A stretch of DNA of 64,000 bases from Parvibaculum sp. (GCA_030649335.1 JAUSLL010000010.1:1-64000); one strand, 5' to 3'. Counted from the first letter of the stretch, positions 1 to 64,000 are shown. The notes: generated by a model not told the origin, from the letters alone. Numbers and translations: made by a program.

Positions 1-1682
1 GGGTTTTGCTTGCCGGTATTCTGCTCATTCTCGCGGGCGGTTGGCTCGCGTCAGCCATTCAGACCTCCGGCGGGGTCGAATTGCGCGACATAAGGTTCGC
101 CGCGCCAGACGGCACAATAATGAGCGCGCTTCTCTATGTGCCACAAAACGCAACACCAGAGACACCCGCGCCCGGCATCCTCGCGGTGCATGGCTATATC
201 AATTCGCGCGAGACGCAGGCCGGCTTCGCCATTGAGTTTGCGCGGCGCGGCTATGTCGTGCTGGCGCTCGATCAGACAGGCCACGGTTTTTCCGGTGGGC
301 CAGCCTTCTCGGCAGGCTTCGGTGGCCCCGCAGGTCTTTCCTATTTGCGCGGGTTGGATTTTGTAGACACCGACAATATCGGTCTGGAAGGCCACAGCAT
401 GGGCGGCTGGGCTGTGCTCGCCGCCGCTGCTGCCATGCCGGATGCTTATCGCTCGATGGTGCTGGTCGGCTCGTCCACCGGCGCACCCTTCGCGCAAGAA
501 GGGTCCACCACATGGCCGCGCAATCTCGCCGTCGTCTTCAGCCGCTATGATGAATTTTCAGATCTCATGTGGGGCGTGCCACGCGCCCGCAGCGTGGGCT
601 CAAGCGCCAAGCTGCAAGCCCTGTTCGGCACAGACGCACCTGTCGAGGTTGGCAGGCTCTACGGCTCGGTGGAAGAGGGTACAGCGCGGCTTCTCGTAAT
701 GCCCGCGACGACACATCCGGGCGATCATTTTTCGCATGAGGCGATCGGCGCAAGTCTTGATTGGTTTTCTCAAACGCTCAAAGGCGGAACACCGCTGCCT
801 GCGAACAAGCAGATTTGGATTTGGAAGGAAATTGACACGCTCATGGCGCTCGTCGGTTTCGTCGTTCTGCTGCTTGGCACCTTCGAACTCTTGCTCGCCT
901 TGCCTGTGTTCGCCTCGCTGCGTCAACCCGCCAAGCCCGCCGTCACCGCGCGTGACCGAGGTTGGTGGACGCGTTTTGCCGCAACCGCTTTTCTGCCCGT
1001 CCTCACCTTCTTTCCCTTTTTCATTCTCGCAGGCTTCATCGCGCCGCCCAATGTGGTGTTCAAGCAAGGCATCACCAATCAGGTGCTGGTCTGGGCTTTG
1101 CTCAACGCAGGCATCGCTCTATTGCTAGCGCGCGTCATGCGCGTCCCCAAAGCCGATTTTGCACCTGTCGATTGGCCGCGCCTCATCGCATTGTCGCTGG
1201 CAACAGTCTTGGTCGGTTATCTCTCGTTGGTGCTGGCCGGTGCCGCCTTCACCATCGATTTCCGCTTCTGGGTGGTGGCGCTCAAACTGCTGACATTCGC
1301 GCAGTTCAAACTTGTGTTGGTCTATCTCGTACCCTTCACGCTTTTCTTTGCGGTGTTGTTGCGTGGGCTTCATCAACAGCTCGCCGTGGCAGGCGACAGC
1401 GCGGCGCGGCAATACCTGAGCGCCATTGCTGCCTTGGCATCGGGCTTCTTCGTGTTGTTGCTTGTTGATTACAACGCACTGTTAATCAACGGCAGATTGC
1501 TCACCTTCTTCGATCCTTTGAGCACGATTGTCGCCATCCAGTTTTTGCCTTTGATGGCTTTCATCGCACTCGTCAGCACCTCTACTTACAAGCGTACCAA
1601 TAGCCATCTGCCGGGCGCGCTCATCTGCGGCATGCTCGTAACATGGTACATCGTGGCAGGCACGGCGACGCAGAGCCTCTAG
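1..1682 (+). CDS. Alpha/beta hydrolase with C-terminal multi-span membrane domain, 5' partial
   Basis: This is a serine hydrolase of the alpha/beta fold joined to a membrane domain. The reading frame is open to the window edge. The first in-frame start codon (TTG at 6) lies inside a hydrophobic segment with no basic residues before it, so the true start is probably upstream. Residues about 30-260 form the hydrolase: an HGY oxyanion-type motif near residue 62, the nucleophile elbow GHSMGG near 130, and a late His (DHFSHE) near 243. From about residue 277 to the end I count roughly eight hydrophobic segments, so the enzyme should be anchored in the inner membrane with the hydrolase on one side. 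The substrate cannot be inferred. The next gene follows after about 100 bases on the same strand. Confidence 0.75.
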   Translation, partial: VLLAGILLILAGGWLASAIQTSGGVELRDIRFAAPDGTIMSALLYVPQNATPETPAPGILAVHGYINSRETQAGFAIEFARRGYVVLALDQTGHGFSGGPAFSAGFGGPAGLSYLRGLDFVDTDNIGLEGHSMGGWAVLAAAAAMPDAYRSMVLVGSSTGAPFAQEGSTTWPRNLAVVFSRYDEFSDLMWGVPRARSVGSSAKLQALFGTDAPVEVGRLYGSVEEGTARLLVMPATTHPGDHFSHEAIGASLDWFSQTLKGGTPLPANKQIWIWKEIDTLMALVGFVVLLLGTFELLLALPVFASLRQPAKPAVTARDRGWWTRFAATAFLPVLTFFPFFILAGFIAPPNVVFKQGITNQVLVWALLNAGIALLLARVMRVPKADFAPVDWPRLIALSLATVLVGYLSLVLAGAAFTIDFRFWVVALKLLTFAQFKLVLVYLVPFTLFFAVLLRGLHQQLAVAGDSAARQYLSAIAALASGFFVLLLVDYNALLINGRLLTFFDPLSTIVAIQFLPLMAFIALVSTSTYKRTNSHLPGALICGMLVTWYIVAGTATQSL

Positions 1683-1785
1683 TTGCCGCCGCGTCCGCCG
1701 CGCCGATAATGGCCCGCCTTGATCGCTCCCGTTTTGAGCGCCAGTATCACCGTCCATGTTATTCCGGCGGGGAGGCCGGCACTCC

Positions 1786-3021
1786 ATGACACAGCATTAC
1801 GACCTCATCATCATCGGTGGCGGCATCGGCGGTTCGGCACTTGCGATCACTATGATCAAAAGCGGCGCGTCAATTTTGTTGCTCGAAAAATCAACGGTTT
1901 ACGAAGACCTCGTGCGCGGCGAATGGATTGCCCCTTGGGGCGTTGTCGAGACGCAACGCGTCGGCACCTATGATCTGCTGCGCAGCGTCGGCGGGCATCA
2001 CCTGAAGCACCATGTGCACTACGATGAAGGTGTGCCGCGGGAAGTGGCCGAAGCCGCCACTTTGCCGCTCGATGCTTTTTTGCCGGGCATTCCGGGTCCG
2101 CTCTGCATCGGCCACCCGAAACATTGTCAGACATTGTTTGATGAGGCGACACGACTTGGCGTGACGGCTTTTCGTGGCGTCGATGTGAGCGACATCACGC
2201 TGGGTGCCAATCCCGCTGTGCGCTACAGTGTCAATGGCGAGACGCATGACGCAACAGCGCGACTGATCGTCGGTGCAGACGGTCGCGCGTCAGCCACACG
2301 CACTGCCGCCGACATCGCACTGCATCAGGACAAGCCGCATCACATGTTCGGCGGCATGCTGGTCGATGGCGCAGGCGGCTGGAAAGATGATGTGCAAGCA
2401 ATCGGCACAGAAGGCGATTTCGCTTTCCTCGCTTTCCCGCAAGGTGACGGCCGCGTGCGTATCTATGGTTCCTACTCGCTCGACGAGCGCCGTCGTTTTT
2501 CCGGCGACGAGGGCGCGGCAGCTTTTCTCGAAGCCTTCCGCATGAAATGCAGCCCTGAGAACGAACATCTCGCCAATGGCACACCGGCCGGACCCTTGCG
2601 CAGTTATTTCAACAATGACAGCTGGACGGATGAACCTTTCGCCAAGGGCGCGGTGCTGATCGGCGATGCCGCAGGCTGGAACGATCCGATTGTCGGGCAG
2701 GGCCTGTCGATCACCTATCGCGATGTGCGCATTGTCTCGGAGCTTCTCAAAGGATCGGATGACTGGTCGCCCGTACTCTTCGCGCCCTATGCCGAAGAGC
2801 GCAGCGAACGCATGCGGCGCTTGCGCTTTGCCGCATCGCTTACATCGTCGCTTGACGCGGAATTCAACGAAGCAGCAAGCGCGAGGCGTGCGAACTATTT
2901 CGCCCGCGCCGCTGCCGACCCGACACTCGGCACACATGCCATCGCCGTGATGGCGGGCCCTGAACTTGTGCCGCCGGAATTTTTCACACCCGAACATCGC
3001 GCCCGCGTGCTGGAAGGCTGA
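1786..3021 (+). CDS. FAD-dependent monooxygenase (PHBH-fold, group A)
   Basis: A flavoprotein of about 411 residues, expected to use NAD(P)H and O2 to hydroxylate or epoxidise an organic substrate in the cytoplasm. The N-terminal Rossmann motif GGGIGG (residues about 10-15) binds ADP of FAD. VGADGRAS near residue 165 is the DG motif, and IGDAAGWNDPIVGQG near 300 is the GD motif that contacts the flavin ribityl chain. The order of these three motifs is that of p-hydroxybenzoate-hydroxylase-type enzymes. I chose ATG 1786 because GGGGAGG (1769-1775) sits about 10 bases upstream. An in-frame ATG at 1756 lacks such a site. It is followed 5 bases later by a SnoaL-like gene and then a kinase-like gene and an aldehyde dehydrogenase, which suggests one catabolic operon. 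Substrate unknown. Confidence 0.8.
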   Translation: MTQHYDLIIIGGGIGGSALAITMIKSGASILLLEKSTVYEDLVRGEWIAPWGVVETQRVGTYDLLRSVGGHHLKHHVHYDEGVPREVAEAATLPLDAFLPGIPGPLCIGHPKHCQTLFDEATRLGVTAFRGVDVSDITLGANPAVRYSVNGETHDATARLIVGADGRASATRTAADIALHQDKPHHMFGGMLVDGAGGWKDDVQAIGTEGDFAFLAFPQGDGRVRIYGSYSLDERRRFSGDEGAAAFLEAFRMKCSPENEHLANGTPAGPLRSYFNNDSWTDEPFAKGAVLIGDAAGWNDPIVGQGLSITYRDVRIVSELLKGSDDWSPVLFAPYAEERSERMRRLRFAASLTSSLDAEFNEAASARRANYFARAAADPTLGTHAIAVMAGPELVPPEFFTPEHRARVLEG

Positions 3022-3026
3022 TCTCT

Positions 3027-3398
3027 ATGGCTCTCGACATTATCGACTTCAACGCCCGCTGGCTCAAAGCCTGGTCCGACAAAAACGTCGCCGAACTCGT
3101 GATGTTTTATTCAGACGATACAGCCTATTGCGACCCCTCCGTGCCCGACGGTTTGAAAGGGCGCGAAGCCTTGCGCGCCTATCTCACCAAACTTTTTGCC
3201 GAAACGCCGCCCATGAACTATGTGCCGCACGAAACATGGGCGACACACAACGGCTATGCTGGTCGCTGGTATTGCACAATCAGCATGCCGGACGGATCAA
3301 AAACCTATATGCGCGGCTTCGATCTCGTCGTCTTGCGGGGTAATGAAATCACGCTCAACGAAGTCTACGTCCATCCGGTGACGGCGATCCCTGAGTAA
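3027..3398 (+). CDS. SnoaL-like / NTF2-fold small protein
   Basis: A 123-residue protein with the pattern of the SnoaL-like NTF2 superfamily: an N-terminal helix with WLKAWSDKN, then SDDTAYCDPSVPDGLKGREA, where the DP-S-V-P-DG-KG run is typical of this fold, and a C-terminal beta sheet ending in EVYVHP. Family members include polyketide cyclases, ketosteroid-isomerase-like enzymes and ligand-binding proteins, so the chemistry cannot be fixed. It starts 5 bases after the monooxygenase stop and is very likely co-transcribed and translationally coupled with it, so it may act on or bind the monooxygenase product. Confidence 0.7.
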   Translation: MALDIIDFNARWLKAWSDKNVAELVMFYSDDTAYCDPSVPDGLKGREALRAYLTKLFAETPPMNYVPHETWATHNGYAGRWYCTISMPDGSKTYMRGFDLVVLRGNEITLNEVYVHPVTAIPE

Positions 3399-3437
3399 CG
3401 TTTCAACAAACGGCACCTGAAGCCGGGAAACAAAAAC

Positions 3438-4526
3438 ATGACCCAAAATTCCGATATTCCGATTATCCGTCCCGCCGCCGTCACACCGGACTGGCTGACG
3501 AAAGTGTTGCGCCGTGCGGGCCATGAAGTGACGGTTGCCGACATGACGGCGAAACGCGTCGGCACAGGGCAGGTCGGCGAGAGCGTGCGCTTCACGATGA
3601 ATTACAAAGGCGACGCCAAGGGTGCGCCTGCCACCATCGTCGGCAAGTTTCCATCATCCGATGATGAAAGCCGCGCCACCGGCGTCAACTACGGCAATTA
3701 CATCCGCGAGGTGAATTTCTATCACCAGATCGCACCCAACGCCCTCATCACGACGCCCATCTGTCTGCATGCCGATGTCGATCCCGAGACCAGCGAATTT
3801 GTGCTGATGATGGAAGACCTCGCACCGGCAGAGCAGGGCGACCAGATGAAGGGTCTGAGCCTGCATCAAACCAAACTGGCGCTGACGGAAGCCGCCAAGC
3901 TCCACGCCTCGCATTGGGGTGACATGCGCATCGATGACATGGCATGGGTATCGGCCACGAAGAATGCGCCGGGCACCATGTCACAGGAATTGATGACCGG
4001 CTTCTGGGCCGCCTTCTGTGATCGCTACGGTGATCGCATTCCCGCCGACTGCATTGAAATCGGCGAAGCCATCTCGCGCAACTATGAATTCTATACGCAT
4101 GGCTATGAAGCCCCGCGCTGCCTCATCCACATGGACTTCCGCCCCGACAATATGATGTTCGGCACACCTGCAGGCGGCTACCCGCTGGCGGTGGTCGATT
4201 GGCAGTCGCTGGGCTTTGGCTCAGGCATGTCGGATGTGTCTTATTTTCTCAGCGGCGCGCTGAAGCGTGAAGAACGCCGCCTGCATGAGCGCGCGCTTCT
4301 GGAAGAATATCACGCGAAATTGCTGGAACTCGGCGTCAAAGACTACAGTTTCGATCAGGTCTGGAGCGGCTACGCCCATTACAGTTTTTCGCTGTTCATT
4401 ATGGCCTTCGTCGCTTCCATGATTGTTGAACGCACGCCGCGCGGAGATGATATGTTTTTCGCCATGCTCCGCGGCGGTGCCGACCATGTTCTCGATGTGG
4501 ACGCACTTTCGCGCTTTCCGAAATAA
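3438..4526 (+). CDS. Aminoglycoside-phosphotransferase-fold (APH-type) kinase family protein
   Basis: A 362-residue protein of the phosphotransferase/choline-kinase fold. The catalytic loop HMDFRPDN (residues about 234-241) gives the HxDxxxxN pattern, and VVDWQ (about 253-257) is the metal-binding DFG equivalent. The N-terminal lobe has VGKFP as the likely ATP-lysine strand. Members of this branch often lie beside acyl-CoA dehydrogenases and aldehyde dehydrogenases in degradation clusters, and the ACAD10/11 proteins fuse a related kinase domain to a dehydrogenase. Here it sits between a SnoaL-like gene (39 bases upstream) and an aldehyde dehydrogenase (48 bases downstream), so a small-molecule hydroxyl kinase in a catabolic pathway is more likely than antibiotic resistance. 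Confidence 0.75.
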   Translation: MTQNSDIPIIRPAAVTPDWLTKVLRRAGHEVTVADMTAKRVGTGQVGESVRFTMNYKGDAKGAPATIVGKFPSSDDESRATGVNYGNYIREVNFYHQIAPNALITTPICLHADVDPETSEFVLMMEDLAPAEQGDQMKGLSLHQTKLALTEAAKLHASHWGDMRIDDMAWVSATKNAPGTMSQELMTGFWAAFCDRYGDRIPADCIEIGEAISRNYEFYTHGYEAPRCLIHMDFRPDNMMFGTPAGGYPLAVVDWQSLGFGSGMSDVSYFLSGALKREERRLHERALLEEYHAKLLELGVKDYSFDQVWSGYAHYSFSLFIMAFVASMIVERTPRGDDMFFAMLRGGADHVLDVDALSRFPK

Positions 4527-4574
4527 GACGCGCTTTCCAAAATAAAAAACAAATGGCTGACAGGGAGATTTCAG

Positions 4575-5984
4575 ATGAGTGACTACAAGCTCTTGATCGG
4601 CGGCAAACTTGTTGCCGGTGACGACACGATGGATGTCATCAATCCCGCGACCGAGGAAGTGCTGGCCAAATGCCCGCGTGCTTCGCTGGCGCAGTTGAAC
4701 CAGGCGGTCGCCGCCGCCAAAGCCGCTTTCCCCGCTTGGGCGAAAACGCCGATGGCCGAACGTAAAAAAGCGCTCAACGCCATTGCCGATGTGATCGAGG
4801 CGAACGCCGCCGAACTCGCACGTCTGCTGACGCAGGAACAAGGCAAGCCGCTCGCCGACGCCACCGGCGAAGTTTACGGCACTGCCGCCTTCTTCCGCTA
4901 TTTCACGGCGCTTGATCTGCCGGTGAAAGTCATCGACGACAGCGAAGGCCGCAAGGTTGAACTCCACCGCAAGCCGCTCGGCGTCATCGGCGCCATCGTG
5001 CCGTGGAACTTCCCGATGATCCTGATGTCGTTCAAATTGCCGCCCGCGCTGCTCGCAGGCAACACCGTGGTGCTGAAGCCCGCGCCGACAACGCCGCTCA
5101 CATCGCTGAAACTCGGCGAGTTGATCAAAGACATTCTGCCCGCCGGTGTCGTCAACATCATCACCGACGCCAATGATCTCGGCGGCGCGCTGACTGCTCA
5201 TCCCGATGTGCGCAAGATTTCCTTCACGGGTTCCACCGCCACAGGCGCCAAAGTCATGGCCGGTGCGGCAGCAACGCTGAAGCGCATCACGCTCGAACTT
5301 GGCGGCAATGACGCAGGCATCGTGCTCGACGACGTGAACCCCAAGGAAATGGCACCGGCTTTGTTCCAAAGCGCCTTCCAGAACAATGGTCAAGTCTGCA
5401 TCGCCATGAAGCGGCTCTATGTACATGAATCGATCTACGATGAAATGTGCGACGAGCTGGCCCTTCTCGCCAATGCCGCCATCGTCGGCGACGGCTTGAA
5501 GCAGGGCACGCAGCTCGGGCCGCTGCAAAACAAGATGCAGTTCGACAAGGTCAATGAAGTCATTCAGGACGCCAAAAAACATGGCCGTGTCATCGCCGGT
5601 GGCGATGCCATTTCGGGTGCGGGCTATTTCATCCAGCCGACCATCGTGCGCGACATCACCGACGGCACGCGTCTGGTGGATGAAGAACAGTTCGGCCCCG
5701 TCCTGCCCGTGATCAAATATTCAGATCCCGAAGATGCAGTCGCCCGCGCCAATGCCTCGCCCTTCGGCCTTGGCGGCTCGATCTGGTCGTCAAACCCCGA
5801 CCGCGCCTACAAGCTCGCGCTGCAAATGGAATCGGGTTCCGTCTGGGTCAACAAACATGCCGAACTCGCGCCGAACATTCCTTTCGGCGGTTCCAAGACC
5901 TCCGGTCTCGGCACCGAGCTTGGCGAAGAAGGCCTGGCCGAATTCACCCAGCTTCAGGTCATCAACATCGCGCGTTCGGCCTGA
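4575..5984 (+). CDS. NAD(P)-dependent aldehyde dehydrogenase
   Basis: A 469-residue member of the aldehyde dehydrogenase superfamily, oxidising an aldehyde to the carboxylate in the cytoplasm. PWNFP (N145) provides the oxyanion asparagine, LELGGND contains the general base E241, and NNGQVC carries the catalytic thiol C275. FTGSTATG near 218-224 is the nucleotide-binding loop. Length and motif order are normal, with no truncation. It closes the run of four close, co-directional genes begun by the flavin monooxygenase, and a strong terminator follows at 6001. It therefore probably acts on an aldehyde made within that pathway; the exact substrate cannot be told. An AGGGAGA-like Shine-Dalgarno lies just before ATG 4575. 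Confidence 0.9.
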   Translation: MSDYKLLIGGKLVAGDDTMDVINPATEEVLAKCPRASLAQLNQAVAAAKAAFPAWAKTPMAERKKALNAIADVIEANAAELARLLTQEQGKPLADATGEVYGTAAFFRYFTALDLPVKVIDDSEGRKVELHRKPLGVIGAIVPWNFPMILMSFKLPPALLAGNTVVLKPAPTTPLTSLKLGELIKDILPAGVVNIITDANDLGGALTAHPDVRKISFTGSTATGAKVMAGAAATLKRITLELGGNDAGIVLDDVNPKEMAPALFQSAFQNNGQVCIAMKRLYVHESIYDEMCDELALLANAAIVGDGLKQGTQLGPLQNKMQFDKVNEVIQDAKKHGRVIAGGDAISGAGYFIQPTIVRDITDGTRLVDEEQFGPVLPVIKYSDPEDAVARANASPFGLGGSIWSSNPDRAYKLALQMESGSVWVNKHAELAPNIPFGGSKTSGLGTELGEEGLAEFTQLQVINIARSA

Positions 5985-6000
5985 TTGCCACGAATAAGAA

Positions 6001-6034
6001 AAGCGGCTGCCCTTTGCGGGGCGGCCGCTTCTTT
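6001..6034 (+). terminator. Rho-independent terminator after aldehyde dehydrogenase
   Basis: A 12-bp stem, AAGCGGCTGCCC (6001-6012) against GGGCGGCCGCTT (6019-6030) with one G-T pair, is followed by CTTTAT. It lies 17 bases after the aldehyde dehydrogenase stop and should end that operon. Confidence 0.8.
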
Positions 6035-6160
6035 ATGGGTAATCGAACGGTGAAAACCGTTCATCTGCCATTCAGCGAGCGGCCTCTACAGTCCGGATAT
6101 CAAGCGACCGTCCGCAACGGGAAACCCCTTCCGAGGACGAGCATCGTGGAGACCGGATAA

Positions 6161-6700
6161 ATGACAATCTCAGCCAATTCCCTCGGCTTCAAAGCCACAG
6201 CCATCGCGCTTGTCGCGGCCACCAGCCTGACAATGACAGTCCCAGCTTTTGCGGGCGGACGTCATCACGGCGGCGGTGGCGGCGGTTGGGCCTATGGTGA
6301 GCATCAGCGTCACGGCGGTTATAACCGTGGCTACGATCGCGGCTACGACGATGGCCGCGACGACAGCGGCGACGCGCTTGCCGCCGTCGCCATCATCGGC
6401 GGTGTGATCCTCGGCGCGGCCGCTTTGTCGGCAGCGAGCCAGCCTTCCTATTACACACCGCCACCCCAGACCGTTTACGCGCCCGCTCCGTCCTACGGCT
6501 ATGATTCCGGTTACGGCAACTCGGGCTATGACTACGAGCAGCCGCCCATTCAGGCCGTGCCGTCGTCAAACGTCTATCAGGCGCAGTCCGGTCAATATTG
6601 CCGCGAGTACCAGTCGCAGGCGAGCATCGGTGGCCGCATGACATATGGTTACGGCACAGCCTGCCTGCAGCCGGACGGCTCATGGCGCGTCTCGAACTAA
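6161..6700 (+). CDS. Secreted Gly/Tyr-rich protein with surface-antigen-like C-terminus
   Basis: A 179-residue protein with a signal peptide (residues 1-31, ending VPAFA-GG), then a low-complexity stretch rich in Gly, His, Tyr and Asp with repeated GYDRGYDDGRDD-like units. A hydrophobic glycine-rich segment lies at about 75-95 and a Pro/Tyr-rich linker follows. The last 35 residues (CREYQSQASIGGRMTYGYG, then ACLQPDGSW) match the C-terminal module of 17-kDa surface-antigen-like proteins that are common in alphaproteobacteria. It is probably exported to the periplasm or outer membrane. Its function is unknown. Its stop overlaps the stop of the convergent copper ATPase by 4 bases. Confidence 0.65.
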   Translation: MTISANSLGFKATAIALVAATSLTMTVPAFAGGRHHGGGGGGWAYGEHQRHGGYNRGYDRGYDDGRDDSGDALAAVAIIGGVILGAAALSAASQPSYYTPPPQTVYAPAPSYGYDSGYGNSGYDYEQPPIQAVPSSNVYQAQSGQYCREYQSQASIGGRMTYGYGTACLQPDGSWRVSN

Positions 6701-9072
6701 AGTTTGAGACGGTAAAGACGAAGCGCATTGGCGATGACGCTGACAGATGACAGCGCCATCGCCGCCGCCGCAACCACCGGTGATAACAGGATGCCGAAAG
6801 TCGGATAAAGAATACCCGCCGCAATCGGCACACCCGCCGCGTTATAGGCAAAGGCGAAGAACAGGTTCATGCGGATATTGCGCATGGTCGCCTGCGACAG
6901 TTTCCGCGCCGCGACAATCCCGTTGAGATCACCTTTGACGAGCGTGATGCCCGCGCTTTCCATCGCCACATCCGTGCCCGTGCCCATGGCAATGCCGATA
7001 TTCGCCGCCGCAAGCGCCGGGGCATCATTGGTCCCGTCACCGGCCATGGCAACAATGCGGCCTTCAGCCTGCAGCGCTTTCACCATTTCCGCTTTATTTT
7101 CGGGCAAGGCGTCGGCCCGCACATCGTCAATACCGAGTTGCGTGGCAATGGCGCGACCTGTCGTGGCGTTGTCGCCTGTCGCCATGATGATGTGCAAACC
7201 CTGCGCCTGCAGTGCTTTGATCGCATCGGCGGCACCGGGCTTCACCTTGTCGCTCAGCGCGAGAAGGGCCGCCAATTTTCCGTCTATGCCGACGAAGATA
7301 ACCGTCGCACCGGTTTTGCGCTGTGCTTCGGTTGCCTCCGCAAAAGCGGTGGCATCAATGTTCTGTGATTTTAGAAAATCAGAACTGCCGACGATGATCT
7401 GCTTGCCATCGACAGAGCCCGTCGCGCCCTTGCCTGTGGGTGTCGAAACACCGGACCCTTCAACAAGCACGAGTTTGCGCGAAAGTGCTGCCTGCACAAT
7501 GGCTTCGGCAAGCGGATGTTCCGACGCTCGCTCAAGGCTCGCGGTCAGGCGTAACACATCGTCTTCATTGAACCCTTCCGCCACATTGATGCCGGACAGC
7601 GAGGGCTTGCCTTCCGTCAGCGTGCCGGTCTTGTCGATCAGCAGCGTGTCCACATTTTCCATCACCTGCAGCGCGTCCGCATTGCGCATCAGCACGCCCG
7701 CACCCGCGCCGCGCCCGATGCCGACCATGATCGACATGGGTGTGGCAAGGCCAAGCGCACAGGGACAGGCGATGATGAGAACAGCAACCGCCGACACAAG
7801 CGCGAAGGAGAAGCGCGGCTCCGGCCCGACAGTGGCCCAGATCGCAAAGGAGATGACGGCGACAAGCAGCACCAGCGGCACAAACCATCCGGCCACCTGA
7901 TCGGCGAGTTTCTGGATCGGCGCGCGCGAGCGTTGCGCTTCAGCGACCAATTGCACAATGCGCGACAGCGTCGTCTCCGCACCGACTTTCTCAGCTTTCA
8001 TCACAAAGCTGCCATCGCGGTTGAGCGTCGCGGCCATCACGCGTTCGCCTTCACCGCGTTCCACAGGCAGAGGCTCGCCTGTCATCATCGATTGGTCGAT
8101 GGTGCCGCGCCCTGCGGTGATGATCCCGTCTGCGGGCACCTGCTCGCCGGGACGCACGCGCAAACTGTCGCCTGTCAAAACATCGGCAAGATCAATATCG
8201 GTTTCCTGCCCGTCCGCATCAATGCGCCGCGCGGTTTTGGGGGCGAGGTTGAGCAGCGCGCGAATGGCACCGCCCGTGCGCTCGCGGGCACGCAGTTCCA
8301 GCACTTGGCCCACCAGCACCAAAGCGGTGATGACGGCAGCAGCTTCAAAATAAACCGGCACCAGCCCCATGTGATTGCGGAAGGCAACGGGGAAGAGGTC
8401 AGGGGCCAGCGCGGCCACGACGCTATAGATCCAGGCGATGCCGGTGCCGAGCGCGATTAGCGTGAACATGTTGAGATTGCGCGTGACGACAGAGGCCCAG
8501 CCGCGTTGAAAGAAAGGCCAGCCGCACCACAGGACAACAGGCGTTGCGAGTGCAAACTCAATATATTGCGAGAAATGCGCGAGGCTTGCGAAGAAACCTG
8601 CATGTCCGCCCATGTCGAGGATGACGAGCGGCACGCTGAGAACGCCCGCGACGACGAGGCGGCGCTGCATATCAATCAGCTCGTGATTGGGACCACTCTC
8701 GGCGCTGGCGATCAGGGGTTCAAGTGCCATGCCGCAGATCGGGCAACTGCCGGGCCCAACCTGTTTGATCTCTGGATGCATAGGGCAGGTGAAGACCGTG
8801 CCTTCCGGCGCGGGCGCCTGCTCGACCTTTGGCCCGAGATACTTCTGCGGATCAACGACAAATTTTGTCCGGCATCCCGCCGAGCAAAAATAATGGTCAT
8901 GGCCCTCGTGCACCGCGTGATGTTTCGTGGTCGCCGGATCGACGCTCATGCCGCAGACAGGGTCTTTGACTGTCACTGCCGCAGACGCTTCCGGTTTGGC
9001 GCAACAAGAGTGGGCAGCTTCTCCATGAGCGTGGTGGTCGTGCGCATCGTCCGAATGTGTCTTGCAGGACAT
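6697..9072 (-). CDS. copA: Copper-exporting P1B-type ATPase with YHS domain
   Basis: An inner-membrane ATPase of about 791 residues that should pump Cu(I) out of the cytoplasm. Order of parts: a His-rich N-terminus with a CC pair; a YHS-type module (VKDPVCGMSVDP ... FCSAGC) at about 33-75; a heavy-metal-binding module (FTCPMHPEI ... CPICGMALEP) at about 90-120; then membrane helices, the transmembrane CPC motif (IIACPCALG), the phosphorylation motif DKTGT, and GDGTNDAPAL. The usual HMA (GMTCxxC) domain is absent and the two Cys modules replace it. ATG 9072 is chosen because AGGAGA lies just upstream and because a longer frame to 9141 would read through the CueR-type promoter. No chaperone or regulator gene is adjacent. 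Confidence 0.92.
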   Translation of the reverse strand: MSCKTHSDDAHDHHAHGEAAHSCCAKPEASAAVTVKDPVCGMSVDPATTKHHAVHEGHDHYFCSAGCRTKFVVDPQKYLGPKVEQAPAPEGTVFTCPMHPEIKQVGPGSCPICGMALEPLIASAESGPNHELIDMQRRLVVAGVLSVPLVILDMGGHAGFFASLAHFSQYIEFALATPVVLWCGWPFFQRGWASVVTRNLNMFTLIALGTGIAWIYSVVAALAPDLFPVAFRNHMGLVPVYFEAAAVITALVLVGQVLELRARERTGGAIRALLNLAPKTARRIDADGQETDIDLADVLTGDSLRVRPGEQVPADGIITAGRGTIDQSMMTGEPLPVERGEGERVMAATLNRDGSFVMKAEKVGAETTLSRIVQLVAEAQRSRAPIQKLADQVAGWFVPLVLLVAVISFAIWATVGPEPRFSFALVSAVAVLIIACPCALGLATPMSIMVGIGRGAGAGVLMRNADALQVMENVDTLLIDKTGTLTEGKPSLSGINVAEGFNEDDVLRLTASLERASEHPLAEAIVQAALSRKLVLVEGSGVSTPTGKGATGSVDGKQIIVGSSDFLKSQNIDATAFAEATEAQRKTGATVIFVGIDGKLAALLALSDKVKPGAADAIKALQAQGLHIIMATGDNATTGRAIATQLGIDDVRADALPENKAEMVKALQAEGRIVAMAGDGTNDAPALAAANIGIAMGTGTDVAMESAGITLVKGDLNGIVAARKLSQATMRNIRMNLFFAFAYNAAGVPIAAGILYPTFGILLSPVVAAAAMALSSVSVIANALRLYRLKL

Positions 9073-9106
9073 GACGTTTCTCCTTGAGGGAAGTTCAACC
9101 TGCACA

Positions 9107-9137
9107 GATGTAGTCCTTCCAGCAACTGGAAGGTCAA
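9107..9137 (-). promoter_or_regulatory. CueR/MerR-type promoter-operator of copA
   Basis: Read on the minus strand, TTGACC (9137-9132) and TACATC (9112-9107) are separated by 19 bases. The spacer contains the perfect dyad CCTTCCAG-TTG-CTGGAAGG. An over-long 19-bp spacer around a CCTTCC/GGAAGG dyad is the signature of copper-responsive CueR promoters such as E. coli copA. The regulator gene is not in this window. Confidence 0.85.
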
Positions 9138-9260
9138 GCATTCGTCCAGATTATTTTTGAAGAGGCTGATTTTCGGCTCAAACCTTTGTGATTATGGGTC
9201 GGTCGGGCTAGTCTTTGGTAAAACTCGGCAGACGACCGGGGCGCATGGGGAGAGTAGAAA

Positions 9261-11159
9261 ATGCAAAGTCCGAAAGACGCCACAAAAGCCACCTGCAAGG
9301 CGCATGACCATGTGCGCGAGAATATGCCGCCTGCGTCTGACGAGGATTTTGCCAATTCAACCCGCGGCTTCATCGCCACCATCACTGATGCGCGCATCCT
9401 CAACGCGGCAGGAAACCCAGTCTGGGAAATGACATCCTTTGCCTTTGAAGATGAGGAAACACCGCCCGACACGATCAACCCGAGCCTCTGGCGTCAGGCC
9501 AAGCTCAACAAAATTCACGGTCTCTTCAAAGTCACCGAGCGCATCTATCAGGTGCGCAATTTCGATCTTTCCAACATCACCTTCATCGAAGGCGACAAGG
9601 GCTACATCATCATCGACCCGCTGATCTCGTCCGAGACAGCGCGTGCGAGCCTCGATCTCATGCGCGCCCATCGCGGCGACAAGCCCGTCACCGGCGTCAT
9701 CTACACCCACAGCCATGTCGATCACTACGGCGGCATGAAAGGTGTGATGAATGATGAGGAGATCGCCAAAGGTGAAATCCCGATCATCGCGCCGGAAGGG
9801 TTCCTCAAGGAAGCCGTGAGCGAAAACGTGCTCGCAGGCGTCGCCATGGGTCGCCGTGCGACCTATATGTATGGCGCACTCCTGCCGCGTGGCCCCAAGG
9901 GTCATGTCGATAGCGGACTCGGCAAGACCGTGTCGCTCGGACAGGTGAGCCTCGTGCCGCCGAATGTGCACATCCAGAAAACCGGCGAGAAGCTCGTTGT
10001 CGATGGCGTCGAAATCATCTTCCAGATGACACCGGACACCGAAGCACCTGCGGAAATGAATTTTTACTTTCCGCAGATGAAGGCGCTCTGCATGGCCGAG
10101 AATTGCTCGTGCCAGATGCACAACATCTATACGCCGCGCGGTGCGCAGGTGCGTGATGCAAAGTCATGGTCCTATTACATCCACGAAGCCATCGAACTAT
10201 TCGGTGCCGACACCGATGTGCTTTTTGCCAGCCACCATTGGCCGCGCTGGGGCAGCGAAACGTCGATCAATTTCCTCAAGAAACAGCGCGACATGTACAA
10301 GTACGTCCATGATCAGACTTTGCGCTTTGCCAATCACGGGTTGACCCCGACCGAGATCGCCGAAGAAATCGCGCTGCCGCCGACGCTGGCTGAAGAATGG
10401 TACAGCCGCGGTTACTACGGCACGCTCAATCACAACGCCAAGGCGGTCTATCAGCGTTATCTCGGCTGGTTCGACGGCAACCCCGCAAACCTCCACAAGC
10501 TGCCGCCGGTTGAAGCGGGCAAACGCTATGTCGAACTTGCAGGCGGGCCGGACAAGCTGTTGGCGCAGGTGCGTGCCGCCTTCGACAAGGGCGACTATCG
10601 CTGGGCCGCCGAAATCGGCAATCATCTCGTCTTCGCAGATCCGTCCAATGCCGACGCGCGCCACATTCAGGCCGATGCGCTGGAACAGATGGGCTATCAG
10701 GCCGAGAGTGGCCCGTGGCGTGGCTTCTACCTCACCGCCGCGATGGAATTGCGCAACCCGCGCGGGCCCGCAACAGGACCCGGCCTTGCCGGTGCCGGAC
10801 AGGTGCGCGAACTGCCCATCGAGCAATTGCTCGACAGTCTGTCCGTCCGCCTCAACGGCCCGAAGGCGGGCGCGAGCTACATGGCGTTCAACCTGACGCT
10901 GACGGATACAAAAGAACGCTATCTGCTGACGCTCGAAAACGCTGTCCTGCATCACTTCAAGGATCGTGAAGATAAAAGCGCCGACGCCTCGATTGAAATT
11001 GCCCGCAACGAATTTGCGCAATTGGTTCTGGGCGAGAAGACGCTTGATGATCTCGTCACGGCAGGCAAAGCCAAAGTGTCGGGCAATGGCAAGAAGATGA
11101 GCGAGCTTGTCGCCTTGTTCGACTATTTCAATTTCTGGTTCGAAATCGCCATGCCGTAA
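9261..11159 (+). CDS. Alkyl/aryl sulfatase, metallo-beta-lactamase fold (SdsA/BDS1-like)
   Basis: A 632-residue enzyme of the alkylsulfatase group, which hydrolyses sulfate esters such as alkyl sulfates with a dinuclear zinc site. The metal motif THSHVDHYGG (residues about 152-161) gives HxHxDH, and MAENCSCQMHN and SHHWPRWG later supply further metal and active-site residues. A helical dimerisation domain follows (about 385-500), and the last 120 residues form an SCP2-like hydrophobic-ligand domain. Known SdsA1-type enzymes have this same order and about this length. No N-terminal signal peptide is visible, whereas some homologues are secreted, so it is probably cytoplasmic. It diverges from copA and is followed by an MDR oxidoreductase 46 bases downstream. 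Confidence 0.85.
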   Translation: MQSPKDATKATCKAHDHVRENMPPASDEDFANSTRGFIATITDARILNAAGNPVWEMTSFAFEDEETPPDTINPSLWRQAKLNKIHGLFKVTERIYQVRNFDLSNITFIEGDKGYIIIDPLISSETARASLDLMRAHRGDKPVTGVIYTHSHVDHYGGMKGVMNDEEIAKGEIPIIAPEGFLKEAVSENVLAGVAMGRRATYMYGALLPRGPKGHVDSGLGKTVSLGQVSLVPPNVHIQKTGEKLVVDGVEIIFQMTPDTEAPAEMNFYFPQMKALCMAENCSCQMHNIYTPRGAQVRDAKSWSYYIHEAIELFGADTDVLFASHHWPRWGSETSINFLKKQRDMYKYVHDQTLRFANHGLTPTEIAEEIALPPTLAEEWYSRGYYGTLNHNAKAVYQRYLGWFDGNPANLHKLPPVEAGKRYVELAGGPDKLLAQVRAAFDKGDYRWAAEIGNHLVFADPSNADARHIQADALEQMGYQAESGPWRGFYLTAAMELRNPRGPATGPGLAGAGQVRELPIEQLLDSLSVRLNGPKAGASYMAFNLTLTDTKERYLLTLENAVLHHFKDREDKSADASIEIARNEFAQLVLGEKTLDDLVTAGKAKVSGNGKKMSELVALFDYFNFWFEIAMP

Positions 11160-11205
11160 GGCGCGACGATCTCTTGCCGCCGATATTTAGAAACAGGATA
11201 TCCAG

Positions 11206-12234
11206 ATGAAAAATGATGTGAACCGTCAGTTCCGCCTCAAGTCGCGTCCCGTTGGCCGCATCAAGACGTCAGACTTCGATCTCGTCGAAGCGCCGATCCC
11301 CGTGCCCGGCGACGGCGAGGCGCTGGTCCGCACCTTGTATCTGAGCCTCGATCCGACCAATCGCATCTGGATGAGCGATATGGATCAATATATGCCGCCT
11401 GTCGAAATCGGCGCGGTCATGCGCGGCGGCGGCATCGGCGTCGTCGTGAAATCAAATTCATCCGCCTATCAGGTCGGCGACCATGTGTCGGGTCTCACCG
11501 GCTGGCAGGACTATACGATTGCGGGCGAAAAGCCTGAGCTTCGTATGGGTGTCATTCCCAAAGGATTGCCGGTGCCTCTCACAGCGATGATGGGTGCATG
11601 CGGCATGACGGGGCTGACAGCCTATTTCGGTCTGCTTGAAATCGGCCAGCCCAAAGCGGGCGACACGGTTCTTGTGTCGGCAGCGGCGGGTGCCGTCGGT
11701 TCCGTTGTCGGCCAGATCGCCAAGATCAAAGGCTGCCGCGCGGTCGGCATTGCCGGTGGACCGGACAAGTGCCGCCACCTCATCGAGAAGCTCGGCTTTG
11801 ATGCCGCCGTCGATTACAAGCGGCCCGACTGGAAAGAGCAGCTCGCAGCCGCCACGCCCGACGGCATCGATGTGAATTTCGAAAATGTCGGCGGCGAGAT
11901 CATGGAAGCGGTCATGGCGCGGATGAACCTCTTCAGCCGCATGCCTCTCTGCGGCATGATTTCGGGCTACAATACCGACCAGCCGATGCGTGCCGATTTC
12001 TCACCGATCCTGATGCGGCGCATCCAGATCCGCGGCTTCATCATCACCGATTTCATGGCCAAATTCGCCGAAGGCTCCAGCCAGCTTGCCCAATGGGTCG
12101 CCGAAGGCAAGTTGCACCATGATGAGACAATCGTCGAAGGGCTGGAAGAAGCGCCGACAGCGGTCAACCGTCTGTTTGACGGCCAGAACATGGGAAAGCT
12201 GATCGTGAAGGTCGCCGATCCGGCAAGGCTTTGA
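11206..12234 (+). CDS. NADP-dependent medium-chain oxidoreductase (CurA/YncB-type)
   Basis: A 342-residue zinc-independent member of the MDR family that reduces activated C=C bonds, such as enones, with NADPH. The Rossmann motif SAAAGAVGSVVGQ sits near residues 164-176, and the N-terminal GroES-like domain lacks the cysteine cluster of zinc alcohol dehydrogenases. RQFRLKSRPVG near the N-terminus and the C-terminal GKLIVKV are typical of the 15-oxoprostaglandin-reductase-like branch. It lies directly after the alkylsulfatase on the same strand and may share its transcript. The physiological substrate is unknown. Confidence 0.85.
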   Translation: MKNDVNRQFRLKSRPVGRIKTSDFDLVEAPIPVPGDGEALVRTLYLSLDPTNRIWMSDMDQYMPPVEIGAVMRGGGIGVVVKSNSSAYQVGDHVSGLTGWQDYTIAGEKPELRMGVIPKGLPVPLTAMMGACGMTGLTAYFGLLEIGQPKAGDTVLVSAAAGAVGSVVGQIAKIKGCRAVGIAGGPDKCRHLIEKLGFDAAVDYKRPDWKEQLAAATPDGIDVNFENVGGEIMEAVMARMNLFSRMPLCGMISGYNTDQPMRADFSPILMRRIQIRGFIITDFMAKFAEGSSQLAQWVAEGKLHHDETIVEGLEEAPTAVNRLFDGQNMGKLIVKVADPARL

Positions 12235-12357
12235 GCCGGATGCTCAAAATTGTGGCGGACTGTGCTGGCAAGGCCACGTTCTGCCTCATTTAGAAAGACA
12301 AGGCCGCACAATTTTCCTGTAGCTTGTCCCTTGTCCGAATTGTGAGGAGCCAAGGCC

Positions 12358-12747
12358 ATGACCAAAAAGACAGCACACACGACCACCAAACTGATGCCTC
12401 TGGCATGTGCGGCGGCGCTGGCTTTTGCTTTGTCCGGCCCCGTGTCCGCTGAGGATGCCGACACAACCACCGTCGCACCCTCAGGCCAGACGTTCGAGAT
12501 TCACGATGGCGAGGATTCACCGCCCGTCAATTATCGTTCCGAGCAGGACGAACGCTACGACACGCCCGAACAGCGCGATGCCGAAATGTTCGCCGAGCAG
12601 TTTGAAAAGGAGCGAGCCGAGAAGGCTGCCAAGGACCGCGCCTTGCTCGACGGCATGAACACGCTGACGACACCCGGCGGTTCCATCGGTGGCGGTGGCA
12701 GTTTCGGCGCGAATGACGCCGGCTTCCCGGCCCGCGCGCCTTACTGA
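12358..12747 (+). CDS. Small secreted hypothetical protein
   Basis: A 129-residue protein I do not recognise. It has a typical Sec signal peptide (basic MTKKTAHTTTK, hydrophobic core LACAAALAFALSG, likely cleavage after PVSA at about 31). An acidic, disordered-looking segment follows, then a charged helix likely to form a coiled coil (FAEQFEKERAEKAAKDRAL, about 79-97) and a Gly-rich tail. GGAGC at 12346-12350 lies just before the ATG. It is convergent with tamB and separated from the MDR gene by 123 bases. It probably acts in the periplasm. Confidence 0.6.
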   Translation: MTKKTAHTTTKLMPLACAAALAFALSGPVSAEDADTTTVAPSGQTFEIHDGEDSPPVNYRSEQDERYDTPEQRDAEMFAEQFEKERAEKAAKDRALLDGMNTLTTPGGSIGGGGSFGANDAGFPARAPY

Positions 12748-12776
12748 TTTTTTGTAAGCTCGCGCCACCGCGCCCG

Positions 12777-15700
12777 TCAGTAGTCCCATTTCCAGTTGAC
12801 GCCCACTTCGCTTGACGCGTTCTGGCCGACCCTTGTCTCGACGGAAATCTGCGGCGTCACTTCGATCTCGACCTTGACCGAACTGTCACTGGCAAGCGCG
12901 CCCTGCTCGACGCCGACATAAACACCTTCCTGAATATATTTGCCTGCCGACACGGTCGTCGCGCCGGACGCGCCGCTGTCGATCCGCAACACGTCGAGCG
13001 ACAATGTTTCCTGCACGCGGTCCATAATGCCGCCGCCGGTACCGCCGATGCTGACGCCGGAAAGTTCGGCCAGCGTGCGGGCAAGTTGCAAGGTTTCGAG
13101 TGCTGACAATTCACCGACATCTTTGTCGAACAGGATATGCGACAGAATTTCGTCTTTCGGCAGGCTCGGGCTCGACGAGAAAGTGATGTCGGGCTTGGTG
13201 CTGTTGCCGCTCACATTGATCGTCGCCGTGAAATCATCGCGCCTATAGGTGAGCGTCACGGTGAAATTCGGCTCGACCGGATAGGTGCCGGGAAAAGTGA
13301 CATTCCCCTTCGTCAGCGTGAATGTCTTGCCCGCAAATTCCAGCGTACCGCGCTGGCTGTTCAGCGCGCCTTTGATGAGCGGCTCGTCGGCAGTGCCCGA
13401 AACGGTGAATGTGCCGGCCCAGAGTGAATCAAGCCCGCGACCGGTGATGCGCACCGGCTTTGTCGTCGCAAGCGTGAGATCAAGCAGGATCGGCAGCGGC
13501 GCAGCTTTCTGGTCTTGCGGCATCGCGCCTGTTGAATTGCGGCCATTGATCTCGATCACCTCGACAAGCGGCACATCGGCAGGAAGACTTTCAGGAATGC
13601 GGATCAGCATTTCTCTGGTCGTGAGCGAGCCGCTCAGCGTCGCAGGCTTTTCCAGCGTCGGCGGCAGAGCAGGGCCCGTGAGGCGGATCTCACCGTCGAT
13701 GGTCGCATCCACATCGGCGCGGCGCAGCAGACGCGCATTGCTCACCTGCGCTGTGATGGCAATGGCCTCAGCGGCACTTTGGTCAAGCGTCAGCGAACCC
13801 TTGGCATTGATCTGACCGTTCGCGCCGTCGCTCGCCGTCATTGTGAAAGAGGTGTCGCGGCTGTTCTGTGCTTCAATTTTTGCTTCGATGGATTTGAGCA
13901 CCGTGCCGGTCAGGAAGTTTTCATATGTCCCGTCGTTCAGCGTGGCCGTGCCGTCGATCACGGGCGCCGAAATATCGCCGCTGGCCCGCAAGGCAACGCG
14001 AGCAGGCCCCGCAACGCGCTGCCCGTTGAGTTCAACGAGAGCGGCAAGCGAGGCAAGCGGTCCCTCCCAGTCGAGCGAGCCGGACACTTTTCCGCGCGCC
14101 CCCAGTGTCGGGAAGGCTTGCCCGCGCGACCGGACAAAAGGCAAAGAGGCTTTAAGGTCAAACGGCTTTTCCGAAATGCCTTGTGCAGCAGCGACAAGCT
14201 CAAGCCGGTCTTTCGCCCAATCACCGTCGATGGTGGCATCGAAGGCAGGGCGCAGGTCGTCCACATCCTGCGCGAGGCGGATGCCGCTGAATTTCAATCT
14301 CGCCTTGCCCGTGTTGCGCGCGGCATCAAGTTCAAGCGTGCCGTTCAGAGCGCCTTGCACCGAACCTGCGGGCACAAACAGCGTTGCAAAATCGAGAGGC
14401 ATCTGGCGGAAGCGCAGATTGAGCCGCGCGGTAGAAGCGATGACAACATCGCCTTCAATCGCGCCCGCGCCGGTGGCGCCCGTCATGTCGATTCCGATGC
14501 CTTTGGCGACAATCCCGTTGTCGAGCTTGAGGGTGAGCGGCTTGGCAAGCGCGGCAGTCGCCGTGCCAAGAGCAAGGTCGAAACTTTGCAGCTCGATTGT
14601 CGTTGCCGCTTTGCTGCGCACCACGCCCTGCGACGAGAGCGTAAACGGCTTTGGCATCGCGTCTTCATGCGTGCCGAGCAGGTTCGCGTCGAAGGCCAGT
14701 GTATCGAAGGGGCCTTTGGCTTTCAGGTTCACACCGCTCAAATGCGTCAGCGCAAATTGTCCGGCAGCAGCGTAGAAGCCCGCCTCCATCACCGGCGCGC
14801 GGAAGAGATCGCTCAGTTGAATGTTGAGTTCCGTGCGGTCAAATGTGACGCCGCCCGCGTCAATGCGCGGGGCTTTGAAGATGACGCTCGCCGATTGTGT
14901 GCCTTTGACGGGCGTAGCGGTGAAGACAAGATCACCGACACCATTGAGCGGCAGGCCGGAAAAATCACCGACCGACGCAAGGTTGATGTGATCGCCGTTG
15001 ATACTTGCCGTGATGAGGCCCGCTGTGTCGAGTGCGGCAAGGCCTGTGAGCTTGCCGCCGAAGACCTCCCCGTTGATGGCGTCAAGCCGCGCGCCGCCTT
15101 CGGTCGGCAGCGTCAGCTGCGCGTCAAGCGAGGCATTGCCGGGCTCGCCCTTGTAGCGGATGGACAGGGCACCGCTGCCGCCTGTAACAGCGACAATATC
15201 AGCAGACAGGCTTTCCGTTTTGACGCCGCTCACCGCACCATTGGCAAGCGTCGCCACGAGATGCGCAGCAGGCGCGTCCATTGTGCCGGTCAATGTCACA
15301 TCGGCTTTGACAGCGCCCGACGCCTCGCCGCGGGGCAGCAGGCGCGCGATGTCACCCGTTTTGAAATGCGCCTCGCCGGAAAGCTGCTCTTGTGCCGACA
15401 GCGCAACATTGCCCGACAGCGTGTAAGCCCCCGACAGCGGCGTAACGGTGAAGGACGGCAGCGCGTAACCGCCTTTGCCAAGTGCCAGCAGCGATCCGTC
15501 GGCGGTGACACTGCCGGCGAACGCATCAAGCGCAGGATCGCCGGTTTTCACGTCCGTCGTGCGCAGAAAAAAATCACCCGCCATGTCGCCATTGTCCGTC
15601 ATGCCGAAAGGCGACAGACGCAAAGTGGCCGCACCGCTGAGCCTTCGACCGGGAAGATCGCCGAGCGCCGCAAGATCGTTCAGTGACGCTTCCGCATCGC

Positions 15701-16976
15701 CCTTGAGGCTTGAACCGTCCAGCGCAACTTTACCTGCGAAATTCGCCGTGCCCGCAGCAGACGTGACGGTGAAGACCGATACATCAGCAATGTTTTCGCG
15801 CAGATTGATTTTCGCCACGGTGTCGAAGACGAGGCGGTTGAGCCCTGCATTGTCTTTGGCGTCCACGAGCGCATCAACGCCGGTGATCGTGCCCGATGCC
15901 GAAAAGGGATGAGGTGCAGGCAGCGAGGCAGAGGCGAACGCGGCGCGGCCGTTGAGCGTCAGCGGTCCGGCACTCAGTTGCAGGTTTTCAACCGAGAGCA
16001 CGTCCTTCCCGCTCCAGCGAAAATCGGTTGCGAGGTCAATCTTGTCTGCCTCAACGCTGTCTTTGAGCGCATTGGCGATGACGCGGCCCGATGCTTTGGC
16101 GGCAAGCACAAGATCAAGGTCGCGCGACCATGTGCCCGTCGCGCTGAATTCAGCCGTGAGCTTGTTGCCGCCATCCAGTGCCATAAGGCCGGTGACGGCG
16201 CCGTCCTTCGTGTTTGCCGACGCGGTGAGGCTGACCGCATCAAGCTCCGACACACCGAAGGCGCGGATGAGGCCTGTGTGGCCCGCGTCGCCGTCTTCGA
16301 CAGCGAGGTCAAGCGTCAGGTGGCGGGCGCGGGGCGAGAAGACCGTGTCGATTTTGTAAAGACCTGTGACACCGTCCGTCCGCGTGGCGTCGAGCGAGAG
16401 GGACAGCGCGTTGCGCTCCAGCGCGGCGGCACCTCTCAGATCAAGCGTGGCGAGTGTTCCCGCCGCACCCGAAGCGGCAAGCGCGCGATGGAGTGTGATC
16501 TCATGCACCTTGACTGCATCGAGACGTATGGCGACGGGGAGCGATGGCAGGTCGAGCGAAAGCCCCGACGATGTATCTTCTTCCGCCGTGCTCACAGGCG
16601 CCCGCAAAAGGGTCAGCCCCCGCGCGTCGAGCGTCTCGACATTCACTTGCGCCCGCAGCAGCGACAGAGGCGACCAGACAAGATCGGCCTCAGCCAGTGT
16701 CAGCCAGTCGCCTTGCGTGTCGGCAATGCGCATATCGGTGATGTGAAGTTGGCGTGGCCAACTGCCCGATATATCGCCGACAGATATTGTCATCTCGTCG
16801 GAGTTCACCGTCGAGAGCACATAGGTGAGCACCTGTTGCCGCAGCGATGAGAACTGCAACAGCCCGACCGTCAGAGCGACAACAACGAGTGCCGCCGCAA
16901 TGACCGCCAGCAGCGACTTCAGCAGGAAGCGCATGAGGTAAGGCGCTGACATGGTGTTTGTTTTTTGCGCGCTCAT
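12777..16976 (-). CDS. tamB: Translocation and assembly module protein TamB
   Basis: A 1399-residue inner-membrane-anchored periplasmic protein that works with TamA in inserting outer-membrane proteins or in lipid transport across the envelope. One N-terminal transmembrane helix (about 16-37, LLAVIAAALVVVALTVGLL) is followed by more than 1000 residues of repetitive beta-strand sequence (AsmA-like, bridge-type). The C-terminal DUF490/TamB domain ends in VGVNWKWDY, an aromatic terminus suited to insertion in or contact with the outer membrane. Its ATG overlaps the tamA stop as TGATG (16978-16974), so translation is coupled. The large open frames seen on the opposite strand here have no recognisable family features and are shadows. 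Confidence 0.93.
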   Translation of the reverse strand: MSAQKTNTMSAPYLMRFLLKSLLAVIAAALVVVALTVGLLQFSSLRQQVLTYVLSTVNSDEMTISVGDISGSWPRQLHITDMRIADTQGDWLTLAEADLVWSPLSLLRAQVNVETLDARGLTLLRAPVSTAEEDTSSGLSLDLPSLPVAIRLDAVKVHEITLHRALAASGAAGTLATLDLRGAAALERNALSLSLDATRTDGVTGLYKIDTVFSPRARHLTLDLAVEDGDAGHTGLIRAFGVSELDAVSLTASANTKDGAVTGLMALDGGNKLTAEFSATGTWSRDLDLVLAAKASGRVIANALKDSVEADKIDLATDFRWSGKDVLSVENLQLSAGPLTLNGRAAFASASLPAPHPFSASGTITGVDALVDAKDNAGLNRLVFDTVAKINLRENIADVSVFTVTSAAGTANFAGKVALDGSSLKGDAEASLNDLAALGDLPGRRLSGAATLRLSPFGMTDNGDMAGDFFLRTTDVKTGDPALDAFAGSVTADGSLLALGKGGYALPSFTVTPLSGAYTLSGNVALSAQEQLSGEAHFKTGDIARLLPRGEASGAVKADVTLTGTMDAPAAHLVATLANGAVSGVKTESLSADIVAVTGGSGALSIRYKGEPGNASLDAQLTLPTEGGARLDAINGEVFGGKLTGLAALDTAGLITASINGDHINLASVGDFSGLPLNGVGDLVFTATPVKGTQSASVIFKAPRIDAGGVTFDRTELNIQLSDLFRAPVMEAGFYAAAGQFALTHLSGVNLKAKGPFDTLAFDANLLGTHEDAMPKPFTLSSQGVVRSKAATTIELQSFDLALGTATAALAKPLTLKLDNGIVAKGIGIDMTGATGAGAIEGDVVIASTARLNLRFRQMPLDFATLFVPAGSVQGALNGTLELDAARNTGKARLKFSGIRLAQDVDDLRPAFDATIDGDWAKDRLELVAAAQGISEKPFDLKASLPFVRSRGQAFPTLGARGKVSGSLDWEGPLASLAALVELNGQRVAGPARVALRASGDISAPVIDGTATLNDGTYENFLTGTVLKSIEAKIEAQNSRDTSFTMTASDGANGQINAKGSLTLDQSAAEAIAITAQVSNARLLRRADVDATIDGEIRLTGPALPPTLEKPATLSGSLTTREMLIRIPESLPADVPLVEVIEINGRNSTGAMPQDQKAAPLPILLDLTLATTKPVRITGRGLDSLWAGTFTVSGTADEPLIKGALNSQRGTLEFAGKTFTLTKGNVTFPGTYPVEPNFTVTLTYRRDDFTATINVSGNSTKPDITFSSSPSLPKDEILSHILFDKDVGELSALETLQLARTLAELSGVSIGGTGGGIMDRVQETLSLDVLRIDSGASGATTVSAGKYIQEGVYVGVEQGALASDSSVKVEIEVTPQISVETRVGQNASSEVGVNWKWDY

Positions 16977-18823
16977 CAGAAGGCCTGCCCGAGCGAGAAA
17001 TAGACCTGAAAACTATCGTCAACACCCGAACGCTTGTTGAGCGGCACGGCAATATCGGCACGCACAGGGCCGATGGGCGTGTAATAGCGCAAGCCCAGCC
17101 CCGCGCCCCACTGCAATCCCTTGGACGGTTGCGGTGTGCTTGTCGAATAGGCATTGCCGCCATCGACGAATGCGACGACGCCGAAACTCTTGCTCACGCG
17201 CCAGCGTGCCTCGGTGCTGGCTTCAACAACCGAGCGTCCGCCGGTCGGGTCATTTGCTGCATCCAGCGGTCCGACAAGCTGATAGCCATAGCCGCGGATG
17301 GAGCCGCCGCCACCGGCGTAAAAGCGCAGCGAGCCCGGCACATCAAGCGTTTCCTGTGCGAGCATAAGCCCGTAGCGTCCGCGAAGGGCCAGAGTGAAAT
17401 CAGGTTGCGCGCCAAAGCTCCAATAGGTTGAGCCGGATGCTTCAAACTTTGAAAAGGCAGCCGCACTGCCCGCACTCGTGCCGACATAGGGCGTGAACGC
17501 ACCGCTGAGGCGCGAGCCTTTGGTCGGATCGAGAAGATTGTCCGATCCGTCATAGCGCAGCGTCAGCGGCACGCCGAACAGACGATAGGAACGGGCGCCG
17601 GAATTTTCCTCGGTGCGGTAGATTTCAAACGACACACCCGCTGTGCCCTGCAGCGTCGGTGTCAATTGTCGCGACAGACCGGCACCAAGCTTGGCGCTGA
17701 GTTCGCTGTAAGCGTCGGTCTCTTCATTGGCAAACTCGAAACTCCCGAGCAGGCTTTGATCGGGGCGCAAAAAGCGCGGCTTGGTGAATTCCGCTTTGGC
17801 CGCTTGCTTGGTCTGCGCGACGGATATTTCCAGACGCAGTTTTTCCGCCCGCCCGAAGAGATTGCGATGTTCCCAAAAACTCTTGGTGCCCGCGCCTTCG
17901 TCAGACGACCAGCTCGCGCCGATGCCGACCGACCGTTTGGCACGTTCGCTTAAGCTGATACTTGGCGTCACGCGGTTGCCCTCGGCATCCACAATTTCGA
18001 TGACGACCTGATCGAACAATCCCGTGCCGCGCAGCGCGGCGACCGTTTCATCGGCCTTGCGGCGGTCAAAGAGGTCGCCCTCCTTGAAGGCCGCGAGACC
18101 TTCGATGTAATCAGCCTTGGTGCGGCCTGCTTCGTGTTCGGCATCTTCATTTTTGAGATGCATCGCGCCGAAATAGCGTGGCTCTCCGGCCTTGATCGTC
18201 AGGGTGATGTCGGCGACTTGCGCGGCCATATCGACGATGACCTCACGCTTGACGAGTTTCGGTGTCGGGTGGCCGTGGTTTTCAAGCCAGACAAGCGCAT
18301 CGCCCGTGAGGTCGATGATGCGTTGGGCACGCGCGGCGCGGTTCGGCTTAAGGCCGAGGGGGGCTGCGTCATACAGCAGGTCCGCCTCGTCGGACGGATG
18401 ATCGGTGTAGATGAAATTGAAACTGCGGATCATCGTGCGCGGGCCGAGCGTCACACGGTAGATGAGGTTGAAGCTGCCGCCGGTCGCTTCCTCGATGACG
18501 GCTTCAATGCGCCCGTTGAAATAGGCCTGGCTGCGCAAAACCTTGTTGAGGTGCAGGGCTTCTTCATTGGCGCGGCGGCGCAATTGTCCCAGCGTGGCGG
18601 GGCTCGTCGCGTCCGTGGTCTTACCCAGCGCCACAGCATCGGTGATCTGGGCTTTGATCTCGTCAGGCAGCTTGGTGCCTTTGACCGAAACGCTAAACTT
18701 GAACGCAGGGGCGTCGGCGGCCAGCGCCTCGCGATCGGACGAAAAAAGCAACCCGCAGAGACAAAGCAGTGCAAAAACCGCAAAAATAGCGTTATGGACG
18801 CCGGACGAACGCAAATGATGCAT
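16976..18823 (-). CDS. tamA: Outer-membrane assembly protein TamA (BamA/Omp85 family)
   Basis: An Omp85-family outer-membrane protein of about 615 residues and partner of TamB. POTRA-like repeats occupy about 40-300, and a 16-strand beta-barrel follows, with RGYGYQLVGP in the conserved lid-loop position and a last strand ending in FSLGQAF, a C-terminal aromatic. I chose ATG 18823 because it gives a clean 35-residue signal peptide (FAVFALLCLCGLLF ... EALAA). The frame is also open to ATG 18931 or 18919, but neither has a Shine-Dalgarno and both put 30-odd odd residues before the signal peptide. The start remains uncertain. It is divergent from a TetR gene with a shared intergenic palindrome. 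Confidence 0.9.
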   Translation of the reverse strand: MHHLRSSGVHNAIFAVFALLCLCGLLFSSDREALAADAPAFKFSVSVKGTKLPDEIKAQITDAVALGKTTDATSPATLGQLRRRANEEALHLNKVLRSQAYFNGRIEAVIEEATGGSFNLIYRVTLGPRTMIRSFNFIYTDHPSDEADLLYDAAPLGLKPNRAARAQRIIDLTGDALVWLENHGHPTPKLVKREVIVDMAAQVADITLTIKAGEPRYFGAMHLKNEDAEHEAGRTKADYIEGLAAFKEGDLFDRRKADETVAALRGTGLFDQVVIEIVDAEGNRVTPSISLSERAKRSVGIGASWSSDEGAGTKSFWEHRNLFGRAEKLRLEISVAQTKQAAKAEFTKPRFLRPDQSLLGSFEFANEETDAYSELSAKLGAGLSRQLTPTLQGTAGVSFEIYRTEENSGARSYRLFGVPLTLRYDGSDNLLDPTKGSRLSGAFTPYVGTSAGSAAAFSKFEASGSTYWSFGAQPDFTLALRGRYGLMLAQETLDVPGSLRFYAGGGGSIRGYGYQLVGPLDAANDPTGGRSVVEASTEARWRVSKSFGVVAFVDGGNAYSTSTPQPSKGLQWGAGLGLRYYTPIGPVRADIAVPLNKRSGVDDSFQVYFSLGQAF

Positions 18824-18970
18824 GGTTCGGGCGATTGGGAGGGTTTTGCCCCGGAGTCTCCACGCAAAAAGGCGCGAAGACAGGCAACGCACAAAGGCAA
18901 AAAATCCTGTAAACAGCATGGACGGGATCATACAGAGATTGCCGCGGCGACCAACCAGACTTGTGAATTT

Positions 18971-18985
18971 TAATGCTCAGCATTA
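18971..18985. promoter_or_regulatory. Palindromic operator candidate between tamA and tetR-type gene
   Basis: TAATGCT-C-AGCATTA is a perfect dyad with 7-bp arms and a 1-base centre. It ends 10 bases before the ATG of the TetR-family gene. Position and symmetry suit autoregulation by that TetR protein, possibly with control of the divergent tamAB promoter. Confidence 0.6.
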
Positions 18986-18995
18986 GGCTGGAAGA

Positions 18996-19715
18996 ATGAA
19001 AACTAAAGACACCATAACCGCACCCGCCAAGGGGGCGGCCCGACCGCGCAGCGACACACGTCTGCGCCTTATCATCGCTGCCGAGAAGCTCTTCGGTGAC
19101 AAGGGCATTCACGCCGTCACGCTGAAGGAAATCAACGGCGCGGCGGGTCAGCGCAACGAAAGCGCGCTGCATTATCACTTCGGCTCCAAAACCGCCTTGG
19201 TGGAATCGATCCTGCTTTATCGTTCCGCCGACATCGACAAGGACCGCGGCGAACGTGTTGAGGCCTTGCTGCAGGCGGGCGAGGAAAAAGATCTCGCGGC
19301 CATCCTGCGCGCGACGTTCCTGCCGATGCTCGAATTGCTGAAAGAGGAAGACGGCGTTCGCTTCATGCGCTTTTTGGCGCAGGTGTTGAACGATCCCGAT
19401 TTTGATCTGCCGACAATGGTGACGCGTGGGCAGCTGCCGGGCGTGAAGCGCGCCAATGCGCTGATCGTCGCTTCGCTCGGCGACATCGCCCCTGAAATTG
19501 CCATTCAGCGGCAACGTTTTCTCATCGAGATGATCGTCAGTTCAGCAGCCATCTGGACGCGCCACCATGATTCCGTGAGCGAAGCAGCCGAACGCGAATT
19601 TTTCATCGTGGCCTTGCTTGATTCCATCGAAGGCTTCCTCAAGGCGCCTGTTTCGAAGGAAGCGCTCGAAAAATTGAAGAAGGTCGTGAACAAGAAAGAA
19701 AAGAATCTGGCATGA
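18996..19715 (+). CDS. TetR/AcrR-family transcriptional regulator
   Basis: A 239-residue regulator. The N-terminal helix-turn-helix spans about 20-66 (LIIAAEKLFGDKGIHAVTLKEI ... ALHYHFGSKTALV), with the typical YHFGSK recognition-helix end. The C-terminal ligand and dimer domain is not assignable and its inducer is unknown. It probably binds the palindrome 18971-18985. Its stop overlaps the ATG of the DUF1330-like gene (ATGA at 19712-19715), so the two are translationally coupled and the partner may be involved in making or using the inducer. Confidence 0.88.
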   Translation: MKTKDTITAPAKGAARPRSDTRLRLIIAAEKLFGDKGIHAVTLKEINGAAGQRNESALHYHFGSKTALVESILLYRSADIDKDRGERVEALLQAGEEKDLAAILRATFLPMLELLKEEDGVRFMRFLAQVLNDPDFDLPTMVTRGQLPGVKRANALIVASLGDIAPEIAIQRQRFLIEMIVSSAAIWTRHHDSVSEAAEREFFIVALLDSIEGFLKAPVSKEALEKLKKVVNKKEKNLA

Positions 19716-20128
19716 CGTCACCGCACGAACCGACAGAAGCGCAGCATAAGATTTTTGCCGAACTCGATCAGACCAAACCCATCGCCATGGTGAACCTGCT
19801 CAAATTTCGCGCGCACGCGAAATACGAAGACGGGCGGGATGCCGGTGATCTCACGGGTTCGGCTGCCTATGGCCTCTATGGTCAGGTCGCGATGGCGAAA
19901 ATCACCGAGGTCGGCGGGCGCATGTTCTGGGCCGCCCCCAGCGCCCAAACATTCATCGGCACAAGCGATGATGAATGGGATGTTGTGGCGATTGTGCGCT
20001 ACCCGAACCGCGCGGCTTTTCTGCGTATGCTCGCGATGGAAGATTACCGCGCCGCAGGCGTTCACCGCGAAGCAGGGCTCGAGCGCACCGTGCTCATTTC
20101 CTGTCCCGGCGACGCTATTCCCGCCTGA
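19712..20128 (+). CDS. DUF1330-like small protein
   Basis: A 138-residue protein of the ferredoxin-like dimeric alpha/beta-barrel type, resembling the DUF1330 group. PIAMVNLLKFR near the N-terminus, WDVVAIVRYPNRAAFLRML in the middle and YRAAGVHREAGLERTVLI near the end match that group. Most members have no known biochemical function. The start is fixed by the 4-base overlap with the upstream tetR-type gene. It converges on an alpha/beta hydrolase with only 9 bases between stops. Confidence 0.7.
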   Translation: MTSPHEPTEAQHKIFAELDQTKPIAMVNLLKFRAHAKYEDGRDAGDLTGSAAYGLYGQVAMAKITEVGGRMFWAAPSAQTFIGTSDDEWDVVAIVRYPNRAAFLRMLAMEDYRAAGVHREAGLERTVLISCPGDAIPA

Positions 20129-20137
20129 TCGGGTTTT

Positions 20138-21019
20138 TTACTTTTCCAAAAACGCATTGGTCAGCGATATGAATTCGTCGAACTGATCGTGATGCACCCA
20201 ATGTCCCGCCTTCTCGATGGTGGCGACTTCCGCATTCTTGAAATGCGACGCCCGACCATCGGCGGCGGGATCGCTCGCCCAACTATCCGCGCCGCGCATC
20301 AGCAGCGTGGGGCAGGTAACTTTTCCCCAGAGGTTCTGCGTCGCTTTCACATCAAACCCATTGGGTGAGAAGGTGCGGACGTAATTGTCAAACTTCCAGC
20401 TATAGGTACCGTCCTCGTTCTGCGTGATGCCATGCAGGGTAAGATGGCGCGCACGCTCGGGCGACAGATGCGGGTTTTCGTCCTGCATCCGTTTGTAGGC
20501 GTCTTCGATGGAGACATAGCGGCGCGGCAGACGCGATGATGATTTGCGCAATTCGGCAATCCATTTGCGCAACCGTTCGTCCGGCGCGTCGGTCATGCGT
20601 TCGGCAATCATCTTCGGGCTGGGCCCGAGCCCTTCGATGACGACAAGCTTTTTCACCGTATCGGGATAAAGCCCGGTATAGCGCAGCGAAATCGCCCCGC
20701 CCATGGAATGGGAGACAATCGTCAGCGGCGCGAGCTTCAGCTGATGGATGAGCTGCGCAATGTCATAGACATAATCGTTGAATTCATAAGTCCCGCCGAC
20801 CATCCACTGGCTGTCGCCATGGCCCCGCAGATCAGGCGCGATAACGTGATAGCGATCACGCAGAGATTGCGCGACCCAATCCCAGTTGCGGCAATGGTCG
20901 CGCCCGCCATGCACCAGCAGCAGCGGCGGCTTGTCCTCATTGCCCCAATCGACGTAATGCAGCTTCAGGCGCTGCGAGACATAGAACTGCGAGACGGGGC
21001 CGATGATCTGCTGGGACAT
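20138..21019 (-). CDS. Alpha/beta hydrolase
   Basis: A 293-residue cytoplasmic hydrolase. HGG (about 37-39) is the oxyanion region, PDLRGHGDS is typical of the family, SHSMGG (about 103-108) holds the serine nucleophile, LLMRGADSW holds the acid, and EKAGHWVHHDQ (about 270) the histidine. A Ser nucleophile argues against an epoxide hydrolase, which would use Asp, and fits an esterase, lactonase or C-C bond hydrolase. It is the last gene of a minus-strand run with the SOI-like membrane protein (59 bases upstream) and the ferritin-like diiron protein, so it may process their product. Confidence 0.85.
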   Translation of the reverse strand: MSQQIIGPVSQFYVSQRLKLHYVDWGNEDKPPLLLVHGGRDHCRNWDWVAQSLRDRYHVIAPDLRGHGDSQWMVGGTYEFNDYVYDIAQLIHQLKLAPLTIVSHSMGGAISLRYTGLYPDTVKKLVVIEGLGPSPKMIAERMTDAPDERLRKWIAELRKSSSRLPRRYVSIEDAYKRMQDENPHLSPERARHLTLHGITQNEDGTYSWKFDNYVRTFSPNGFDVKATQNLWGKVTCPTLLMRGADSWASDPAADGRASHFKNAEVATIEKAGHWVHHDQFDEFISLTNAFLEK

Positions 21020-21078
21020 GAAGCGATTGAATCCATTTTTTGATGTGGCGCCAGTCTAGCCCATCACCTGCGGCAAGT

Positions 21079-21576
21079 TCAGCCCTTTTCCGCTTTGAGG
21101 AATCTCCACAGCCCCAGAACCGTCAGGCCGAGCATAATATGAACGGCGACAACGGGCGGCCAGCCAAAGAGATAGATCACATCATTGGCGAGCCCCGCCT
21201 TGAACGGCCCGCCGCCAAAGGCCAGCCCGCGCGTCCCGAAGATCGCATTGAAAATCGTCGGCACAGTAAAGAGCCAGCCCGTGACAAGCGACGACCAGAA
21301 CAGCCAGACATATTGTTTGGGCGTGAGGCGCATGAATTGCCCGCCGAGACCGATGGCCATCAGCAGCAAGCCTTGCGTGATGCCTTCCATATGCGCCATG
21401 CGCCAGGCGCGTCCGTCGTCGGGAATGCTGACCGGAATGTCGATGGGCAGCGGCCAGAGCACAATCGCGTTCAGCAGCGCGAAGAACCAGATCCAGCCGA
21501 TGGATATGGCAAGAATGAAAAGCCCCGTGCCGTTGAGAAACAAGAGCGCGCGCATCCGTGTCGGCATTTCGGTCAT
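21079..21576 (-). CDS. Four-helix membrane protein resembling styrene-oxide isomerase (StyC)
   Basis: A 165-residue integral membrane protein with four predicted helices (about 10-42, 60-80, 88-110 and 130-158). From memory of Pseudomonas StyC, the alignment is nearly gap-free in two stretches: AWRMAH (H62) against its GWARAH, where the His binds heme b, and GW(x)8F(x)5RGLxFG shared word for word in helix 3 and its loop. The catalytic Asn and Tyr of StyC fall on Q68, F and T here, so the reaction may differ. It starts 18 bases after the diiron gene's stop, with an ATG and a weak Shine-Dalgarno. Could also be a member of a wider family of unknown heme membrane proteins. Confidence 0.5.
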   Translation of the reverse strand: MTEMPTRMRALLFLNGTGLFILAISIGWIWFFALLNAIVLWPLPIDIPVSIPDDGRAWRMAHMEGITQGLLLMAIGLGGQFMRLTPKQYVWLFWSSLVTGWLFTVPTIFNAIFGTRGLAFGGGPFKAGLANDVIYLFGWPPVVAVHIMLGLTVLGLWRFLKAEKG

Positions 21577-21594
21577 GATTTTCTCACTGTTGTT

Positions 21595-22479
21595 TTATGC
21601 AGGTAACGCGACGGGCGTGGCTTCGCGCAAGCGCGACGTATCAAGACGGGCAGGCGCGCCGGCGTCCTCGAGATGAAGCGCCGCCCAGCTCTGCATCCAT
21701 TGAGGGTCCGCCACGCGACGCGGGTGATAGCCCGGCACGAGAATGCGCGCCAAGCGCGGCACGAGCTTACGCAGGATACGCGTGATGACGCCGAGCAGCG
21801 CAAGGCGCGAACGCCAATTATACCAATGCCCGTCTGCTTTCAGCAGGCGGTGATAGCCGCCGCGTGTCCGCCAAAGAATATGGGCGGTCGCGTAAGCCAA
21901 TCCGACAATGCGCCAGAACTGGCTGCCTGAAATATGCGCGAAGACATCGAAAGTGACGTTCTTATGTTCGATCTCTTCGACAAAATGCCAGAGCACCAGC
22001 GAAGCGACGGCGCTGTCAGCGCGCCCGAACAGAAACTCGCGGTCTTCGATCAGCATATGCCCGATGGCCAGCGCCATAGATTCAAAACCTTCAGCGTATG
22101 CCAGGTTGAAGCGCAATGAGCGATGCGTGCCGAGCCGGTCATAGTCCGCGGCAAGCTGCGCCTCGCACGCATTGACGGCCTCGGGGCTCGCCGCTTTCAA
22201 TTCATCGTTGAAGCGGCGGTGCTGGCGGTAATGAGCGGATTCTTGCGCACAATAAAGATCAAGCTCGCGCACCAGCTTTTCGTCGGTGATCAGCGGGCGC
22301 GCCTCGCGCATGGTCTTGATGAGATAAGGCTCCAGATAGGGCATGGCGAGCGAGGCGGCGTTGACGATCTGCGAAAACTCAGGCCGCGCCGCGTTCCAAT
22401 GCAGGGCGCGCGATCTGGCGAACGCAAATGGCGGGCGGCGCACGGTCATTCGTTCTGCGGTGCCGGCACTGTCGGTCAT
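21595..22479 (-). CDS. Ferritin-like diiron protein (PF10118, annotated as metal-dependent hydrolase)
   Basis: A 294-residue protein of the family usually called predicted metal-dependent hydrolase. The sequence shows a full four-helix-bundle diiron set: E50; E80xxH83 (QESAH); E130, with E133 nearby; and E169xxH172 (EEIEH). This pattern is that of ferritin-like carboxylate-bridged diiron proteins, many of them oxygenases, and is inferred, not shown, to bind iron here. The C-terminal third is basic and includes a hydrophobic patch (about 190-200 and 232-245), hinting at membrane association. It is the first gene of a minus-strand operon and diverges from a TetR gene across a clear palindrome. 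Confidence 0.75.
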   Translation of the reverse strand: MTDSAGTAERMTVRRPPFAFARSRALHWNAARPEFSQIVNAASLAMPYLEPYLIKTMREARPLITDEKLVRELDLYCAQESAHYRQHRRFNDELKAASPEAVNACEAQLAADYDRLGTHRSLRFNLAYAEGFESMALAIGHMLIEDREFLFGRADSAVASLVLWHFVEEIEHKNVTFDVFAHISGSQFWRIVGLAYATAHILWRTRGGYHRLLKADGHWYNWRSRLALLGVITRILRKLVPRLARILVPGYHPRRVADPQWMQSWAALHLEDAGAPARLDTSRLREATPVALPA

Positions 22480-22515
22480 GGTAATTCCCCAATTAGACGA
22501 AACCCTCTAATTGGA

Positions 22516-22532
22516 GTGTCTAGTCTAAACAC
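22516..22532. promoter_or_regulatory. TetR-type operator candidate
   Basis: GTGTCTAG-T-CTAAACAC is a 17-bp dyad with one mismatched pair in 8-bp arms. It lies in the 112-base gap between the divergent diiron gene (start 22479) and a TetR gene (start 22592), where it could control both promoters. Confidence 0.6.
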
Positions 22533-22591
22533 CCTTATTGTCAAGTCTGGCAAAACGAGACAAAGGCCGCTACTTAAGAGGCGGAGGCCAA

Positions 22592-23233
22592 ATGGGAAAT
22601 CGCGACCGCATTCTGGAATTGAGCTTGAAGCTCCTCAACGAGGAGGGCGCGCAGGCGGCTGGCACCACGCGTATCGCGCAGGTCTTGGGCATTAGCCCCG
22701 GTAATCTCTATTACCATTTCAGAAATCGCGAGGCGATTGTGCGCGGCCTGTTTGCCGGGCTTGAGGCCGAGTTTCGCGCGATGATGGTGGACGATGTCGT
22801 GCCGCCCATTTTGCCGGAACGCTTTGCCGCCTTTTATCTGCGCAGCTTTGACGTCGCCTGGAACTATCGTTTTTTCTTTGGCGGGCTGCATCACCTTTTG
22901 CGGCAGGACGAGGAACTGGCAGCCTCCTACCGCCAGTTACAGGCATGGGCCATTGACGAGCTTGAAGGCATCGTCCGCCAGCTTGTCAAAGACGGCAGCA
23001 TGGAAAAGCCCAGAAGCAAGAACGGATTGCGCTCCCTTGGGCTAAACACATGGATCATCTGGATGAACTGGATCCGCTTTGTGCAGATATCAGGACGTGA
23101 TCAGGTGACGCGGGACGACATGATCGAAGGCGTGGGGCAGATATTTGATCTGCTGGTGCCCTATCTCGACCCCGCCTTTGAAAAAGCCGCCCGTCGCGTG
23201 TTGACGCGCGAATTGCGCAGCAACCCTACTTAG
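22592..23233 (+). CDS. TetR/AcrR-family transcriptional regulator
   Basis: A regulator of about 213 residues. The HTH (residues 1-50) reads RILELSLKLLNEEGAQA ... TRIAQVLGISPGNLYYHFRNR, ending in the classic YYHF recognition helix. The C-terminal half resembles the TetR_C group found beside fatty-acid or aromatic catabolic genes, but the ligand is unknown. I chose ATG 22592 because GGAGG (22583-22587) precedes it; an upstream in-frame TTG at 22538 would overlap the promoter. It is divergent from the diiron/SOI-like/hydrolase operon and convergent with the SDR (4-base overlap of stops). Confidence 0.85.
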   Translation: MGNRDRILELSLKLLNEEGAQAAGTTRIAQVLGISPGNLYYHFRNREAIVRGLFAGLEAEFRAMMVDDVVPPILPERFAAFYLRSFDVAWNYRFFFGGLHHLLRQDEELAASYRQLQAWAIDELEGIVRQLVKDGSMEKPRSKNGLRSLGLNTWIIWMNWIRFVQISGRDQVTRDDMIEGVGQIFDLLVPYLDPAFEKAARRVLTRELRSNPT

Positions 23234-24090
23234 CCTTTGGCGGCCTCGTCGCTGCCCATCGTGCCGAGCAATCCGCCTTTGCCGCCCTCACCGCGAAACA
23301 TGATCTTGCCATAGGAGCCGGGCAGCAGGCGGATGAACCAGTCGATGATATGCGCGTCCATGCCGATCAGAATGCGCGGCTTGTTTTTCTTGATGCCTTT
23401 GATGATTGTCTGCGCCGCCTCATCGGGCGTGGTGCGCGCGAGCTTGTCAAAGCCCGACATGGCGGTTTCACGTTCCGTGGTCTGAACACTTTGCAGGAAG
23501 CGTGCATTGCGCAGAATGTTTGTTTTGATGCCGCCGGGATGCACGCAAGACACTTCAATGCCCGAGCCGCGCATCTCGTGGCGCAGCGCCTCGGTAAAAC
23601 CGCGGATCGCGAATTTCGCCGAGTTGTAAGCCGCCTGCGTCGGCACGGAGAAAAGCCCGAAGATCGACGAAACATTGACGATGTGCCCGCCGCCTTTTTT
23701 GCGAAGCTGCGGCAGAAAGGCTTTGGAGCCATAGACCATGCCCCAGAAGTCGATGTTCATCACCCATTCGAAATCATCGTAGGCAAGCTCTTCAATCGTG
23801 GCGACCTGCGCCACGCCCGCATTGTTGATAATAATATCCGCGCCGCCGAACTGACCTTCGATCTCCTGCGCAAAGGCGTAAACCGCCTCGCGTGACGACA
23901 CATCGAGAAGATAGGTCGAGACAGTGCCGCCTGCGGCTTCAACCAGTTTGACGGTTTCCGCAAGACCGGCGCGATCAACGTCGGCAATGGCGACGCGGGC
24001 CCCCTCGCGTGCCAGCGCCACAGCGGTTGCCCGGCCAATGCCGCTCGCCGCGCCCGTCACCACCGCCACTTTGCCCCTGATCTCGGTCAT
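23230..24090 (-). CDS. Short-chain dehydrogenase/reductase (classical SDR)
   Basis: A 286-residue NAD(P)-dependent oxidoreductase. TGAASGIG (about 12-19) is the cofactor glycine motif, NNAG (about 90) follows, a serine sits in VNVSS (about 141), and the catalytic pair is YNSAK (about 155-159). The acidic residue after the second strand (ADVDRAG) favours NAD over NADP, as inference. A basic/aromatic C-terminal tail (about 255-286) is longer than in minimal SDRs. It lies beside the diiron/SOI-like operon but in its own unit, and could oxidise or reduce a carbonyl intermediate of that pathway. Confidence 0.85.
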   Translation of the reverse strand: MTEIRGKVAVVTGAASGIGRATAVALAREGARVAIADVDRAGLAETVKLVEAAGGTVSTYLLDVSSREAVYAFAQEIEGQFGGADIIINNAGVAQVATIEELAYDDFEWVMNIDFWGMVYGSKAFLPQLRKKGGGHIVNVSSIFGLFSVPTQAAYNSAKFAIRGFTEALRHEMRGSGIEVSCVHPGGIKTNILRNARFLQSVQTTERETAMSGFDKLARTTPDEAAQTIIKGIKKNKPRILIGMDAHIIDWFIRLLPGSYGKIMFRGEGGKGGLLGTMGSDEAAKG

Positions 24091-24259
24091 GTCCGTCCTC
24101 TGAAATCTGTCGTCTGAATGCTAAGCCGCATAATTAGGGCAAATCACCAAAATGTCACGAAACCAAAGCGAAGTTTTCCGGCGGCGTTGGACCTTGCCCC
24201 TGCCGGTCCTTATGCTTTGCGACAAACCAAAGGAAAAACGCCAAGAGGGGAGAACGAGA

Positions 24260-25477
24260 ATGCAGGTGCAACCGATTGCCGGACTGGATGACAGCGTCAA
24301 CGAGATCCGTCTGATGACCGCCAAGATTGTTTCCGAAGACATCATCCCGTCGGAAGCCACCCTCTACAAAGGCGGCGACGAAGCCAAGGCGCTGCGAAAA
24401 GCGATTTCCGCCAAGGTCAGGGATCAGGGCCTCTGGGCCCCGCATCTGCCGGAAGAATACGGCGGCATGGGCATCGGCTTTCTCAAACACGCCTATATGA
24501 ACGAGATTTTGGCCTGGTCGCCTTTCTCCGCGCGCCTCTTCGGTGTCGTTGCGCCCAATTCCGGCAATCAGAAAATCCTGCTCAAATACGGCACACCGGA
24601 ACAGAAAAAGAAGTGGCTGGAACCGCTCGTCGCCGGCGACATTGAAAGCTGCTTTTCAATGACAGAGCCCGATCAGCCGGGGTCAGACCCCTATGCGCTG
24701 CAAACGCGCGCCGTCAAAGACGGCGACGAATGGGTCATCAACGGCCACAAATGGTTCACGTCCAATGGCCGCAACGCCGATATTGCCATTGTCATGTGCC
24801 GCACAGAGCAGGCAGACGGCAAGGGCGGCGTCAAAGACAAGATGACCCAGATCATCGTGCCGATGACGACGCCCGGCGTGAACATCATCCGCTCGGTGCC
24901 CGTCTGGGGCCACACCGGCGGCGACCATTGCGAAATCAAATATGAAAACGTGCGCGTGCCCGCGGGCAATCAGCTTGGCCGCACCGGCACCGGCCATCAG
25001 GCCGCGCAGGACAGGCTCGGCGAAGGCCGCGTCTTCCATTGCATGAATTCCATCGGCCAGATGTGGCGCGCCTTCGACATGATGTGCAAACGCGCCACCA
25101 CGCGCGAAGTGCATGGCGGCAAACTCGAAAGCAAACAATTCATTCAGGGCTTCATCGCCGACAGCTACATGGACATTCAGGCCGCGCGTTTGATGACCAT
25201 TCATTGCGCCAATAAAATGGAAGCGGGACACGACCCGCGCGCCGATATTTCAGCCATCAAAGTCTTCGTGCCCGCCGCTTTTGAGCGCGTCGTGGACCGC
25301 GCCATTCAGGTGCACGGCGCCTTGGGTGTGTCGGGCGACACGCCGCTGGCGGGCATGTATCTGGGCGCGCGGACACTTCGCATTGCCGACGGACCGGATG
25401 AAGTTCACCGTATTGTCATCGCAAGGAGTGTTCTCAAATGTTACCACGAGGGCATGAGTTGGGATTTCGGCGCTTGA
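24260..25477 (+). CDS. Acyl-CoA dehydrogenase
   Basis: An FAD flavoprotein of about 405 residues that introduces a trans-2 double bond into acyl-CoA in beta-oxidation or a related pathway. CFSMTEPDQPGSDP (about 133-146) is the substrate and flavin-binding signature and QVHGALGVSGDTPL (about 350-363) is the C-terminal FAD-binding motif. IADGPDEVHR with the final RSV follows the family. At the usual C-terminal catalytic Glu position the sequence reads ADGPDEVH, which suits long- or branched-chain-type enzymes where the base may lie elsewhere. ATG 24260 is chosen for the GAGGGGAGA just upstream. phoR follows 31 bases later, though the functions are unrelated. Confidence 0.9.
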   Translation: MQVQPIAGLDDSVNEIRLMTAKIVSEDIIPSEATLYKGGDEAKALRKAISAKVRDQGLWAPHLPEEYGGMGIGFLKHAYMNEILAWSPFSARLFGVVAPNSGNQKILLKYGTPEQKKKWLEPLVAGDIESCFSMTEPDQPGSDPYALQTRAVKDGDEWVINGHKWFTSNGRNADIAIVMCRTEQADGKGGVKDKMTQIIVPMTTPGVNIIRSVPVWGHTGGDHCEIKYENVRVPAGNQLGRTGTGHQAAQDRLGEGRVFHCMNSIGQMWRAFDMMCKRATTREVHGGKLESKQFIQGFIADSYMDIQAARLMTIHCANKMEAGHDPRADISAIKVFVPAAFERVVDRAIQVHGALGVSGDTPLAGMYLGARTLRIADGPDEVHRIVIARSVLKCYHEGMSWDFGA

Positions 25478-25508
25478 GTGATTCGCGTTAGGGAGCAGAC
25501 CGGCGGTT

Positions 25509-26885
25509 ATGGCGATGGACGATATTGAAAAAACGCCTCTGTGGCTGACCATCTTGCGTGGTGTGTGGGCGGTCTTGCGCCTGCTCGTCACCGGCCTGAC
25601 CGGCGGGCGCACCTTCATCGTCGCTGCCGCCGTTCTCTTCACGCTTCTGGCGCTCAGTGACGGCATGCCGGTCTGGCTCGCTGTACTCAGTTTTGCATGG
25701 CTTGCAGGCATCGCCGGTTTGCGCAGCCTGCTGCTGGGTGAAACAGGCCGCGCCATGCGCGAGCCTGCGAGCGCGCCTGCCGGTGGTCTTGCAGGTCTCG
25801 CCAGCGGTGCCGGTCGCACCATTCTCATCGAAATGCCGGACCCCGTTGTCGTGCTCGACGGCAGCGGCCGCATCATCTTTTGCAACAGGGCGGCCGAAAC
25901 GCTGATCGGTCTCTACGCGACCGGCAAGCATGTGGCGACCATGCTGCGCAGCGCGGCATTGATGACGGCGGTTGATGACGTGCTGAAAGGGGCCGGCGCG
26001 CAGATCATTGACTACAATCAGCCCGTGCCCGTCGAACGCAATTACACGGGCTTCGTCACACCGATCGAAGTGGACACAACGCCCGCCAACGGCCTCAGCG
26101 AAGCCTCGCGTCGTCGCCGGGCGCGCGCCGTGCTGATCGTCTTGCGCGATGTCACAGAGGCCCGCCGCGTCGAAGACATGCGCGTCGATTTTGTGGCCTT
26201 TGCAAGCCACGAACTCAAAACGCCGCTCGCGTCCCTGTCCGGTTTCATCGACACATTGCGCGGCCACGCCAAGGACGATCCGGAAGCGCAGGATCGCTTT
26301 TTAAGTATCATGGCTGATCAGGCCGAGCGCATGCGCCGCTTGATCGAAGATCTTCTGTCGCTCTCGCGTATCGAACTGCGCGAACATGTGCGGCCGAGCA
26401 AGATTGTGGACATGCTTTCAGTGGTCAACGACATCACAGACGGTCTGAGCCACACGGCAGCCAAAACCGACATGGAGATCACCGTAACTTCGGCGGCCAT
26501 CCTGCCGCGTGTGCGGGGCGAGGCAGAAGAATTGGGTCAGGTCGTCCAGAACCTCGTCGATAATGCCTTGCGCTATGGCCGTTCCGGCAAACGTGTCGAG
26601 GTGACGCTCGCGCCCGATACGCGCGGCGGCAAACCCATGCTGCGTCTCAGCGTGCGCGACTTCGGAGCGGGCATCTCGCGTGAACATCTGCCGCGCCTCA
26701 CCGAGCGTTTCTATCGCGTCGATGCCGCCGCCAGCCGCGCCAAGGGCGGCACGGGCCTTGGCCTCGCGATCGTCAAACACATCGTTAACCGCCATCAGGG
26801 CACGCTGTCCATCGACAGCGAGCTCGGACAGGGCTCGACATTCACTGTCTTGATTCCCGCCGCCGCAGAAGAAATTCCCGCCTGA
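25509..26885 (+). CDS. phoR: Phosphate-regulon sensor histidine kinase PhoR
   Basis: A 458-residue inner-membrane kinase that phosphorylates PhoB when phosphate is low and is restrained by PhoU. Two N-terminal helices (about 33-50 and 56-76) anchor it, with no large periplasmic sensor, as expected for PhoR. A PAS domain (MPDPVVVLDGSGRIIFCN, about 112-190) follows, then the HisKA box FASHELKTPLASL with the phosphorylated His, and the HATPase with N box NLVDNALRYG and G boxes DFGAGI and GGTGLGLAIVKH. phoU and phoB lie downstream. The pst transporter genes that usually separate phoR and phoU are missing. Confidence 0.92.
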   Translation: MAMDDIEKTPLWLTILRGVWAVLRLLVTGLTGGRTFIVAAAVLFTLLALSDGMPVWLAVLSFAWLAGIAGLRSLLLGETGRAMREPASAPAGGLAGLASGAGRTILIEMPDPVVVLDGSGRIIFCNRAAETLIGLYATGKHVATMLRSAALMTAVDDVLKGAGAQIIDYNQPVPVERNYTGFVTPIEVDTTPANGLSEASRRRRARAVLIVLRDVTEARRVEDMRVDFVAFASHELKTPLASLSGFIDTLRGHAKDDPEAQDRFLSIMADQAERMRRLIEDLLSLSRIELREHVRPSKIVDMLSVVNDITDGLSHTAAKTDMEITVTSAAILPRVRGEAEELGQVVQNLVDNALRYGRSGKRVEVTLAPDTRGGKPMLRLSVRDFGAGISREHLPRLTERFYRVDAAASRAKGGTGLGLAIVKHIVNRHQGTLSIDSELGQGSTFTVLIPAAAEEIPA

Positions 26886-26956
26886 AAGCCGCGCAAAGCG
26901 GTTCAAAAAGCCTTAAACTAAGCCAATTCGGCCCCGAACCGGCCCGGAACTGCCAA

Positions 26957-26974
26957 CTGTCAAAAAAACGACAT
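26957..26974 (+). promoter_or_regulatory. Candidate PHO box upstream of phoU
   Basis: The 18-mer CTGTCAAAAAAACGACAT matches 14 of 18 positions of the PHO box consensus (two CTGTCA-type half repeats 11 bases apart). It lies about 130 bases before phoU. An overlapping perfect inverted repeat ACGACA-N6-TGTCGT (26968-26985) may be an alternative protein site or hairpin. Confidence 0.45.
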
Positions 26975-27102
26975 GCTAGTGTCGTACACAATTCGCGGGG
27001 CACCGGTAGCTTTCGCGCGACCCGCCAGCATTCGTGCAAAACGAACAGTGCCTTGCTTAGGATCACACCTGATCCTGAGGCGAACAGGAGAGACGTAACG
27101 TC

Positions 27103-27813
27103 ATGGACCACACAGTCAAATCATTCCAGGAAGAGCTGGACGCCATCGCCGCCAGCATTGCCCAAATGGGCGGATTGGCTGAAGCCCAGCTCGCCGGGGC
27201 CATTGAGGCCGTGTCGCGGCGCGATACGGCGCTCGCTGAACTCGCGGTGAGCCAGGATCGTCGCATCGACGTGCTCGAGCATGAAATCGAAGCCCGTGCA
27301 GTCCGCGTCATCGCGCTGCGCCAGCCCATGGCGTCCGATCTGCGTGAAGCCATTTCGGCGATCAAGATTTCAACCGACCTCGAACGTATCGGCGATCTCA
27401 GCAAGAACATCGCCAAGCGCGCCATTGTCATTCAGGGCGATTTCGACACGCCCGTGCGCCTCATTCAGGGCATCGCCCGCATGGGACGTCTCGCGCAGGT
27501 GCAGTTGAAATCAGTGCTCGACGCCTGCTCCAACCGCGACGCGCAACTCGCCATCGAAGTCTGGAAGGGCGACGAGGAAATCGACGAAATGTACAACTCC
27601 GTGTTCCGCGAGTTGCTGACCTACATGATGGAAGACCCGCGCACGATCGGTGTCTGCACCCATCTTCTGTTCATTGCAAAGAACGTCGAACGTATCGGCG
27701 ACCACGCAACGAACATCGCCGAGACGGTCCATTACGTCGTCACCGGCGAAACCATGTTGGACAATCGTCCCAAAGGCGACACGACAAGCTCGACACCGGT
27801 TCCCATTCAATGA
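27103..27813 (+). CDS. phoU: Phosphate signalling protein PhoU
   Basis: A 236-residue cytoplasmic protein made of two three-helix bundles, each carrying the metal-binding signature: DLERIGDLSKNIAKRA at about 90-105 and NVERIGDHATNIAE at about 192-205. PhoU links the Pst transporter to PhoR and keeps PhoB inactive when phosphate is ample. A clear AGGAGAG precedes ATG 27103. It follows phoR after 217 bases that hold a candidate PHO box, so it may have its own PhoB-driven promoter. phoB starts 16 bases downstream. Confidence 0.95.
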   Translation: MDHTVKSFQEELDAIAASIAQMGGLAEAQLAGAIEAVSRRDTALAELAVSQDRRIDVLEHEIEARAVRVIALRQPMASDLREAISAIKISTDLERIGDLSKNIAKRAIVIQGDFDTPVRLIQGIARMGRLAQVQLKSVLDACSNRDAQLAIEVWKGDEEIDEMYNSVFRELLTYMMEDPRTIGVCTHLLFIAKNVERIGDHATNIAETVHYVVTGETMLDNRPKGDTTSSTPVPIQ

Positions 27814-27829
27814 AGGCGGATAAAAACGC

Positions 27830-28609
27830 ATGTCGACACTTCTTGCCCCTGGTGCTGCAAAAGCCCCGAGCGCCTCAAGAGATCGCGAAGCGCCGACCAG
27901 TTTCGAGCGCCGCATGAAACCGACGGTCATGATCGTCGAGGATGAAGAGGCGCTTTCGACGCTGCTTCAGTACAACCTCGAAAAGGAAGGCTACAAGATC
28001 ATCGCGACAGCGGATGGCGAAGAAGCCGCTCTGATGATCCGCGAAGCCGCACCCGATCTCGTGCTACTCGACTGGATGCTGCCGAGCCTGTCCGGCATCG
28101 AGCTTTGCCGCCGCCTGCGTGGTCGTCCGGAAACGCGCAATCTGCCGATCATCATGATCACGGCGCGCGGCGAAGAAGCAGACCGCATCCGTGGTCTCGA
28201 CATCGGTGCCGACGATTACGTGACGAAACCCTTCTCGATGACCGAGCTTCTGGCGCGCATCCGCGCCGTCATGCGCCGCATCCGTCCGGCATTGTCCGAA
28301 GACCTCGTGACCTTCGGCGACATCGTCATCGACCGCGCCGCCCACCGCGTGCGCCGTGGCGAACGCGAAGTCCATCTCGGTCCTACCGAATACCGTCTCC
28401 TCGATCACCTGATCCAGCACCCCGGTCGCGTTTTCAGCCGCGAGCAATTGCTCGACGCCGTTTGGGGCTCGGACGTCTACGTCGAAGCCCGCACTGTTGA
28501 CGTCCATGTCGGCCGCCTGCGCAAAGCCCTCGTCGAAGAAGGCGAACGCGACCCGATCCGCACCGTCCGCTCCGCTGGCTACTCCCTCGACGAACAATTC
28601 AGCCGCTAA
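27830..28609 (+). CDS. phoB: Phosphate-regulon response regulator PhoB
   Basis: An OmpR-family response regulator that activates the Pho regulon. The receiver domain starts at MKPTVMIVEDEEAL with the acidic pair ED; the phospho-acceptor Asp is in LVLLDWMLP, the Thr in IMITAR and the Lys in VTKPFS. The winged-helix domain (about 155-255) has the OmpR pattern LGPTEYRLLDHLI and RTVDVHVGRLRKAL. From ATG 27830 the protein has a 28-residue extension absent from normal PhoB. Start 27914 would remove it but lacks a good Shine-Dalgarno, whereas AAGGCGGA precedes 27830. Either start is possible. Confidence 0.93.
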   Translation: MSTLLAPGAAKAPSASRDREAPTSFERRMKPTVMIVEDEEALSTLLQYNLEKEGYKIIATADGEEAALMIREAAPDLVLLDWMLPSLSGIELCRRLRGRPETRNLPIIMITARGEEADRIRGLDIGADDYVTKPFSMTELLARIRAVMRRIRPALSEDLVTFGDIVIDRAAHRVRRGEREVHLGPTEYRLLDHLIQHPGRVFSREQLLDAVWGSDVYVEARTVDVHVGRLRKALVEEGERDPIRTVRSAGYSLDEQFSR

Positions 28610-28645
28610 AAAGCGGGAATAAATTTTCTTCCCCATTTCTTCATC

Positions 28646-28689
28646 TCCCCTCTAGGGGGAGGTCAAAAAATCTGAAGAAGATTTTTTGG
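28646..28689. repeat. Tandem hairpins in the phoB-gcrA gap
   Basis: Two adjacent inverted repeats: CTCCCC-TCTAG-GGGGAG (28646-28662) and the perfect 10-bp pair CAAAAAATCT-GAAGA-AGATTTTTTG (28665-28689). The CTCCCC...GGGGGAGG followed by GGGTGGGGG style resembles dispersed intergenic palindromic repeats of alphaproteobacterial genomes. It may also end phoB transcription. Confidence 0.6.
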
Positions 28690-28785
28690 GTGGGGGGCAC
28701 TGAACGAAAAGTTCAACCACCAAAAATCGGGGATATCCATCTTCTCCGTCTCCCGCACCACCCTCGAACACTCGACAGGAAAACC

Positions 28786-28820
28786 CTCGAAACCCGACAG
28801 GAAACAACTCGGGTTTCGAG
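28786..28820. repeat. Perfect 12-bp inverted repeat
   Basis: CTCGAAACCCGA (28786-28797) and TCGGGTTTCGAG (28809-28820) are perfectly complementary around an 11-base loop. The left arm lies within a near-direct repeat (ctcga..ctcgacaggaaa, 28764-28803). No T-run follows on the plus strand. It is probably part of the same intergenic repeat element as the hairpins at 28646. Confidence 0.6.
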
Positions 28821-28852
28821 CCCACCTCGAGCCTCAACCATCCCCGCCCAAT

Positions 28853-28886
28853 AAAAAACCGGCCCCTCGAAATCAAGGGCCGGTTT
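28853..28886 (-). terminator. Rho-independent terminator of gcrA
   Basis: On the minus strand AAACCGGCCC (28886-28877) pairs with GGGCCGGTTT (28865-28856) and is followed by TTTTTATT. It starts 28 bases after the gcrA stop. The stem could also work weakly in the plus direction. Confidence 0.85.
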
Positions 28887-28913
28887 CTTAGTCTTCGCTG
28901 ACAGCGAATAGGT

Positions 28914-29420
28914 TCAGGCAAAGTCCTTGCGGCGCTCGCGGTTGCGGCGCGGCTGCATGGGCTGGTATGCGAGCTTGGAGTGTTCGGCGCAATAGGGCGA
29001 ATTATGGTCCGCGCCGCGTCCGCAGAAGTGGAAGTTCGGGCGGCCCGGATCGCCGATCGGCCATTTGCAATTATGCTCGGTGAGCGTGAGCACCGTTGTC
29101 AGTTCGCGCGAGCCGTTATTGTCGAGTTCGGCGCGGCTGATTTCGGCGCGTTTCGGCGTGATTTCAGCTTCCTCGACCTCGTCGGCGCGGGCTGCCACCA
29201 GCGGATCAGGGCGACCGCGCACATGGGTCAGCGTGCGCGGCGTGGGCGCGCGTGGCCGTGCAGGGCGGCTCGGTGTGGCGCGGCCTGAGAGGCCCAGACG
29301 ATGCACTTTGCCGATCACGGCATTGCGCGTCACACCACCCAGCTGTTTGGCGACCTGGCTTGCGCTAAGTCCTTCTGCCCAGAGCTTTTTCAACATCTCA
29401 ACGCGTTCATCGGTCCACAT
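28914..29420 (-). CDS. gcrA: Cell-cycle regulator GcrA
   Basis: A 168-residue DNA- and sigma70-binding regulator which in Caulobacter co-activates promoters methylated at GANTC sites by CcrM. The N-terminal HTH is diagnostic: MWTDERVEMLKKLWAEGLSA, then SQVAKQLGG and TRNAVIGKVHRLGLSGR. A variable Pro/Arg-rich linker follows, and the C-terminal sigma-interacting part has CKWPIGDP and a CGR...YCAEH cysteine motif. ATG 29420 is supported by GAAGGTGA upstream and by the family start; a frame open to 29693 is an artefact. Upstream are a perfect 19-bp palindrome and a consensus DnaA box. Confidence 0.95.
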   Translation of the reverse strand: MWTDERVEMLKKLWAEGLSASQVAKQLGGVTRNAVIGKVHRLGLSGRATPSRPARPRAPTPRTLTHVRGRPDPLVAARADEVEEAEITPKRAEISRAELDNNGSRELTTVLTLTEHNCKWPIGDPGRPNFHFCGRGADHNSPYCAEHSKLAYQPMQPRRNRERRKDFA

Positions 29421-29450
29421 TGGATCACCTTCCCTTGGGCCCGGACAGCC

Positions 29451-29469
29451 TGTTCGCGATACGCGAACA
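29451..29469. promoter_or_regulatory. Perfect 19-bp palindrome upstream of gcrA
   Basis: TGTTCGCG-ATA-CGCGAACA has perfect 8-bp arms and lies 31-49 bases before the gcrA start codon, where a repressor would block transcription. I cannot name the binding protein. Confidence 0.55.
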
Positions 29470-29629
29470 ACCACCCAAAAGCGCCTTGCCGACACGCCCC
29501 GACCCCTATGGAGGAGGGAACGTCGCGCCAGCCCGTCGAAAAATACACACCAGATTTCGTGGGCCTTAATCCAAAATATACAATATGAGGGTAGGGCGCT
29601 GCAACTCCGCAACTTCGGGAGCCATTCCC

Positions 29630-29638
29630 TTATCCACA
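29630..29638. promoter_or_regulatory. Consensus DnaA box upstream of gcrA
   Basis: TTATCCACA on the plus strand is the perfect 9-mer DnaA box. It lies about 210 bases upstream of gcrA and 121 bases upstream of the divergent ABC permease gene. DnaA is known to activate gcrA in Caulobacter, so a regulatory role is plausible. Confidence 0.6.
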
Positions 29639-29758
29639 GAAAATAGCGCAAACACGCCTTCTCTGCAGAAAGCGGAAGCGCAGCGCAAGGCAAGCACCTA
29701 TATGAGGGGCGCGCGGGTTCAGAGGACCCGCCGGCGACAATAAAAGCGGGATAAACAG

Positions 29759-30580
29759 ATGAGCGTGACGACGAACGAAAACAAGTTTCCCATGGCCGGT
29801 GTGCGCCGTTTCGGTGCGGTCAACTGGCTCGGTACATGGACGCTCTATACCAAGGAAGTCCGCCGTTTTTCTAAGATTATGACGCAGACGATCTTCGCGC
29901 CGATGATCACAACGCTGCTTTATCTTGCCGTGTTTTCGCTCTCGATGGGTAAGCTGCGCGCCGCCATTCACGGCGTGCCTTTCATCGTCTTTCTGGCCCC
30001 CGGCCTCATCATGATGACGATGATCCAGAACGCTTTTGCCAATACATCCTCGGCCATTCTGATCTCCAAAGTGCAGGGCAATGTGGTGGATTATCTGATG
30101 CCGCCCCTGTCGCCGGGCGAGTTGAATTTCGCGATCGCCGCCGCCGGCGTGTCGCGCGGTGTCGTTGTCGGCGCAGCAACAGGCGTGGCGATGATCCCCT
30201 TTGTCGGCATGGGCGTCGCTCACATCTGGGCCATCCTCTTCTTCGCCGTCGGCGCGTCGCTGATGCTCGCCCTTCTCGGCATCATCGCGGGCATTTGGTC
30301 AGAAAAATTCGACCATCTGCAGGCCGTTACCAACTTCGTTCTGCTGCCGCTGACCTTCCTCTCGGGCACTTTCTATTCGGTCGAGCAACTGCCGGCCTTT
30401 GCCCACACGATCACCCATTGGAACCCCGTCTTCTATCTCATCGACGGCTTCCGCTATGGCTTCACAGGCGTCGCCGACGGTTCGGTCATGACGGGTGTTC
30501 TCCTCACAATCGGGGTCAACGCGCTCCTCTGGATGATTTCGGACCGCATGTTCCGCCGCGGCTACCGCCTCAAGGGATAA
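29759..30580 (+). CDS. ABC-2 type transporter permease, no ATPase alongside
   Basis: A 273-residue inner-membrane permease with six hydrophobic segments. It matches the YadH-type ABC-2 group: a basic N-terminal amphipathic helix (WTLYTKEVRRFSKIM), FLAPGLIMMTMIQNAFANTS in the second and third segments, and FLSGTFYSVEQLP before the last pair, ending NPVFYLIDGFRYGF. Such proteins export lipids, polysaccharides or drugs together with an ATPase subunit, but no ATP-binding gene is next to it on either strand. The 5' leader has a 17-base hairpin at 29714-29730 and an AAAGCGGG Shine-Dalgarno-like run. It interrupts the usual gcrA-argD neighbourhood. Confidence 0.85.
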   Translation: MSVTTNENKFPMAGVRRFGAVNWLGTWTLYTKEVRRFSKIMTQTIFAPMITTLLYLAVFSLSMGKLRAAIHGVPFIVFLAPGLIMMTMIQNAFANTSSAILISKVQGNVVDYLMPPLSPGELNFAIAAAGVSRGVVVGAATGVAMIPFVGMGVAHIWAILFFAVGASLMLALLGIIAGIWSEKFDHLQAVTNFVLLPLTFLSGTFYSVEQLPAFAHTITHWNPVFYLIDGFRYGFTGVADGSVMTGVLLTIGVNALLWMISDRMFRRGYRLKG

Positions 30581-30667
30581 AAGCTTGAAGCGGGGCGTGG
30601 TCAGGGTCGCAAAACGGCCAATTGACACGCCCCGCATTGCTCCGTAATACTCGCTCACTTCTCAGAT

Positions 30668-30694
30668 AGCCGCCGGTTTTGGGGCGGCTTTTCT
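30668..30694 (+). terminator. Rho-independent terminator after ABC permease
   Basis: AGCCGCC (30668-30674) and GGCGGCT (30683-30689) form a 7-bp stem followed by TTTCTA. It lies about 90 bases after the permease stop. Confidence 0.7.
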
Positions 30695-30718
30695 ATTGGG
30701 TGCCGTCTTCCTTCGGAG

Positions 30719-30809
30719 CGGGCCCTGTGAGGCGCGGAGAGATCGAGATGATCCTGTACGGGACCCGACGACGCTGACCTGAAGACCCTGCGTATGGACG
30801 CAGGGCCCG
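30719..30809 (+). promoter_or_regulatory. Structured leader upstream of argD with two exclusive helices
   Basis: A local hairpin, CCCTGCG-TATGGA-CGCAGGG (30786-30805), competes with a long-range perfect 9-bp helix between CGGGCCCTG (30719-30727) and CAGGGCCCG (30801-30809). Both use bases 30801-30805, so only one can form. This suggests attenuation or a cis-regulatory RNA, but I match it to no known class. The rest of the 337-base gap before argD holds the terminator above and nothing else I can identify. Confidence 0.35.
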
Positions 30810-30917
30810 TCATGTTTGCTGCCCGGACCCCCGACCTCGCCTGGACATAAAGCCAAGCTCCTTAAAGCGTTTTGCTGGAGCCTGTGCCGTCCGCGACTTT
30901 TGAGAAGGACTATTGCC

Positions 30918-32114
30918 GTGATTACCCCAGTTTTGCCGACCTATGCGCGGGCCGACCTCGAATTTGAGCGGGGCGAAGGTCCTTATCTGTTCACAACCGA
31001 TGGCACGCGCTATCTCGACTTTGGCGCAGGCATTGCCGTCAACGCGCTGGGCTACAGCCATCCCGACCTGATCGCCGCCTTGACCGAGCAGGCCCACAAG
31101 GTCTGGCATCTGTCGAACATCTACCGCATTCCGGGTCAGGAAAAGCTCGCCAAACAACTGATCGACGCAACCTTTGCCGACACGGTGTTCTTCACGAACT
31201 CCGGTGCCGAAGCGCTCGAATGTGCGATCAAAATGGCGCGCAAATATCACTACGCAGGCGGCAACCCCGAACGCACCGACCTCATCACCTTTGAGGGCGC
31301 GTTCCATGGCCGGACGTTGGCGACGATTGCGGCAGGTGGCAACGCGAAATATCTCGAAGGTTTCGGCCCCGCCATGCCCGGTTTCGTGCAGGTGCCCTTC
31401 GGCGATGTGAAGGCGATCAAGGCCGCCATCGGTCCGAAGACAGCCGGTGTGCTCATCGAACCGTTGCAGGGCGAGGGCGGTATCCGTGTGCTGCCCAACG
31501 AGGCGCTACGCGAGATCCGGAAGCTCTGTGACGAGGCCGGTATTCTGCTCATCCTCGATGAAGTGCAGACGGGATTTGGCCGCACAGGCAAGCTCTTTGC
31601 CCATGAACTCGCGGGCGTGACGCCGGACATCATGCCGGTGGCGAAGGCGCTTGGCGGCGGCTTCCCCGTCGGTGCCTGCCTTGCCACTGAAGCTGCCGCG
31701 CGTGGCATGGTGGCCGGCACACATGGCTCGACCTATGGCGGCAACCCGCTCGCCATGGCCGTCGCTGGTGCCGCTGTCGGCCTGATGACGAAGCCTGCCT
31801 TTCTCGAGCATGTGCGTTCCATGGGCGTCAAACTCTCACAAAAACTCGCGCAGCTTGCCGACGAGCATCCGACCATCATCGACAGTGTGCGCGGCCAGGC
31901 CCTGATGCTCGGCATCAAGACCAAAGTGCCAAACACCGAACTCGTCGAAGCATTGCGCGCCGAACACATGCTGACGGTCGGCGCGAGCGACAATGTCGTG
32001 CGGCTTTTGCCGCCGCTTATCATTGACGAAACGCATCTCGACGAAGCCATGACAAAGCTCGGCAATGCCTGCAAAGCGTTGGAAGCGAAAGCGGCGAAGG
32101 GAGCCGTGGCATGA
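30918..32114 (+). CDS. argD: Acetylornithine aminotransferase
   Basis: A PLP enzyme of 398 residues that converts N-acetylglutamate semialdehyde and glutamate to N-acetylornithine in arginine biosynthesis, and often also serves in lysine synthesis. The fold-type I signature is complete: [11 protein letters not shown] (about 90-100), the PLP aspartate in [14 protein letters not shown] (about 212-225) and the Schiff-base lysine in [12 protein letters not shown] (about 240-251). The start is GTG 30918, which gives the usual [13 protein letters not shown] beginning and has GAGAAGGA upstream. The frame to 30816 covers the leader RNA. It overlaps argF by ATGA. Confidence 0.95.
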
Positions 32115-33037
32115 CGCGCCATTTTCTTGACCTCGACGCTGTCACCTCAAGCGACATCCGGCACATTCTCGACAATTCCAATGCCCGCAAAGCTAAGCGC
32201 AACGGCATGGCCAAAGCCGCCCCCGACAGTGATAGCCCACTCAAAGGCAAGCTGCTTGCTATGCTGTTTGAAAAGCCCTCGACGCGGACGCGCGTGTCTT
32301 TCGATGTCGCCATGCGGCAGCTCGGCGGCGAGACATTGCTGTTGAACGGCAATGACACACAGCTTGGCCGTGGCGAAACGATTGCCGACACGGCCCGCGT
32401 CTTGTCGCGCTATGTCGATGCGATCATGATCCGCACCACGGACCACACGAACCTGACAGAGCTTGCTGAACATGCTTCCGTGCCCGTCATCAACGGTCTC
32501 ACTGATCGTTCGCATCCCTGCCAGCTGATGGCTGATGTGATGACCTTTGAAGAACACAAAGGACCGATCAAGGGGCGCAAAATCGCCTGGGTTGGCGACG
32601 GCAACAATATGGTGACGTCCTGGATTCATGCCGCGACCCAGCTTGAGTTTGAGTTAGCAATTGCCTGCCCGGACGAATTCGCTCCCTCTGCCGAAGCACT
32701 CTCATGGGCCAAATCAAAGGGCGCGAAAATTTCCGTGACCACCGACCCTTATGAAGCCGTCAAAGGCGCGGACGCGATTAACGCCGATACTTGGGTATCG
32801 ATGGGTATGGAAGAAGACCGGGCCAAACATCGCCACAATCTGCTGGCACCGTTTCAGGTCAATGAACGCCTCTTGAAGGCGGCCAACGCCGATGCCATTT
32901 TCATGCACTGCTTGCCCGCACATCGCGGTGAAGAAATGACGGCTGATATCATCGACGGACCGCAGTCTGTTGTGTGGGACGAAGCCGAAAACCGCCTTCA
33001 TGCCCAAAAGGGTGTGCTCGCCTGGTGCTTTTCATAA
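32111..33037 (+). CDS. argF: Ornithine carbamoyltransferase
   Basis: A 308-residue cytoplasmic transferase making citrulline from ornithine and carbamoyl phosphate. Carbamoyl-phosphate binding is shown by STRTRVSF (about 57-64) and HPCQ (about 135-138). Ornithine binding is shown by the D...SMG region near 225-235 and the HCLPAHRG motif (about 265-272) with its catalytic Cys. The ATG overlaps the argD stop by 4 bases, so argD and argF are one translationally coupled unit, and hslO follows 37 bases downstream. Confidence 0.96.
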
Positions 33038-33074
33038 AGTGCTTTCCAAAAGCACCTCTGGATTTAAGTGACTG

Positions 33075-34055
33075 ATGCTGATGGACCTCGATAATTTGGG
33101 TGACGATCTTGTCTTGCCGTTTCAGATCGAGGGATTGGGCATCCGTGGCCGCGTCGTGCGACTGGGGCCTTTGGTTGACCGCGTGCTGCGCCAGCACGAT
33201 TACCCCGAGTCCGTGTCGCGCATGCTGGGCGAAGCGCTTGCCCTAACCGCTATGATCGGCTCAGCGCTCAAATTTGAAGGGCGCTTTACCTTCCAGACGC
33301 AGGGCAAGGGGCCGGTGCATATGCTGGTCGCTGATTTTGAAACACCCGACAGCGACCATCCCCACGGGCGTTTGCGCGGCTATGCGCAGATGGACGAGGA
33401 ACGTGTCGCCGCCAGCATCGCTGCGGGCCGAACATCGACGGCCGATCTGCTGGGCGAGGGATATCTCGCGCTCACCATTGATCAGGGCGCTGACATGGAA
33501 CGTTATCAGGGCATTGTCGCGCTTGACGCCAAGGGCCTTTCGGCGAGCGCGCATGAATATTTCCAAAGTTCCGAACAGGTGGCGACTGTCATCCGCCTCG
33601 CGGCAGGTCCGCTCATTCAGCGCGGGGCTGACGGTCAGGTCGAAACATCATGGCGCGCCGGGGCGATCATGCTGCAGCACATCGCCAGCGACGGTGGCCT
33701 CACGGGTTTTCACGAAAACGACGAAACCGGCGTGCCCACAAGTGCGGAAGAAAACTGGAACCGCGCCTCGATCCTTCTCAACACGGTTGAGGACCATGAA
33801 TTGCTCGATCCGGCGCTCGCACCGGCTAAACTTCTGTTTCGTCTGTTTCACGAGGACGGCGTGCGCGCCTTTGTGCCTTCGGCGGTCGAGTTTTCCTGCC
33901 GCTGTTCGCGCGAGCGCACACGCTCCGTTGTCGCCTCTTTCGGCGAAGAAGAAATTTCCGATATGGTGATCGACGGCAAGGTCGAAGTTAAATGCCAGTT
34001 CTGCAGCGAGGTCTATCACTTCGCAGCCGACGAGTTGAAAGAGGTAACCGAATGA
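33075..34055 (+). CDS. hslO: Redox-regulated chaperone Hsp33
   Basis: A 326-residue cytoplasmic holdase chaperone that is switched on by oxidation of a zinc-bound cysteine cluster. The C-terminal redox switch is intact: CRC near residue 275 and CQFC about 30 residues later give the CxC...CxxC zinc site. The N-terminal body contains the family core (RLGPLVDRVL and LIQRGADGQVET). Two start codons are close, ATG 33075 and ATG 33081, and I keep the first. Its stop overlaps the ATG of the following lipoprotein gene (ATGA, 34052-34055). The argD-argF-hslO order is well conserved in alphaproteobacteria. Confidence 0.95.
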   Translation: MLMDLDNLGDDLVLPFQIEGLGIRGRVVRLGPLVDRVLRQHDYPESVSRMLGEALALTAMIGSALKFEGRFTFQTQGKGPVHMLVADFETPDSDHPHGRLRGYAQMDEERVAASIAAGRTSTADLLGEGYLALTIDQGADMERYQGIVALDAKGLSASAHEYFQSSEQVATVIRLAAGPLIQRGADGQVETSWRAGAIMLQHIASDGGLTGFHENDETGVPTSAEENWNRASILLNTVEDHELLDPALAPAKLLFRLFHEDGVRAFVPSAVEFSCRCSRERTRSVVASFGEEEISDMVIDGKVEVKCQFCSEVYHFAADELKEVTE

Positions 34056-34645
34056 GCCTGTTATTGCGCGCTGTATTGGCTTCCGCTTTTTTGGTGCTTG
34101 CCGCTTGCGCCACACCGCCTGAACCCGCACCCAAAGGGAATATCGGTTTTAGTGGCGCACCACTCAAACTCGATGTGGCAAGTCTGACGATTGACGATCG
34201 CTACAACCCGCCGGGCAAAGCCCCCAATGTCGAGCACCTGCACGACGTGACACCGAGCGCCGTTGCTGAGCGCTGGTTGCAGTCGCGCGTCGTCGCGGTC
34301 GGCTCGCGCGGTCTCGCCGTACTCACTATCGACGATGCACGTGTGATTGAAGAAAAGCAGTCGGTCAAAGGCGGTCTCACAGGCTTTTTCGGCGATCAGA
34401 TCGACAGCAAAATTGTCGGTACGTTGCGCGGCGAACTCGTTGTGACGACAGAAAGTGCTGGCGGTACACGTGCGACCTACAAGGCGGGCGTCAACGCCAA
34501 AAGCGAGCAAACAATTTTGCAAAGCGCCGATCTGAATGAGCGTGATCGCGCTTACTTTGATCTGATGAATAAATTGACGGCTGAGTTCGACCGCTTGCTG
34601 ACGGCAGAAGTCACGCGCACCATGGGGTCGGCGTTGCGACCATAA
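34052..34645 (+). CDS. Lipoprotein of unknown function
   Basis: A 197-residue protein with a lipoprotein signal peptide: MSLLLRAVLASAFLVL, then lipobox LAAC with Cys 20. The residue after Cys is Ala and not Asp, so it may be sorted to the outer membrane. The rest is a mixed alpha/beta domain with regular strands (AVLTIDDARVIEEK, TLRGELVVTT) and a helical C-terminus. I recognise no named family. ATG 34052 is chosen for the 4-base overlap with hslO and the signal peptide; the frame is open further upstream inside hslO. Confidence 0.75.
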   Translation: MSLLLRAVLASAFLVLAACATPPEPAPKGNIGFSGAPLKLDVASLTIDDRYNPPGKAPNVEHLHDVTPSAVAERWLQSRVVAVGSRGLAVLTIDDARVIEEKQSVKGGLTGFFGDQIDSKIVGTLRGELVVTTESAGGTRATYKAGVNAKSEQTILQSADLNERDRAYFDLMNKLTAEFDRLLTAEVTRTMGSALRP

Positions 34646-34694
34646 TGTGAAGCCGCGACTTCTTGAACATCGGCACAGTGGAGGCTCAAACCGG

Positions 34695-35174
34695 ATGGCT
34701 ACAATGATCTACCAAACGGCGTATTTCAGCTCGGCGTCCGGCTCGATTACCGAGAGCGATGTCGCTATCATTCTCGCCAACGCACAGACAAAGAATAAAG
34801 CGCTCGGGGTCACAGGCATGTTGCTGCTGATGGATCAGGTCTTTTTTCAGGTTTTGGAAGGCGACAGACAAGTAGTCGAAGACCTGATCGCTCGAATCGA
34901 GAAAAATCCGCTCCACGGCGGGCTGATCAGAGTTCACAGTGTGGAACGTGAGGAACGGCTCTTCCCAGGCTGGTCAATGGGATTTGAGAAATTTGTTTAC
35001 GGCGTTACGCCCGGTGCGACATTGAGAGACCTGCCGTTTGATATGAGCGAACTTGCGAATAGTCGGAGCGTTCAGGTGCTGGCGAAACACGCGCCCGAGA
35101 TTTTGGTCTTCATGCGCTCGCTCTACAGTTCGCGTTATATGGTCGGTGCGCCATCGCTCGGCTTGCCATCCTGA
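34695..35174 (+). CDS. Stand-alone BLUF blue-light photoreceptor
   Basis: A 159-residue cytoplasmic sensor that binds FAD. Counting from ATG 34695, the photocycle residues are all present with the exact AppA spacing: Y10 (YFSSA), N34 (TKNKALGVTG), Q52 (VFFQVLEG), W93 and M95 (GWSMGF). The BLUF domain fills residues 4-100. The remaining 60 residues form a helical tail with no enzymatic output domain, so it should act through a partner protein, as short BLUF proteins do. ATG 34695 has GGAGG 10 bases upstream. No obvious target gene such as a GGDEF/EAL or antirepressor lies next to it. Confidence 0.9.
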   Translation: MATMIYQTAYFSSASGSITESDVAIILANAQTKNKALGVTGMLLLMDQVFFQVLEGDRQVVEDLIARIEKNPLHGGLIRVHSVEREERLFPGWSMGFEKFVYGVTPGATLRDLPFDMSELANSRSVQVLAKHAPEILVFMRSLYSSRYMVGAPSLGLPS

Positions 35175-35177
35175 TCA

Positions 35178-36347
35178 TCACGTGCTGCGCAAATGCTCGG
35201 CGAGACGTGCCATGAAGCGGTCGCATTCGGCGATCTGCGATAGTGCAATGAATTCATCTGGCTTATGAGCCTGATCGATGGAGCCCGGCCCGCAAATGAC
35301 GGTTGGAATGTCGGCCAACTGAAAGAGGCCTGCTTCGGTATTGTAGGACACGGCTTCCGCCTGATTGCATCGCGCGAGTTTCAAGACGAGCGTTTCGCCT
35401 GCGTCGCCGTCACGTGCGGCGAGACCCGGGCTTTCCGCACGCACCACCGTCGTCACAGAGGCACCGGCATAGACCGCCCGCATGCGCGGTAACACAATGT
35501 CTTCGGCGTAGCGGTTAAGGCGGGTGAGGATTTCTGTTTCGTCAGCATCCGGCAGCGAGCGGTACTCCCACGTGAAGGCGCAGGTGCGCGGGATGATGTT
35601 GAGTGCCGTGCCGCCCGTGATAAGGCCGACATTGATCGTCGTGTAAGGTGGTGTGAAGCGCCCCGAGGCGTCTCCGCGGACGCGCATTTCGTCGGCCAGC
35701 CGCGTCAACTCGGATATGAGTTCGGCGGCATAAAGAATGGCACTGACACCTTGATGGGTTTGGCTTGAATGAAATTCAAGCCCCGTCACTGTCGTTGTGT
35801 AGGAACGAATGCCCTTATGTGCGTTGACGACTTTCATACCTGACGGTTCGCCAACGATCACCACTTGCGGGCGTGGCAGCGCACGGATGAGCGTGTCGAT
35901 CATCGGACGCACGCCGAGGCAACCCACTTCTTCATCGTATGAGAGCGCGATATGCACAGGAATTTGAGCGTCGGCGGCCACAAAATCCGGCACGGCGGCG
36001 AGTGCGCAGGCGATGAAACTCTTCATGTCGGAAGTGCCGCGCCCGAACAAGAACCCGTCGCGCTCCACAACGCTGAACGGGTCGCTCGTCCAATCCTGCC
36101 CGTCGACCGGCACCACATCTGTATGGCCTGACAATACAATGCCGCCCGCACAGTCCTTCGGACCGATGGTGGCAAAGAGATTTGATTTTGTATTGTCCTC
36201 GTTCGCCACGCGCGTCGAGGAGATGCCGTGACCTTCAAGGTAGTCTTCGACAAAAGCGATCAATTCGAGATTGGAATTGCGGCTTGTCGTGTCAAAGGCA
36301 ATGAGTTTTTCAGAAAGTTCGCGGGATGTGTAGCGGGTCGCAGGCAT
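35178..36347 (-). CDS. argE: Acetylornithine deacetylase
   Basis: A 389-residue zinc or cobalt M20-family peptidase-fold enzyme that removes the acetyl group from N-acetylornithine in arginine synthesis. Metal and catalytic motifs are present: SGHTDVVPVDG (about 72-82), RGTSDMKSF (about 100-108) and YDEEVGCLG (about 134-142) with the tandem glutamates. The dimerisation domain has HSSQTHQGVSA near 194. It is separate from argDF and on the opposite strand. A late-step hydrolase here, beside argD and argF in the same region, supports the linear acetyl-ornithine route, unless a bifunctional argJ exists elsewhere. Confidence 0.9.
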   Translation of the reverse strand: MPATRYTSRELSEKLIAFDTTSRNSNLELIAFVEDYLEGHGISSTRVANEDNTKSNLFATIGPKDCAGGIVLSGHTDVVPVDGQDWTSDPFSVVERDGFLFGRGTSDMKSFIACALAAVPDFVAADAQIPVHIALSYDEEVGCLGVRPMIDTLIRALPRPQVVIVGEPSGMKVVNAHKGIRSYTTTVTGLEFHSSQTHQGVSAILYAAELISELTRLADEMRVRGDASGRFTPPYTTINVGLITGGTALNIIPRTCAFTWEYRSLPDADETEILTRLNRYAEDIVLPRMRAVYAGASVTTVVRAESPGLAARDGDAGETLVLKLARCNQAEAVSYNTEAGLFQLADIPTVICGPGSIDQAHKPDEFIALSQIAECDRFMARLAEHLRST

Positions 36348-36405
36348 GTGTGGCTCCTCTGGAGCCAGCGACTATAGCTCAAGTTTATGTCGGATCATAA
36401 AGATG

Positions 36406-36442
36406 CCGTTGTGGCGGGCCCTGTACCCGCCACAACGGTTTT
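36406..36442. terminator. Strong hairpin between argE and the fatty acyl-CoA reductase gene
   Basis: A perfect 13-bp inverted repeat, CCGTTGTGGCGGG (36406-36418) and CCCGCCACAACGG (36426-36438), is followed by TTTT on the plus strand. It is 10 bases after the reductase stop on the minus strand, where the 3' side (CATCTTTATG) is less T-rich. It probably ends reductase transcription before argE's promoter. Confidence 0.7.
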
Positions 36443-36448
36443 GACTTG

Positions 36449-38443
36449 TTACCAGTGCAAGCCCCGGGTCAGTGCAGCGAGCGCCACGGCTTCGTTCGAT
36501 GGCTGGTTCTCGCTCGGTGCTGCCGTTTCTCCCTTGGCCGCCGCGCTGTCGGGGAAGAGGCGGAACGTCGTGTTGAACATGATGTTCGTGATGTTCGGCG
36601 CAATCGCCCAGAGCATTTCGCCGAATGTGCCAAGCCGCGTTGCGATACGCTTGGGGCGTTCGATGATGCCTTCACAAATCATATTGGCCGCATCGTTTGG
36701 CGAAAGCGTCGGCACGTTGTCATACATTTTTGTGGGCGCGATCATCGGCGTCTTCACCAGTGGCATATAGATATTGGTGAAGACGATATTGTTGTGGTGA
36801 AACTCCGGCTGGGCACAACGGGTGAAGGCCCCGAGTGCCGATTTGGACGCCACATAGGCCGAGAAACGTGGTTGGTTCACCTGTACACCGATGGACAGGA
36901 TATTGATAATCTGGCCACGGTTGCGTTCCACCATTGCGGGCAAAAAGCCCATGATGAGCCTCAGCGAGCCAAAATAATTGAGCTGCATCGTGCGTTCAAA
37001 ATCGTGGAAGCGATCATAGCTCAGGTGTACCGAGCGGCGGATCGAACGACCCGCGTTGTTGACAAGCACATCAACGCCGCCGTGATCTTTTACGACCTGC
37101 GCGACAAGCATGTCGCAGGACGCCATGTCGGCGACGTCGGCGCTGTAGACATAAGCCTCACCGCCCGCGTCTTCGATTTCGGCTTTGGTAGCGGCGAGTT
37201 TTTCAGGATCGCGCGCGACGATAATGACGCGACCGCCTGCCGCTCCGACCTTCATTGCGGTGGCATAGCCGATGCCGGATGACGCGCCGGTGATGAGTAC
37301 GGTTTTGCCTTTAACGGCACCGGTGAGTGAATGATCGGTGAAAAGGGCAGGGTCGAGATGGCGCTCCCAATAGTCCCAGAGGAAGCCAGCGTAGGATTCA
37401 AGCGGCGGGCAGGTGATGCCCGAGCCGGCCAACGCCTTTTCCGCGTCGCGATTGTCAAATCGCGTCGGGTAATTGAAAAATTTGAGCGTCGCGCGCGGAA
37501 TGCCGAGATCGCCCAGCACGCTTTCGACAATGGATTTCACCGGCGGTAGCCGCATCAGACTGTCGCGCAAGCCTTTTGGGATGATGGCAAACATGCGCGC
37601 GTCAATGCGCACCGTGAATTCCGGCGCACCGGCAGCGCGGGCAAAAATGTTGAGGATTTGCCCGACGCGCAGATGTTCGGGGTTCGTCAGGTGAAACGTC
37701 TGCTTGTTGAGTTTGGGCTTATGCGCAATGTGGTCGAGCGCACCGGTGACGAAATCAACCGGCACAATATTGAGAAATCCGCCCTCGATGCCGATGAGCG
37801 ACAACCACGAAGGAATGAAGCGACGGAGCTTCTTGAGCATACGGAAGAAAACATAAGGCCCGTCGATCTTGTCGGTTTCGCCGGTCACCGAATGACCGAC
37901 GACAACGCCGGGGCGATAAATGCGCCAGGGGAGTTTTGCCTCCTCGCGTACCACCGCTTCAGACGCGTGTTTGGTCGCAAAATAAGGATGGTCGCCGCCT
38001 TCCCACTGTTCAAACATATCTTCGCGCCACCAGCCGGGGAAAAGGCCCGCAGCAGCAATGGAACTCACGTGATGGAAGCAACCGGCCTTCACCGCTTCGC
38101 CGAGTTCCAGTGCATGCCGCGTCCCTTCGACATTCGCGGTCATCTGCGCGGCTTCGTCTTCGTTGGTGATGTCGTAGATCGCGGCCAGATGGAAAAGATG
38201 GTCGATCTTGCCTTTGATCCGCGCAATGTCGGCAGGCGCGACGCCAAGCCGCTTCTTTGACAGATCGCCCGACAGCGGCACAACGCGCTCGGCCTCCGCG
38301 CCCCAGCGCGCGCTGAGCGCTTTGAATTTGGCCTTGGAACTTGGTCGCACCAGCACGTAGATCGTGCCCTTGCGGTTTTTGATGAGATCGTCGATCAGAT
38401 GGCGTCCGACAAAGCCGGTTCCGCCTGTCACCAGATAGCCCAT
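36449..38443 (-). CDS. Two-domain fatty acyl-CoA reductase (alcohol-forming, Marinobacter FAR type)
   Basis: A 664-residue protein of two fused SDR domains. The N-terminal extended-SDR/male-sterility domain (1 to about 365) has GGTGFVGR (7-14), the catalytic YFATK and IVPVDFV. The C-terminal classical SDR domain (about 370-664) has TGASSGIG, NNAG and YVASK. It follows the Marinobacter fatty acyl-CoA reductase that reduces acyl-CoA to fatty alcohol in two NADPH steps; from memory the shared stretches include NYFGSLRLIMGF and MPLVKTPMIAPTK, along with an aromatic HW end. ATG 38443 has GGGGGAGGA upstream. Related mycobacterial proteins (AcrA1) share the layout, so lipid reductase is secure but alcohol versus aldehyde product is inferred. 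Confidence 0.88.
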   Translation of the reverse strand: MGYLVTGGTGFVGRHLIDDLIKNRKGTIYVLVRPSSKAKFKALSARWGAEAERVVPLSGDLSKKRLGVAPADIARIKGKIDHLFHLAAIYDITNEDEAAQMTANVEGTRHALELGEAVKAGCFHHVSSIAAAGLFPGWWREDMFEQWEGGDHPYFATKHASEAVVREEAKLPWRIYRPGVVVGHSVTGETDKIDGPYVFFRMLKKLRRFIPSWLSLIGIEGGFLNIVPVDFVTGALDHIAHKPKLNKQTFHLTNPEHLRVGQILNIFARAAGAPEFTVRIDARMFAIIPKGLRDSLMRLPPVKSIVESVLGDLGIPRATLKFFNYPTRFDNRDAEKALAGSGITCPPLESYAGFLWDYWERHLDPALFTDHSLTGAVKGKTVLITGASSGIGYATAMKVGAAGGRVIIVARDPEKLAATKAEIEDAGGEAYVYSADVADMASCDMLVAQVVKDHGGVDVLVNNAGRSIRRSVHLSYDRFHDFERTMQLNYFGSLRLIMGFLPAMVERNRGQIINILSIGVQVNQPRFSAYVASKSALGAFTRCAQPEFHHNNIVFTNIYMPLVKTPMIAPTKMYDNVPTLSPNDAANMICEGIIERPKRIATRLGTFGEMLWAIAPNITNIMFNTTFRLFPDSAAAKGETAAPSENQPSNEAVALAALTRGLHW

Positions 38444-38659
38444 AAATCCTCCCCCGCAGCCCCTTCGAATTGGGGGCCGGCGCACTAATGGGGCGTCCTC
38501 AGGCGCTGATCGGGGCCGAAGGTCGCCTCCTCCCAAGGGTAATGCTACGCATAAAGGGGTAGCAGGCGCTAGCGGTGGGGTGACTTGGGAGCGGCAGATT
38601 TTTTGAGCTCGGGGGAGGAACGGTCTGGGCCTTGACAGGCGTTCCTCCTGCAATAAGCA

Positions 38660-38673
38660 TAACCTAATGGTTA
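38660..38673. promoter_or_regulatory. Dyad in promoter region of DUF1428 gene
   Basis: TAACC-TAAT-GGTTA is a perfect 5-bp-arm dyad 23 bases before ATG 38696, downstream of a consensus -35-like TTGACA (38632-38637). It may be an operator. The remaining roughly 190 bases up to the reductase start hold only a short TGCTAC/GTAGCA hairpin (38543-38564). Confidence 0.4.
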
Positions 38674-38695
38674 AGCTTTAAGAGGAAGACGTATC

Positions 38696-39052
38696 ATGAC
38701 TTATGTGGATGGATTTGTGCTGCCGCTAAAGAAGAAGGATGTGGGCGCCTATAAGCGGGTGGCGAGCGTGGCGGGCAAGGTATGGATCGAGCATGGCGCA
38801 CTCGAGTATCGCGAATGCCTTGGTGACGATCTCAACATCGAAGGGATGGCGCCATTTGGCCAAGGGGTCAAGCTGAAGCGGGATGAAACGGTGGTCTTTG
38901 CCTGGATCACTTATCGTTCACGCGCCCAACGAGACAAGGTGAACGCCAAAGTCATGGCCGATCAGCGCTTGGATAAATGCGCCGAGATCATGCCGAAGTT
39001 CGATATGAAGCGGATGATGTACGGCGGCTTCAAGGTGATTGTCGCGCGCTAA
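38696..39052 (+). CDS. DUF1428 family protein (YbaA-like)
   Basis: A 118-residue protein matching the DUF1428/YbaA group: YVDGFVLPLKKKDVGAYKRV at the N-terminus, GALEYRECLGDD in the middle and FDMKRMMYGGFKVIV at the end. Members adopt a dimeric ferredoxin-like fold and have no established function. AAGAGGAAG lies 8 bases before the ATG. It is a single-gene unit, preceded by a TTGACA box and a small dyad, and converges on apaG. Confidence 0.85.
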   Translation: MTYVDGFVLPLKKKDVGAYKRVASVAGKVWIEHGALEYRECLGDDLNIEGMAPFGQGVKLKRDETVVFAWITYRSRAQRDKVNAKVMADQRLDKCAEIMPKFDMKRMMYGGFKVIVAR

Positions 39053-39076
39053 GTTTCGGCCCAGCGAGCCATACAA

Positions 39077-39469
39077 TCAATTTGGCAGCTGAGCGCCGAA
39101 CGGGCAATCGAGCGAGAAGGCCGGAATGGAGACCTGTAGCTTTTCGCCGCCGTCGGTTTCCATTTCATAGGTGCCGAACATGATTCCGAAGGGCGTCGCC
39201 AGCGGAGTGCCGGACGTATATTCGAAGCACTCGCCGGGTTTCAGCACCGGCTGTTCGCCGACCACGCCGGGGCCGCGCACCTCATGTTGACGACCAGCGG
39301 CATCCGTGATGTGCCAATGACGCGAGCGAAGTTGCACAGTGCGCTCACCGCGGTTTTCGATGATGACGTGATAAGCCCAGACAAAGTAATCCTGCTCCGG
39401 CTCAGATTGATCCGCGAGGAAAGTCGGCTCTACTTCGACATGAATCGAATGACTAGTGGCGCTAAACAT
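39077..39469 (-). CDS. apaG: ApaG family protein
   Basis: A 130-residue protein of the ApaG/immunoglobulin-like beta-sandwich family (also called CorD). Conserved signatures: YFVWAYHVIIENRGE, LRSRHWHITDAAGR, VRGPGVVGEQPVLKPGE and a late FEYTSGTPLATPFGIMFGTY. Its biochemical role is unclear; it has been linked to Mg/Co efflux and Ap4A metabolism in enterobacteria. On the chromosome it precedes metZ and dcd in many alphaproteobacteria, an order kept here. The 198-base gap to metZ is AT-rich and shows no clear terminator. Confidence 0.93.
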   Translation of the reverse strand: MFSATSHSIHVEVEPTFLADQSEPEQDYFVWAYHVIIENRGERTVQLRSRHWHITDAAGRQHEVRGPGVVGEQPVLKPGECFEYTSGTPLATPFGIMFGTYEMETDGGEKLQVSIPAFSLDCPFGAQLPN

Positions 39470-39667
39470 TGGCGGTCCTTGCCCGAATGCGTCGTTGTTG
39501 TTTCGTGCTGCTGAGTACCTTCTGGTGCCTTCGCGTCACGCCGGATTTATCTCACGCATACCTTAAAAACTCGAATGGTACTGAAAATTACCACATCAGA
39601 ATTGAACCATAGCCGGAATGCTCTAAGCCTCTGTTAAACAATAGGCAGCAAAAAGATTAATTCGCAT

Positions 39668-40846
39668 TTACGCCTGTGTCAGAGCTGTGTCGAGATCTTC
39701 GATCAGGTCCTGAACATCCTCCAAACCGACGGAAAGTCGCACCGTACCTTCGCCAATACCGACGGTGGCGCGCTGCTCCGCAGTCAGACGTTGGTGCGTC
39801 GTTGTAGCCGGATGTGTGATGAGGCTTTTGGAGTCTCCAAGGTTATTGGAAATCTTGATGACCTTGAGCGCATTGCCGAAGCGGAATGTCTCTTCGCGCC
39901 CGCCCCTGATTTCGAAAGCCACAATGCCGCCGCCCATCGCCATCTGGCTCATGGCGAGTTCGTGCTGAGGGTGGCTTTTGAGGCCCGGATAGAGAACGCG
40001 CGCGACTTTGGGATGCCCTTCAAGGAATTTTGCCACTATCTCTGCATTGCGCGCATGCTCGCGCACACGCAGATCCAACGTCTCAAGACTTTTCAGCATA
40101 ACCCACGCGTTGAAGGGGCTAATCGACGGACCCGTCTGGCGCATGAAATTATGCAAGTTCTCGTCGATCCATTTTTTGGACGAGAGAATGACGCCACCAA
40201 GGCAGCGGCCCTGACCGTCAATATGCTTGGTGGCCGAATAGACGACAATGTCAGCGCCCTGCTCAAGCGGGCGTTGGAGGATCGGTGTCGCGAATACATT
40301 GTCGACCATCAAGAGGGCACCGACCGAATGGGCAATTTCGGCGACCGCGCGCACATCGATGATTTCCAGTGTCGGATTGGAAGGCGATTCCAGAAACACG
40401 ATTTTTGTATTGGGCTGGATCGCGGCTTTCCACGCATTGAGATCACGACCATCGACCAGCGTCGAGGTGATGCCATAGCGCGGCAGCAATTCTTCGATGA
40501 CAAAGCGGCAGGACCCGAACAGCGCCTGGCTTGAAAGCACATGGTCGCCGGATTTCAGGCAGCAAAGGAGGGCCGAGGTAACAGCCGCCATGCCGGTCGC
40601 CGTTGCGCGTGCATCTTCAGCCCCTTCCAGAAGTGCCATGCGCTCTTCGAACATACGGATCGTCGGATTGGCAAAGCGCGAATAGATGAAGCCCGGCTCT
40701 TCATTGGTGAAGCGTTTTACGGCCGCTTCCATCGTCTCATAGACATAGCCCGAGGTGAGAAACAGTGCTTCGCTGGTCTCGCCGAACTGGCTGCGCATTG
40801 TGCCGCCGTGAACGAGTTGGGTGCGCGGGCGAAGGGGCTTGGTCAT
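39668..40846 (-). CDS. metZ: O-succinylhomoserine sulfhydrylase
   Basis: A 392-residue PLP enzyme of the Cys/Met metabolism family, which makes homocysteine from O-succinylhomoserine and sulfide, or the O-acetyl ester. YSRFANPTIRMFE (about 54-66) binds the phosphate and PLP of the neighbouring subunit, LMVDNVFATPILQ (about 180) carries the PLP aspartate, and SATKHIDGQGRCLGG (about 204-218) holds the Schiff-base lysine. SLITHPATTTHQRL and IRLS-type VRLSVGLE close the active site. I take ATG 40846 (AGGACAG upstream); an ATG at 40876 is possible. The mRNA leader contains a SAM-II riboswitch and a terminator, so expression should fall when SAM is plentiful. Confidence 0.94.
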   Translation of the reverse strand: MTKPLRPRTQLVHGGTMRSQFGETSEALFLTSGYVYETMEAAVKRFTNEEPGFIYSRFANPTIRMFEERMALLEGAEDARATATGMAAVTSALLCCLKSGDHVLSSQALFGSCRFVIEELLPRYGITSTLVDGRDLNAWKAAIQPNTKIVFLESPSNPTLEIIDVRAVAEIAHSVGALLMVDNVFATPILQRPLEQGADIVVYSATKHIDGQGRCLGGVILSSKKWIDENLHNFMRQTGPSISPFNAWVMLKSLETLDLRVREHARNAEIVAKFLEGHPKVARVLYPGLKSHPQHELAMSQMAMGGGIVAFEIRGGREETFRFGNALKVIKISNNLGDSKSLITHPATTTHQRLTAEQRATVGIGEGTVRLSVGLEDVQDLIEDLDTALTQA

Positions 40847-40892
40847 GGCATCTGTCCTGAGCTGGCCGGCGGGCATCAGGCCCCCCGAAATA

Positions 40893-40925
40893 CAAAAAAC
40901 CCCGACCTGAATAGGGATCGGGGTT
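40893..40925 (-). terminator. Terminator hairpin in the metZ leader
   Basis: On the minus strand AACCCCGA (40925-40918) pairs with TCGGGGTT (40905-40898) around a 12-base loop and is followed by a TTTTTT run. It lies between the riboswitch and metZ, so it is probably the expression platform. Confidence 0.85.
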
Positions 40926-40928
40926 CAC

Positions 40929-40992
40929 TCAACCCGACCCTTTAGCGATTTATTTAACGTGGCCGCAAGCCGGTCGGCTCAAATCACCACGA
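40929..40992 (-). ncRNA. SAM-II riboswitch (metA motif) upstream of metZ
   Basis: Read on the minus strand the RNA shows the SAM-II landmarks: P1 strand CGTGG (40991-40987) with CCACG (40962-40958), the conserved GTGATTTG, GGCTTGCGGCCACGTTAAA, and the conserved CGCTAAAGGG. The pseudoknot is CCGACC (40977-40972) pairing with GGTCGG (40939-40934). The class senses S-adenosylmethionine and is typical of alphaproteobacterial methionine genes. A terminator hairpin follows at once. Confidence 0.93.
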
Positions 40993-41002
40993 AGTGGGCA
41001 TT

Positions 41003-41031
41003 ACTTAATGCCTATGGGGTGCAGGCGTCAA
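41003..41031 (-). promoter_or_regulatory. Probable promoter of the metZ leader
   Basis: On the minus strand TTGACG (41031-41026) and TTAAGT (41008-41003) are separated by 17 bases. This would start transcription a few bases before the riboswitch aptamer. Confidence 0.45.
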
Positions 41032-41117
41032 GCTGGCCAAGCCCTGTAGCCGTAAGTCAGGGCTTTTCGCCGCGCCCCCGCCGACCTATAACGGGCGACA
41101 GGGTGCAAAGGCTTACT

Positions 41118-42275
41118 ATGACAAAATCGGCGGACGATCTTTTCCCGAACCATGACGGGCTCGAAATTCGGCGCGGGCCGGGGCAGCTGCACGCCACCGG
41201 CATTCTGCCCGCCCACGGCATCGAAACCCTGATCCGTGAACAAGAAATCTGGGGTCTGAAGGAACTGGATGCCAACCAGATCCAGCCCGCCTCCCTCGAT
41301 TTGCGGCTGGGGCCGCAAGCCTACCGGCTGCGCGCGAGCTTTCTGCCAGGGCCGACGCGCGGTGTCATGGAATGTGTAGAGGAGCTGACGCTTCACAAAA
41401 TCGACCTTACCGGCGGCGCGGTTCTCGAAACCGGTTGCGTCTATCTGGTGCCGCTGGTCGAGGCGTTGGCTCTGTCGGAGCGCACGTCTGCGTCCGCTAA
41501 TCCGAAAAGCTCAACCGGCAGGCTTGATGTCTTCACGCGCCTCATCACCGATTTTGGCACCGAATTCGATCAGGTGGTTGCGGGCTACAAGGGCCACCTC
41601 TATCTCGAAATCTCGCCGCGCACTTTCCCCATTCTCGTCCGCCCGGGCTCGCGACTGGCGCAAATTCGTTTTCGTCGCGGCTCGCACACAAGTTCTGATG
41701 CCGAGATGCAACGTCTGCATGACGATATCAAACTCGTCGATGGTGACGCTGACATTGACGGCGGTATCGCTCTTACGGTCAATCTCACGCCAGACAAAGA
41801 GCATGACATTGTCGGCTACCGCGCCAAGCGTCATTCCGGTGTGATCGACGTCGATAAAATCGGCGCCTATGACGTTCTGGATTTCTGGGACCCGGTAAAA
41901 GTGCGCCCCGGCAAGGGGCTGATTCTGGACCCGGATGAATTTTACATTCTCGCGTCGCGCGAAGCTTTACACATTCCGGCAACACATGCGGCCGAGATGG
42001 TGGCATACAATCCGCTTGTCGGCGAGTTTCGCGTGCATTACGCGGGTTTCTTCGATCCGGGCTTTGGCGCGCGTGAAGCGGGCGGCGCGGGTAGTCGCAT
42101 TGTGCTTGAAGTCCGCAGCCACGAAGTCCCTTTCATTCTCGAGCATGGTCAGATTATTGGACGTTTTGTGCTGGAGCGCCTCACTGATCGTCCCGCTGTT
42201 CTTTATGGTGCGGGGCTTGGTTCGAATTACCAGCGGCAGGGCTTGAAACTTTCCAAACATTTTAAAGCGCTCTGA
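41118..42275 (+). CDS. dcd: 2'-deoxycytidine 5'-triphosphate deaminase, double-length type
   Basis: A 385-residue protein of the long alphaproteobacterial DCD family, in which two dUTPase/DCD-like beta-barrel repeats are joined. It deaminates dCTP to dUTP for thymidylate synthesis. The N-terminal repeat has IQPASLDLRLG (about 54-64), the ASANPKSSTGRLDVFTRLI signature (about 126-144) with the nucleotide-binding Ser-Ser-Thr-Gly-Arg, and GYKGHLYLEI. The second half repeats the fold (PGKGLILDPDEFYILASRE, then IVLEVRSHEVPF). ATG 41118 is chosen; a frame open to 40959 would run through the riboswitch region on the other strand. It diverges from metZ. Confidence 0.9.
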   Translation: MTKSADDLFPNHDGLEIRRGPGQLHATGILPAHGIETLIREQEIWGLKELDANQIQPASLDLRLGPQAYRLRASFLPGPTRGVMECVEELTLHKIDLTGGAVLETGCVYLVPLVEALALSERTSASANPKSSTGRLDVFTRLITDFGTEFDQVVAGYKGHLYLEISPRTFPILVRPGSRLAQIRFRRGSHTSSDAEMQRLHDDIKLVDGDADIDGGIALTVNLTPDKEHDIVGYRAKRHSGVIDVDKIGAYDVLDFWDPVKVRPGKGLILDPDEFYILASREALHIPATHAAEMVAYNPLVGEFRVHYAGFFDPGFGAREAGGAGSRIVLEVRSHEVPFILEHGQIIGRFVLERLTDRPAVLYGAGLGSNYQRQGLKLSKHFKAL

Positions 42276-42278
42276 AAC

Positions 42279-42677
42279 ATGGCAAGAAAGCGCCCCCTCG
42301 CATTGCGCATTCTGCTATGGGCACTCGCCTTTCTTGCGCTGGTCGCCTGCAATGAGGTGGGCGGTTATATCTGCGATCGGTTTGGGCTGCCTGTACCGGG
42401 CACGGTGATAGGGTTGTTGATTATGCTCGCGGTACTTGCCGTGCTGCGCCGCGTGCCGGAAGGCCTCAACGAGGTCGCGGTTTATCTGCTCAGCCATCTC
42501 AATCTGTTCTATGTGCCGGCAGGCGTCGGCGTGCTTGGCTATGTGGCGCTGGTGGCGCGCGATTTCTGGCCGATAGTAATTACGCTTTTTGTCAGCACCT
42601 TTCTGGCGACCATTGCAGGCGGATTGGCTTTCCAGTTTGTGGCGCGCGCGACCGACAAAAGAGAGGCCGATAAATGA
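42279..42677 (+). CDS. CidA/LrgA family membrane protein
   Basis: A 132-residue inner-membrane protein with four hydrophobic helices and the family signature VPGTVIGLLIMLAVL (about 39-53), then NLFYVPAGVGVL (about 75-86). CidA/LrgA proteins were described as holin-like modulators of lysis and more recently as part of transporters for pyruvate or other small acids with LrgB. It starts 3 bases after dcd and overlaps the lrgB-like gene by ATGA (42674-42677), so the two subunits are made together. Confidence 0.9.
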   Translation: MARKRPLALRILLWALAFLALVACNEVGGYICDRFGLPVPGTVIGLLIMLAVLAVLRRVPEGLNEVAVYLLSHLNLFYVPAGVGVLGYVALVARDFWPIVITLFVSTFLATIAGGLAFQFVARATDKREADK

Positions 42678-43393
42678 GTGACATCGGCGGCGATTTTATT
42701 TTCAGGGGCATGGCGGAAGCATTGGGTTGGCTCACGCTCACCATCGTTCTTTATATCGCGGCGCGCCGTGTGCAGAGTGCCGCGAAGGGCAATCCGCTGG
42801 CAAATTCCGTGTTGTTGGCCGCAGTGCCGATCATGATGATATTGACGGTTGCCGATGTGCCGGTCTCGCAATATCAGGAGGGTGGCATTGTCCTCCTGTG
42901 GATTTTGGGTCCGGCGACCGTGGCGCTTGCTGTGCCCTTCTTCATCAATTTTATCCATGTGCGTGCCGCGTGGAAGCCGATGGCGGTGGCGCTGCTGGTA
43001 GGTTCGGTTGTTGCCGTTATCTCTTCTGTCCTCATCGGTCACCTGCTCGGTGCAAGTATCGAAACGGTGCGCTCGCTTGCTCCCAAGACCGTGACGACAC
43101 CGATTGCTATGGGCATTTCGGAGGAGATCGGTGGCATCCCTGAACTTACAGCGGCCTTTGTAATCTTTACCGGCATCATCGGTGCGGTGGCGGCTTCTGC
43201 CGTATTCAAACTAGTCGGCGTCAGTGATGCACGTGCCCGCGGCTTCGGCATGGGTGTTGCGGCAGGCGGCATAGGCACGGCGCGCGCCTTTCAGGAAAGC
43301 CTTATCGCGGGCACATTTTCGGGTGTCGGCATGACGCTTAACGGCATCATTACGGCCATCTTGCTGCCGTTGCTGTGGCTAGCTTTTAGCTGA
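42674..43393 (+). CDS. LrgB family membrane protein
   Basis: A 239-residue polytopic membrane protein of the LrgB/CidB family. Conserved segments are LGPATVALAVPFF (about 79-91), SLAPKTVTTPIAMGISEEIG (about 134-153), with the essential-looking Lys and Thr-Thr-Pro, and HRARGFG-like ARARGFGMGVAAGGIGTARAF (about 194). It is the partner of the CidA/LrgA-like protein. Together they probably form an oligomeric inner-membrane channel or transporter. No LytTR or LysR regulator is adjacent. Confidence 0.9.
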   Translation: MSDIGGDFIFRGMAEALGWLTLTIVLYIAARRVQSAAKGNPLANSVLLAAVPIMMILTVADVPVSQYQEGGIVLLWILGPATVALAVPFFINFIHVRAAWKPMAVALLVGSVVAVISSVLIGHLLGASIETVRSLAPKTVTTPIAMGISEEIGGIPELTAAFVIFTGIIGAVAASAVFKLVGVSDARARGFGMGVAAGGIGTARAFQESLIAGTFSGVGMTLNGIITAILLPLLWLAFS

Positions 43394-43396
43394 TGT

Positions 43397-44296
43397 TTAC
43401 GAGCGGTGTACGCTGCCGGTGAGCGTCGCTATGGGATGCATCAGAGTCAGCCTTATGCGCGACAGGAAATGCCACAGACGTCGCATCCATTTGCCGTGTG
43501 AGGTCGTACGGAATGTGCGCGCGACCGGTTGAGCAAAGCGCGCACCATTCCAAGGCACCCGGATAATGTCCGGCACCTGATGCGGGCCTTCGTCATTGGC
43601 CTGCTTGATGATCAACGAGCCGTCGAAACCGAAGAAATAGCGTGTGCCGAAGACGAGCGAGACATCAGTGAGATCAAGGATCGGCAGCGGCTGATCGGGC
43701 AGGCGTAAATCGACAAAGATCATGTTGCAGGCGGTTGTTGCCACCAGCCCATAGCCTTGCGAGCGGGCAAATTCATATGTCGAGCGCGCAGAGTTGCCTT
43801 TGAATTCTCCTTCCGGATTTTCAAAGAACACGTCGATCGGAATGGTTGGATTGATCTCGATGATGACGACCTTGGGTCGGAACGCTTTCACCGATTTCCA
43901 GATCGCAAGATCATCTGAGTCAATGTCGATGGAAAGAAGGTCGAGGTTCGTCAGCGTGCCATCGCGATAGAGTTTGCTGTCGGTGAGGATATTGTCGAGC
44001 GTACCGGCTCCCGAACGCATGACCCAGGCTTGGATATTCTCGACATTGGGTCGGTCCGCATTGCGCTTGAGATCTTCGACACGGGCTGCTTCGCCTTCAA
44101 TATACCAGCCGCCCCAGCCCTTTTTGTAGAAGGCGAAAGTGTTCGACAAGTGCTTGCCGTCCCATGCACCAAATTCGCAGAATGTGCCTTGATCGACGCC
44201 GAGGTGGTCAAATATTTCGGTCAGGATGCCGTCTTCGCCAGCCTGACTATAGGCGTTTGTTCGGAACTGACCCAGAGGAAGCGATGTATTCGTCAT
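43397..44296 (-). CDS. FkbM-like SAM-dependent methyltransferase
   Basis: A 299-residue protein with a Rossmann methyltransferase core. The N-terminal YSQAGEDGILTEIFDHLG leads into the SAM-binding loop FCEFGAWDGKHLSNT (about 39-53). IEGEA forms the acidic end of strand 2, and LLSIDIDSDDLAIWKSV (about 120-136) and VVIIEINPTIP follow, as in FkbM-type enzymes. The C-terminal 60 residues are basic and have a hydrophobic patch, suggesting membrane or glycan association. FkbM relatives methylate sugars, lipids or polyketides; the acceptor is unknown. ATG 44296 is taken over the upstream GTG 44305. No glycan cluster is adjacent. Confidence 0.7.
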   Translation of the reverse strand: MTNTSLPLGQFRTNAYSQAGEDGILTEIFDHLGVDQGTFCEFGAWDGKHLSNTFAFYKKGWGGWYIEGEAARVEDLKRNADRPNVENIQAWVMRSGAGTLDNILTDSKLYRDGTLTNLDLLSIDIDSDDLAIWKSVKAFRPKVVIIEINPTIPIDVFFENPEGEFKGNSARSTYEFARSQGYGLVATTACNMIFVDLRLPDQPLPILDLTDVSLVFGTRYFFGFDGSLIIKQANDEGPHQVPDIIRVPWNGARFAQPVARTFRTTSHGKWMRRLWHFLSRIRLTLMHPIATLTGSVHRS

Positions 44297-44341
44297 GACG
44301 TGCACCCGTTAGATATTAACTGAAGGACGCGACATCAATCG

Positions 44342-44368
44342 GCTGCCTCCCCACCCATTGGAGGCAGC
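44342..44368. repeat. 9-bp inverted repeat upstream of tRNA-Gly
   Basis: GCTGCCTCC (44342-44350) and GGAGGCAGC (44360-44368) pair perfectly around a 9-base loop. No T-run follows. Role unknown; it lies in the 172-base gap between the methyltransferase start and tRNA-Gly. Confidence 0.5.
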
Positions 44369-44468
44369 ATAGCCACCCTAGTCAGAAAATAATACTGGGG
44401 AACCAAGTGGTCGATCACACCCAGCGGGCTTGCGTGGGGCGGGCCTGACGCGATATTAAGACGCTCAG

Positions 44469-44542
44469 GCGGGTGTAGCTCAATGGTAGAGCTTTTGCTT
44501 CCCAAGCAAGTGACGAGGGTTCGATTCCCTTCACCCGCTCCA
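44469..44542 (+). tRNA. tRNA-Gly (anticodon CCC)
   Basis: A 74-base cloverleaf with encoded CCA. The acceptor stem is GCGGGTG with CACCCGC, the D arm contains AGCTCAATGGTAGAGCT, the anticodon stem TTTGC/GCAAG encloses TTCCCAA (anticodon CCC), and the T loop is GGTTCGATTCC. The 3' end is T then CCA at 44540-44542. Confidence 0.97.
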
Positions 44543-44573
44543 ATTCCTTTCGTAAGCAATTAGGTAGATTGTC

Positions 44574-45593
44574 ATGCAGCACCAGATGAGTGAAGGCGCG
44601 CTGCTCGACGCCAATGGCGCGTTGGCAGAACGTGGATACGCCACTTCCGAAGTAAAGCGCTACCAACGTGCGGCCATCAAGGCACCGTGGTATCGCATCA
44701 AGGAGTGGGATTATTACTGTGTACTGACCGAAGACTTCGGCATCGCACTGACCATCGCCGACAATTCCTACATGGGCTTGCTCTCGGCTTCTTGGCTCGA
44801 TTTTAAAACACAGCAGCAATTCACCCAAGGTCCGATGATCTCTTTCCCGCGCGGGCGCATGGGAATGCCGGAGAGTGCGGACACAGGCGACATCGACGTC
44901 GCGCATGAAGGTGCAACGCTCGCCTTCCATCACGTGCCGGGTGGGCGCGTTTTGTTGGTCGATTATCCTGCTTTTGCCGGTGGGCGGGGTCTTCAGGGCG
45001 AGTTATTTCTCGCGCAGCCGGAAATGGACCGGATGGTCATTGCGACGCCTTTCGCCTCAGCGCCGCGCGCCTTTTATTATAATCAGAAAATCAACTGCAT
45101 GCCGGCAACGGGTCGCATCACTTTTGACGGCAAACCGCACGAGTTTGCGCCCGACCGCGCATTCGGCCTGCTTGACTGGGGGCGCGGTGTTTGGACCTAT
45201 GACAATACTTGGTACTGGGGATCGGCGTCGGGTCTTGTCGATGGGGTCAGCTTTGGCTTCAACATCGGCTATGGCTTTGGCGATACGGCGGCGGCGACGG
45301 AGAACATGGTTTTCTATGATGGCCGTGCGCATAAGCTCGACCGCATCGACTGGAAAATTCCCGCATCCGGTTTCGACAATGCGCCATGGCAGTTCACAAG
45401 CAATGACGGGCGCTTTGAGACGAGCTTTGAACCGGTCATTGACCGTGCGGCAACCTTCGACATCAAGGTATTGCGTTCGATTCAGCATCAAGTCTTCGGG
45501 CATTTCACGGGCTTTGTGGTTCTTGATGATGGTCGTAAACTCAAGTTCAAGCGCTTTCAGGGCTTTGCCGAAGAAGTGCAGAACCGCTGGTAG
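44574..45593 (+). CDS. DUF2804 family protein
   Basis: A 339-residue protein of the DUF2804 family. Recognisable stretches are APWYRIKEWDYYCV near residue 38, FPRGRMGMPESADTGDI near 92, FYYNQKINCMPATGRI near 163, then ALDWGRG-like GLLDWGRGVWTYDNTWYW near 194, and FGFNIGYGFGD. It is rich in Trp, Phe and Tyr and resembles lipocalin-like double barrels of the hydroxyneurosporene-synthase group in style, which is only a weak inference. No signal peptide is seen. It is followed 22 bases later by malonyl-CoA synthase, so the pair may be one unit. Confidence 0.85.
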   Translation: MQHQMSEGALLDANGALAERGYATSEVKRYQRAAIKAPWYRIKEWDYYCVLTEDFGIALTIADNSYMGLLSASWLDFKTQQQFTQGPMISFPRGRMGMPESADTGDIDVAHEGATLAFHHVPGGRVLLVDYPAFAGGRGLQGELFLAQPEMDRMVIATPFASAPRAFYYNQKINCMPATGRITFDGKPHEFAPDRAFGLLDWGRGVWTYDNTWYWGSASGLVDGVSFGFNIGYGFGDTAAATENMVFYDGRAHKLDRIDWKIPASGFDNAPWQFTSNDGRFETSFEPVIDRAATFDIKVLRSIQHQVFGHFTGFVVLDDGRKLKFKRFQGFAEEVQNRW

Positions 45594-45615
45594 TTTTTTA
45601 TTCGTCTGAGGCCCC

Positions 45616-47154
45616 ATGCCCACTTCGCTTTATACGTTCTTCCAGACAGCTTTCCCCGACGATCATCGCCGTGTTGCTCTTGAAGCCCCCGATCGTGAAG
45701 GCATGGGCAAGGCCGTGCGTGCCAGTTGGACCTATGGCGAGCTTGAAAGCATAGTCGCGCGATATGCGAGTCTGATGAGCGAGTTGACGCTGCGTCGTGG
45801 TGACCGCGTGGCCGTGCAGGTTGAGAAATCACCGGAGGCGCTTTTTCTCTATCTGGCTTGCCTACGCGGTGGTTTCGTATTTTTGCCGATGAACACGGCC
45901 TATCGCATGGATGAGGTCGATTATTTGATCGGTAACGCTGAACCATCGCTCATGGTTTGCGAGCCGGAACGCGAAGCCGAGATGGTGGAAATCGCGCGCC
46001 GCTATGGCCGCATGCAGGTGCTGACGCTCGATGTGCTCGGGCGTGGCAGCTTTGCCAAGGCTGCGGCCAATGTTCGCAACGCGCAGCCACCGGTCGATTG
46101 CGCCTCGAAGGACCTAGCTGCCATTCTCTACACCTCCGGTACCACCGGTAAACCCAAGGGCGCGATGTTGAGCCACGGGAACCTGGCCGCCAATGGTTTG
46201 GCATTGCGTGAAGCCTGGGCATTCAGCGACAGTGATGTGTTGCTGCACGCCCTACCGATTTTTCATGCGCATGGATTGTTTGTTGCGTGCCACACCGCGT
46301 TGTTGTCCGGCACGCGTATGATCTGGTTGACGAAGTTCGATGCCAAACAAGTGATGCAGCACCTGCCGCGCGCGACCGTCTTCATGGGTGTGCCGACTTT
46401 CTATACCCGTCTTCTCGACGAACCAGCCTTTGATAAAGCGCTTGTCACCCATATGCGTCTATTTACCAGTGGCTCGGCTCCTTTGCTCGCCGAAACTTTC
46501 GACGAATTTCGTTCGCGCACAGGACTTGCCATTCTCGAACGCTACGGCATGACCGAAACTGGTATGAACACGTCAAACCCCTATGAGGGTGAACGTCGCG
46601 CCGGCACCGTGGGATTTCCGCTGCCGGGCACTGAAGCGCGCGTCATGGCAGGTGATGCAACCGAGTGCGCCACAGGCGAGATTGGCGACTTGCAGGTGCG
46701 CGGTCAGAACGTGTTCAGCGGGTATTGGCGTATGCCGGAAAAGACGGCGGAAGAATTCGCCGAAGGTGGCTGGTTCAAAACAGGCGACGTCGCGCTCGTT
46801 GATCCTGAGGGTTATGTGCATCTTGTAGGTCGTGCCAAAGATCTGATCATTTCCGGTGGATACAATGTCTATCCAAAGGAAATCGAAGAGCTGGTCGACG
46901 ATATGCCGGAAGTGCTGGAAAGCGCTATCGTCGGAGTGCCGCACCGTGATTTCGGTGAGGCGGGGGTTGCTGTCGTGGTGCTGAACGAAGGCGCGTCGCT
47001 GGATGAGGTGACACTGATCGGGCGGCTCAAGGAAAAAATAGCTAACTACAAAGTGCCCAAGCGCGTCGCGATTGTTGAAACATTGCCGCGCAACACCATG
47101 GGCAAAGTGCAAAAAAACTTACTGCGCGAAACTTACCGCGACGCCTGCAAATAA
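45616..47154 (+). CDS. matB: Malonyl-CoA synthase (MatB-type acid-CoA ligase)
   Basis: A 512-residue ANL-superfamily ligase that activates malonate, or a methyl analogue, with ATP and CoA. ILYTSGTTGKPKGAM (about 171-185) is the P-loop, ERYGMTETGMNTSNPYEGE (about 305-323) has the MatB-specific MNTSNPY run that contacts the dicarboxylate, and GRAKDLIISGGYNVYPKEIE (about 409) is the hinge. The catalytic Lys sits in PRNTMGKVQKN near the end. It closely follows Rhizobium MatB as I recall it. No malonyl-CoA decarboxylase (matA) or dicarboxylate carrier (matC) is beside it, so it may feed malonyl-CoA to lipid synthesis on its own. Confidence 0.9.
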   Translation: MPTSLYTFFQTAFPDDHRRVALEAPDREGMGKAVRASWTYGELESIVARYASLMSELTLRRGDRVAVQVEKSPEALFLYLACLRGGFVFLPMNTAYRMDEVDYLIGNAEPSLMVCEPEREAEMVEIARRYGRMQVLTLDVLGRGSFAKAAANVRNAQPPVDCASKDLAAILYTSGTTGKPKGAMLSHGNLAANGLALREAWAFSDSDVLLHALPIFHAHGLFVACHTALLSGTRMIWLTKFDAKQVMQHLPRATVFMGVPTFYTRLLDEPAFDKALVTHMRLFTSGSAPLLAETFDEFRSRTGLAILERYGMTETGMNTSNPYEGERRAGTVGFPLPGTEARVMAGDATECATGEIGDLQVRGQNVFSGYWRMPEKTAEEFAEGGWFKTGDVALVDPEGYVHLVGRAKDLIISGGYNVYPKEIEELVDDMPEVLESAIVGVPHRDFGEAGVAVVVLNEGASLDEVTLIGRLKEKIANYKVPKRVAIVETLPRNTMGKVQKNLLRETYRDACK

Positions 47155-47160
47155 CAGGCG

Positions 47161-47730
47161 TTAGTCCAGTACGACCGGATTGCTTAATTGGCGTCGGTCG
47201 CCGCGTTCAGTAGTGCGGCGTTCAACAGCAGCGCCCTCTTCGCTACGCCGGCGTCGGTCGGGCCCGACATAGGCTGAGCTTTCGACAAATTCCCGGGGCT
47301 TTTGCACCGTCGTCTCTAGCCTTGCGCGTAACTGCAGGGCGGTAAATGGCTTCAGCATGATTTCGCTGGCACCAGCGTCGCGGGCCGCGAGAATGCGCTC
47401 GCGCTCGGCGCGGGCGGTCACAAACATTACCGGCACAGCGTGGGGCAGCTTCTGCGAACCTTTACGCAACAGATTGAGAAATTTGACACCGTCGACCGGC
47501 ATGAGATCGTCAACGATGACGAGGTCAATCGGCTCGGTCATCAGCGCTTCAATGGAAACTTTGACATTGCGTCCGTGCACGACATTGCGAATGCCGAGAC
47601 CTTCCAGAACCTGACGGAAAATGGCAAACATTGGCAGATTCTCGACGATGACCAATGTGTTCAATACACGGAGTTGGTCTGGCCCGAGTTCTGTGAGTGT
47701 TGCGCTTTCGTCTGTCGGATGTGTTCCCAT
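47161..47730 (-). CDS. Stand-alone receiver-domain response regulator, atypical acidic pocket
   Basis: A 189-residue protein that is one receiver domain (about 22-145) plus a basic, disordered tail with GPDRRRR. The phospho-acceptor D74 (VIVDDLMP), T105 and K127 are present, but the usual acidic pair is E30-N31 (IVENLPM), so Mg binding may be altered. There is no output domain, so it would act by protein contact, like CheY- or DivK-type proteins. It is a paralogue of the gene just upstream, with the same PREF/L...GPDRRRR tail, and the two probably arose by tandem duplication. Part of a minus-strand run with the glycosyltransferase. Confidence 0.85.
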   Translation of the reverse strand: MGTHPTDESATLTELGPDQLRVLNTLVIVENLPMFAIFRQVLEGLGIRNVVHGRNVKVSIEALMTEPIDLVIVDDLMPVDGVKFLNLLRKGSQKLPHAVPVMFVTARAERERILAARDAGASEIMLKPFTALQLRARLETTVQKPREFVESSAYVGPDRRRRSEEGAAVERRTTERGDRRQLSNPVVLD

Positions 47731-47826
47731 GACCGTCGCCTTACTGAAGTAAGAATTTCAGTATTGTCGAACTCGGGTAACAAATTCGTTAGGAAAGACG
47801 GTTGAAATTTCCTTAACGGATTGTAG

Positions 47827-48363
47827 TCAGGCCTTTTGATCGGACTGACGGCGGTGTTCAGGCGCCTCTTTCTCGCGCCGACGGCGATCCGGACCGGCAA
47901 AATGTTCGGTCTCAATCAGCTCGCGCGGTCGTGACAACACGGATTCGATGCGTGCGATCATCTGAGCGGCGGAAAAGGGTTTTGATAGAATCTCGGTCAC
48001 GCCGGCGTCGCGCGCGTCAACGATTGCGGATTTGTTCAGGATTGAGGTGAGCAGGATCACAGGAATGCGGCGAGCGGAATTGGACTTCGATTTACGCAAT
48101 TCCTTGACGACGCTCAGTCCATCCATTGGAGGCGCCAGGTCATCAATCAGGACAAGATCGATGGCTTGCGAATTCATGATATCGAGTGCATCGGTGCCGT
48201 TGCGCGCTTCAAAGATGCGACCAAAGCCGAGAGATTTGAGAATGCCGCACACGAGGCTTGCCATGTGGCTCGCGTCTTCGACGACCATGACATTGAGGCG
48301 CGAGTAAGTCTTCTTGTCCAAAAGATTGGCAACGGGTTTGGGAAGCTTTCCGGGCGGGTTCAT
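47827..48363 (-). CDS. Stand-alone receiver-domain response regulator
   Basis: A 178-residue protein, essentially one receiver domain (about 22-140) with all phosphorylation residues: the acidic pair ED (MVVEDASHM), the Asp in LVLIDDLAP, the Thr in ILLTS and the Lys in LSKPFS. The tail has FAGPDRRRREKE and a basic end. It lacks a DNA-binding or enzyme domain. It starts 53 bases after the stop of the MshEN-glycosyltransferase gene and ends 97 bases before a paralogue, so all three may be co-transcribed. The cognate kinase is not in the immediate neighbourhood. Confidence 0.87.
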   Translation of the reverse strand: MNPPGKLPKPVANLLDKKTYSRLNVMVVEDASHMASLVCGILKSLGFGRIFEARNGTDALDIMNSQAIDLVLIDDLAPPMDGLSVVKELRKSKSNSARRIPVILLTSILNKSAIVDARDAGVTEILSKPFSAAQMIARIESVLSRPRELIETEHFAGPDRRRREKEAPEHRRQSDQKA

Positions 48364-48416
48364 GGGAATGTCTCACGAGGGACTAGTCGAATGTTACTCA
48401 GCATGACGTGAAGACA

Positions 48417-50492
48417 TTATTGATTAGTTACCGGAAAATCTCGGTTTTTCGCCGTTTCATTGGTAATTTCTTTTAATGCGGCGGCGTGCCGCGGGGCCCA
48501 ATGGCGGGACAATCCATGGTCCGTTTTTTCCCAATGGAAAGGGCGAGAAACAAGTTGTGCGAGGGCCCTGTAGCTCCCGAAGGAGATCAACAACCAATAG
48601 GCGGGCATGGCGAGCGCGGACAAAATCAACGGTCGTAGTCCGCGCTTTGCCGCTGCGGTCATGCCCGCGAGGATCGAAATGCTGTAGCCGGTCGAGAGCA
48701 GGAGCATGTTGGCAACGGCAATGGCGTTTGCTTGTGCGTCTCCGCCGGGTAGTGGAAATGCCTTTCCATAGGCAAGAGTGGCCGTTACCAAAGCTGAAAG
48801 GAAGAATAGCGGGTGGACAAGATTTGAAATTGAAAATCCGCCGATGATGATCTGGAACCCGAGAAATCCGCGCAAGCCCAGTGCTTTGTACAATTTAATG
48901 GGGTGACGCATCCGCACCAGATAGGTTTGCATCCAGCCTTTGGTCCATCGAGAGCGCTGCCGCATCCAATTATCTATCCGGCAGTTGGCTTCCTCGTAGG
49001 TCGTAGAATTGATAAGGCCGGTTTTGTAACCCAACATCGCCAATCGCATGCCAAGATCAGCGTCCTCAGTCACATTGAACGGGTCCCAAGCGCCCACTTT
49101 GCGTAAGGCACTGGTGCGGAAATGTGTTGATGTGCCACCAAGTGGAATGGGAAACCCGAGGCGCTCGAATGCCGGAAGAAGGAGATCAAAGTATGCGGCA
49201 TATTCGAGCGTGAACTGACGCGTCAGCCAGTTCTCGAATTGATTGTAATAGTTCAGACGGGCTTGAACACAGGCGAGTTTTTCGTCGCCTGCGCGAAATG
49301 CGGAAATCGCGCAGCGCAATTGTTCAGGCTCGGGTAAATCTTCAGCGTCGAAGACGACAAGATACTCGCCGCGTGCAAATGAAAGCGCGAAATTGCAGGC
49401 CTTGGGTTTGGTCAGTGGGAAACTGAATGGAACAAGGATGAACTCAACATTGTCCGCCAAGTTGAGCGATTTGGCGGCGGCAATTGTCTCTGCGTCTGTC
49501 TCTTCGAAAATCAACAGTATCTGAAGCTTTGCTGCGGGATAGTCGAGCTTGCTCAGTGAAGCTGCCAGGATAGGCAGCACGGATGCTTCACGAAAGAGAG
49601 GCACGAGGATGGAATATGTTGGCAGATCCGTGTCCTTGACGCGTGTACTCGCATCTGTATCCGCATTTTCTGTATTTGTTCGTCGTTCAAGTCCGACGCT
49701 GATCGAAAATAGCTTGAGGGCGGCGATAGTGAAAAATCCCACCGCAAAAGTAAGATTCATTGCGACCAGAAATGCGCGCGGGGCTTCATATGCGAAATAC
49801 GCCAAAAGCAAAATGGCAACGGGGATGAACCAGGCTTGCGAAACGGATAGCCGGTTTTGCGCTGAATTTTCAGGTGACGTATTCGCCAGTTCCAGGCGTG
49901 CTCGCTCGCCAAGTTCGAGCAGGAAGCGACCCTGAATAGCTTGGCGTATGGCAAGCGCACTCGCGAAATAAATGCGACATGGCCGACCCTCCAGCTCTTC
50001 GACTGCTGCGCGAACGCGGAATGGATCGGCGGCGACATAGACCGGCTCTCTATTCTTCCATCGCCACGCGATACAGTTGTGCCTGATGTAAAAATCAAGA
50101 TCCGATGTGTAGCAGAGCGTCGGGTCTATCGGTTGCGCGCGGAGGTCGATATAGGGAACGCCCGTTTGGAGGCTGAGCAACTGTGCGAGATCGGTTGCAC
50201 GCAAATGGCCAGCACCAACCATTAACTCACCGATGCGGGTGTTTTGACCAATTTGCTGCAGCAACAACGTGTCGAGCGTTGACTTGTCAATCAGGCCCGC
50301 TCCAACAGCGAGTTCGCCAAGATATTTACGCCGGTTGCCGACGGCGTCTACGTGTGGCTTTTTCGGCGCGAGGTTGGCCTCAGCGCGGCTGTCGGCCCAT
50401 TTGAACTCGGATTTTACCACATGGAAGCCTCCGGCAGCAGAATCCAATCCAGGCGTTATATACGTCGCCGGTTGCCACTCTCTTTTGACCAC
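48417..50492 (-). CDS. Family 2 glycosyltransferase with N-terminal MshEN domain
   Basis: A 691-residue inner-membrane processive-type glycosyltransferase. Residues about 55-200 form an MshEN/GspE-N domain with two repeated motifs (KYLGELAVGAGLIDKSTL and RIGELMVGAGHLRATDL, each followed by Q), the class that binds cyclic di-GMP. Two helices (about 230-270) follow. The catalytic GT2 domain (about 300-550) shows VFDAEDLPE, TEDADLG as catalytic DxD-type acids, and QRSRWTKGW, the product-binding Q(x)xRW. At least four helices end the protein. It should polymerise or transfer a polysaccharide in response to c-di-GMP. NfrB of E. coli has the same two domains but in reverse order. Confidence 0.85.
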   Translation of the reverse strand: MVKREWQPATYITPGLDSAAGGFHVVKSEFKWADSRAEANLAPKKPHVDAVGNRRKYLGELAVGAGLIDKSTLDTLLLQQIGQNTRIGELMVGAGHLRATDLAQLLSLQTGVPYIDLRAQPIDPTLCYTSDLDFYIRHNCIAWRWKNREPVYVAADPFRVRAAVEELEGRPCRIYFASALAIRQAIQGRFLLELGERARLELANTSPENSAQNRLSVSQAWFIPVAILLLAYFAYEAPRAFLVAMNLTFAVGFFTIAALKLFSISVGLERRTNTENADTDASTRVKDTDLPTYSILVPLFREASVLPILAASLSKLDYPAAKLQILLIFEETDAETIAAAKSLNLADNVEFILVPFSFPLTKPKACNFALSFARGEYLVVFDAEDLPEPEQLRCAISAFRAGDEKLACVQARLNYYNQFENWLTRQFTLEYAAYFDLLLPAFERLGFPIPLGGTSTHFRTSALRKVGAWDPFNVTEDADLGMRLAMLGYKTGLINSTTYEEANCRIDNWMRQRSRWTKGWMQTYLVRMRHPIKLYKALGLRGFLGFQIIIGGFSISNLVHPLFFLSALVTATLAYGKAFPLPGGDAQANAIAVANMLLLSTGYSISILAGMTAAAKRGLRPLILSALAMPAYWLLISFGSYRALAQLVSRPFHWEKTDHGLSRHWAPRHAAALKEITNETAKNRDFPVTNQ

Positions 50493-50709
50493 TTTGAATT
50501 CCCCTAAAAGGTCATTCGCACGCGATACGCAACAGTCAGAATACGGATTAAGGATCCAAAGGTAGTTTCAATATTTCACCCAAGGAATAATCCGAAAGTC
50601 TAGGGTGCGCATTTTTTTGGGCACGGGAATTGCTTTTCTGTGGATGAATCTCATGTGCCCGCGAATTGCGTCTATCTGTGGGACGGCGATGATGGGTGAA
50701 TGTCTCGTT

Positions 50710-50737
50710 TTTGAACGAACCGTCCGGTTTGTTCAAA
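50710..50737. promoter_or_regulatory. 28-bp near-perfect palindrome in the glycosyltransferase / binding-protein gap
   Basis: TTTGAACGAACCG (50710-50722) and CGGTTTGTTCAAA (50725-50737) pair over 13 bp with one G-T position and a 2-base centre. A second perfect 12-bp palindrome, CGTACCGGTACG, lies at 50775-50786. They are 76-103 and 27-38 bases before the plus-strand gene at 50813. They look like operator sites; the first could also be a terminator. Nothing else is recognised in the 320-base gap. Confidence 0.5.
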
Positions 50738-50812
50738 TTTAAGTGTGTTAATAGGCTAAAAATGCGGAGTGCATCGTACCGGTACGCGAGCCTCTGAAGC
50801 CGGAAAGTTAAG

Positions 50813-51742
50813 ATGCGCGTTCTGCTCTTCGTCAATTTGCTGGCCATCGTCGTCATCGCGGGTGCATTAGCACGCATTTACGAAGGCACGCGCCTGCCGT
50901 GGGCGCATGATCAGATAAGGCTGGATGTGTCGGACTTGAGCCAGCTGAATACAGACGCACTGCCATCTGTCTCTGTCCCCTTAACGCCCAACCCAAATCC
51001 ACATCGTGGCGATGAGGTGACCAGCACCGAAGAGCTTCCCGCAGTGCTGATGGTGGCGACGGAAGGGGCTTACCCGCCGTTCAATGGTCGTGATGCCGGA
51101 GGTGAGCTAAACGGCTACGACATCGATATTGCGCGCGCGCTTTGCGAGCGGATTAAGCGCACCTGCAAATTTGTGACATACAAATGGCAGGAATTGCTGC
51201 CGGTGTTGAAACGCGGTGAGGTAGATGTCGTCATCGCATCCATGCTGGTGCCCGCTGTGCCGGACAATGGAAAAATTGTTTTCTCTGATCCCTACTACAA
51301 GACACCAGGACATTTCGCGGCACGTCGCGACGCTCAATTGGGCATCGGTGGTGTCACATCATCGAACATGCAATCCATCGCCGTTCAGGCAGGCAGCACG
51401 CATGAAGCATTCCTTAAGGTGCGTTTCCCCGATGCAAAGCTGCTGACGGTCAAGACGCTCGAGGAGGCGGAAGCGGCGCTTGTGGACCGGCATGCGGCCT
51501 TGCTCTTCGGCGATCGCAACGCATTGCTCAACTGGATGTTGCGCGGTGGCGGCGACGGTTGCTGTCGGATGGTTGGCGGTGATTATGATGATCCTGTTTA
51601 TTTTGCCCGTGGCGCGGGCGTGGCGATGCGGAGCGACCAGCCGGGTTTGCGCATGAAGATCAATCAGGCGATCAGCGATATGGCCAATGACGGAACCGAG
51701 ACACGCATCGCGCGGGCCTATTTCGGGCAAAGCATCCGCTAG
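50813..51742 (+). CDS. Membrane-tethered solute-binding protein (SBP family 3-like)
   Basis: A 309-residue protein with an N-terminal hydrophobic segment (LLFVNLLAIVVIAGALA, about 4-20) that acts as signal or anchor, a roughly 60-residue linker rich in Pro and Ser, and a periplasmic type II binding domain (about 78-305). ATEGAYPPFNGRD, NGYDIDIARALCERI and the WQELLPVLKRGEVDVVIASM run match amino-acid-binding proteins of ABC transporters. No permease or ATPase genes are near, so it may be a sensor or a scavenging component. Two Cys (CxxxC, about 120) may form a disulfide. Its upstream region holds two palindromes. Confidence 0.85.
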   Translation: MRVLLFVNLLAIVVIAGALARIYEGTRLPWAHDQIRLDVSDLSQLNTDALPSVSVPLTPNPNPHRGDEVTSTEELPAVLMVATEGAYPPFNGRDAGGELNGYDIDIARALCERIKRTCKFVTYKWQELLPVLKRGEVDVVIASMLVPAVPDNGKIVFSDPYYKTPGHFAARRDAQLGIGGVTSSNMQSIAVQAGSTHEAFLKVRFPDAKLLTVKTLEEAEAALVDRHAALLFGDRNALLNWMLRGGGDGCCRMVGGDYDDPVYFARGAGVAMRSDQPGLRMKINQAISDMANDGTETRIARAYFGQSIR

Positions 51743-51751
51743 GGCCCCGCT

Positions 51752-52282
51752 TCAATTTTTCGACGGCACCATAAGATCACGCGGACGACCGAAAAAAAGC
51801 GTCTCCGCCTGACCGTCCGCAATGTCCCGCCAGCTCATGGCATCGGGAAATTCAAACACGATAAAACCGCCCGTCGGCACGCCATTGGCGACCCGCAAGG
51901 CGACTTCGTCCTCGGGGTCACGTGCGAGCGCCATGGCAAGCAGCACGAGACCGGGATTATGCGCCACCACCAGTAGCGTTGTGGCGTCGTCCGGCGCGCC
52001 GTGAATAAGTGCCAGCAGTGCATCAGGCATGGCGTGGTAGAGCGCATCGACATAGGTGACCGGTACATCGCCAAGCGACGCCGCTAGCGGCGCACATGTT
52101 TGTGAGGCGCGCCTTGCTGTCGAGCACAGAACGTGGTCAGGCCGATAGGGCGATTGCGCAATATAATCCGCCATGAAGTCTGCTGCGATTTCGCCGCGTG
52201 CGTTCAGCGGGCGCGAAAAATCATCACTCGCCGGGTCGCTCCAGTCGGATTTGGCATGACGCAACAGGCAGAGTCGTTTCAT
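51752..52282 (-). CDS. sixA: SixA-type histidine phosphatase
   Basis: A 176-residue member of the phosphoglycerate-mutase-like histidine phosphatase superfamily. The RHG motif LRHAKSDW (residues 7-14) holds the nucleophilic His, a second conserved Arg lies in STARRASQT (about 54-62), and the late His is in VVAHNPGL (about 105). The AKSDW variant is that of SixA, which removes phosphate from histidine on phosphotransfer proteins. Its partner protein here is unknown. Its ATG overlaps the upstream sterol desaturase gene by 4 bases. Confidence 0.85.
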   Translation of the reverse strand: MKRLCLLRHAKSDWSDPASDDFSRPLNARGEIAADFMADYIAQSPYRPDHVLCSTARRASQTCAPLAASLGDVPVTYVDALYHAMPDALLALIHGAPDDATTLLVVAHNPGLVLLAMALARDPEDEVALRVANGVPTGGFIVFEFPDAMSWRDIADGQAETLFFGRPRDLMVPSKN

Positions 52283-53115
52283 GGTTTCGACACTCCGCTC
52301 GGCTCAGGCCGCAAACTGGTCTTCAAGAAAGGCAAAATGAGACTCCAGATAAACCGAGTAGGTTTTACATCGTCATGCCCGCCAAGGCCAATGCGTATCG
52401 AAGCCAATGCAGGTCTGTCCAGTTGACGAAAGGTGCCGAACAACCGGTCCCATAACGACAGATTAAAGCCGAAATTCCGGTTCTGTGCATCAGGCTCAAC
52501 CGAGTGATGAACCCTGTGCATGTCGGGGGTAACAATAAAGCGCACCAGCAACCGATTTACCGTCGCGCCAAGCTGAAGATTTGCATGATTGAACATGGCG
52601 CTGGCATTGAGCAGAATTTCAAAACCGAGAACAGCAACCGGCGGTATGCCAAATGCGACGACCGCCGCAATTTTGACGATCATGCTTATAAAGATTTCAA
52701 GCGGATGGAACCGCAACGCCGTTGTAACGTCGAGAGCGGGGTCCGCGTGATGTACTTTATGCAGCCGCCAGAATAGCCCTATGCGATGAAAGGCGACGTG
52801 CTGGCCGTAGATCAGTAGATCGAGCCCCGCAAGGGATAGCAGCAAGGAGAGCCACAGCGGCACAGAATAGTAGTTGAAGAGACCCACGCCTGAATCCTGC
52901 GCCCAGATGGCGGTGCCAACGGCGGCCACGGGCAATGCGACCCGCAGCAACAGTGTGGCGGCAACCGTAAGCCCTAGATTTGTGCGCCAGCGCGCCAGAC
53001 GCGGCGGCAAGCGACACACGGGCCGGAAGTGTTCGCTCAACGCCATCAGGGTAAAGACCAAGGCGAAGGTGCCGAGGCGGATCCAAGGTTCTGCCCAAAT
53101 CAAGGCGGCGCTCAT
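52279..53115 (-). CDS. Sterol desaturase / fatty acid hydroxylase family membrane enzyme
   Basis: A 278-residue inner-membrane diiron enzyme. The histidine boxes are intact: HVAFH (about 107-111), HKVHH (about 119-123), a middle FNHANL and the last HRVHHS (about 199-204). Four or more hydrophobic helices surround them. The family hydroxylates or desaturates lipids such as fatty acids, sterols or hopanoid-type compounds with O2; the substrate cannot be told. It overlaps sixA by ATGA-type spacing (52279-52282) although the functions look unrelated. It diverges from a secreted protein gene. Confidence 0.88.
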   Translation of the reverse strand: MSAALIWAEPWIRLGTFALVFTLMALSEHFRPVCRLPPRLARWRTNLGLTVAATLLLRVALPVAAVGTAIWAQDSGVGLFNYYSVPLWLSLLLSLAGLDLLIYGQHVAFHRIGLFWRLHKVHHADPALDVTTALRFHPLEIFISMIVKIAAVVAFGIPPVAVLGFEILLNASAMFNHANLQLGATVNRLLVRFIVTPDMHRVHHSVEPDAQNRNFGFNLSLWDRLFGTFRQLDRPALASIRIGLGGHDDVKPTRFIWSLILPFLKTSLRPEPSGVSKP

Positions 53116-53283
53116 GGTCGATCCAGTTCAAAGACGGGTGGGGTGGGTGAGGCGGAGATCGGGCGAATGGGCAGTTTAGCAACGGGTGGCAACGCGTCAA
53201 ACAGGTCATTGACCGTCAACTGATATGCGGACCCTGCGGCAAACACGCAACATCATTCGGCGCGCGAATTCGGTTAGACTGGC

Positions 53284-54072
53284 ATGAGAAATTGCCCCGA
53301 TCAGGCCGGAGCGTCCCCTATGGCTATTTGCATGAGCCAGAAATTCACATCGCGTCGATTTGCACCTATGGCTGCGGCGATGCTTGCTATGGCGGGCGCT
53401 CTGCTCGCACCAGTTTGCGTATTTGCCGCTGAACCGCTCGGTGATGAAACCTTTGAAGGCGGTTTTTCTTGCCTGGCGCCTTCAGGCCCGAAGGATCTGG
53501 GGCCAATCATTTGCCAAAGCGTCATTAACCCGTCGCTATCGAGTTTCGATTTTTCGCTCTTTTGGCATGGTGGCGAGGCGGCAGGTACGCGGATTCTCGA
53601 CCGCATTGATATTCGCGCCAAGGGCGAAGTAAGTCCGTTTCAGAGCCTCTCGCCCGTTGAGTCCAACGTACCGGTCACCATTGCAAACAACGGGTTTGAG
53701 GTGATTGATCTCAATTTCGACGGCTTCCTCGACATGCGCGTCATCCGCTTTTTGCCCGCGGGGCCCAACACGCCTTATCAGAACTGGTTGTGGTCGCCGG
53801 AAGAGGCAAAGTTTATCGTCAATCCGGCGCTTGATGAAATCACCTCGCCGCAATTCGATGCCGATGCGCAGGAGATCACCAGCGACTGGCGCTCCAGTGC
53901 GTCGGAACATGGCAGCGATATCTATACTTATGACGGCGATACGCCTGTGCTGATCCATCGCGAAACCGACACGATGGGCGCTGGCGGTACATGTGCGCGC
54001 ACATTTTATGATCGCATTGAGGATGAATTGCGCAAGACTGGCGACGGGACCTGCGAAAATCAGGCTGAGTAG
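53284..54072 (+). CDS. Secreted protein with XAC2610-like domain
   Basis: A protein of up to 262 residues. A Sec signal peptide (FAPMAAAMLAMAGALLAPVCVFA) is most natural if translation begins at ATG 53332 (MSQKF); ATG 53284 and 53320 are also in frame and none has a strong Shine-Dalgarno. The mature part has the run VIDLNFDGFLDMRVIRFL, a calcium-binding-like DxNxDGxxD loop, followed by PNTPYQNWLW and a KFIVNPALDEIT segment. This is the pattern of XAC2610-type periplasmic proteins. The function is unknown. Four Cys suggest disulfides in the periplasm. Confidence 0.7.
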   Translation: MRNCPDQAGASPMAICMSQKFTSRRFAPMAAAMLAMAGALLAPVCVFAAEPLGDETFEGGFSCLAPSGPKDLGPIICQSVINPSLSSFDFSLFWHGGEAAGTRILDRIDIRAKGEVSPFQSLSPVESNVPVTIANNGFEVIDLNFDGFLDMRVIRFLPAGPNTPYQNWLWSPEEAKFIVNPALDEITSPQFDADAQEITSDWRSSASEHGSDIYTYDGDTPVLIHRETDTMGAGGTCARTFYDRIEDELRKTGDGTCENQAE

Positions 54073-54081
54073 TTCAATCGC

Positions 54082-54492
54082 TCAGAGCGACATGTGACGG
54101 GCGCGCGCGCCGCGTTCGATGGCGGCAGCCACAAGCTTGTCGAGGCCCAACGCATCACGCAACAATTGCAACAGACGCACTTCTTCCTGCCCGACGGTGA
54201 GGTCGGCTGAAGCGACTTCGACAGCTACCGCATAGCCCGTTTCACGCAGGTGCGGCGGCAACGCGTCGCTGACAAGACCGAAGACAGCATCAAGGCCGCC
54301 GTCCTCTTGCAGGATCGCGGCGCATTCCTTGGCAACAGAAATGAGCCTTGATGGTTCGAATTTTTTGAACGCAGGTAAGTGTTTGACGATGTCACCGATA
54401 GTGCGCAATTCGCTGTCGCTCATGGCGCTGTCCACAGCGCTCATGGTGACCATGACATAGATAAGGGCGGTTTCGGGCGCGATCGTTGACAT
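54082..54492 (-). CDS. TerB-like tellurite-resistance-type protein
   Basis: A 136-residue all-helical protein of the TerB/DjlA-like fold. TMSAVDSAMSDSELRTIGDI (about 17-36) matches the first metal-binding helix pair, and EVASADLTVGQEEVRLLQLL (about 92-111) is the second, each with the D...S/T...E pattern of TerB. In other proteins this domain serves as a sensing or scaffold module. No other ter genes are present, so tellurite resistance is not implied. It lies 44 bases downstream of the helicase gene and may be co-transcribed with it. Confidence 0.8.
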   Translation of the reverse strand: MSTIAPETALIYVMVTMSAVDSAMSDSELRTIGDIVKHLPAFKKFEPSRLISVAKECAAILQEDGGLDAVFGLVSDALPPHLRETGYAVAVEVASADLTVGQEEVRLLQLLRDALGLDKLVAAAIERGARARHMSL

Positions 54493-54536
54493 AGGAAGTC
54501 CTCGGGCAAAGGCAAGTAATCTGAAGGCGGCTGACC

Positions 54537-57500
54537 TTAGAGCTTGGGCGGCGGGGCGGCAAGGGCAGGTGCTACAGGGGTGCTCAGGAATTCCCGCGCG
54601 CCGACAATGGCTTCCGCAAGCCCCACGCGTTCGACCACGACGCCGGCCGGAAATGCCGACGTTAGCCGCGTCGGCAGGCGGGCATCGAGCATGACGAATA
54701 CTCCCTTGTCCGTCTGGCTGCGGATAAGGCGGCCAAAGGCCTGCTTCAGCCGCAACCGCGTCAGCATATCATCGTAGCGTGCACCGCCGAACTGTGCACG
54801 CCGCGCTTTGTGCAATATGTCTGGGCGCGGCCAGGGCGTGCGGTCAAAGACAATCATACGCAGCGATGCGCCGGGCACATCGACCCCGTCGCGCACTGCA
54901 TCGGTGCCGAGGAGGCATGCGTTTTGCTCGGCGCGGAAAATATCAACGAGCGTGCTCGTATCAAGCGCATCGACGTGTTGTGCGTAGAGCGACAAGCCCG
55001 CTTGCTCCAACGGGCCGATGATGCGTTCATGCACAGCGCGCAAACGATGGATCGCTGTGAATAGTCCGAGCGCACCGCCGCCTGCGGCCAAAAACAATTC
55101 GCGCGTGGCGCTGGCGATCTGTTGCACGTCTCCGGCTTTAACGTCGCGCACCACGAAAATGCGCGCCTGCGCGGCATAGTCAAATGGCGAAAGCATGAAA
55201 GCGCGCCGGGCCGGTGTGGCGAGATGCACAACGCCGGTGCGGATTTCAGCCGACTGCCAGCTTTCGTCATCCGTTTCATCATCGGGCAAGCGATCGCGTA
55301 AAGTGGCCGAAGTGATGACGACACCATGCGCGGGCTCGAGAACACTTTGCGCGAAAGGTTCGCTCGGATCGCGCCAATGGCGGTGCATCCCGACGTCAAT
55401 GTCGCGGCCCGCGATGCGCTCGATGGCAAACCAATCGACGAAGATCTCCGGTGTTGGTCGCCCGACGGCATTTAGCATGGCGCGCCAAGAAGGGATCAGC
55501 AATTTTGCACGTCGCTCAAGCCCGCGGGCCGCGGCGTCCATGCGCGTACGCGTAGCGCTGTCGAGATCTTCCGATTGTTTGTCGAGTTTGTTGCGCAAAC
55601 CATCGGCGATGCGAAGCAGAGGTGTCGCGAGCTTTCCTAACATTTGATCAAACGCGCGTGCTGCCAGCTCAAGATCGTCGATTAACGGCACAACGTCGGC
55701 TTCGAGCGAAAAAGGTGTGTCAGCATTGTCGCTGCGTGCATGGACCTGTTGGCTCACAAGCGCCAGAAATGCCTCCGCCTCGCGCCGTGGTGTGCCTTCG
55801 TTGAGCCTTGCGCCCCAACCGGTCGACGGCAACGCTGCGGCGGCAGATACGGCGGCGGCCAGTGCTTCCTCGCTTGCCGTATCGCCGCTCACAAGATCGC
55901 CGATCCGGTCTTCAAGGCCCCGCCCGCGTCTTCCGCGTGCGCCTTCCGGCCCCCTGATCCAGCGTCGGAGTTCGGCTGTTTCAAGCGCCGAAAGATGCGT
56001 CGAGAAGGCACCGTCAGCGGCATCGAAAATGTGATGACCCTCGTCGAAGACAAAGCGCGAGCGTGCCTCGCGACCGCTTGGCTCTTCGTCTTCCGCATTG
56101 CCCGCCGCCTCGACAGGCACAGCATTGGCGCGTGGCGCTATGATGGCAACCGCCTGATCAAGCGCAGCTTGGCGCATGACGAGCGCGTGGTTGGCGACGA
56201 CAATGTCGGCGCGCCTTGCCTTGCGGATGGCTTTTTCGATGAAGCACTTTTTGAAATGTGCGCATGCCGTGTAGATACATTCGCCGCGCCGGTCGGTGAG
56301 TGCGCCACGCGGCTCGCTCGTCAGCCGTTGCGTGAGCCAGGCAGGAAAATCGCCGCCGACCATGTCGCCGTCGCGGCTGACACGCGCCCAGCGCGCCACA
56401 AGGCCGATGGTGACGGCATTGCCGGTCGTTGCCGCGCGGATGGCCATCTCCTCGAAGTTCAACAGGCAGAGATAATTCTCACGCCCTTTGCGGATGACCG
56501 CCTTCTCGCGCTTTTCATCGGGATCGGGGTAGAGGCGCGACAATTCCTGATCGAGCTGGCGCTGCAGGTTCTTGGTGTAGGTCGAGAGCCAGACCGTGCC
56601 TTTGTTGCGCTGCGCCCAGAGACTGGCGGGCGCGATATAGCCGAGCGTCTTGCCGATGCCGGTGCCGGCTTCCGCGATCACGATATTGGGCGCACCCGCC
56701 GCGTCGCGGGCGTTGAAGGCCCGCGCTGTGGCAGCGGCAAAATCGGATTGGCCCAAACGTTGTTCAGCGTCTGGCCCGACGAGTTCTGCAAGTCTTGCGC
56801 GGGCTTCCTCTTCGCTCACCGGCAGCGAGCCGGGTGCCGGGCGCGGCGCTTCGTCTTCCCATTCGAGCAAATCGTTCCATACATCAAAGCCGCGCCCGAT
56901 GGGTGGGCGTCCGTCGCGGGCAATGACATCGCCGAGGGCGGCCTTCACACTCGGGCCCCAAGCCCAGCCGCCCTCGGCCATACGATAGGCGATGCGTCCG
57001 GCGGCGCTGCGATCTGGGTAATGCGGCGAACGCAGAGTGGTCAGAAGGCGGTGCGTCGCTTCGCGCAGCATCAGCGCCTGCGCCTCCGGCGTGTGATCAA
57101 TGGCAAGATTCAATGCGCGCGCAAGCCCGTTGGGCGTCGGCAAGCAAGGGCTTGCCGGGTGCACAAAGGCAAAAAGTTCGAGGAGATCGAGCACCTGCGG
57201 GCCGATGGCAAAGGAAGTGGCGCGCGCGGCCTTACGTGCGTCAAGCCCGAGCGCAATCCGGCGCGCGGTGAAGCCCCCGTGGACGGTCAGCACCGAGCCG
57301 CGCGCCAGAAGGTCGAGCGCCGCATCGGCGGGCAATTCGTCAATTTCACCTTCGCTGCTCACCGCAATGGCGCCCCAGCCAATTGGCTCATCAAGGTGCG
57401 CGGGCACGAGAGCTGCCACATCAGGCAGCAGGGTGCTGGTCCCAGATATTACCTGTCCGGGAGCCTCGTCGGGCGAATCGTCATCGGAGTGGTTTGTCAT
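54537..57500 (-). CDS. DinG/XPD-type ATP-dependent DNA helicase
   Basis: A superfamily 2 helicase of about 987 residues, likely 5'-3' and acting in DNA repair or removal of R-loops and blocked forks. An N-terminal region of about 220 residues precedes the motor. Walker A is EAGTGIGKTLGYI, and the DEAH box appears as FDEGHH. Four cysteines between them (YLC, then ECIYTACAHFKKC) form the predicted iron-sulfur cluster of the XPD group. Late motifs include LGTDAVRDGVDVPG and the FGRLIRSQTDKG Q-x-x-GR equivalent. ATG 57500 is chosen for the acidic MTNHSDDDSPDE start; the longer frame to 57611 overlaps the kinase-like gene's region. The 591-residue opposite-strand frame is a shadow. Confidence 0.9.
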   Translation of the reverse strand: MTNHSDDDSPDEAPGQVISGTSTLLPDVAALVPAHLDEPIGWGAIAVSSEGEIDELPADAALDLLARGSVLTVHGGFTARRIALGLDARKAARATSFAIGPQVLDLLELFAFVHPASPCLPTPNGLARALNLAIDHTPEAQALMLREATHRLLTTLRSPHYPDRSAAGRIAYRMAEGGWAWGPSVKAALGDVIARDGRPPIGRGFDVWNDLLEWEDEAPRPAPGSLPVSEEEARARLAELVGPDAEQRLGQSDFAAATARAFNARDAAGAPNIVIAEAGTGIGKTLGYIAPASLWAQRNKGTVWLSTYTKNLQRQLDQELSRLYPDPDEKREKAVIRKGRENYLCLLNFEEMAIRAATTGNAVTIGLVARWARVSRDGDMVGGDFPAWLTQRLTSEPRGALTDRRGECIYTACAHFKKCFIEKAIRKARRADIVVANHALVMRQAALDQAVAIIAPRANAVPVEAAGNAEDEEPSGREARSRFVFDEGHHIFDAADGAFSTHLSALETAELRRWIRGPEGARGRRGRGLEDRIGDLVSGDTASEEALAAAVSAAAALPSTGWGARLNEGTPRREAEAFLALVSQQVHARSDNADTPFSLEADVVPLIDDLELAARAFDQMLGKLATPLLRIADGLRNKLDKQSEDLDSATRTRMDAAARGLERRAKLLIPSWRAMLNAVGRPTPEIFVDWFAIERIAGRDIDVGMHRHWRDPSEPFAQSVLEPAHGVVITSATLRDRLPDDETDDESWQSAEIRTGVVHLATPARRAFMLSPFDYAAQARIFVVRDVKAGDVQQIASATRELFLAAGGGALGLFTAIHRLRAVHERIIGPLEQAGLSLYAQHVDALDTSTLVDIFRAEQNACLLGTDAVRDGVDVPGASLRMIVFDRTPWPRPDILHKARRAQFGGARYDDMLTRLRLKQAFGRLIRSQTDKGVFVMLDARLPTRLTSAFPAGVVVERVGLAEAIVGAREFLSTPVAPALAAPPPKL

Positions 57501-57550
57501 CGCCGCGTAGTATAGCGGGGCGAGCGCGAAAATCTGCCTTTGCTGGCGGC

Positions 57551-59428
57551 TTAGGGCTGGTCGGGCAGGCTCATGTTGAGGCCCGGATAGGTGCGGGCGA
57601 GTTGGCCCCATGTTTCTGTAATGCGCTGTCGCAGGCGTTGTACTTCGTCGGCGCGCGCTTCAACCGCAACAAGTTCGATACTGCGGGCAGCCTCGGCAAT
57701 GGCGACAAGGCCGATGGCATCTGCGGCGGCCTGAAGCGTGCGGGCCTGATCAGCGAGGTTTTCGTGATCACCCTCGTTTCCAGCCTTCGCGATGCCTTCA
57801 TAGAGCGAAAGGATATTTGTCAAAGCGTCGACCATGCGGTCGCTGGCGTCGTCCGGCCCCATATCGCGTTCGAGTTCATAGAGATAGTCATGGTCGATGA
57901 GGCGGCTTGTGGTGCGCTGCAGGGTAGCGTGTGGTCCGCTTGCGGCTTTGTCGGCGGCGCGTGATAACGGTCGGGTCACGGGCATTTCGACAGGCAACAG
58001 GAACCAAAACGTGCTGCCTTGGCCTGAGGCACTGTCCACTTCGATCTCTCCACCCATCAGACGCACGAGACGGTCTGCGACGGCAAGACCGAGCCCCATG
58101 CCTCCGCTGCCGCTTGTCTGACTTCCCGCGCCACCTTTGGCAAAGCCGTCAAACAGACGTGTGCGGGCATCCGTCGTGAGGCCGATGCCGGTATCAATGA
58201 CGGAAAAGCGCATGGTCGGCACATCATGCTCGTCGGCGACCATCTGCACGCGAAATATGACGCCACCGGTTTCTGTGAACTTGATACCGTTGGAAATGAG
58301 ATTAACCAGCACCTGACGCAGGCGGTCGCTGTCGGCCACCATGCTGGAGACAGTGCCCGGCGCCACGTCGAGTTCGAGCGAGAGGCGGCGGCTCGCTGCC
58401 AGAGGGCGCATTTCGCGCACAATGCTTTTGGCAAGATCAATAGGATCAAAACGCTCAGGTCGCAATTCCAGCGTCTGCGCTTCCATCTGCGAGAAGTCGA
58501 TCATATCGCCGAACAGGCGGCTGAGCTTCTTGCTCGAAAAACTCATCGCGTCAGCAAGATTGCGCTGAATGTCGGACAGAGGTTCGTCGTGAAGCTGGCG
58601 CGCCATCTGTGCGAGATTTTCAAGCGGTGCGCTGACTTCGCGGCCCAGAATGTCGAGGAACTCGCCTTTCGCGCGATTGGCGGCCTTGGCGCGATGTTCA
58701 GCCATTTCGGCGTCCGCGCGTTTTTGCTCGGTGGCGGCGTGCGCGCGCGCCATGCGTTCGACGAGATCGGCGTTTTCATAACGTAAGTGGAAGGCCTCGC
58801 GGTAAGCACGGCCGATCCGTCGTGTCCAGCCGACGAGCGTCAGCAGGAACAAGAGGCCGAGGGCCACAGTCGCCAGGTTCAGCGGGTCGGGGTCGAGCAG
58901 CATTAGCACGACCGTCGGCGTGACGGCCGTAGCGACATAAGTGACAATGGCGGGCGGGAAGGTGGCGCGTGTGATAACGGTGGCAACGCTCAGCGATGCG
59001 AGCACCAGCGCATAGAACACGTGCTGCGGAAAGCTCGCGCCAGGTAGCCACAGCAATCCGCCGACGCCCCATGTCAGGCCGCTGAGAAAAGTACCGACGG
59101 TGTAGCGTTTAGCCCATTGAAGCGCATTGGGTACAGCATCAGGATCCGCGTTGAATCCCGCACGCACGTAATTGAAATAAAACTGCGCTGTCAGTTGGAG
59201 GGCAAAGACAACGGCACCCGCCCAGATGGGTGCTGTCTGCCAGAATACGAGCGTAACCACGATGATGCCGGCAAATAATGACAGGTTGCTCGACTTGCCG
59301 AGGTCGATCAGCAACCGCACTTCTTCCGCCGTCACACGTGTCGCAATATTGGGCTTGCGGCGCACCGGTCCGAAGCCGGTATTTTCGCCGGCTTCTGGAG
59401 TAATCGGTGACTGCGTAGGTTCGGACAT
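57551..59428 (-). CDS. Histidine-kinase-like protein with both phospho-acceptor His replaced by Arg
   Basis: A 625-residue inner-membrane protein. Six or so helices (about 50-200) are followed by a coiled coil, a HisKA-like domain (about 252-318), a complete HATPase (N box NLISNGIKF, G boxes DTGIGL and GGMGLGLAVADRL, about 370-478) and an Hpt-like helical domain (about 510-615). In the H box the usual SHE reads GRE: residue 263 is Arg (CGC, 58642-58640). In the Hpt-like motif ARTLQAAADAIG residue 563 is also Arg (CGC). So it can probably bind ATP but not autophosphorylate in the standard way. It may be a scaffold or pseudokinase. The Hpt assignment is inference. Confidence 0.85.
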   Translation of the reverse strand: MSEPTQSPITPEAGENTGFGPVRRKPNIATRVTAEEVRLLIDLGKSSNLSLFAGIIVVTLVFWQTAPIWAGAVVFALQLTAQFYFNYVRAGFNADPDAVPNALQWAKRYTVGTFLSGLTWGVGGLLWLPGASFPQHVFYALVLASLSVATVITRATFPPAIVTYVATAVTPTVVLMLLDPDPLNLATVALGLLFLLTLVGWTRRIGRAYREAFHLRYENADLVERMARAHAATEQKRADAEMAEHRAKAANRAKGEFLDILGREVSAPLENLAQMARQLHDEPLSDIQRNLADAMSFSSKKLSRLFGDMIDFSQMEAQTLELRPERFDPIDLAKSIVREMRPLAASRRLSLELDVAPGTVSSMVADSDRLRQVLVNLISNGIKFTETGGVIFRVQMVADEHDVPTMRFSVIDTGIGLTTDARTRLFDGFAKGGAGSQTSGSGGMGLGLAVADRLVRLMGGEIEVDSASGQGSTFWFLLPVEMPVTRPLSRAADKAASGPHATLQRTTSRLIDHDYLYELERDMGPDDASDRMVDALTNILSLYEGIAKAGNEGDHENLADQARTLQAAADAIGLVAIAEAARSIELVAVEARADEVQRLRQRITETWGQLARTYPGLNMSLPDQP

Positions 59429-59530
59429 AAAGGGTCTTTTTGTCGTGATGGGTGGATCAGGTATCCACTAGGCGCGAAGGAACGCTGCACAGGCACCAAA
59501 CTTGGTATCTGTGCCGCGTTGACTGTATTC

Positions 59531-59587
59531 AGACCCAAGCTTAGGGTCCGGTCTCTTTACAAATCATAAATCAATTGACCTGGGTCT
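59531..59587 (+). promoter_or_regulatory. Possible ribosome-site-sequestering leader of lysS
   Basis: AGACCCA (59531-59537) is complementary to TGGGTCT (59581-59587), which ends 4 bases before ATG 59592 and covers the ribosome-binding region. The first arm is also in a near-palindrome GACCCAAGCTTAGGGTC (59532-59548). The two pairings exclude each other. Weak evidence. Confidence 0.3.
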
Positions 59588-59591
59588 AATT

Positions 59592-61214
59592 ATGTCGTCC
59601 GAGCGCCTGAACTCCAATGAATCCGCCCTTTTCGATGCGGCCAAGGTCTCCAAAGCTTGGACGTTCGAAGAAGCGCGAAAATTGGTGGACCGGCTCGAAA
59701 AAGAGGGCAATCCAGACCGCGAAATCCTGTTCGAGACGGGTTATGGGCCATCAGGCCTCCCCCACATCGGTACCTTCGGCGAGGTTGCCCGCACGACCAT
59801 GGTTCGCCGCGCCTTTCAGGTGCTGGCACCGGGTGTCAAAACGCGCCTCCTTTGCTTCTCCGACGATATGGACGGTTTGCGCAAAGTCCCGACCAACGTC
59901 CCCAATCAGGAGATGCTGGCGGGTTACATCAACATGCCTTTGACCAAAGTGCCTGACCCCTTCGGCACGCACCCGAGCTTTGGTGCCCACAATAACGCCA
60001 AGCTGCGTTCGTTTCTCGACAGCTTTGGCTTTGAGTACGAATTCGCCTCGTCAACCGATTACTACACATCAGGTCGTTTCGACGCGACCCTGCTCAAGGT
60101 GCTCGAAAAATTCGACGACATTATGAAGATCATGCTGCCGTCATTGCGTGAAGAACGCCAGCAAACCTACAGCCCCATTTTGCCGGTCAGCCCGCGCACA
60201 GGCCATGTGCTGCTCGTGCCGCTGATCGCACGCAATGTCGAAAAGGGCACGGTCACCTACGCCGAACCCGACACGGGCGAGCAAGTCGAAGTGCCCGTCA
60301 CCGGCGGTCATTGCAAGCTGCAATGGAAGGCAGACTGGGCCATGCGCTGGGCGGCGCTCAAGGTCGATTATGAAATGGCGGGCAAAGATCTGATCGACAG
60401 CATCAAGCTCGCGTCAAAAATCTGCCGCGTGCTAGGCGTCAATCCGCCGGAAGGTTTCAACTACGAATTGTTTCTCGACCACGAGGGCAAGAAGATTTCG
60501 AAGTCGAAGGGCAACGGCCTTTCGATTGAGGACTGGCTGCGCTATGCGAGCCCGGAAAGCCTGCAACTCTTCATGTATCAGGCCCCGCGCACCGGCAAGC
60601 GTTTGCATTTCGATGTGATCCCGAAAAACGTCGACGAATATCTGGCCTTCCTGACGGCATATCCCAAGCAGGAGATGAAGGAACAGCTCGGCAATCCGGT
60701 TTGGCACATTCACGGTGGCACACCGCCCACGACCGATCTGCCGATCAGCTTTGCCCTGCTGCTCAATCTCGCAAGCGCCTGTCAGGCCGAGGACAAGTCC
60801 GTGCTCTGGGGTTTCATCAAGCGTTATGCGCCGGATGCGACACCTGAAAACTTGCCCAAGCTCGATCTGATGGTCGGTTACGCGGTCAATTATTTCCATG
60901 ATTTCGTGAAGCCCGCCAAAACCTATCGCGCGGCAAACGACGCGGAGGCGACGGCGCTCGCCGATCTTGCAAGCAAGCTTGAAGTGCTCGGTCACGAGCC
61001 GATGACAGCCGAAGAATTGCAGACGCTCGTTTATGACATCGGCAAGGCGCATGGCTTTGAAAACCTGCGCGACTGGTTCCGGGCGCTTTACGAGGTTCTG
61101 CTCGGCGAAGCGCAAGGTCCGCGTTTTGGCTCCTTTATCGCCCTTTACGGGATCAAGGAAACCGCAAGCCTCATCCGCCGGGCGCTCAAGGGTGAAGACT
61201 TGTCTAAAGCGTAA
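59592..61214 (+). CDS. lysS: Lysyl-tRNA synthetase, class I
   Basis: A 540-residue class I lysyl-tRNA synthetase, the archaeal-type enzyme found in alphaproteobacteria and spirochaetes instead of class II LysRS. The HIGH-like motif is [12 protein letters not shown] (about 54-65) and the KMSKS motif is KKISKSKGN (about 295-303). The catalytic Rossmann domain is followed by an all-helical anticodon-binding domain (about 360-540) rich in Leu and Lys. Length is normal. A leader of about 60 bases with complementary AGACCCA/TGGGTCT segments precedes it. Confidence 0.95.
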
Positions 61215-61260
61215 CGAACCTGTGCTTGCGGGGCAGCGCTGTGCTCTGCAATCATGGCGC

Positions 61261-62127
61261 ATGTTTAAGGCATATCGCTTCGTTCAGTTTCTGTTATCGG
61301 CTTGTTGCGGTGCCATGTTGTGGTCGGCGGTTGCGGTTGCAGAGCCACCGCAACCCGATCCAGTCCTTGACCCCGCACGCGAAGCATTTGCCGCAGGTGA
61401 TTTTGCGAAAGCTGCCGACGAGGCGCGCAAAATCGACTCGGCGGTGGCCGCCGCCTTCGCGGCGCGTGCCGCCCTCGCGCAGGGCGACTTTGTGGTGTCG
61501 CCGTCTGACCGCCGGGCCGTCTTTATCGCGGCCGAAGAAGACGCGCGCCGTGCGCTGGCGCGCGATCCCGACAGCACGGAGGGGCATTTATGTCTGGCGC
61601 TCGCACTCGGATTTCTCGGGCGCATCGACGGCAGCATGACCGCGCATTTTGCGGGTTACGCCACGGAAGCCCGCACGCATATTGATCGCGCAATTGCGCT
61701 CGCTCCCGAAAGCGCCTGGGGCCACGCGCTCGACGGCGGATGGAACCTCGAAATCGTGCGCGACGGCGGCATGCTCGGTGAAACGATTTACGGGGCTTCC
61801 TTTGAAAAAGGTGTAGCCGCCTACCGCCGCTCCCTCAGGCTCGATCCCGCCAATGCCGCCATCGCCTATCAGTTCGCGCTGCAGCTGCTTGGCGCGGGCG
61901 GCGTCATCAACCGCGCCGAGGCCCTCGCTGTTCTCGTCCATGCTTTGCGGCAAGCGCCAACCGATGTCGTTGACACCTACGTCCATCGGCGCATCAAACG
62001 TCTGAAACTGACACTCGACATAGACGATGAGCGGGCATTGAAAGAGATATTGCGCGACGGATTGGGCATCGGGTCGGGAACGAGCGATGCCGCGCGGCAA
62101 AAACTATTGCCCGGTCGCGCACGCTAG
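61261..62127 (+). CDS. Secreted TPR-like protein of unknown function
   Basis: A 288-residue protein with a signal peptide (FKAYRFVQFLLSACCGAMLWSAVAVA, cleavage near 27) and a helical-repeat body. AREAFAAGDFAKAADEARKI, AEEDARRALARDPDSTEGHL and YRRSLRLDPANAAIAYQFAL carry the TPR-like A/L...D-P pattern. It is probably periplasmic and mediates protein contacts. The central HLCLALALGFLGRID and WGHALDGGWNLEIVRDGG stretch is not plain TPR. ATG 61261 is preceded by 46 bases after lysS; a longer frame overlapping lysS is a shadow. Confidence 0.75.
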   Translation: MFKAYRFVQFLLSACCGAMLWSAVAVAEPPQPDPVLDPAREAFAAGDFAKAADEARKIDSAVAAAFAARAALAQGDFVVSPSDRRAVFIAAEEDARRALARDPDSTEGHLCLALALGFLGRIDGSMTAHFAGYATEARTHIDRAIALAPESAWGHALDGGWNLEIVRDGGMLGETIYGASFEKGVAAYRRSLRLDPANAAIAYQFALQLLGAGGVINRAEALAVLVHALRQAPTDVVDTYVHRRIKRLKLTLDIDDERALKEILRDGLGIGSGTSDAARQKLLPGRAR

Positions 62128-62138
62128 TGCCGCAGGGC

Positions 62139-62777
62139 CTATTGGCTTGCCCAGACGATGCGCGCCATCCACAAAATTTCTTCAGGCTTCAGTACACGCA
62201 CTTCAAAAGCGGGGTTGAGCGAATGCAGTTCGATGCGCTTTTCGCTTTGCCGCGCCAGCACTTTAGTCAGCACCTCTCCGGCAACGGTCTTCACCACCAC
62301 GCGGTCGCCCTTGCGGATTGAAGCGGCAGGCGAAACGACAATCACGTCACCGTCGCGATAGACGGGCGACATGCTGTCGCCGCTCACTTCCAGCGCATAG
62401 GCGTTTTCGTCTTTGAGATCAGGCAACCGCACTTCGTTCCAGCTGCCACCGACCGGAAATCCGGCATCGTCGAAATAACTGCCGTTGCCCGCCTGCGCCA
62501 TGCCGATCAGAGGCACGGGCTGCGTGCGCCCGCCGGCTCCCGTGCCCTCCACCAGTGCCACAAAATCATCAAGCCCCGCGCCGGTGGCATTCAGAATCCG
62601 CGCCAGGCTCTCGGTCGAGGGCCAGCGCGGTCGTCCCTCTGCCGTCACACGTTTGGATTTATTGAACGACGTCGGATCAAGGCCTGCAGCTTTGGCAAGG
62701 CCCGACACTGACAGGCCGTGCGCCTGCGCCAGCGCATCAATCGCCGACCAGAGCCGTGGATGGGAAAGGTTTGACAA
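62139..62777 (-). CDS. HTH / S24-peptidase repressor (CI/LexA-like)
   Basis: A 212-residue repressor. The N-terminal HTH (about 21-45, GLSVSGLAKAAGLDPTSFNK) is followed by a linker and an S24 domain. The self-cleavage bond A96-G97 (MAQAGNG), nucleophile S135 (SGDSMSP) and general base K172 (LTKVLA) are all present. The S-to-K distance is 37, as in LexA (119 and 156). RecA-stimulated autocleavage is therefore plausible. The start is TTG 62777, giving MSNLSHPRLW, close to the SHxRxW start of alphaproteobacterial relatives. No prophage genes surround it, so it looks like a chromosomal stress regulator. A TTCCTAGGAA palindrome lies just upstream. Confidence 0.88.
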   Translation of the reverse strand: MSNLSHPRLWSAIDALAQAHGLSVSGLAKAAGLDPTSFNKSKRVTAEGRPRWPSTESLARILNATGAGLDDFVALVEGTGAGGRTQPVPLIGMAQAGNGSYFDDAGFPVGGSWNEVRLPDLKDENAYALEVSGDSMSPVYRDGDVIVVSPAASIRKGDRVVVKTVAGEVLTKVLARQSEKRIELHSLNPAFEVRVLKPEEILWMARIVWASQ

Positions 62778-62801
62778 TATGTGCCACTCAATAGGTTTAA
62801 G

Positions 62802-62811
62802 TTCCTAGGAA
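62802..62811. promoter_or_regulatory. Operator candidate upstream of the S24 repressor
   Basis: The perfect 10-bp palindrome TTCCTAGGAA is 25 bases before the repressor's TTG start and sits in an AT-rich patch (62790-62825). It probably overlaps the repressor promoter and may mediate autoregulation. Confidence 0.45.
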
Positions 62812-62926
62812 TATTAGCATAAATCCGGATGGATGAAAGCACAGAATGACGCGACCCTTCCTTGTTCCCGCCGCGCTGCGCCGCTAAGGTGCGGCCACAT
62901 CAGGATCAAGCGAAAGACGGGCGGCG

Positions 62927-63265
62927 ATGGCCAGCATTTACAAGATCGTGAGCGCCCCCGAATGGCGCGCGGCCGAGGCGGCAGGGGTGTTTTCTGGCTC
63001 CGGCATTGACATCAAAGACGGCTATATCCATTTCTCAACGGCGAACCAGGCGCCCGAAACCGCCGCCAAGCATTTTGTCGGCATGGCTGATCTGGTGCTC
63101 GTCGAAGTGAACGCCGATGCCCTCGACATCAAATGGGAAGTCTCGCGCGGCGGCGCCTTGTTCCCTCATCTATATGCGGTCCTGCCCATGAGCGCCGTCC
63201 GGCGTGTGGTCGATCTGCCGCTCTGCGCCAGCGGCGAACATCGTTTTCCTGATATGGCAGAGTGA
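62927..63265 (+). CDS. DUF952 family protein
   Basis: A 112-residue protein of the DUF952 family. It begins IYKIVSAPEWRAAEAAGVFSG and contains the signature DGYIHFSTANQAPETAAKHF (about 32-51) and the final ALFPHLYAVLPMSAV. The fold is expected to be related to ADP-ribosyl-transferase-like small domains, and the function is unknown. It lies 5 bases before pyrD on the same strand, an arrangement common in alphaproteobacteria, and is probably co-transcribed with it. Confidence 0.88.
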   Translation: MASIYKIVSAPEWRAAEAAGVFSGSGIDIKDGYIHFSTANQAPETAAKHFVGMADLVLVEVNADALDIKWEVSRGGALFPHLYAVLPMSAVRRVVDLPLCASGEHRFPDMAE

Positions 63266-63270
63266 GCGTG

Positions 63271-64000
63271 ATGAACCTCTTTCCTCTGGTGCGCCCCGCC
63301 CTTGGCCTCGTCAATCCCGAACGCGCTCATCACCTCACATTATTGGGCCTCAAAATGGGCTTTGGTCCCGCCGACCGTGCGGGTGATCCGGCCTCTCTCG
63401 GTATTGATCTGCTGGGCTTACATTTTTCAAATCCGCTGGGCATTGCCGCGGGCTTCGACAAGAACGGCGAAGTGCCGGACGCCATGCTCGCGATGGGCAT
63501 GGGCTTTGCCGAAGTCGGCACCGTGACCCCGCGCCCGCAGGGTGGTAACCCGCGCCCGCGTATTTTCCGTCTCGCCGCGTATGGCGCGGTTATCAACCGT
63601 TTGGGCTTCAACAACGAAGGTCATGCGGCGCTTCACCGTCGCCTTGAGGCGCGCGCCCACCGCGGCGGCATAGTTGGTGTCAATATCGGTGCGAACAAAG
63701 ACGCAGTTGACCGCATTGCCGATTACGAAGCCGGCATCAAAACCTTTGAAGATGTGGCGAGCTATTTCACGGTCAATATTTCGTCGCCCAACACGCCGGG
63801 ATTGCGCGCGCTGCAAGGGCGGGGCGAGTTGGAAACGCTGATGACGCGTGTGCTGAAAGCGCGCGCCGGCAATGTGCCGATCTTGCTCAAGATCGCGCCA
63901 GATCTCACTGCCGAGGATCGTGCTGACATTGCCGCTGTCGCACTCGATCTGAAACTCGACGGAATAATCGTCTCGAACACGACGATCGAACGCGCTGGTC
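63271..64000 (+). CDS. pyrD: Dihydroorotate dehydrogenase (quinone, class 2), 3' partial
   Basis: The first 243 residues of a membrane-associated flavoprotein that oxidises dihydroorotate to orotate with quinone in pyrimidine synthesis; the frame runs off the window. The amphipathic N-terminus (MNLFPLVRPALGLVNPERAHHL) is the class 2 quinone tunnel. FSNPLGIAAGFDKNGE holds FMN and substrate Lys, GTVTPRPQGGNPRPRIFRL, NRLGFNNEG and VNIGANK follow, and NISSPNTPGLR contains the catalytic Ser region. ILLKIAPDL and the last IIVSNTTIER continue normally. ATG 63271 or GTG 63268 may start it. Confidence 0.95.
   Translation, partial: MNLFPLVRPALGLVNPERAHHLTLLGLKMGFGPADRAGDPASLGIDLLGLHFSNPLGIAAGFDKNGEVPDAMLAMGMGFAEVGTVTPRPQGGNPRPRIFRLAAYGAVINRLGFNNEGHAALHRRLEARAHRGGIVGVNIGANKDAVDRIADYEAGIKTFEDVASYFTVNISSPNTPGLRALQGRGELETLMTRVLKARAGNVPILLKIAPDLTAEDRADIAAVALDLKLDGIIVSNTTIERAG

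Follow-up and report, generated by a model that had tools for sequence, protein, structure and literature searches.

A conserved gene pair in Parvibaculum encodes a predicted diiron oxygenase and a membrane-bound relative of styrene-oxide isomerase

Styrene-oxide isomerase (SOI; StyC) has so far been regarded as an enzyme of styrene degradation that stands alone; the first report of its haem dates from 2024. In styrene pathways StyC is paired with an oxygenase, a flavin monooxygenase, and it uses ferric haem as a Lewis acid. In SOI, the Y103A and N99A mutations abolish activity and N64A and D95A impair it (PMC11374702); in the Rhodococcus enzyme, H57 coordinates the haem and R111 may bind a propionate (PMC12502698). 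Among AurF-like proteins, the ligands of DnfA are E88, E123xxH126, E182 and H209-x3-E213-xx-H216, and according to the authors those of AurF and CmlI are arranged likewise (PMC9478400). This 3-His/4-carboxylate spacing is held to occur largely in AurF-type N-oxygenases alone (PMC12101540; PMC9478400), and the CylC halogenases carry QExxH and HxxDExxH motifs (PMC12101540).

We analysed a locus in a 64,000-nucleotide stretch of DNA from Parvibaculum sp. (GCA_030649335.1, JAUSLL010000010.1:1-64000), which we call the window. As the initial annotation had described, three minus-strand genes are separated by intergenic gaps of 18 and 59 bp, and a TetR gene on the plus strand diverges from them. The features of the locus are:

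20138 to 21019, minus strand: alpha/beta hydrolase, 293 aa; Abhydrolase_1 match at 2.6e-27, nucleophile S105 in SHSMGG
21079 to 21576, minus strand: four-helix membrane protein of the SOI superfamily, 165 aa; no Pfam match
21595 to 22479, minus strand: PF10118 ('Metal_hydrol') protein, predicted R2/AurF-like diiron oxygenase, 294 aa; Pfam E 6e-54
22493 to 22510: candidate operator copy 1, TTAGACGAAACCCTCTAA, 18 bp, exact TTAGA-N8-TCTAA
22511 to 22528: candidate operator copy 2, TTGGAGTGTCTAGTCTAA, one mismatch, abutting copy 1
22516 to 22532: dyad of the initial annotation, GTGTCTAGTCTAAACAC, 17 bp, imperfect, overlapping copy 2
22539 to 22544, minus strand: candidate -35 box TTGACA of the operon promoter, from aligned upstream sequences
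22538 to 23233, plus strand: TetR open reading frame, 231 aa counted from TTG
22592 to 23233, plus strand: TetR-type repressor; PF13972 at 1.6e-23, PF00440 at 1.1e-9
23230 to 24090, minus strand: SDR oxidoreductase, upstream; Pfam adh_short at 1.7e-54; possible accessory

Our preferred reading, to which we assign a probability of about 0.45, is that the locus holds a two-gene oxidation module in which a predicted diiron oxygenase acts first and a haem protein then rearranges its product, with TetR silencing the pair.

The membrane protein is a member of the SOI superfamily and is not StyC. The NCBIfam StyC model (NF045734) scores it at 28 bits (E 1.9e-6), which does not reach the cut-off of 150. 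A profile of 82 relatives found SOI (8PNU) in the PDB at 2.4e-36; this profile includes StyC-side sequences, and a structural test of the window protein is cleaner. When we searched with the AlphaFold2 model (pLDDT 96.5), 8PNU was the sole Foldseek match below 0.001, and VIA aligned the two at Z 16.8 with an rmsd of 1.9 over 154 residues. The window protein shares with StyC (PDB 8PNU/8PNV; NF045734) the fold, the 4-TM topology, the haem ligand His and the haem Arg: H58 and R112 of SOI correspond to H62 and R116, of which H62 is invariant in 87 of 87 rows and R116 is near-universal in the relatives. In contrast, N64, D95, N99 and Y103 of SOI correspond to Q68, T99, F103 and T107, and it is because of these four replacements that the protein is not StyC. 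The initial annotation, which had called it StyC-like, is thus supported for the fold and the haem residues but not for the residues with which StyC handles the epoxide. Two further differences follow the clades of the family. At the position of SOI G60 the window protein has E64, which is invariant in clades A, B and W (the window clade) while the StyC side carries G, and an extra histidine in TM4, His146, is found in clade W only (33/33 aligned rows) and is missing from the other clades. The catalytic tyrosine is retained on the StyC side only, among 87 sequences. H62 and H146 may lie at about the same depth in the membrane, because each is seven residues from the start of its helix (TM2 and TM4) and these helices are parallel in the model. 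In a plasmid collection, we found no SOI-like match.

The other protein of the pair is a full-length member of PF10118 (183.8 bits compared to a gathering score of 33.2), a family named 'predicted metal-dependent hydrolase'. This name is unsupported; the invariant residues resemble a diiron-oxygenase site, and judged by them the family seems to be an oxygenase. The ligand set consists of E50, E80, H83, E133, H165, E169 and H172, arranged in a QExxH motif (Q79-E80-x2-H83) and an HxxEExxH motif (H165-x3-E169-x2-H172), and E50, both motifs' ligands with Q79, and E133 are among the invariant columns of 59 homologues. In the AlphaFold2 model (pLDDT 95.7), the ligands are placed on four long helices (33-63, 67-97, 122-145 and 156-183) in R2-type order, giving a predicted four-helix bundle with E, ExxH, E and ExxH on its core helices. 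With this model Foldseek returned no match below 0.001 (best E 0.022), but R2, CmlI, R2lox and acyl-ACP desaturases were frequent among the candidates it listed. When the Foldseek candidates were compared again in VIA, R2, CmlI, AurF and R2lox scored Z 11-12, which is weak by itself for helical bundles, and the top matches were all dinuclear-metal proteins. Because the structural Z alone is weak, it is the ligand set that carries the diiron case. Sequence kinship with the AurF family (PF11583) is marginal at best: the window protein does not match PF11583 and 1 of 59 relatives does so at 1.2e-4, an hhalign comparison of the PF10118 profile with a shallow and mixed set of AurF-family sequences was not significant, and a PDB sequence search with the single sequence or the profile found no diiron relative. 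The fold predicted for PF10118, with high confidence, is a four-helix bundle of the R2/AurF type whose 3-His/4-Glu set is invariant, in line with the initial annotation, which had called the protein a ferritin-like diiron protein.

The spacing of this site (E, ExxH, E, H-x3-E-xx-H) is the same as in AurF, CmlI and DnfA, with the same 3-His/4-carboxylate set. The window protein differs from these enzymes in its identity of about 10%, in Q79 at the second-shell position of AurF D135, and in having a predicted membrane haem partner. It also has the QExxH and HxxD/EExxH motifs in common with CylC-type diiron halogenases; in contrast to CylC, it has an invariant Glu (E133) at the position of AurF E196 and no halogenation context. 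Haem aldoxime dehydratases dehydrate or rearrange N-O compounds, and the diiron enzyme could be an N-oxygenase like AurF or CmlI whose N-O product the haem protein dehydrates or rearranges. This reading takes its appeal from a ligand spacing described as largely confined to AurF-type N-oxygenases; however, Q79 in place of D135 is what the CylC halogenases have, Pfam AurF leaves the window protein unmatched, and we found no recurrent amine-metabolism genes nearby; we consider it improbable.

In a scan of one genome per species we found 56 loci with a relative of the membrane protein, spanning Alpha- and Gammaproteobacteria, Binatia, 'Deltaproteobacteria' and Acidimicrobiales. A PF10118 gene immediately adjoins the membrane-protein gene in most of them, down to about 30% identity. 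By clade, PF10118 is adjacent in 31/35 cases in clade W, 24/26 in clade B, 8/17 in clade S (the StyC side, where 2/17 are PDB sequences) and 0/9 in clade A, although several of these loci come from related genomes and the counts are not independent events. The neighbours of clade-A proteins show no consistent partner; one clade-A gene (L074) lies 164 bp after an FAD monooxygenase gene, which recalls the pairing of StyC with an oxygenase and fits the preferred reading. When the sample was instead drawn by PF10118 alone (PF10118 genes in 385 genomes of the class), an SOI-like neighbour was present for 19/25 PF10118 genes of the SOI-linked clade compared to 0/25 examined in the other clade (Fisher 1.2e-8, with no correction for shared ancestry). 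That other clade, in which those examined have no SOI neighbour, also includes two solo PF10118 genes from this genome. Among 65 immediate flanking genes at 36 loci outside Parvibaculum, we found TetR 12 times, MEDS 3, AraC 2 and PadR 2; enzymes occur here and there, as do genes that look like housekeeping genes. Since the flanks are mostly local regulators, the two proteins look sufficient. We also tried to read a pathway from the flanking genes and rejected this, as the flanks outside Parvibaculum have no enzyme in common apart from a few genes for GST, SDR and AMP ligase. The conserved unit is the pair of PF10118 and SOI-like genes, often with a local regulator and little else.

The third gene does not travel with the pair in this way. 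Its product is a Ser hydrolase by its Abhydrolase_1 match, as had been proposed; epoxide hydrolase and haloalkane dehalogenase were considered and rejected, because the Asp nucleophile is absent and Ser105 stands there instead. A hydrolase orthologue adjoins the pair in Parvibaculum loci (L034, L036-L038, L040-L043 and L047), lies about 1.8 kb from it in another (L054), has at least two genes between it and the pair in a sister genus (L098/L099), and is absent elsewhere, including L035 and L039, where the neighbouring proteins are 78-82% identical to those of the window. The initial annotation had treated the hydrolase as a core operon member within a three-gene pathway; read as a catabolic pathway, it would have the hydrolase (and the SDR) carry out obligatory later steps. 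All three do occur together in about 10 Parvibaculum loci, often with the SDR upstream, so the set is more than chance; however, pairs outside that group lack the hydrolase, close ones included, and the separations in L054 and L098/L099 also argue against obligatory coupling, making the three-gene pathway quite improbable. A search for the conserved neighbourhood thus returned the first two genes widely and the hydrolase only in Parvibaculum and its family, where it is an accessory gene. There, both it and the SDR may act further on the product of the pair.

The TetR protein (PF13972) has an HTH and a C-terminal domain, its gene is divergent, and a palindromic candidate operator lies in the gap. 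Translation probably starts at ATG 22592 (M-G-N-R-D-R-I-L-E) rather than TTG 22538, because the orthologue in L040 appears to begin there (M-S-N-R-D). The 17-bp dyad to which control of the gap had been assigned is present but imperfect, and the better-defined candidate is the tandem pair of 18-bp palindromes, an element kept in orthologous loci as a phylogenetic footprint. The exact TTAGA-N8-TCTAA site occurs once in the 3.54-Mb genome. Two 18-bp sites are found in 12/12 distinct loci with a divergent TetR orthologue, with at most one mismatch per site and 18-21 bp apart; among loci without one, L044 and L049 alone have a site, one each, and the TetR gene of L049 is co-directional (33% identity). 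Only 3 operator-type matches fall in 553 kb outside the gaps. In L005, L034, L036, L037, L042, L054 and L056, TetR and operator are both missing and the SDR gene comes before the pair in the same orientation; in L005, L034 and L042, which are Parvibaculum relatives, it does so directly with no TetR between. Since the exact site is single in the genome and TetR and operator are lost together, TetR would have one target region, the putative operator. The footprint speaks for the initial proposal of a divergent TetR with its own operator, and the predicted control of the pair is not universal, even inside the genus. TTGAC is common to the aligned upstream sequences of TetR-bearing orthologues, and the -10 region that follows would lie within operator copy 2. 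A scan for consensus promoters returned fewer sites than shuffles did, and the TTGACA box was not among them, so the promoter call depends on the cross-species alignment.

We propose that the module works as follows. Its own TetR would repress the pair, and the substrate would presumably induce it. The PF10118 protein may dock on the membrane face through a strongly amphipathic cationic C-terminal helix (residues 228-246, helical moment 0.73), a possible docking surface, and would activate O2 at the diiron site and oxygenate a hydrophobic substrate. A trimeric haem protein would receive the product directly within the membrane, where ferric haem, acting as a Lewis acid as in StyC, could rearrange an intermediate that resembles an epoxide, or is oxygenated in a similar way, into a carbonyl; an epoxide-like product and a downstream carbonyl step had also been proposed in the initial annotation. 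The substrate is probably not styrene oxide, because the StyC pocket residues that position the epoxide oxygen are replaced. Oxygenation followed by rearrangement is favoured because StyC also follows an oxygenase and because PF10118 of the same lineage adjoins SOI-type proteins that keep Y103 (L019-L021, L031, L032 and the second copies of L059/L060), some of which also retain N99. Counting against an isomerase mechanism, residues essential for SOI activity are absent from the window protein. L059 and L060 each carry two copies in tandem, one with Y103 and one without, so the type that lacks Y103 may have a function other than isomerisation.

These mixed copies, together with the loss of the StyC catalytic network in clades B and W, leave room for a different role, in which the SOI-like protein is a membrane haem-b redox partner and anchor that passes quinol electrons (or shuttled ones) to the diiron protein. 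This would explain why the haem ligand is universal and the arginine nearly so while the catalytic residues are lost, and the second invariant intramembrane histidine of the window clade, H146, could give a bis-His haem. We found neither a ferredoxin nor a reductase gene in the module, a point against the preferred reading, and none stands out among the flanking families. In addition, VIA places subunit I of haem-copper oxidase, by four of its helices, second among the structural kin of the membrane protein (Z about 11.7), although Z 11-12 for helical bundles can reflect mere arrangement. However, His146 is confined to one clade and cannot explain the association in the others, no quinone site is evident, and by the inferred topology the haem would lie towards the periplasmic side, whereas the diiron protein has no evident signal peptide; we consider a redox partner unlikely. 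The pair could also be a self-sufficient membrane oxidation system, in which an SOI-fold haem-b trimer would serve a diiron oxygenase of the 3-His/4-Glu type as its dedicated partner, in electron transfer or in chemistry; we regard this as less likely than not.

Returning to the preferred reading, a predicted oxygenase whose product is rearranged by a haem protein, its kind is known from styrene degradation, where an oxygenase also works with an SOI-fold protein, and what is new to this kind is that the partner is of diiron type, that the pocket is altered and that the module is self-contained and regulated. The initial annotation knew of no described pathway with this gene set, and in the open-licence literature we likewise found no description of the pair: PF10118 is mentioned by a single paper, in another context, COG3687 is not mentioned, and 'metal-dependent hydrolase' is not linked with SOI, nor SOI with haem-copper oxidase. 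The module appears to consist of two genes under tight regulation, whose products are both predicted with high confidence, and it may offer new biocatalysts. SOI would belong, as a single branch, to a wider family of membrane haem proteins, in which three of the four clades sampled (S in part, B and W) partner with PF10118; if the self-sufficient system holds true, StyC is one specialised branch of a larger family of haem membrane proteins that partner oxygenases.

We found the following genes around the operon in the window:

18996-20128, convergent with the operon: a second TetR gene and a DUF1330 gene, overlapping by 4 bases
12777-18931 and 25509-28609: two genes resembling TamB and TamA (products of 1399 and 651 aa) and a set resembling PhoR, PhoU and PhoB, recognized by eye from translations

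The TetR and DUF1330 genes are retained beside the hydrolase gene in several Parvibaculum loci, and the Tam-like and Pho-like genes flanking the operon region look ordinary.

The same genome (G000) carries two solo PF10118 paralogues (C48:5316-6062 and C56:3904-4638); both belong to the other PF10118 clade, and the C48 paralogue matches the AurF Pfam model at 1.9e-4. There is also a second SOI-superfamily gene outside the window (C2:107018-107305; handles L030/L092/L097), a clade A member with the motif HENANSR. Its flanking genes, a DJ-1/AraC-type regulator gene on one side and a MaoC hydratase gene on the other, include no PF10118 neighbour. At another clade A locus (L074:6596-8309), an FAD_binding_3 monooxygenase gene is followed 164 bp on by the SOI-like gene, an order that resembles StyA/StyC.

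When the model of the window membrane protein (21079-21576) is compared with known structures, haem-copper oxidase subunit I ranks next after SOI, matching through four of its helices (Z about 11.7, rmsd 3.3 over 138 residues). Since SOI assembles from three four-helix subunits and holds haem where they meet, a distant relation to the 12-helix oxidases is conceivable.

The window-clade membrane gene is duplicated in tandem 3' of a single PF10118 gene at L098:4675-5715, and likewise at L008. At two other loci (L059:7881-8994 and L060:7986-9008), a PF10118 gene precedes a tandem of two SOI-superfamily genes, of which one copy has the StyC-type N99/Y103 residues and the other lacks them. This arrangement suggests that the two SOI types are not redundant.
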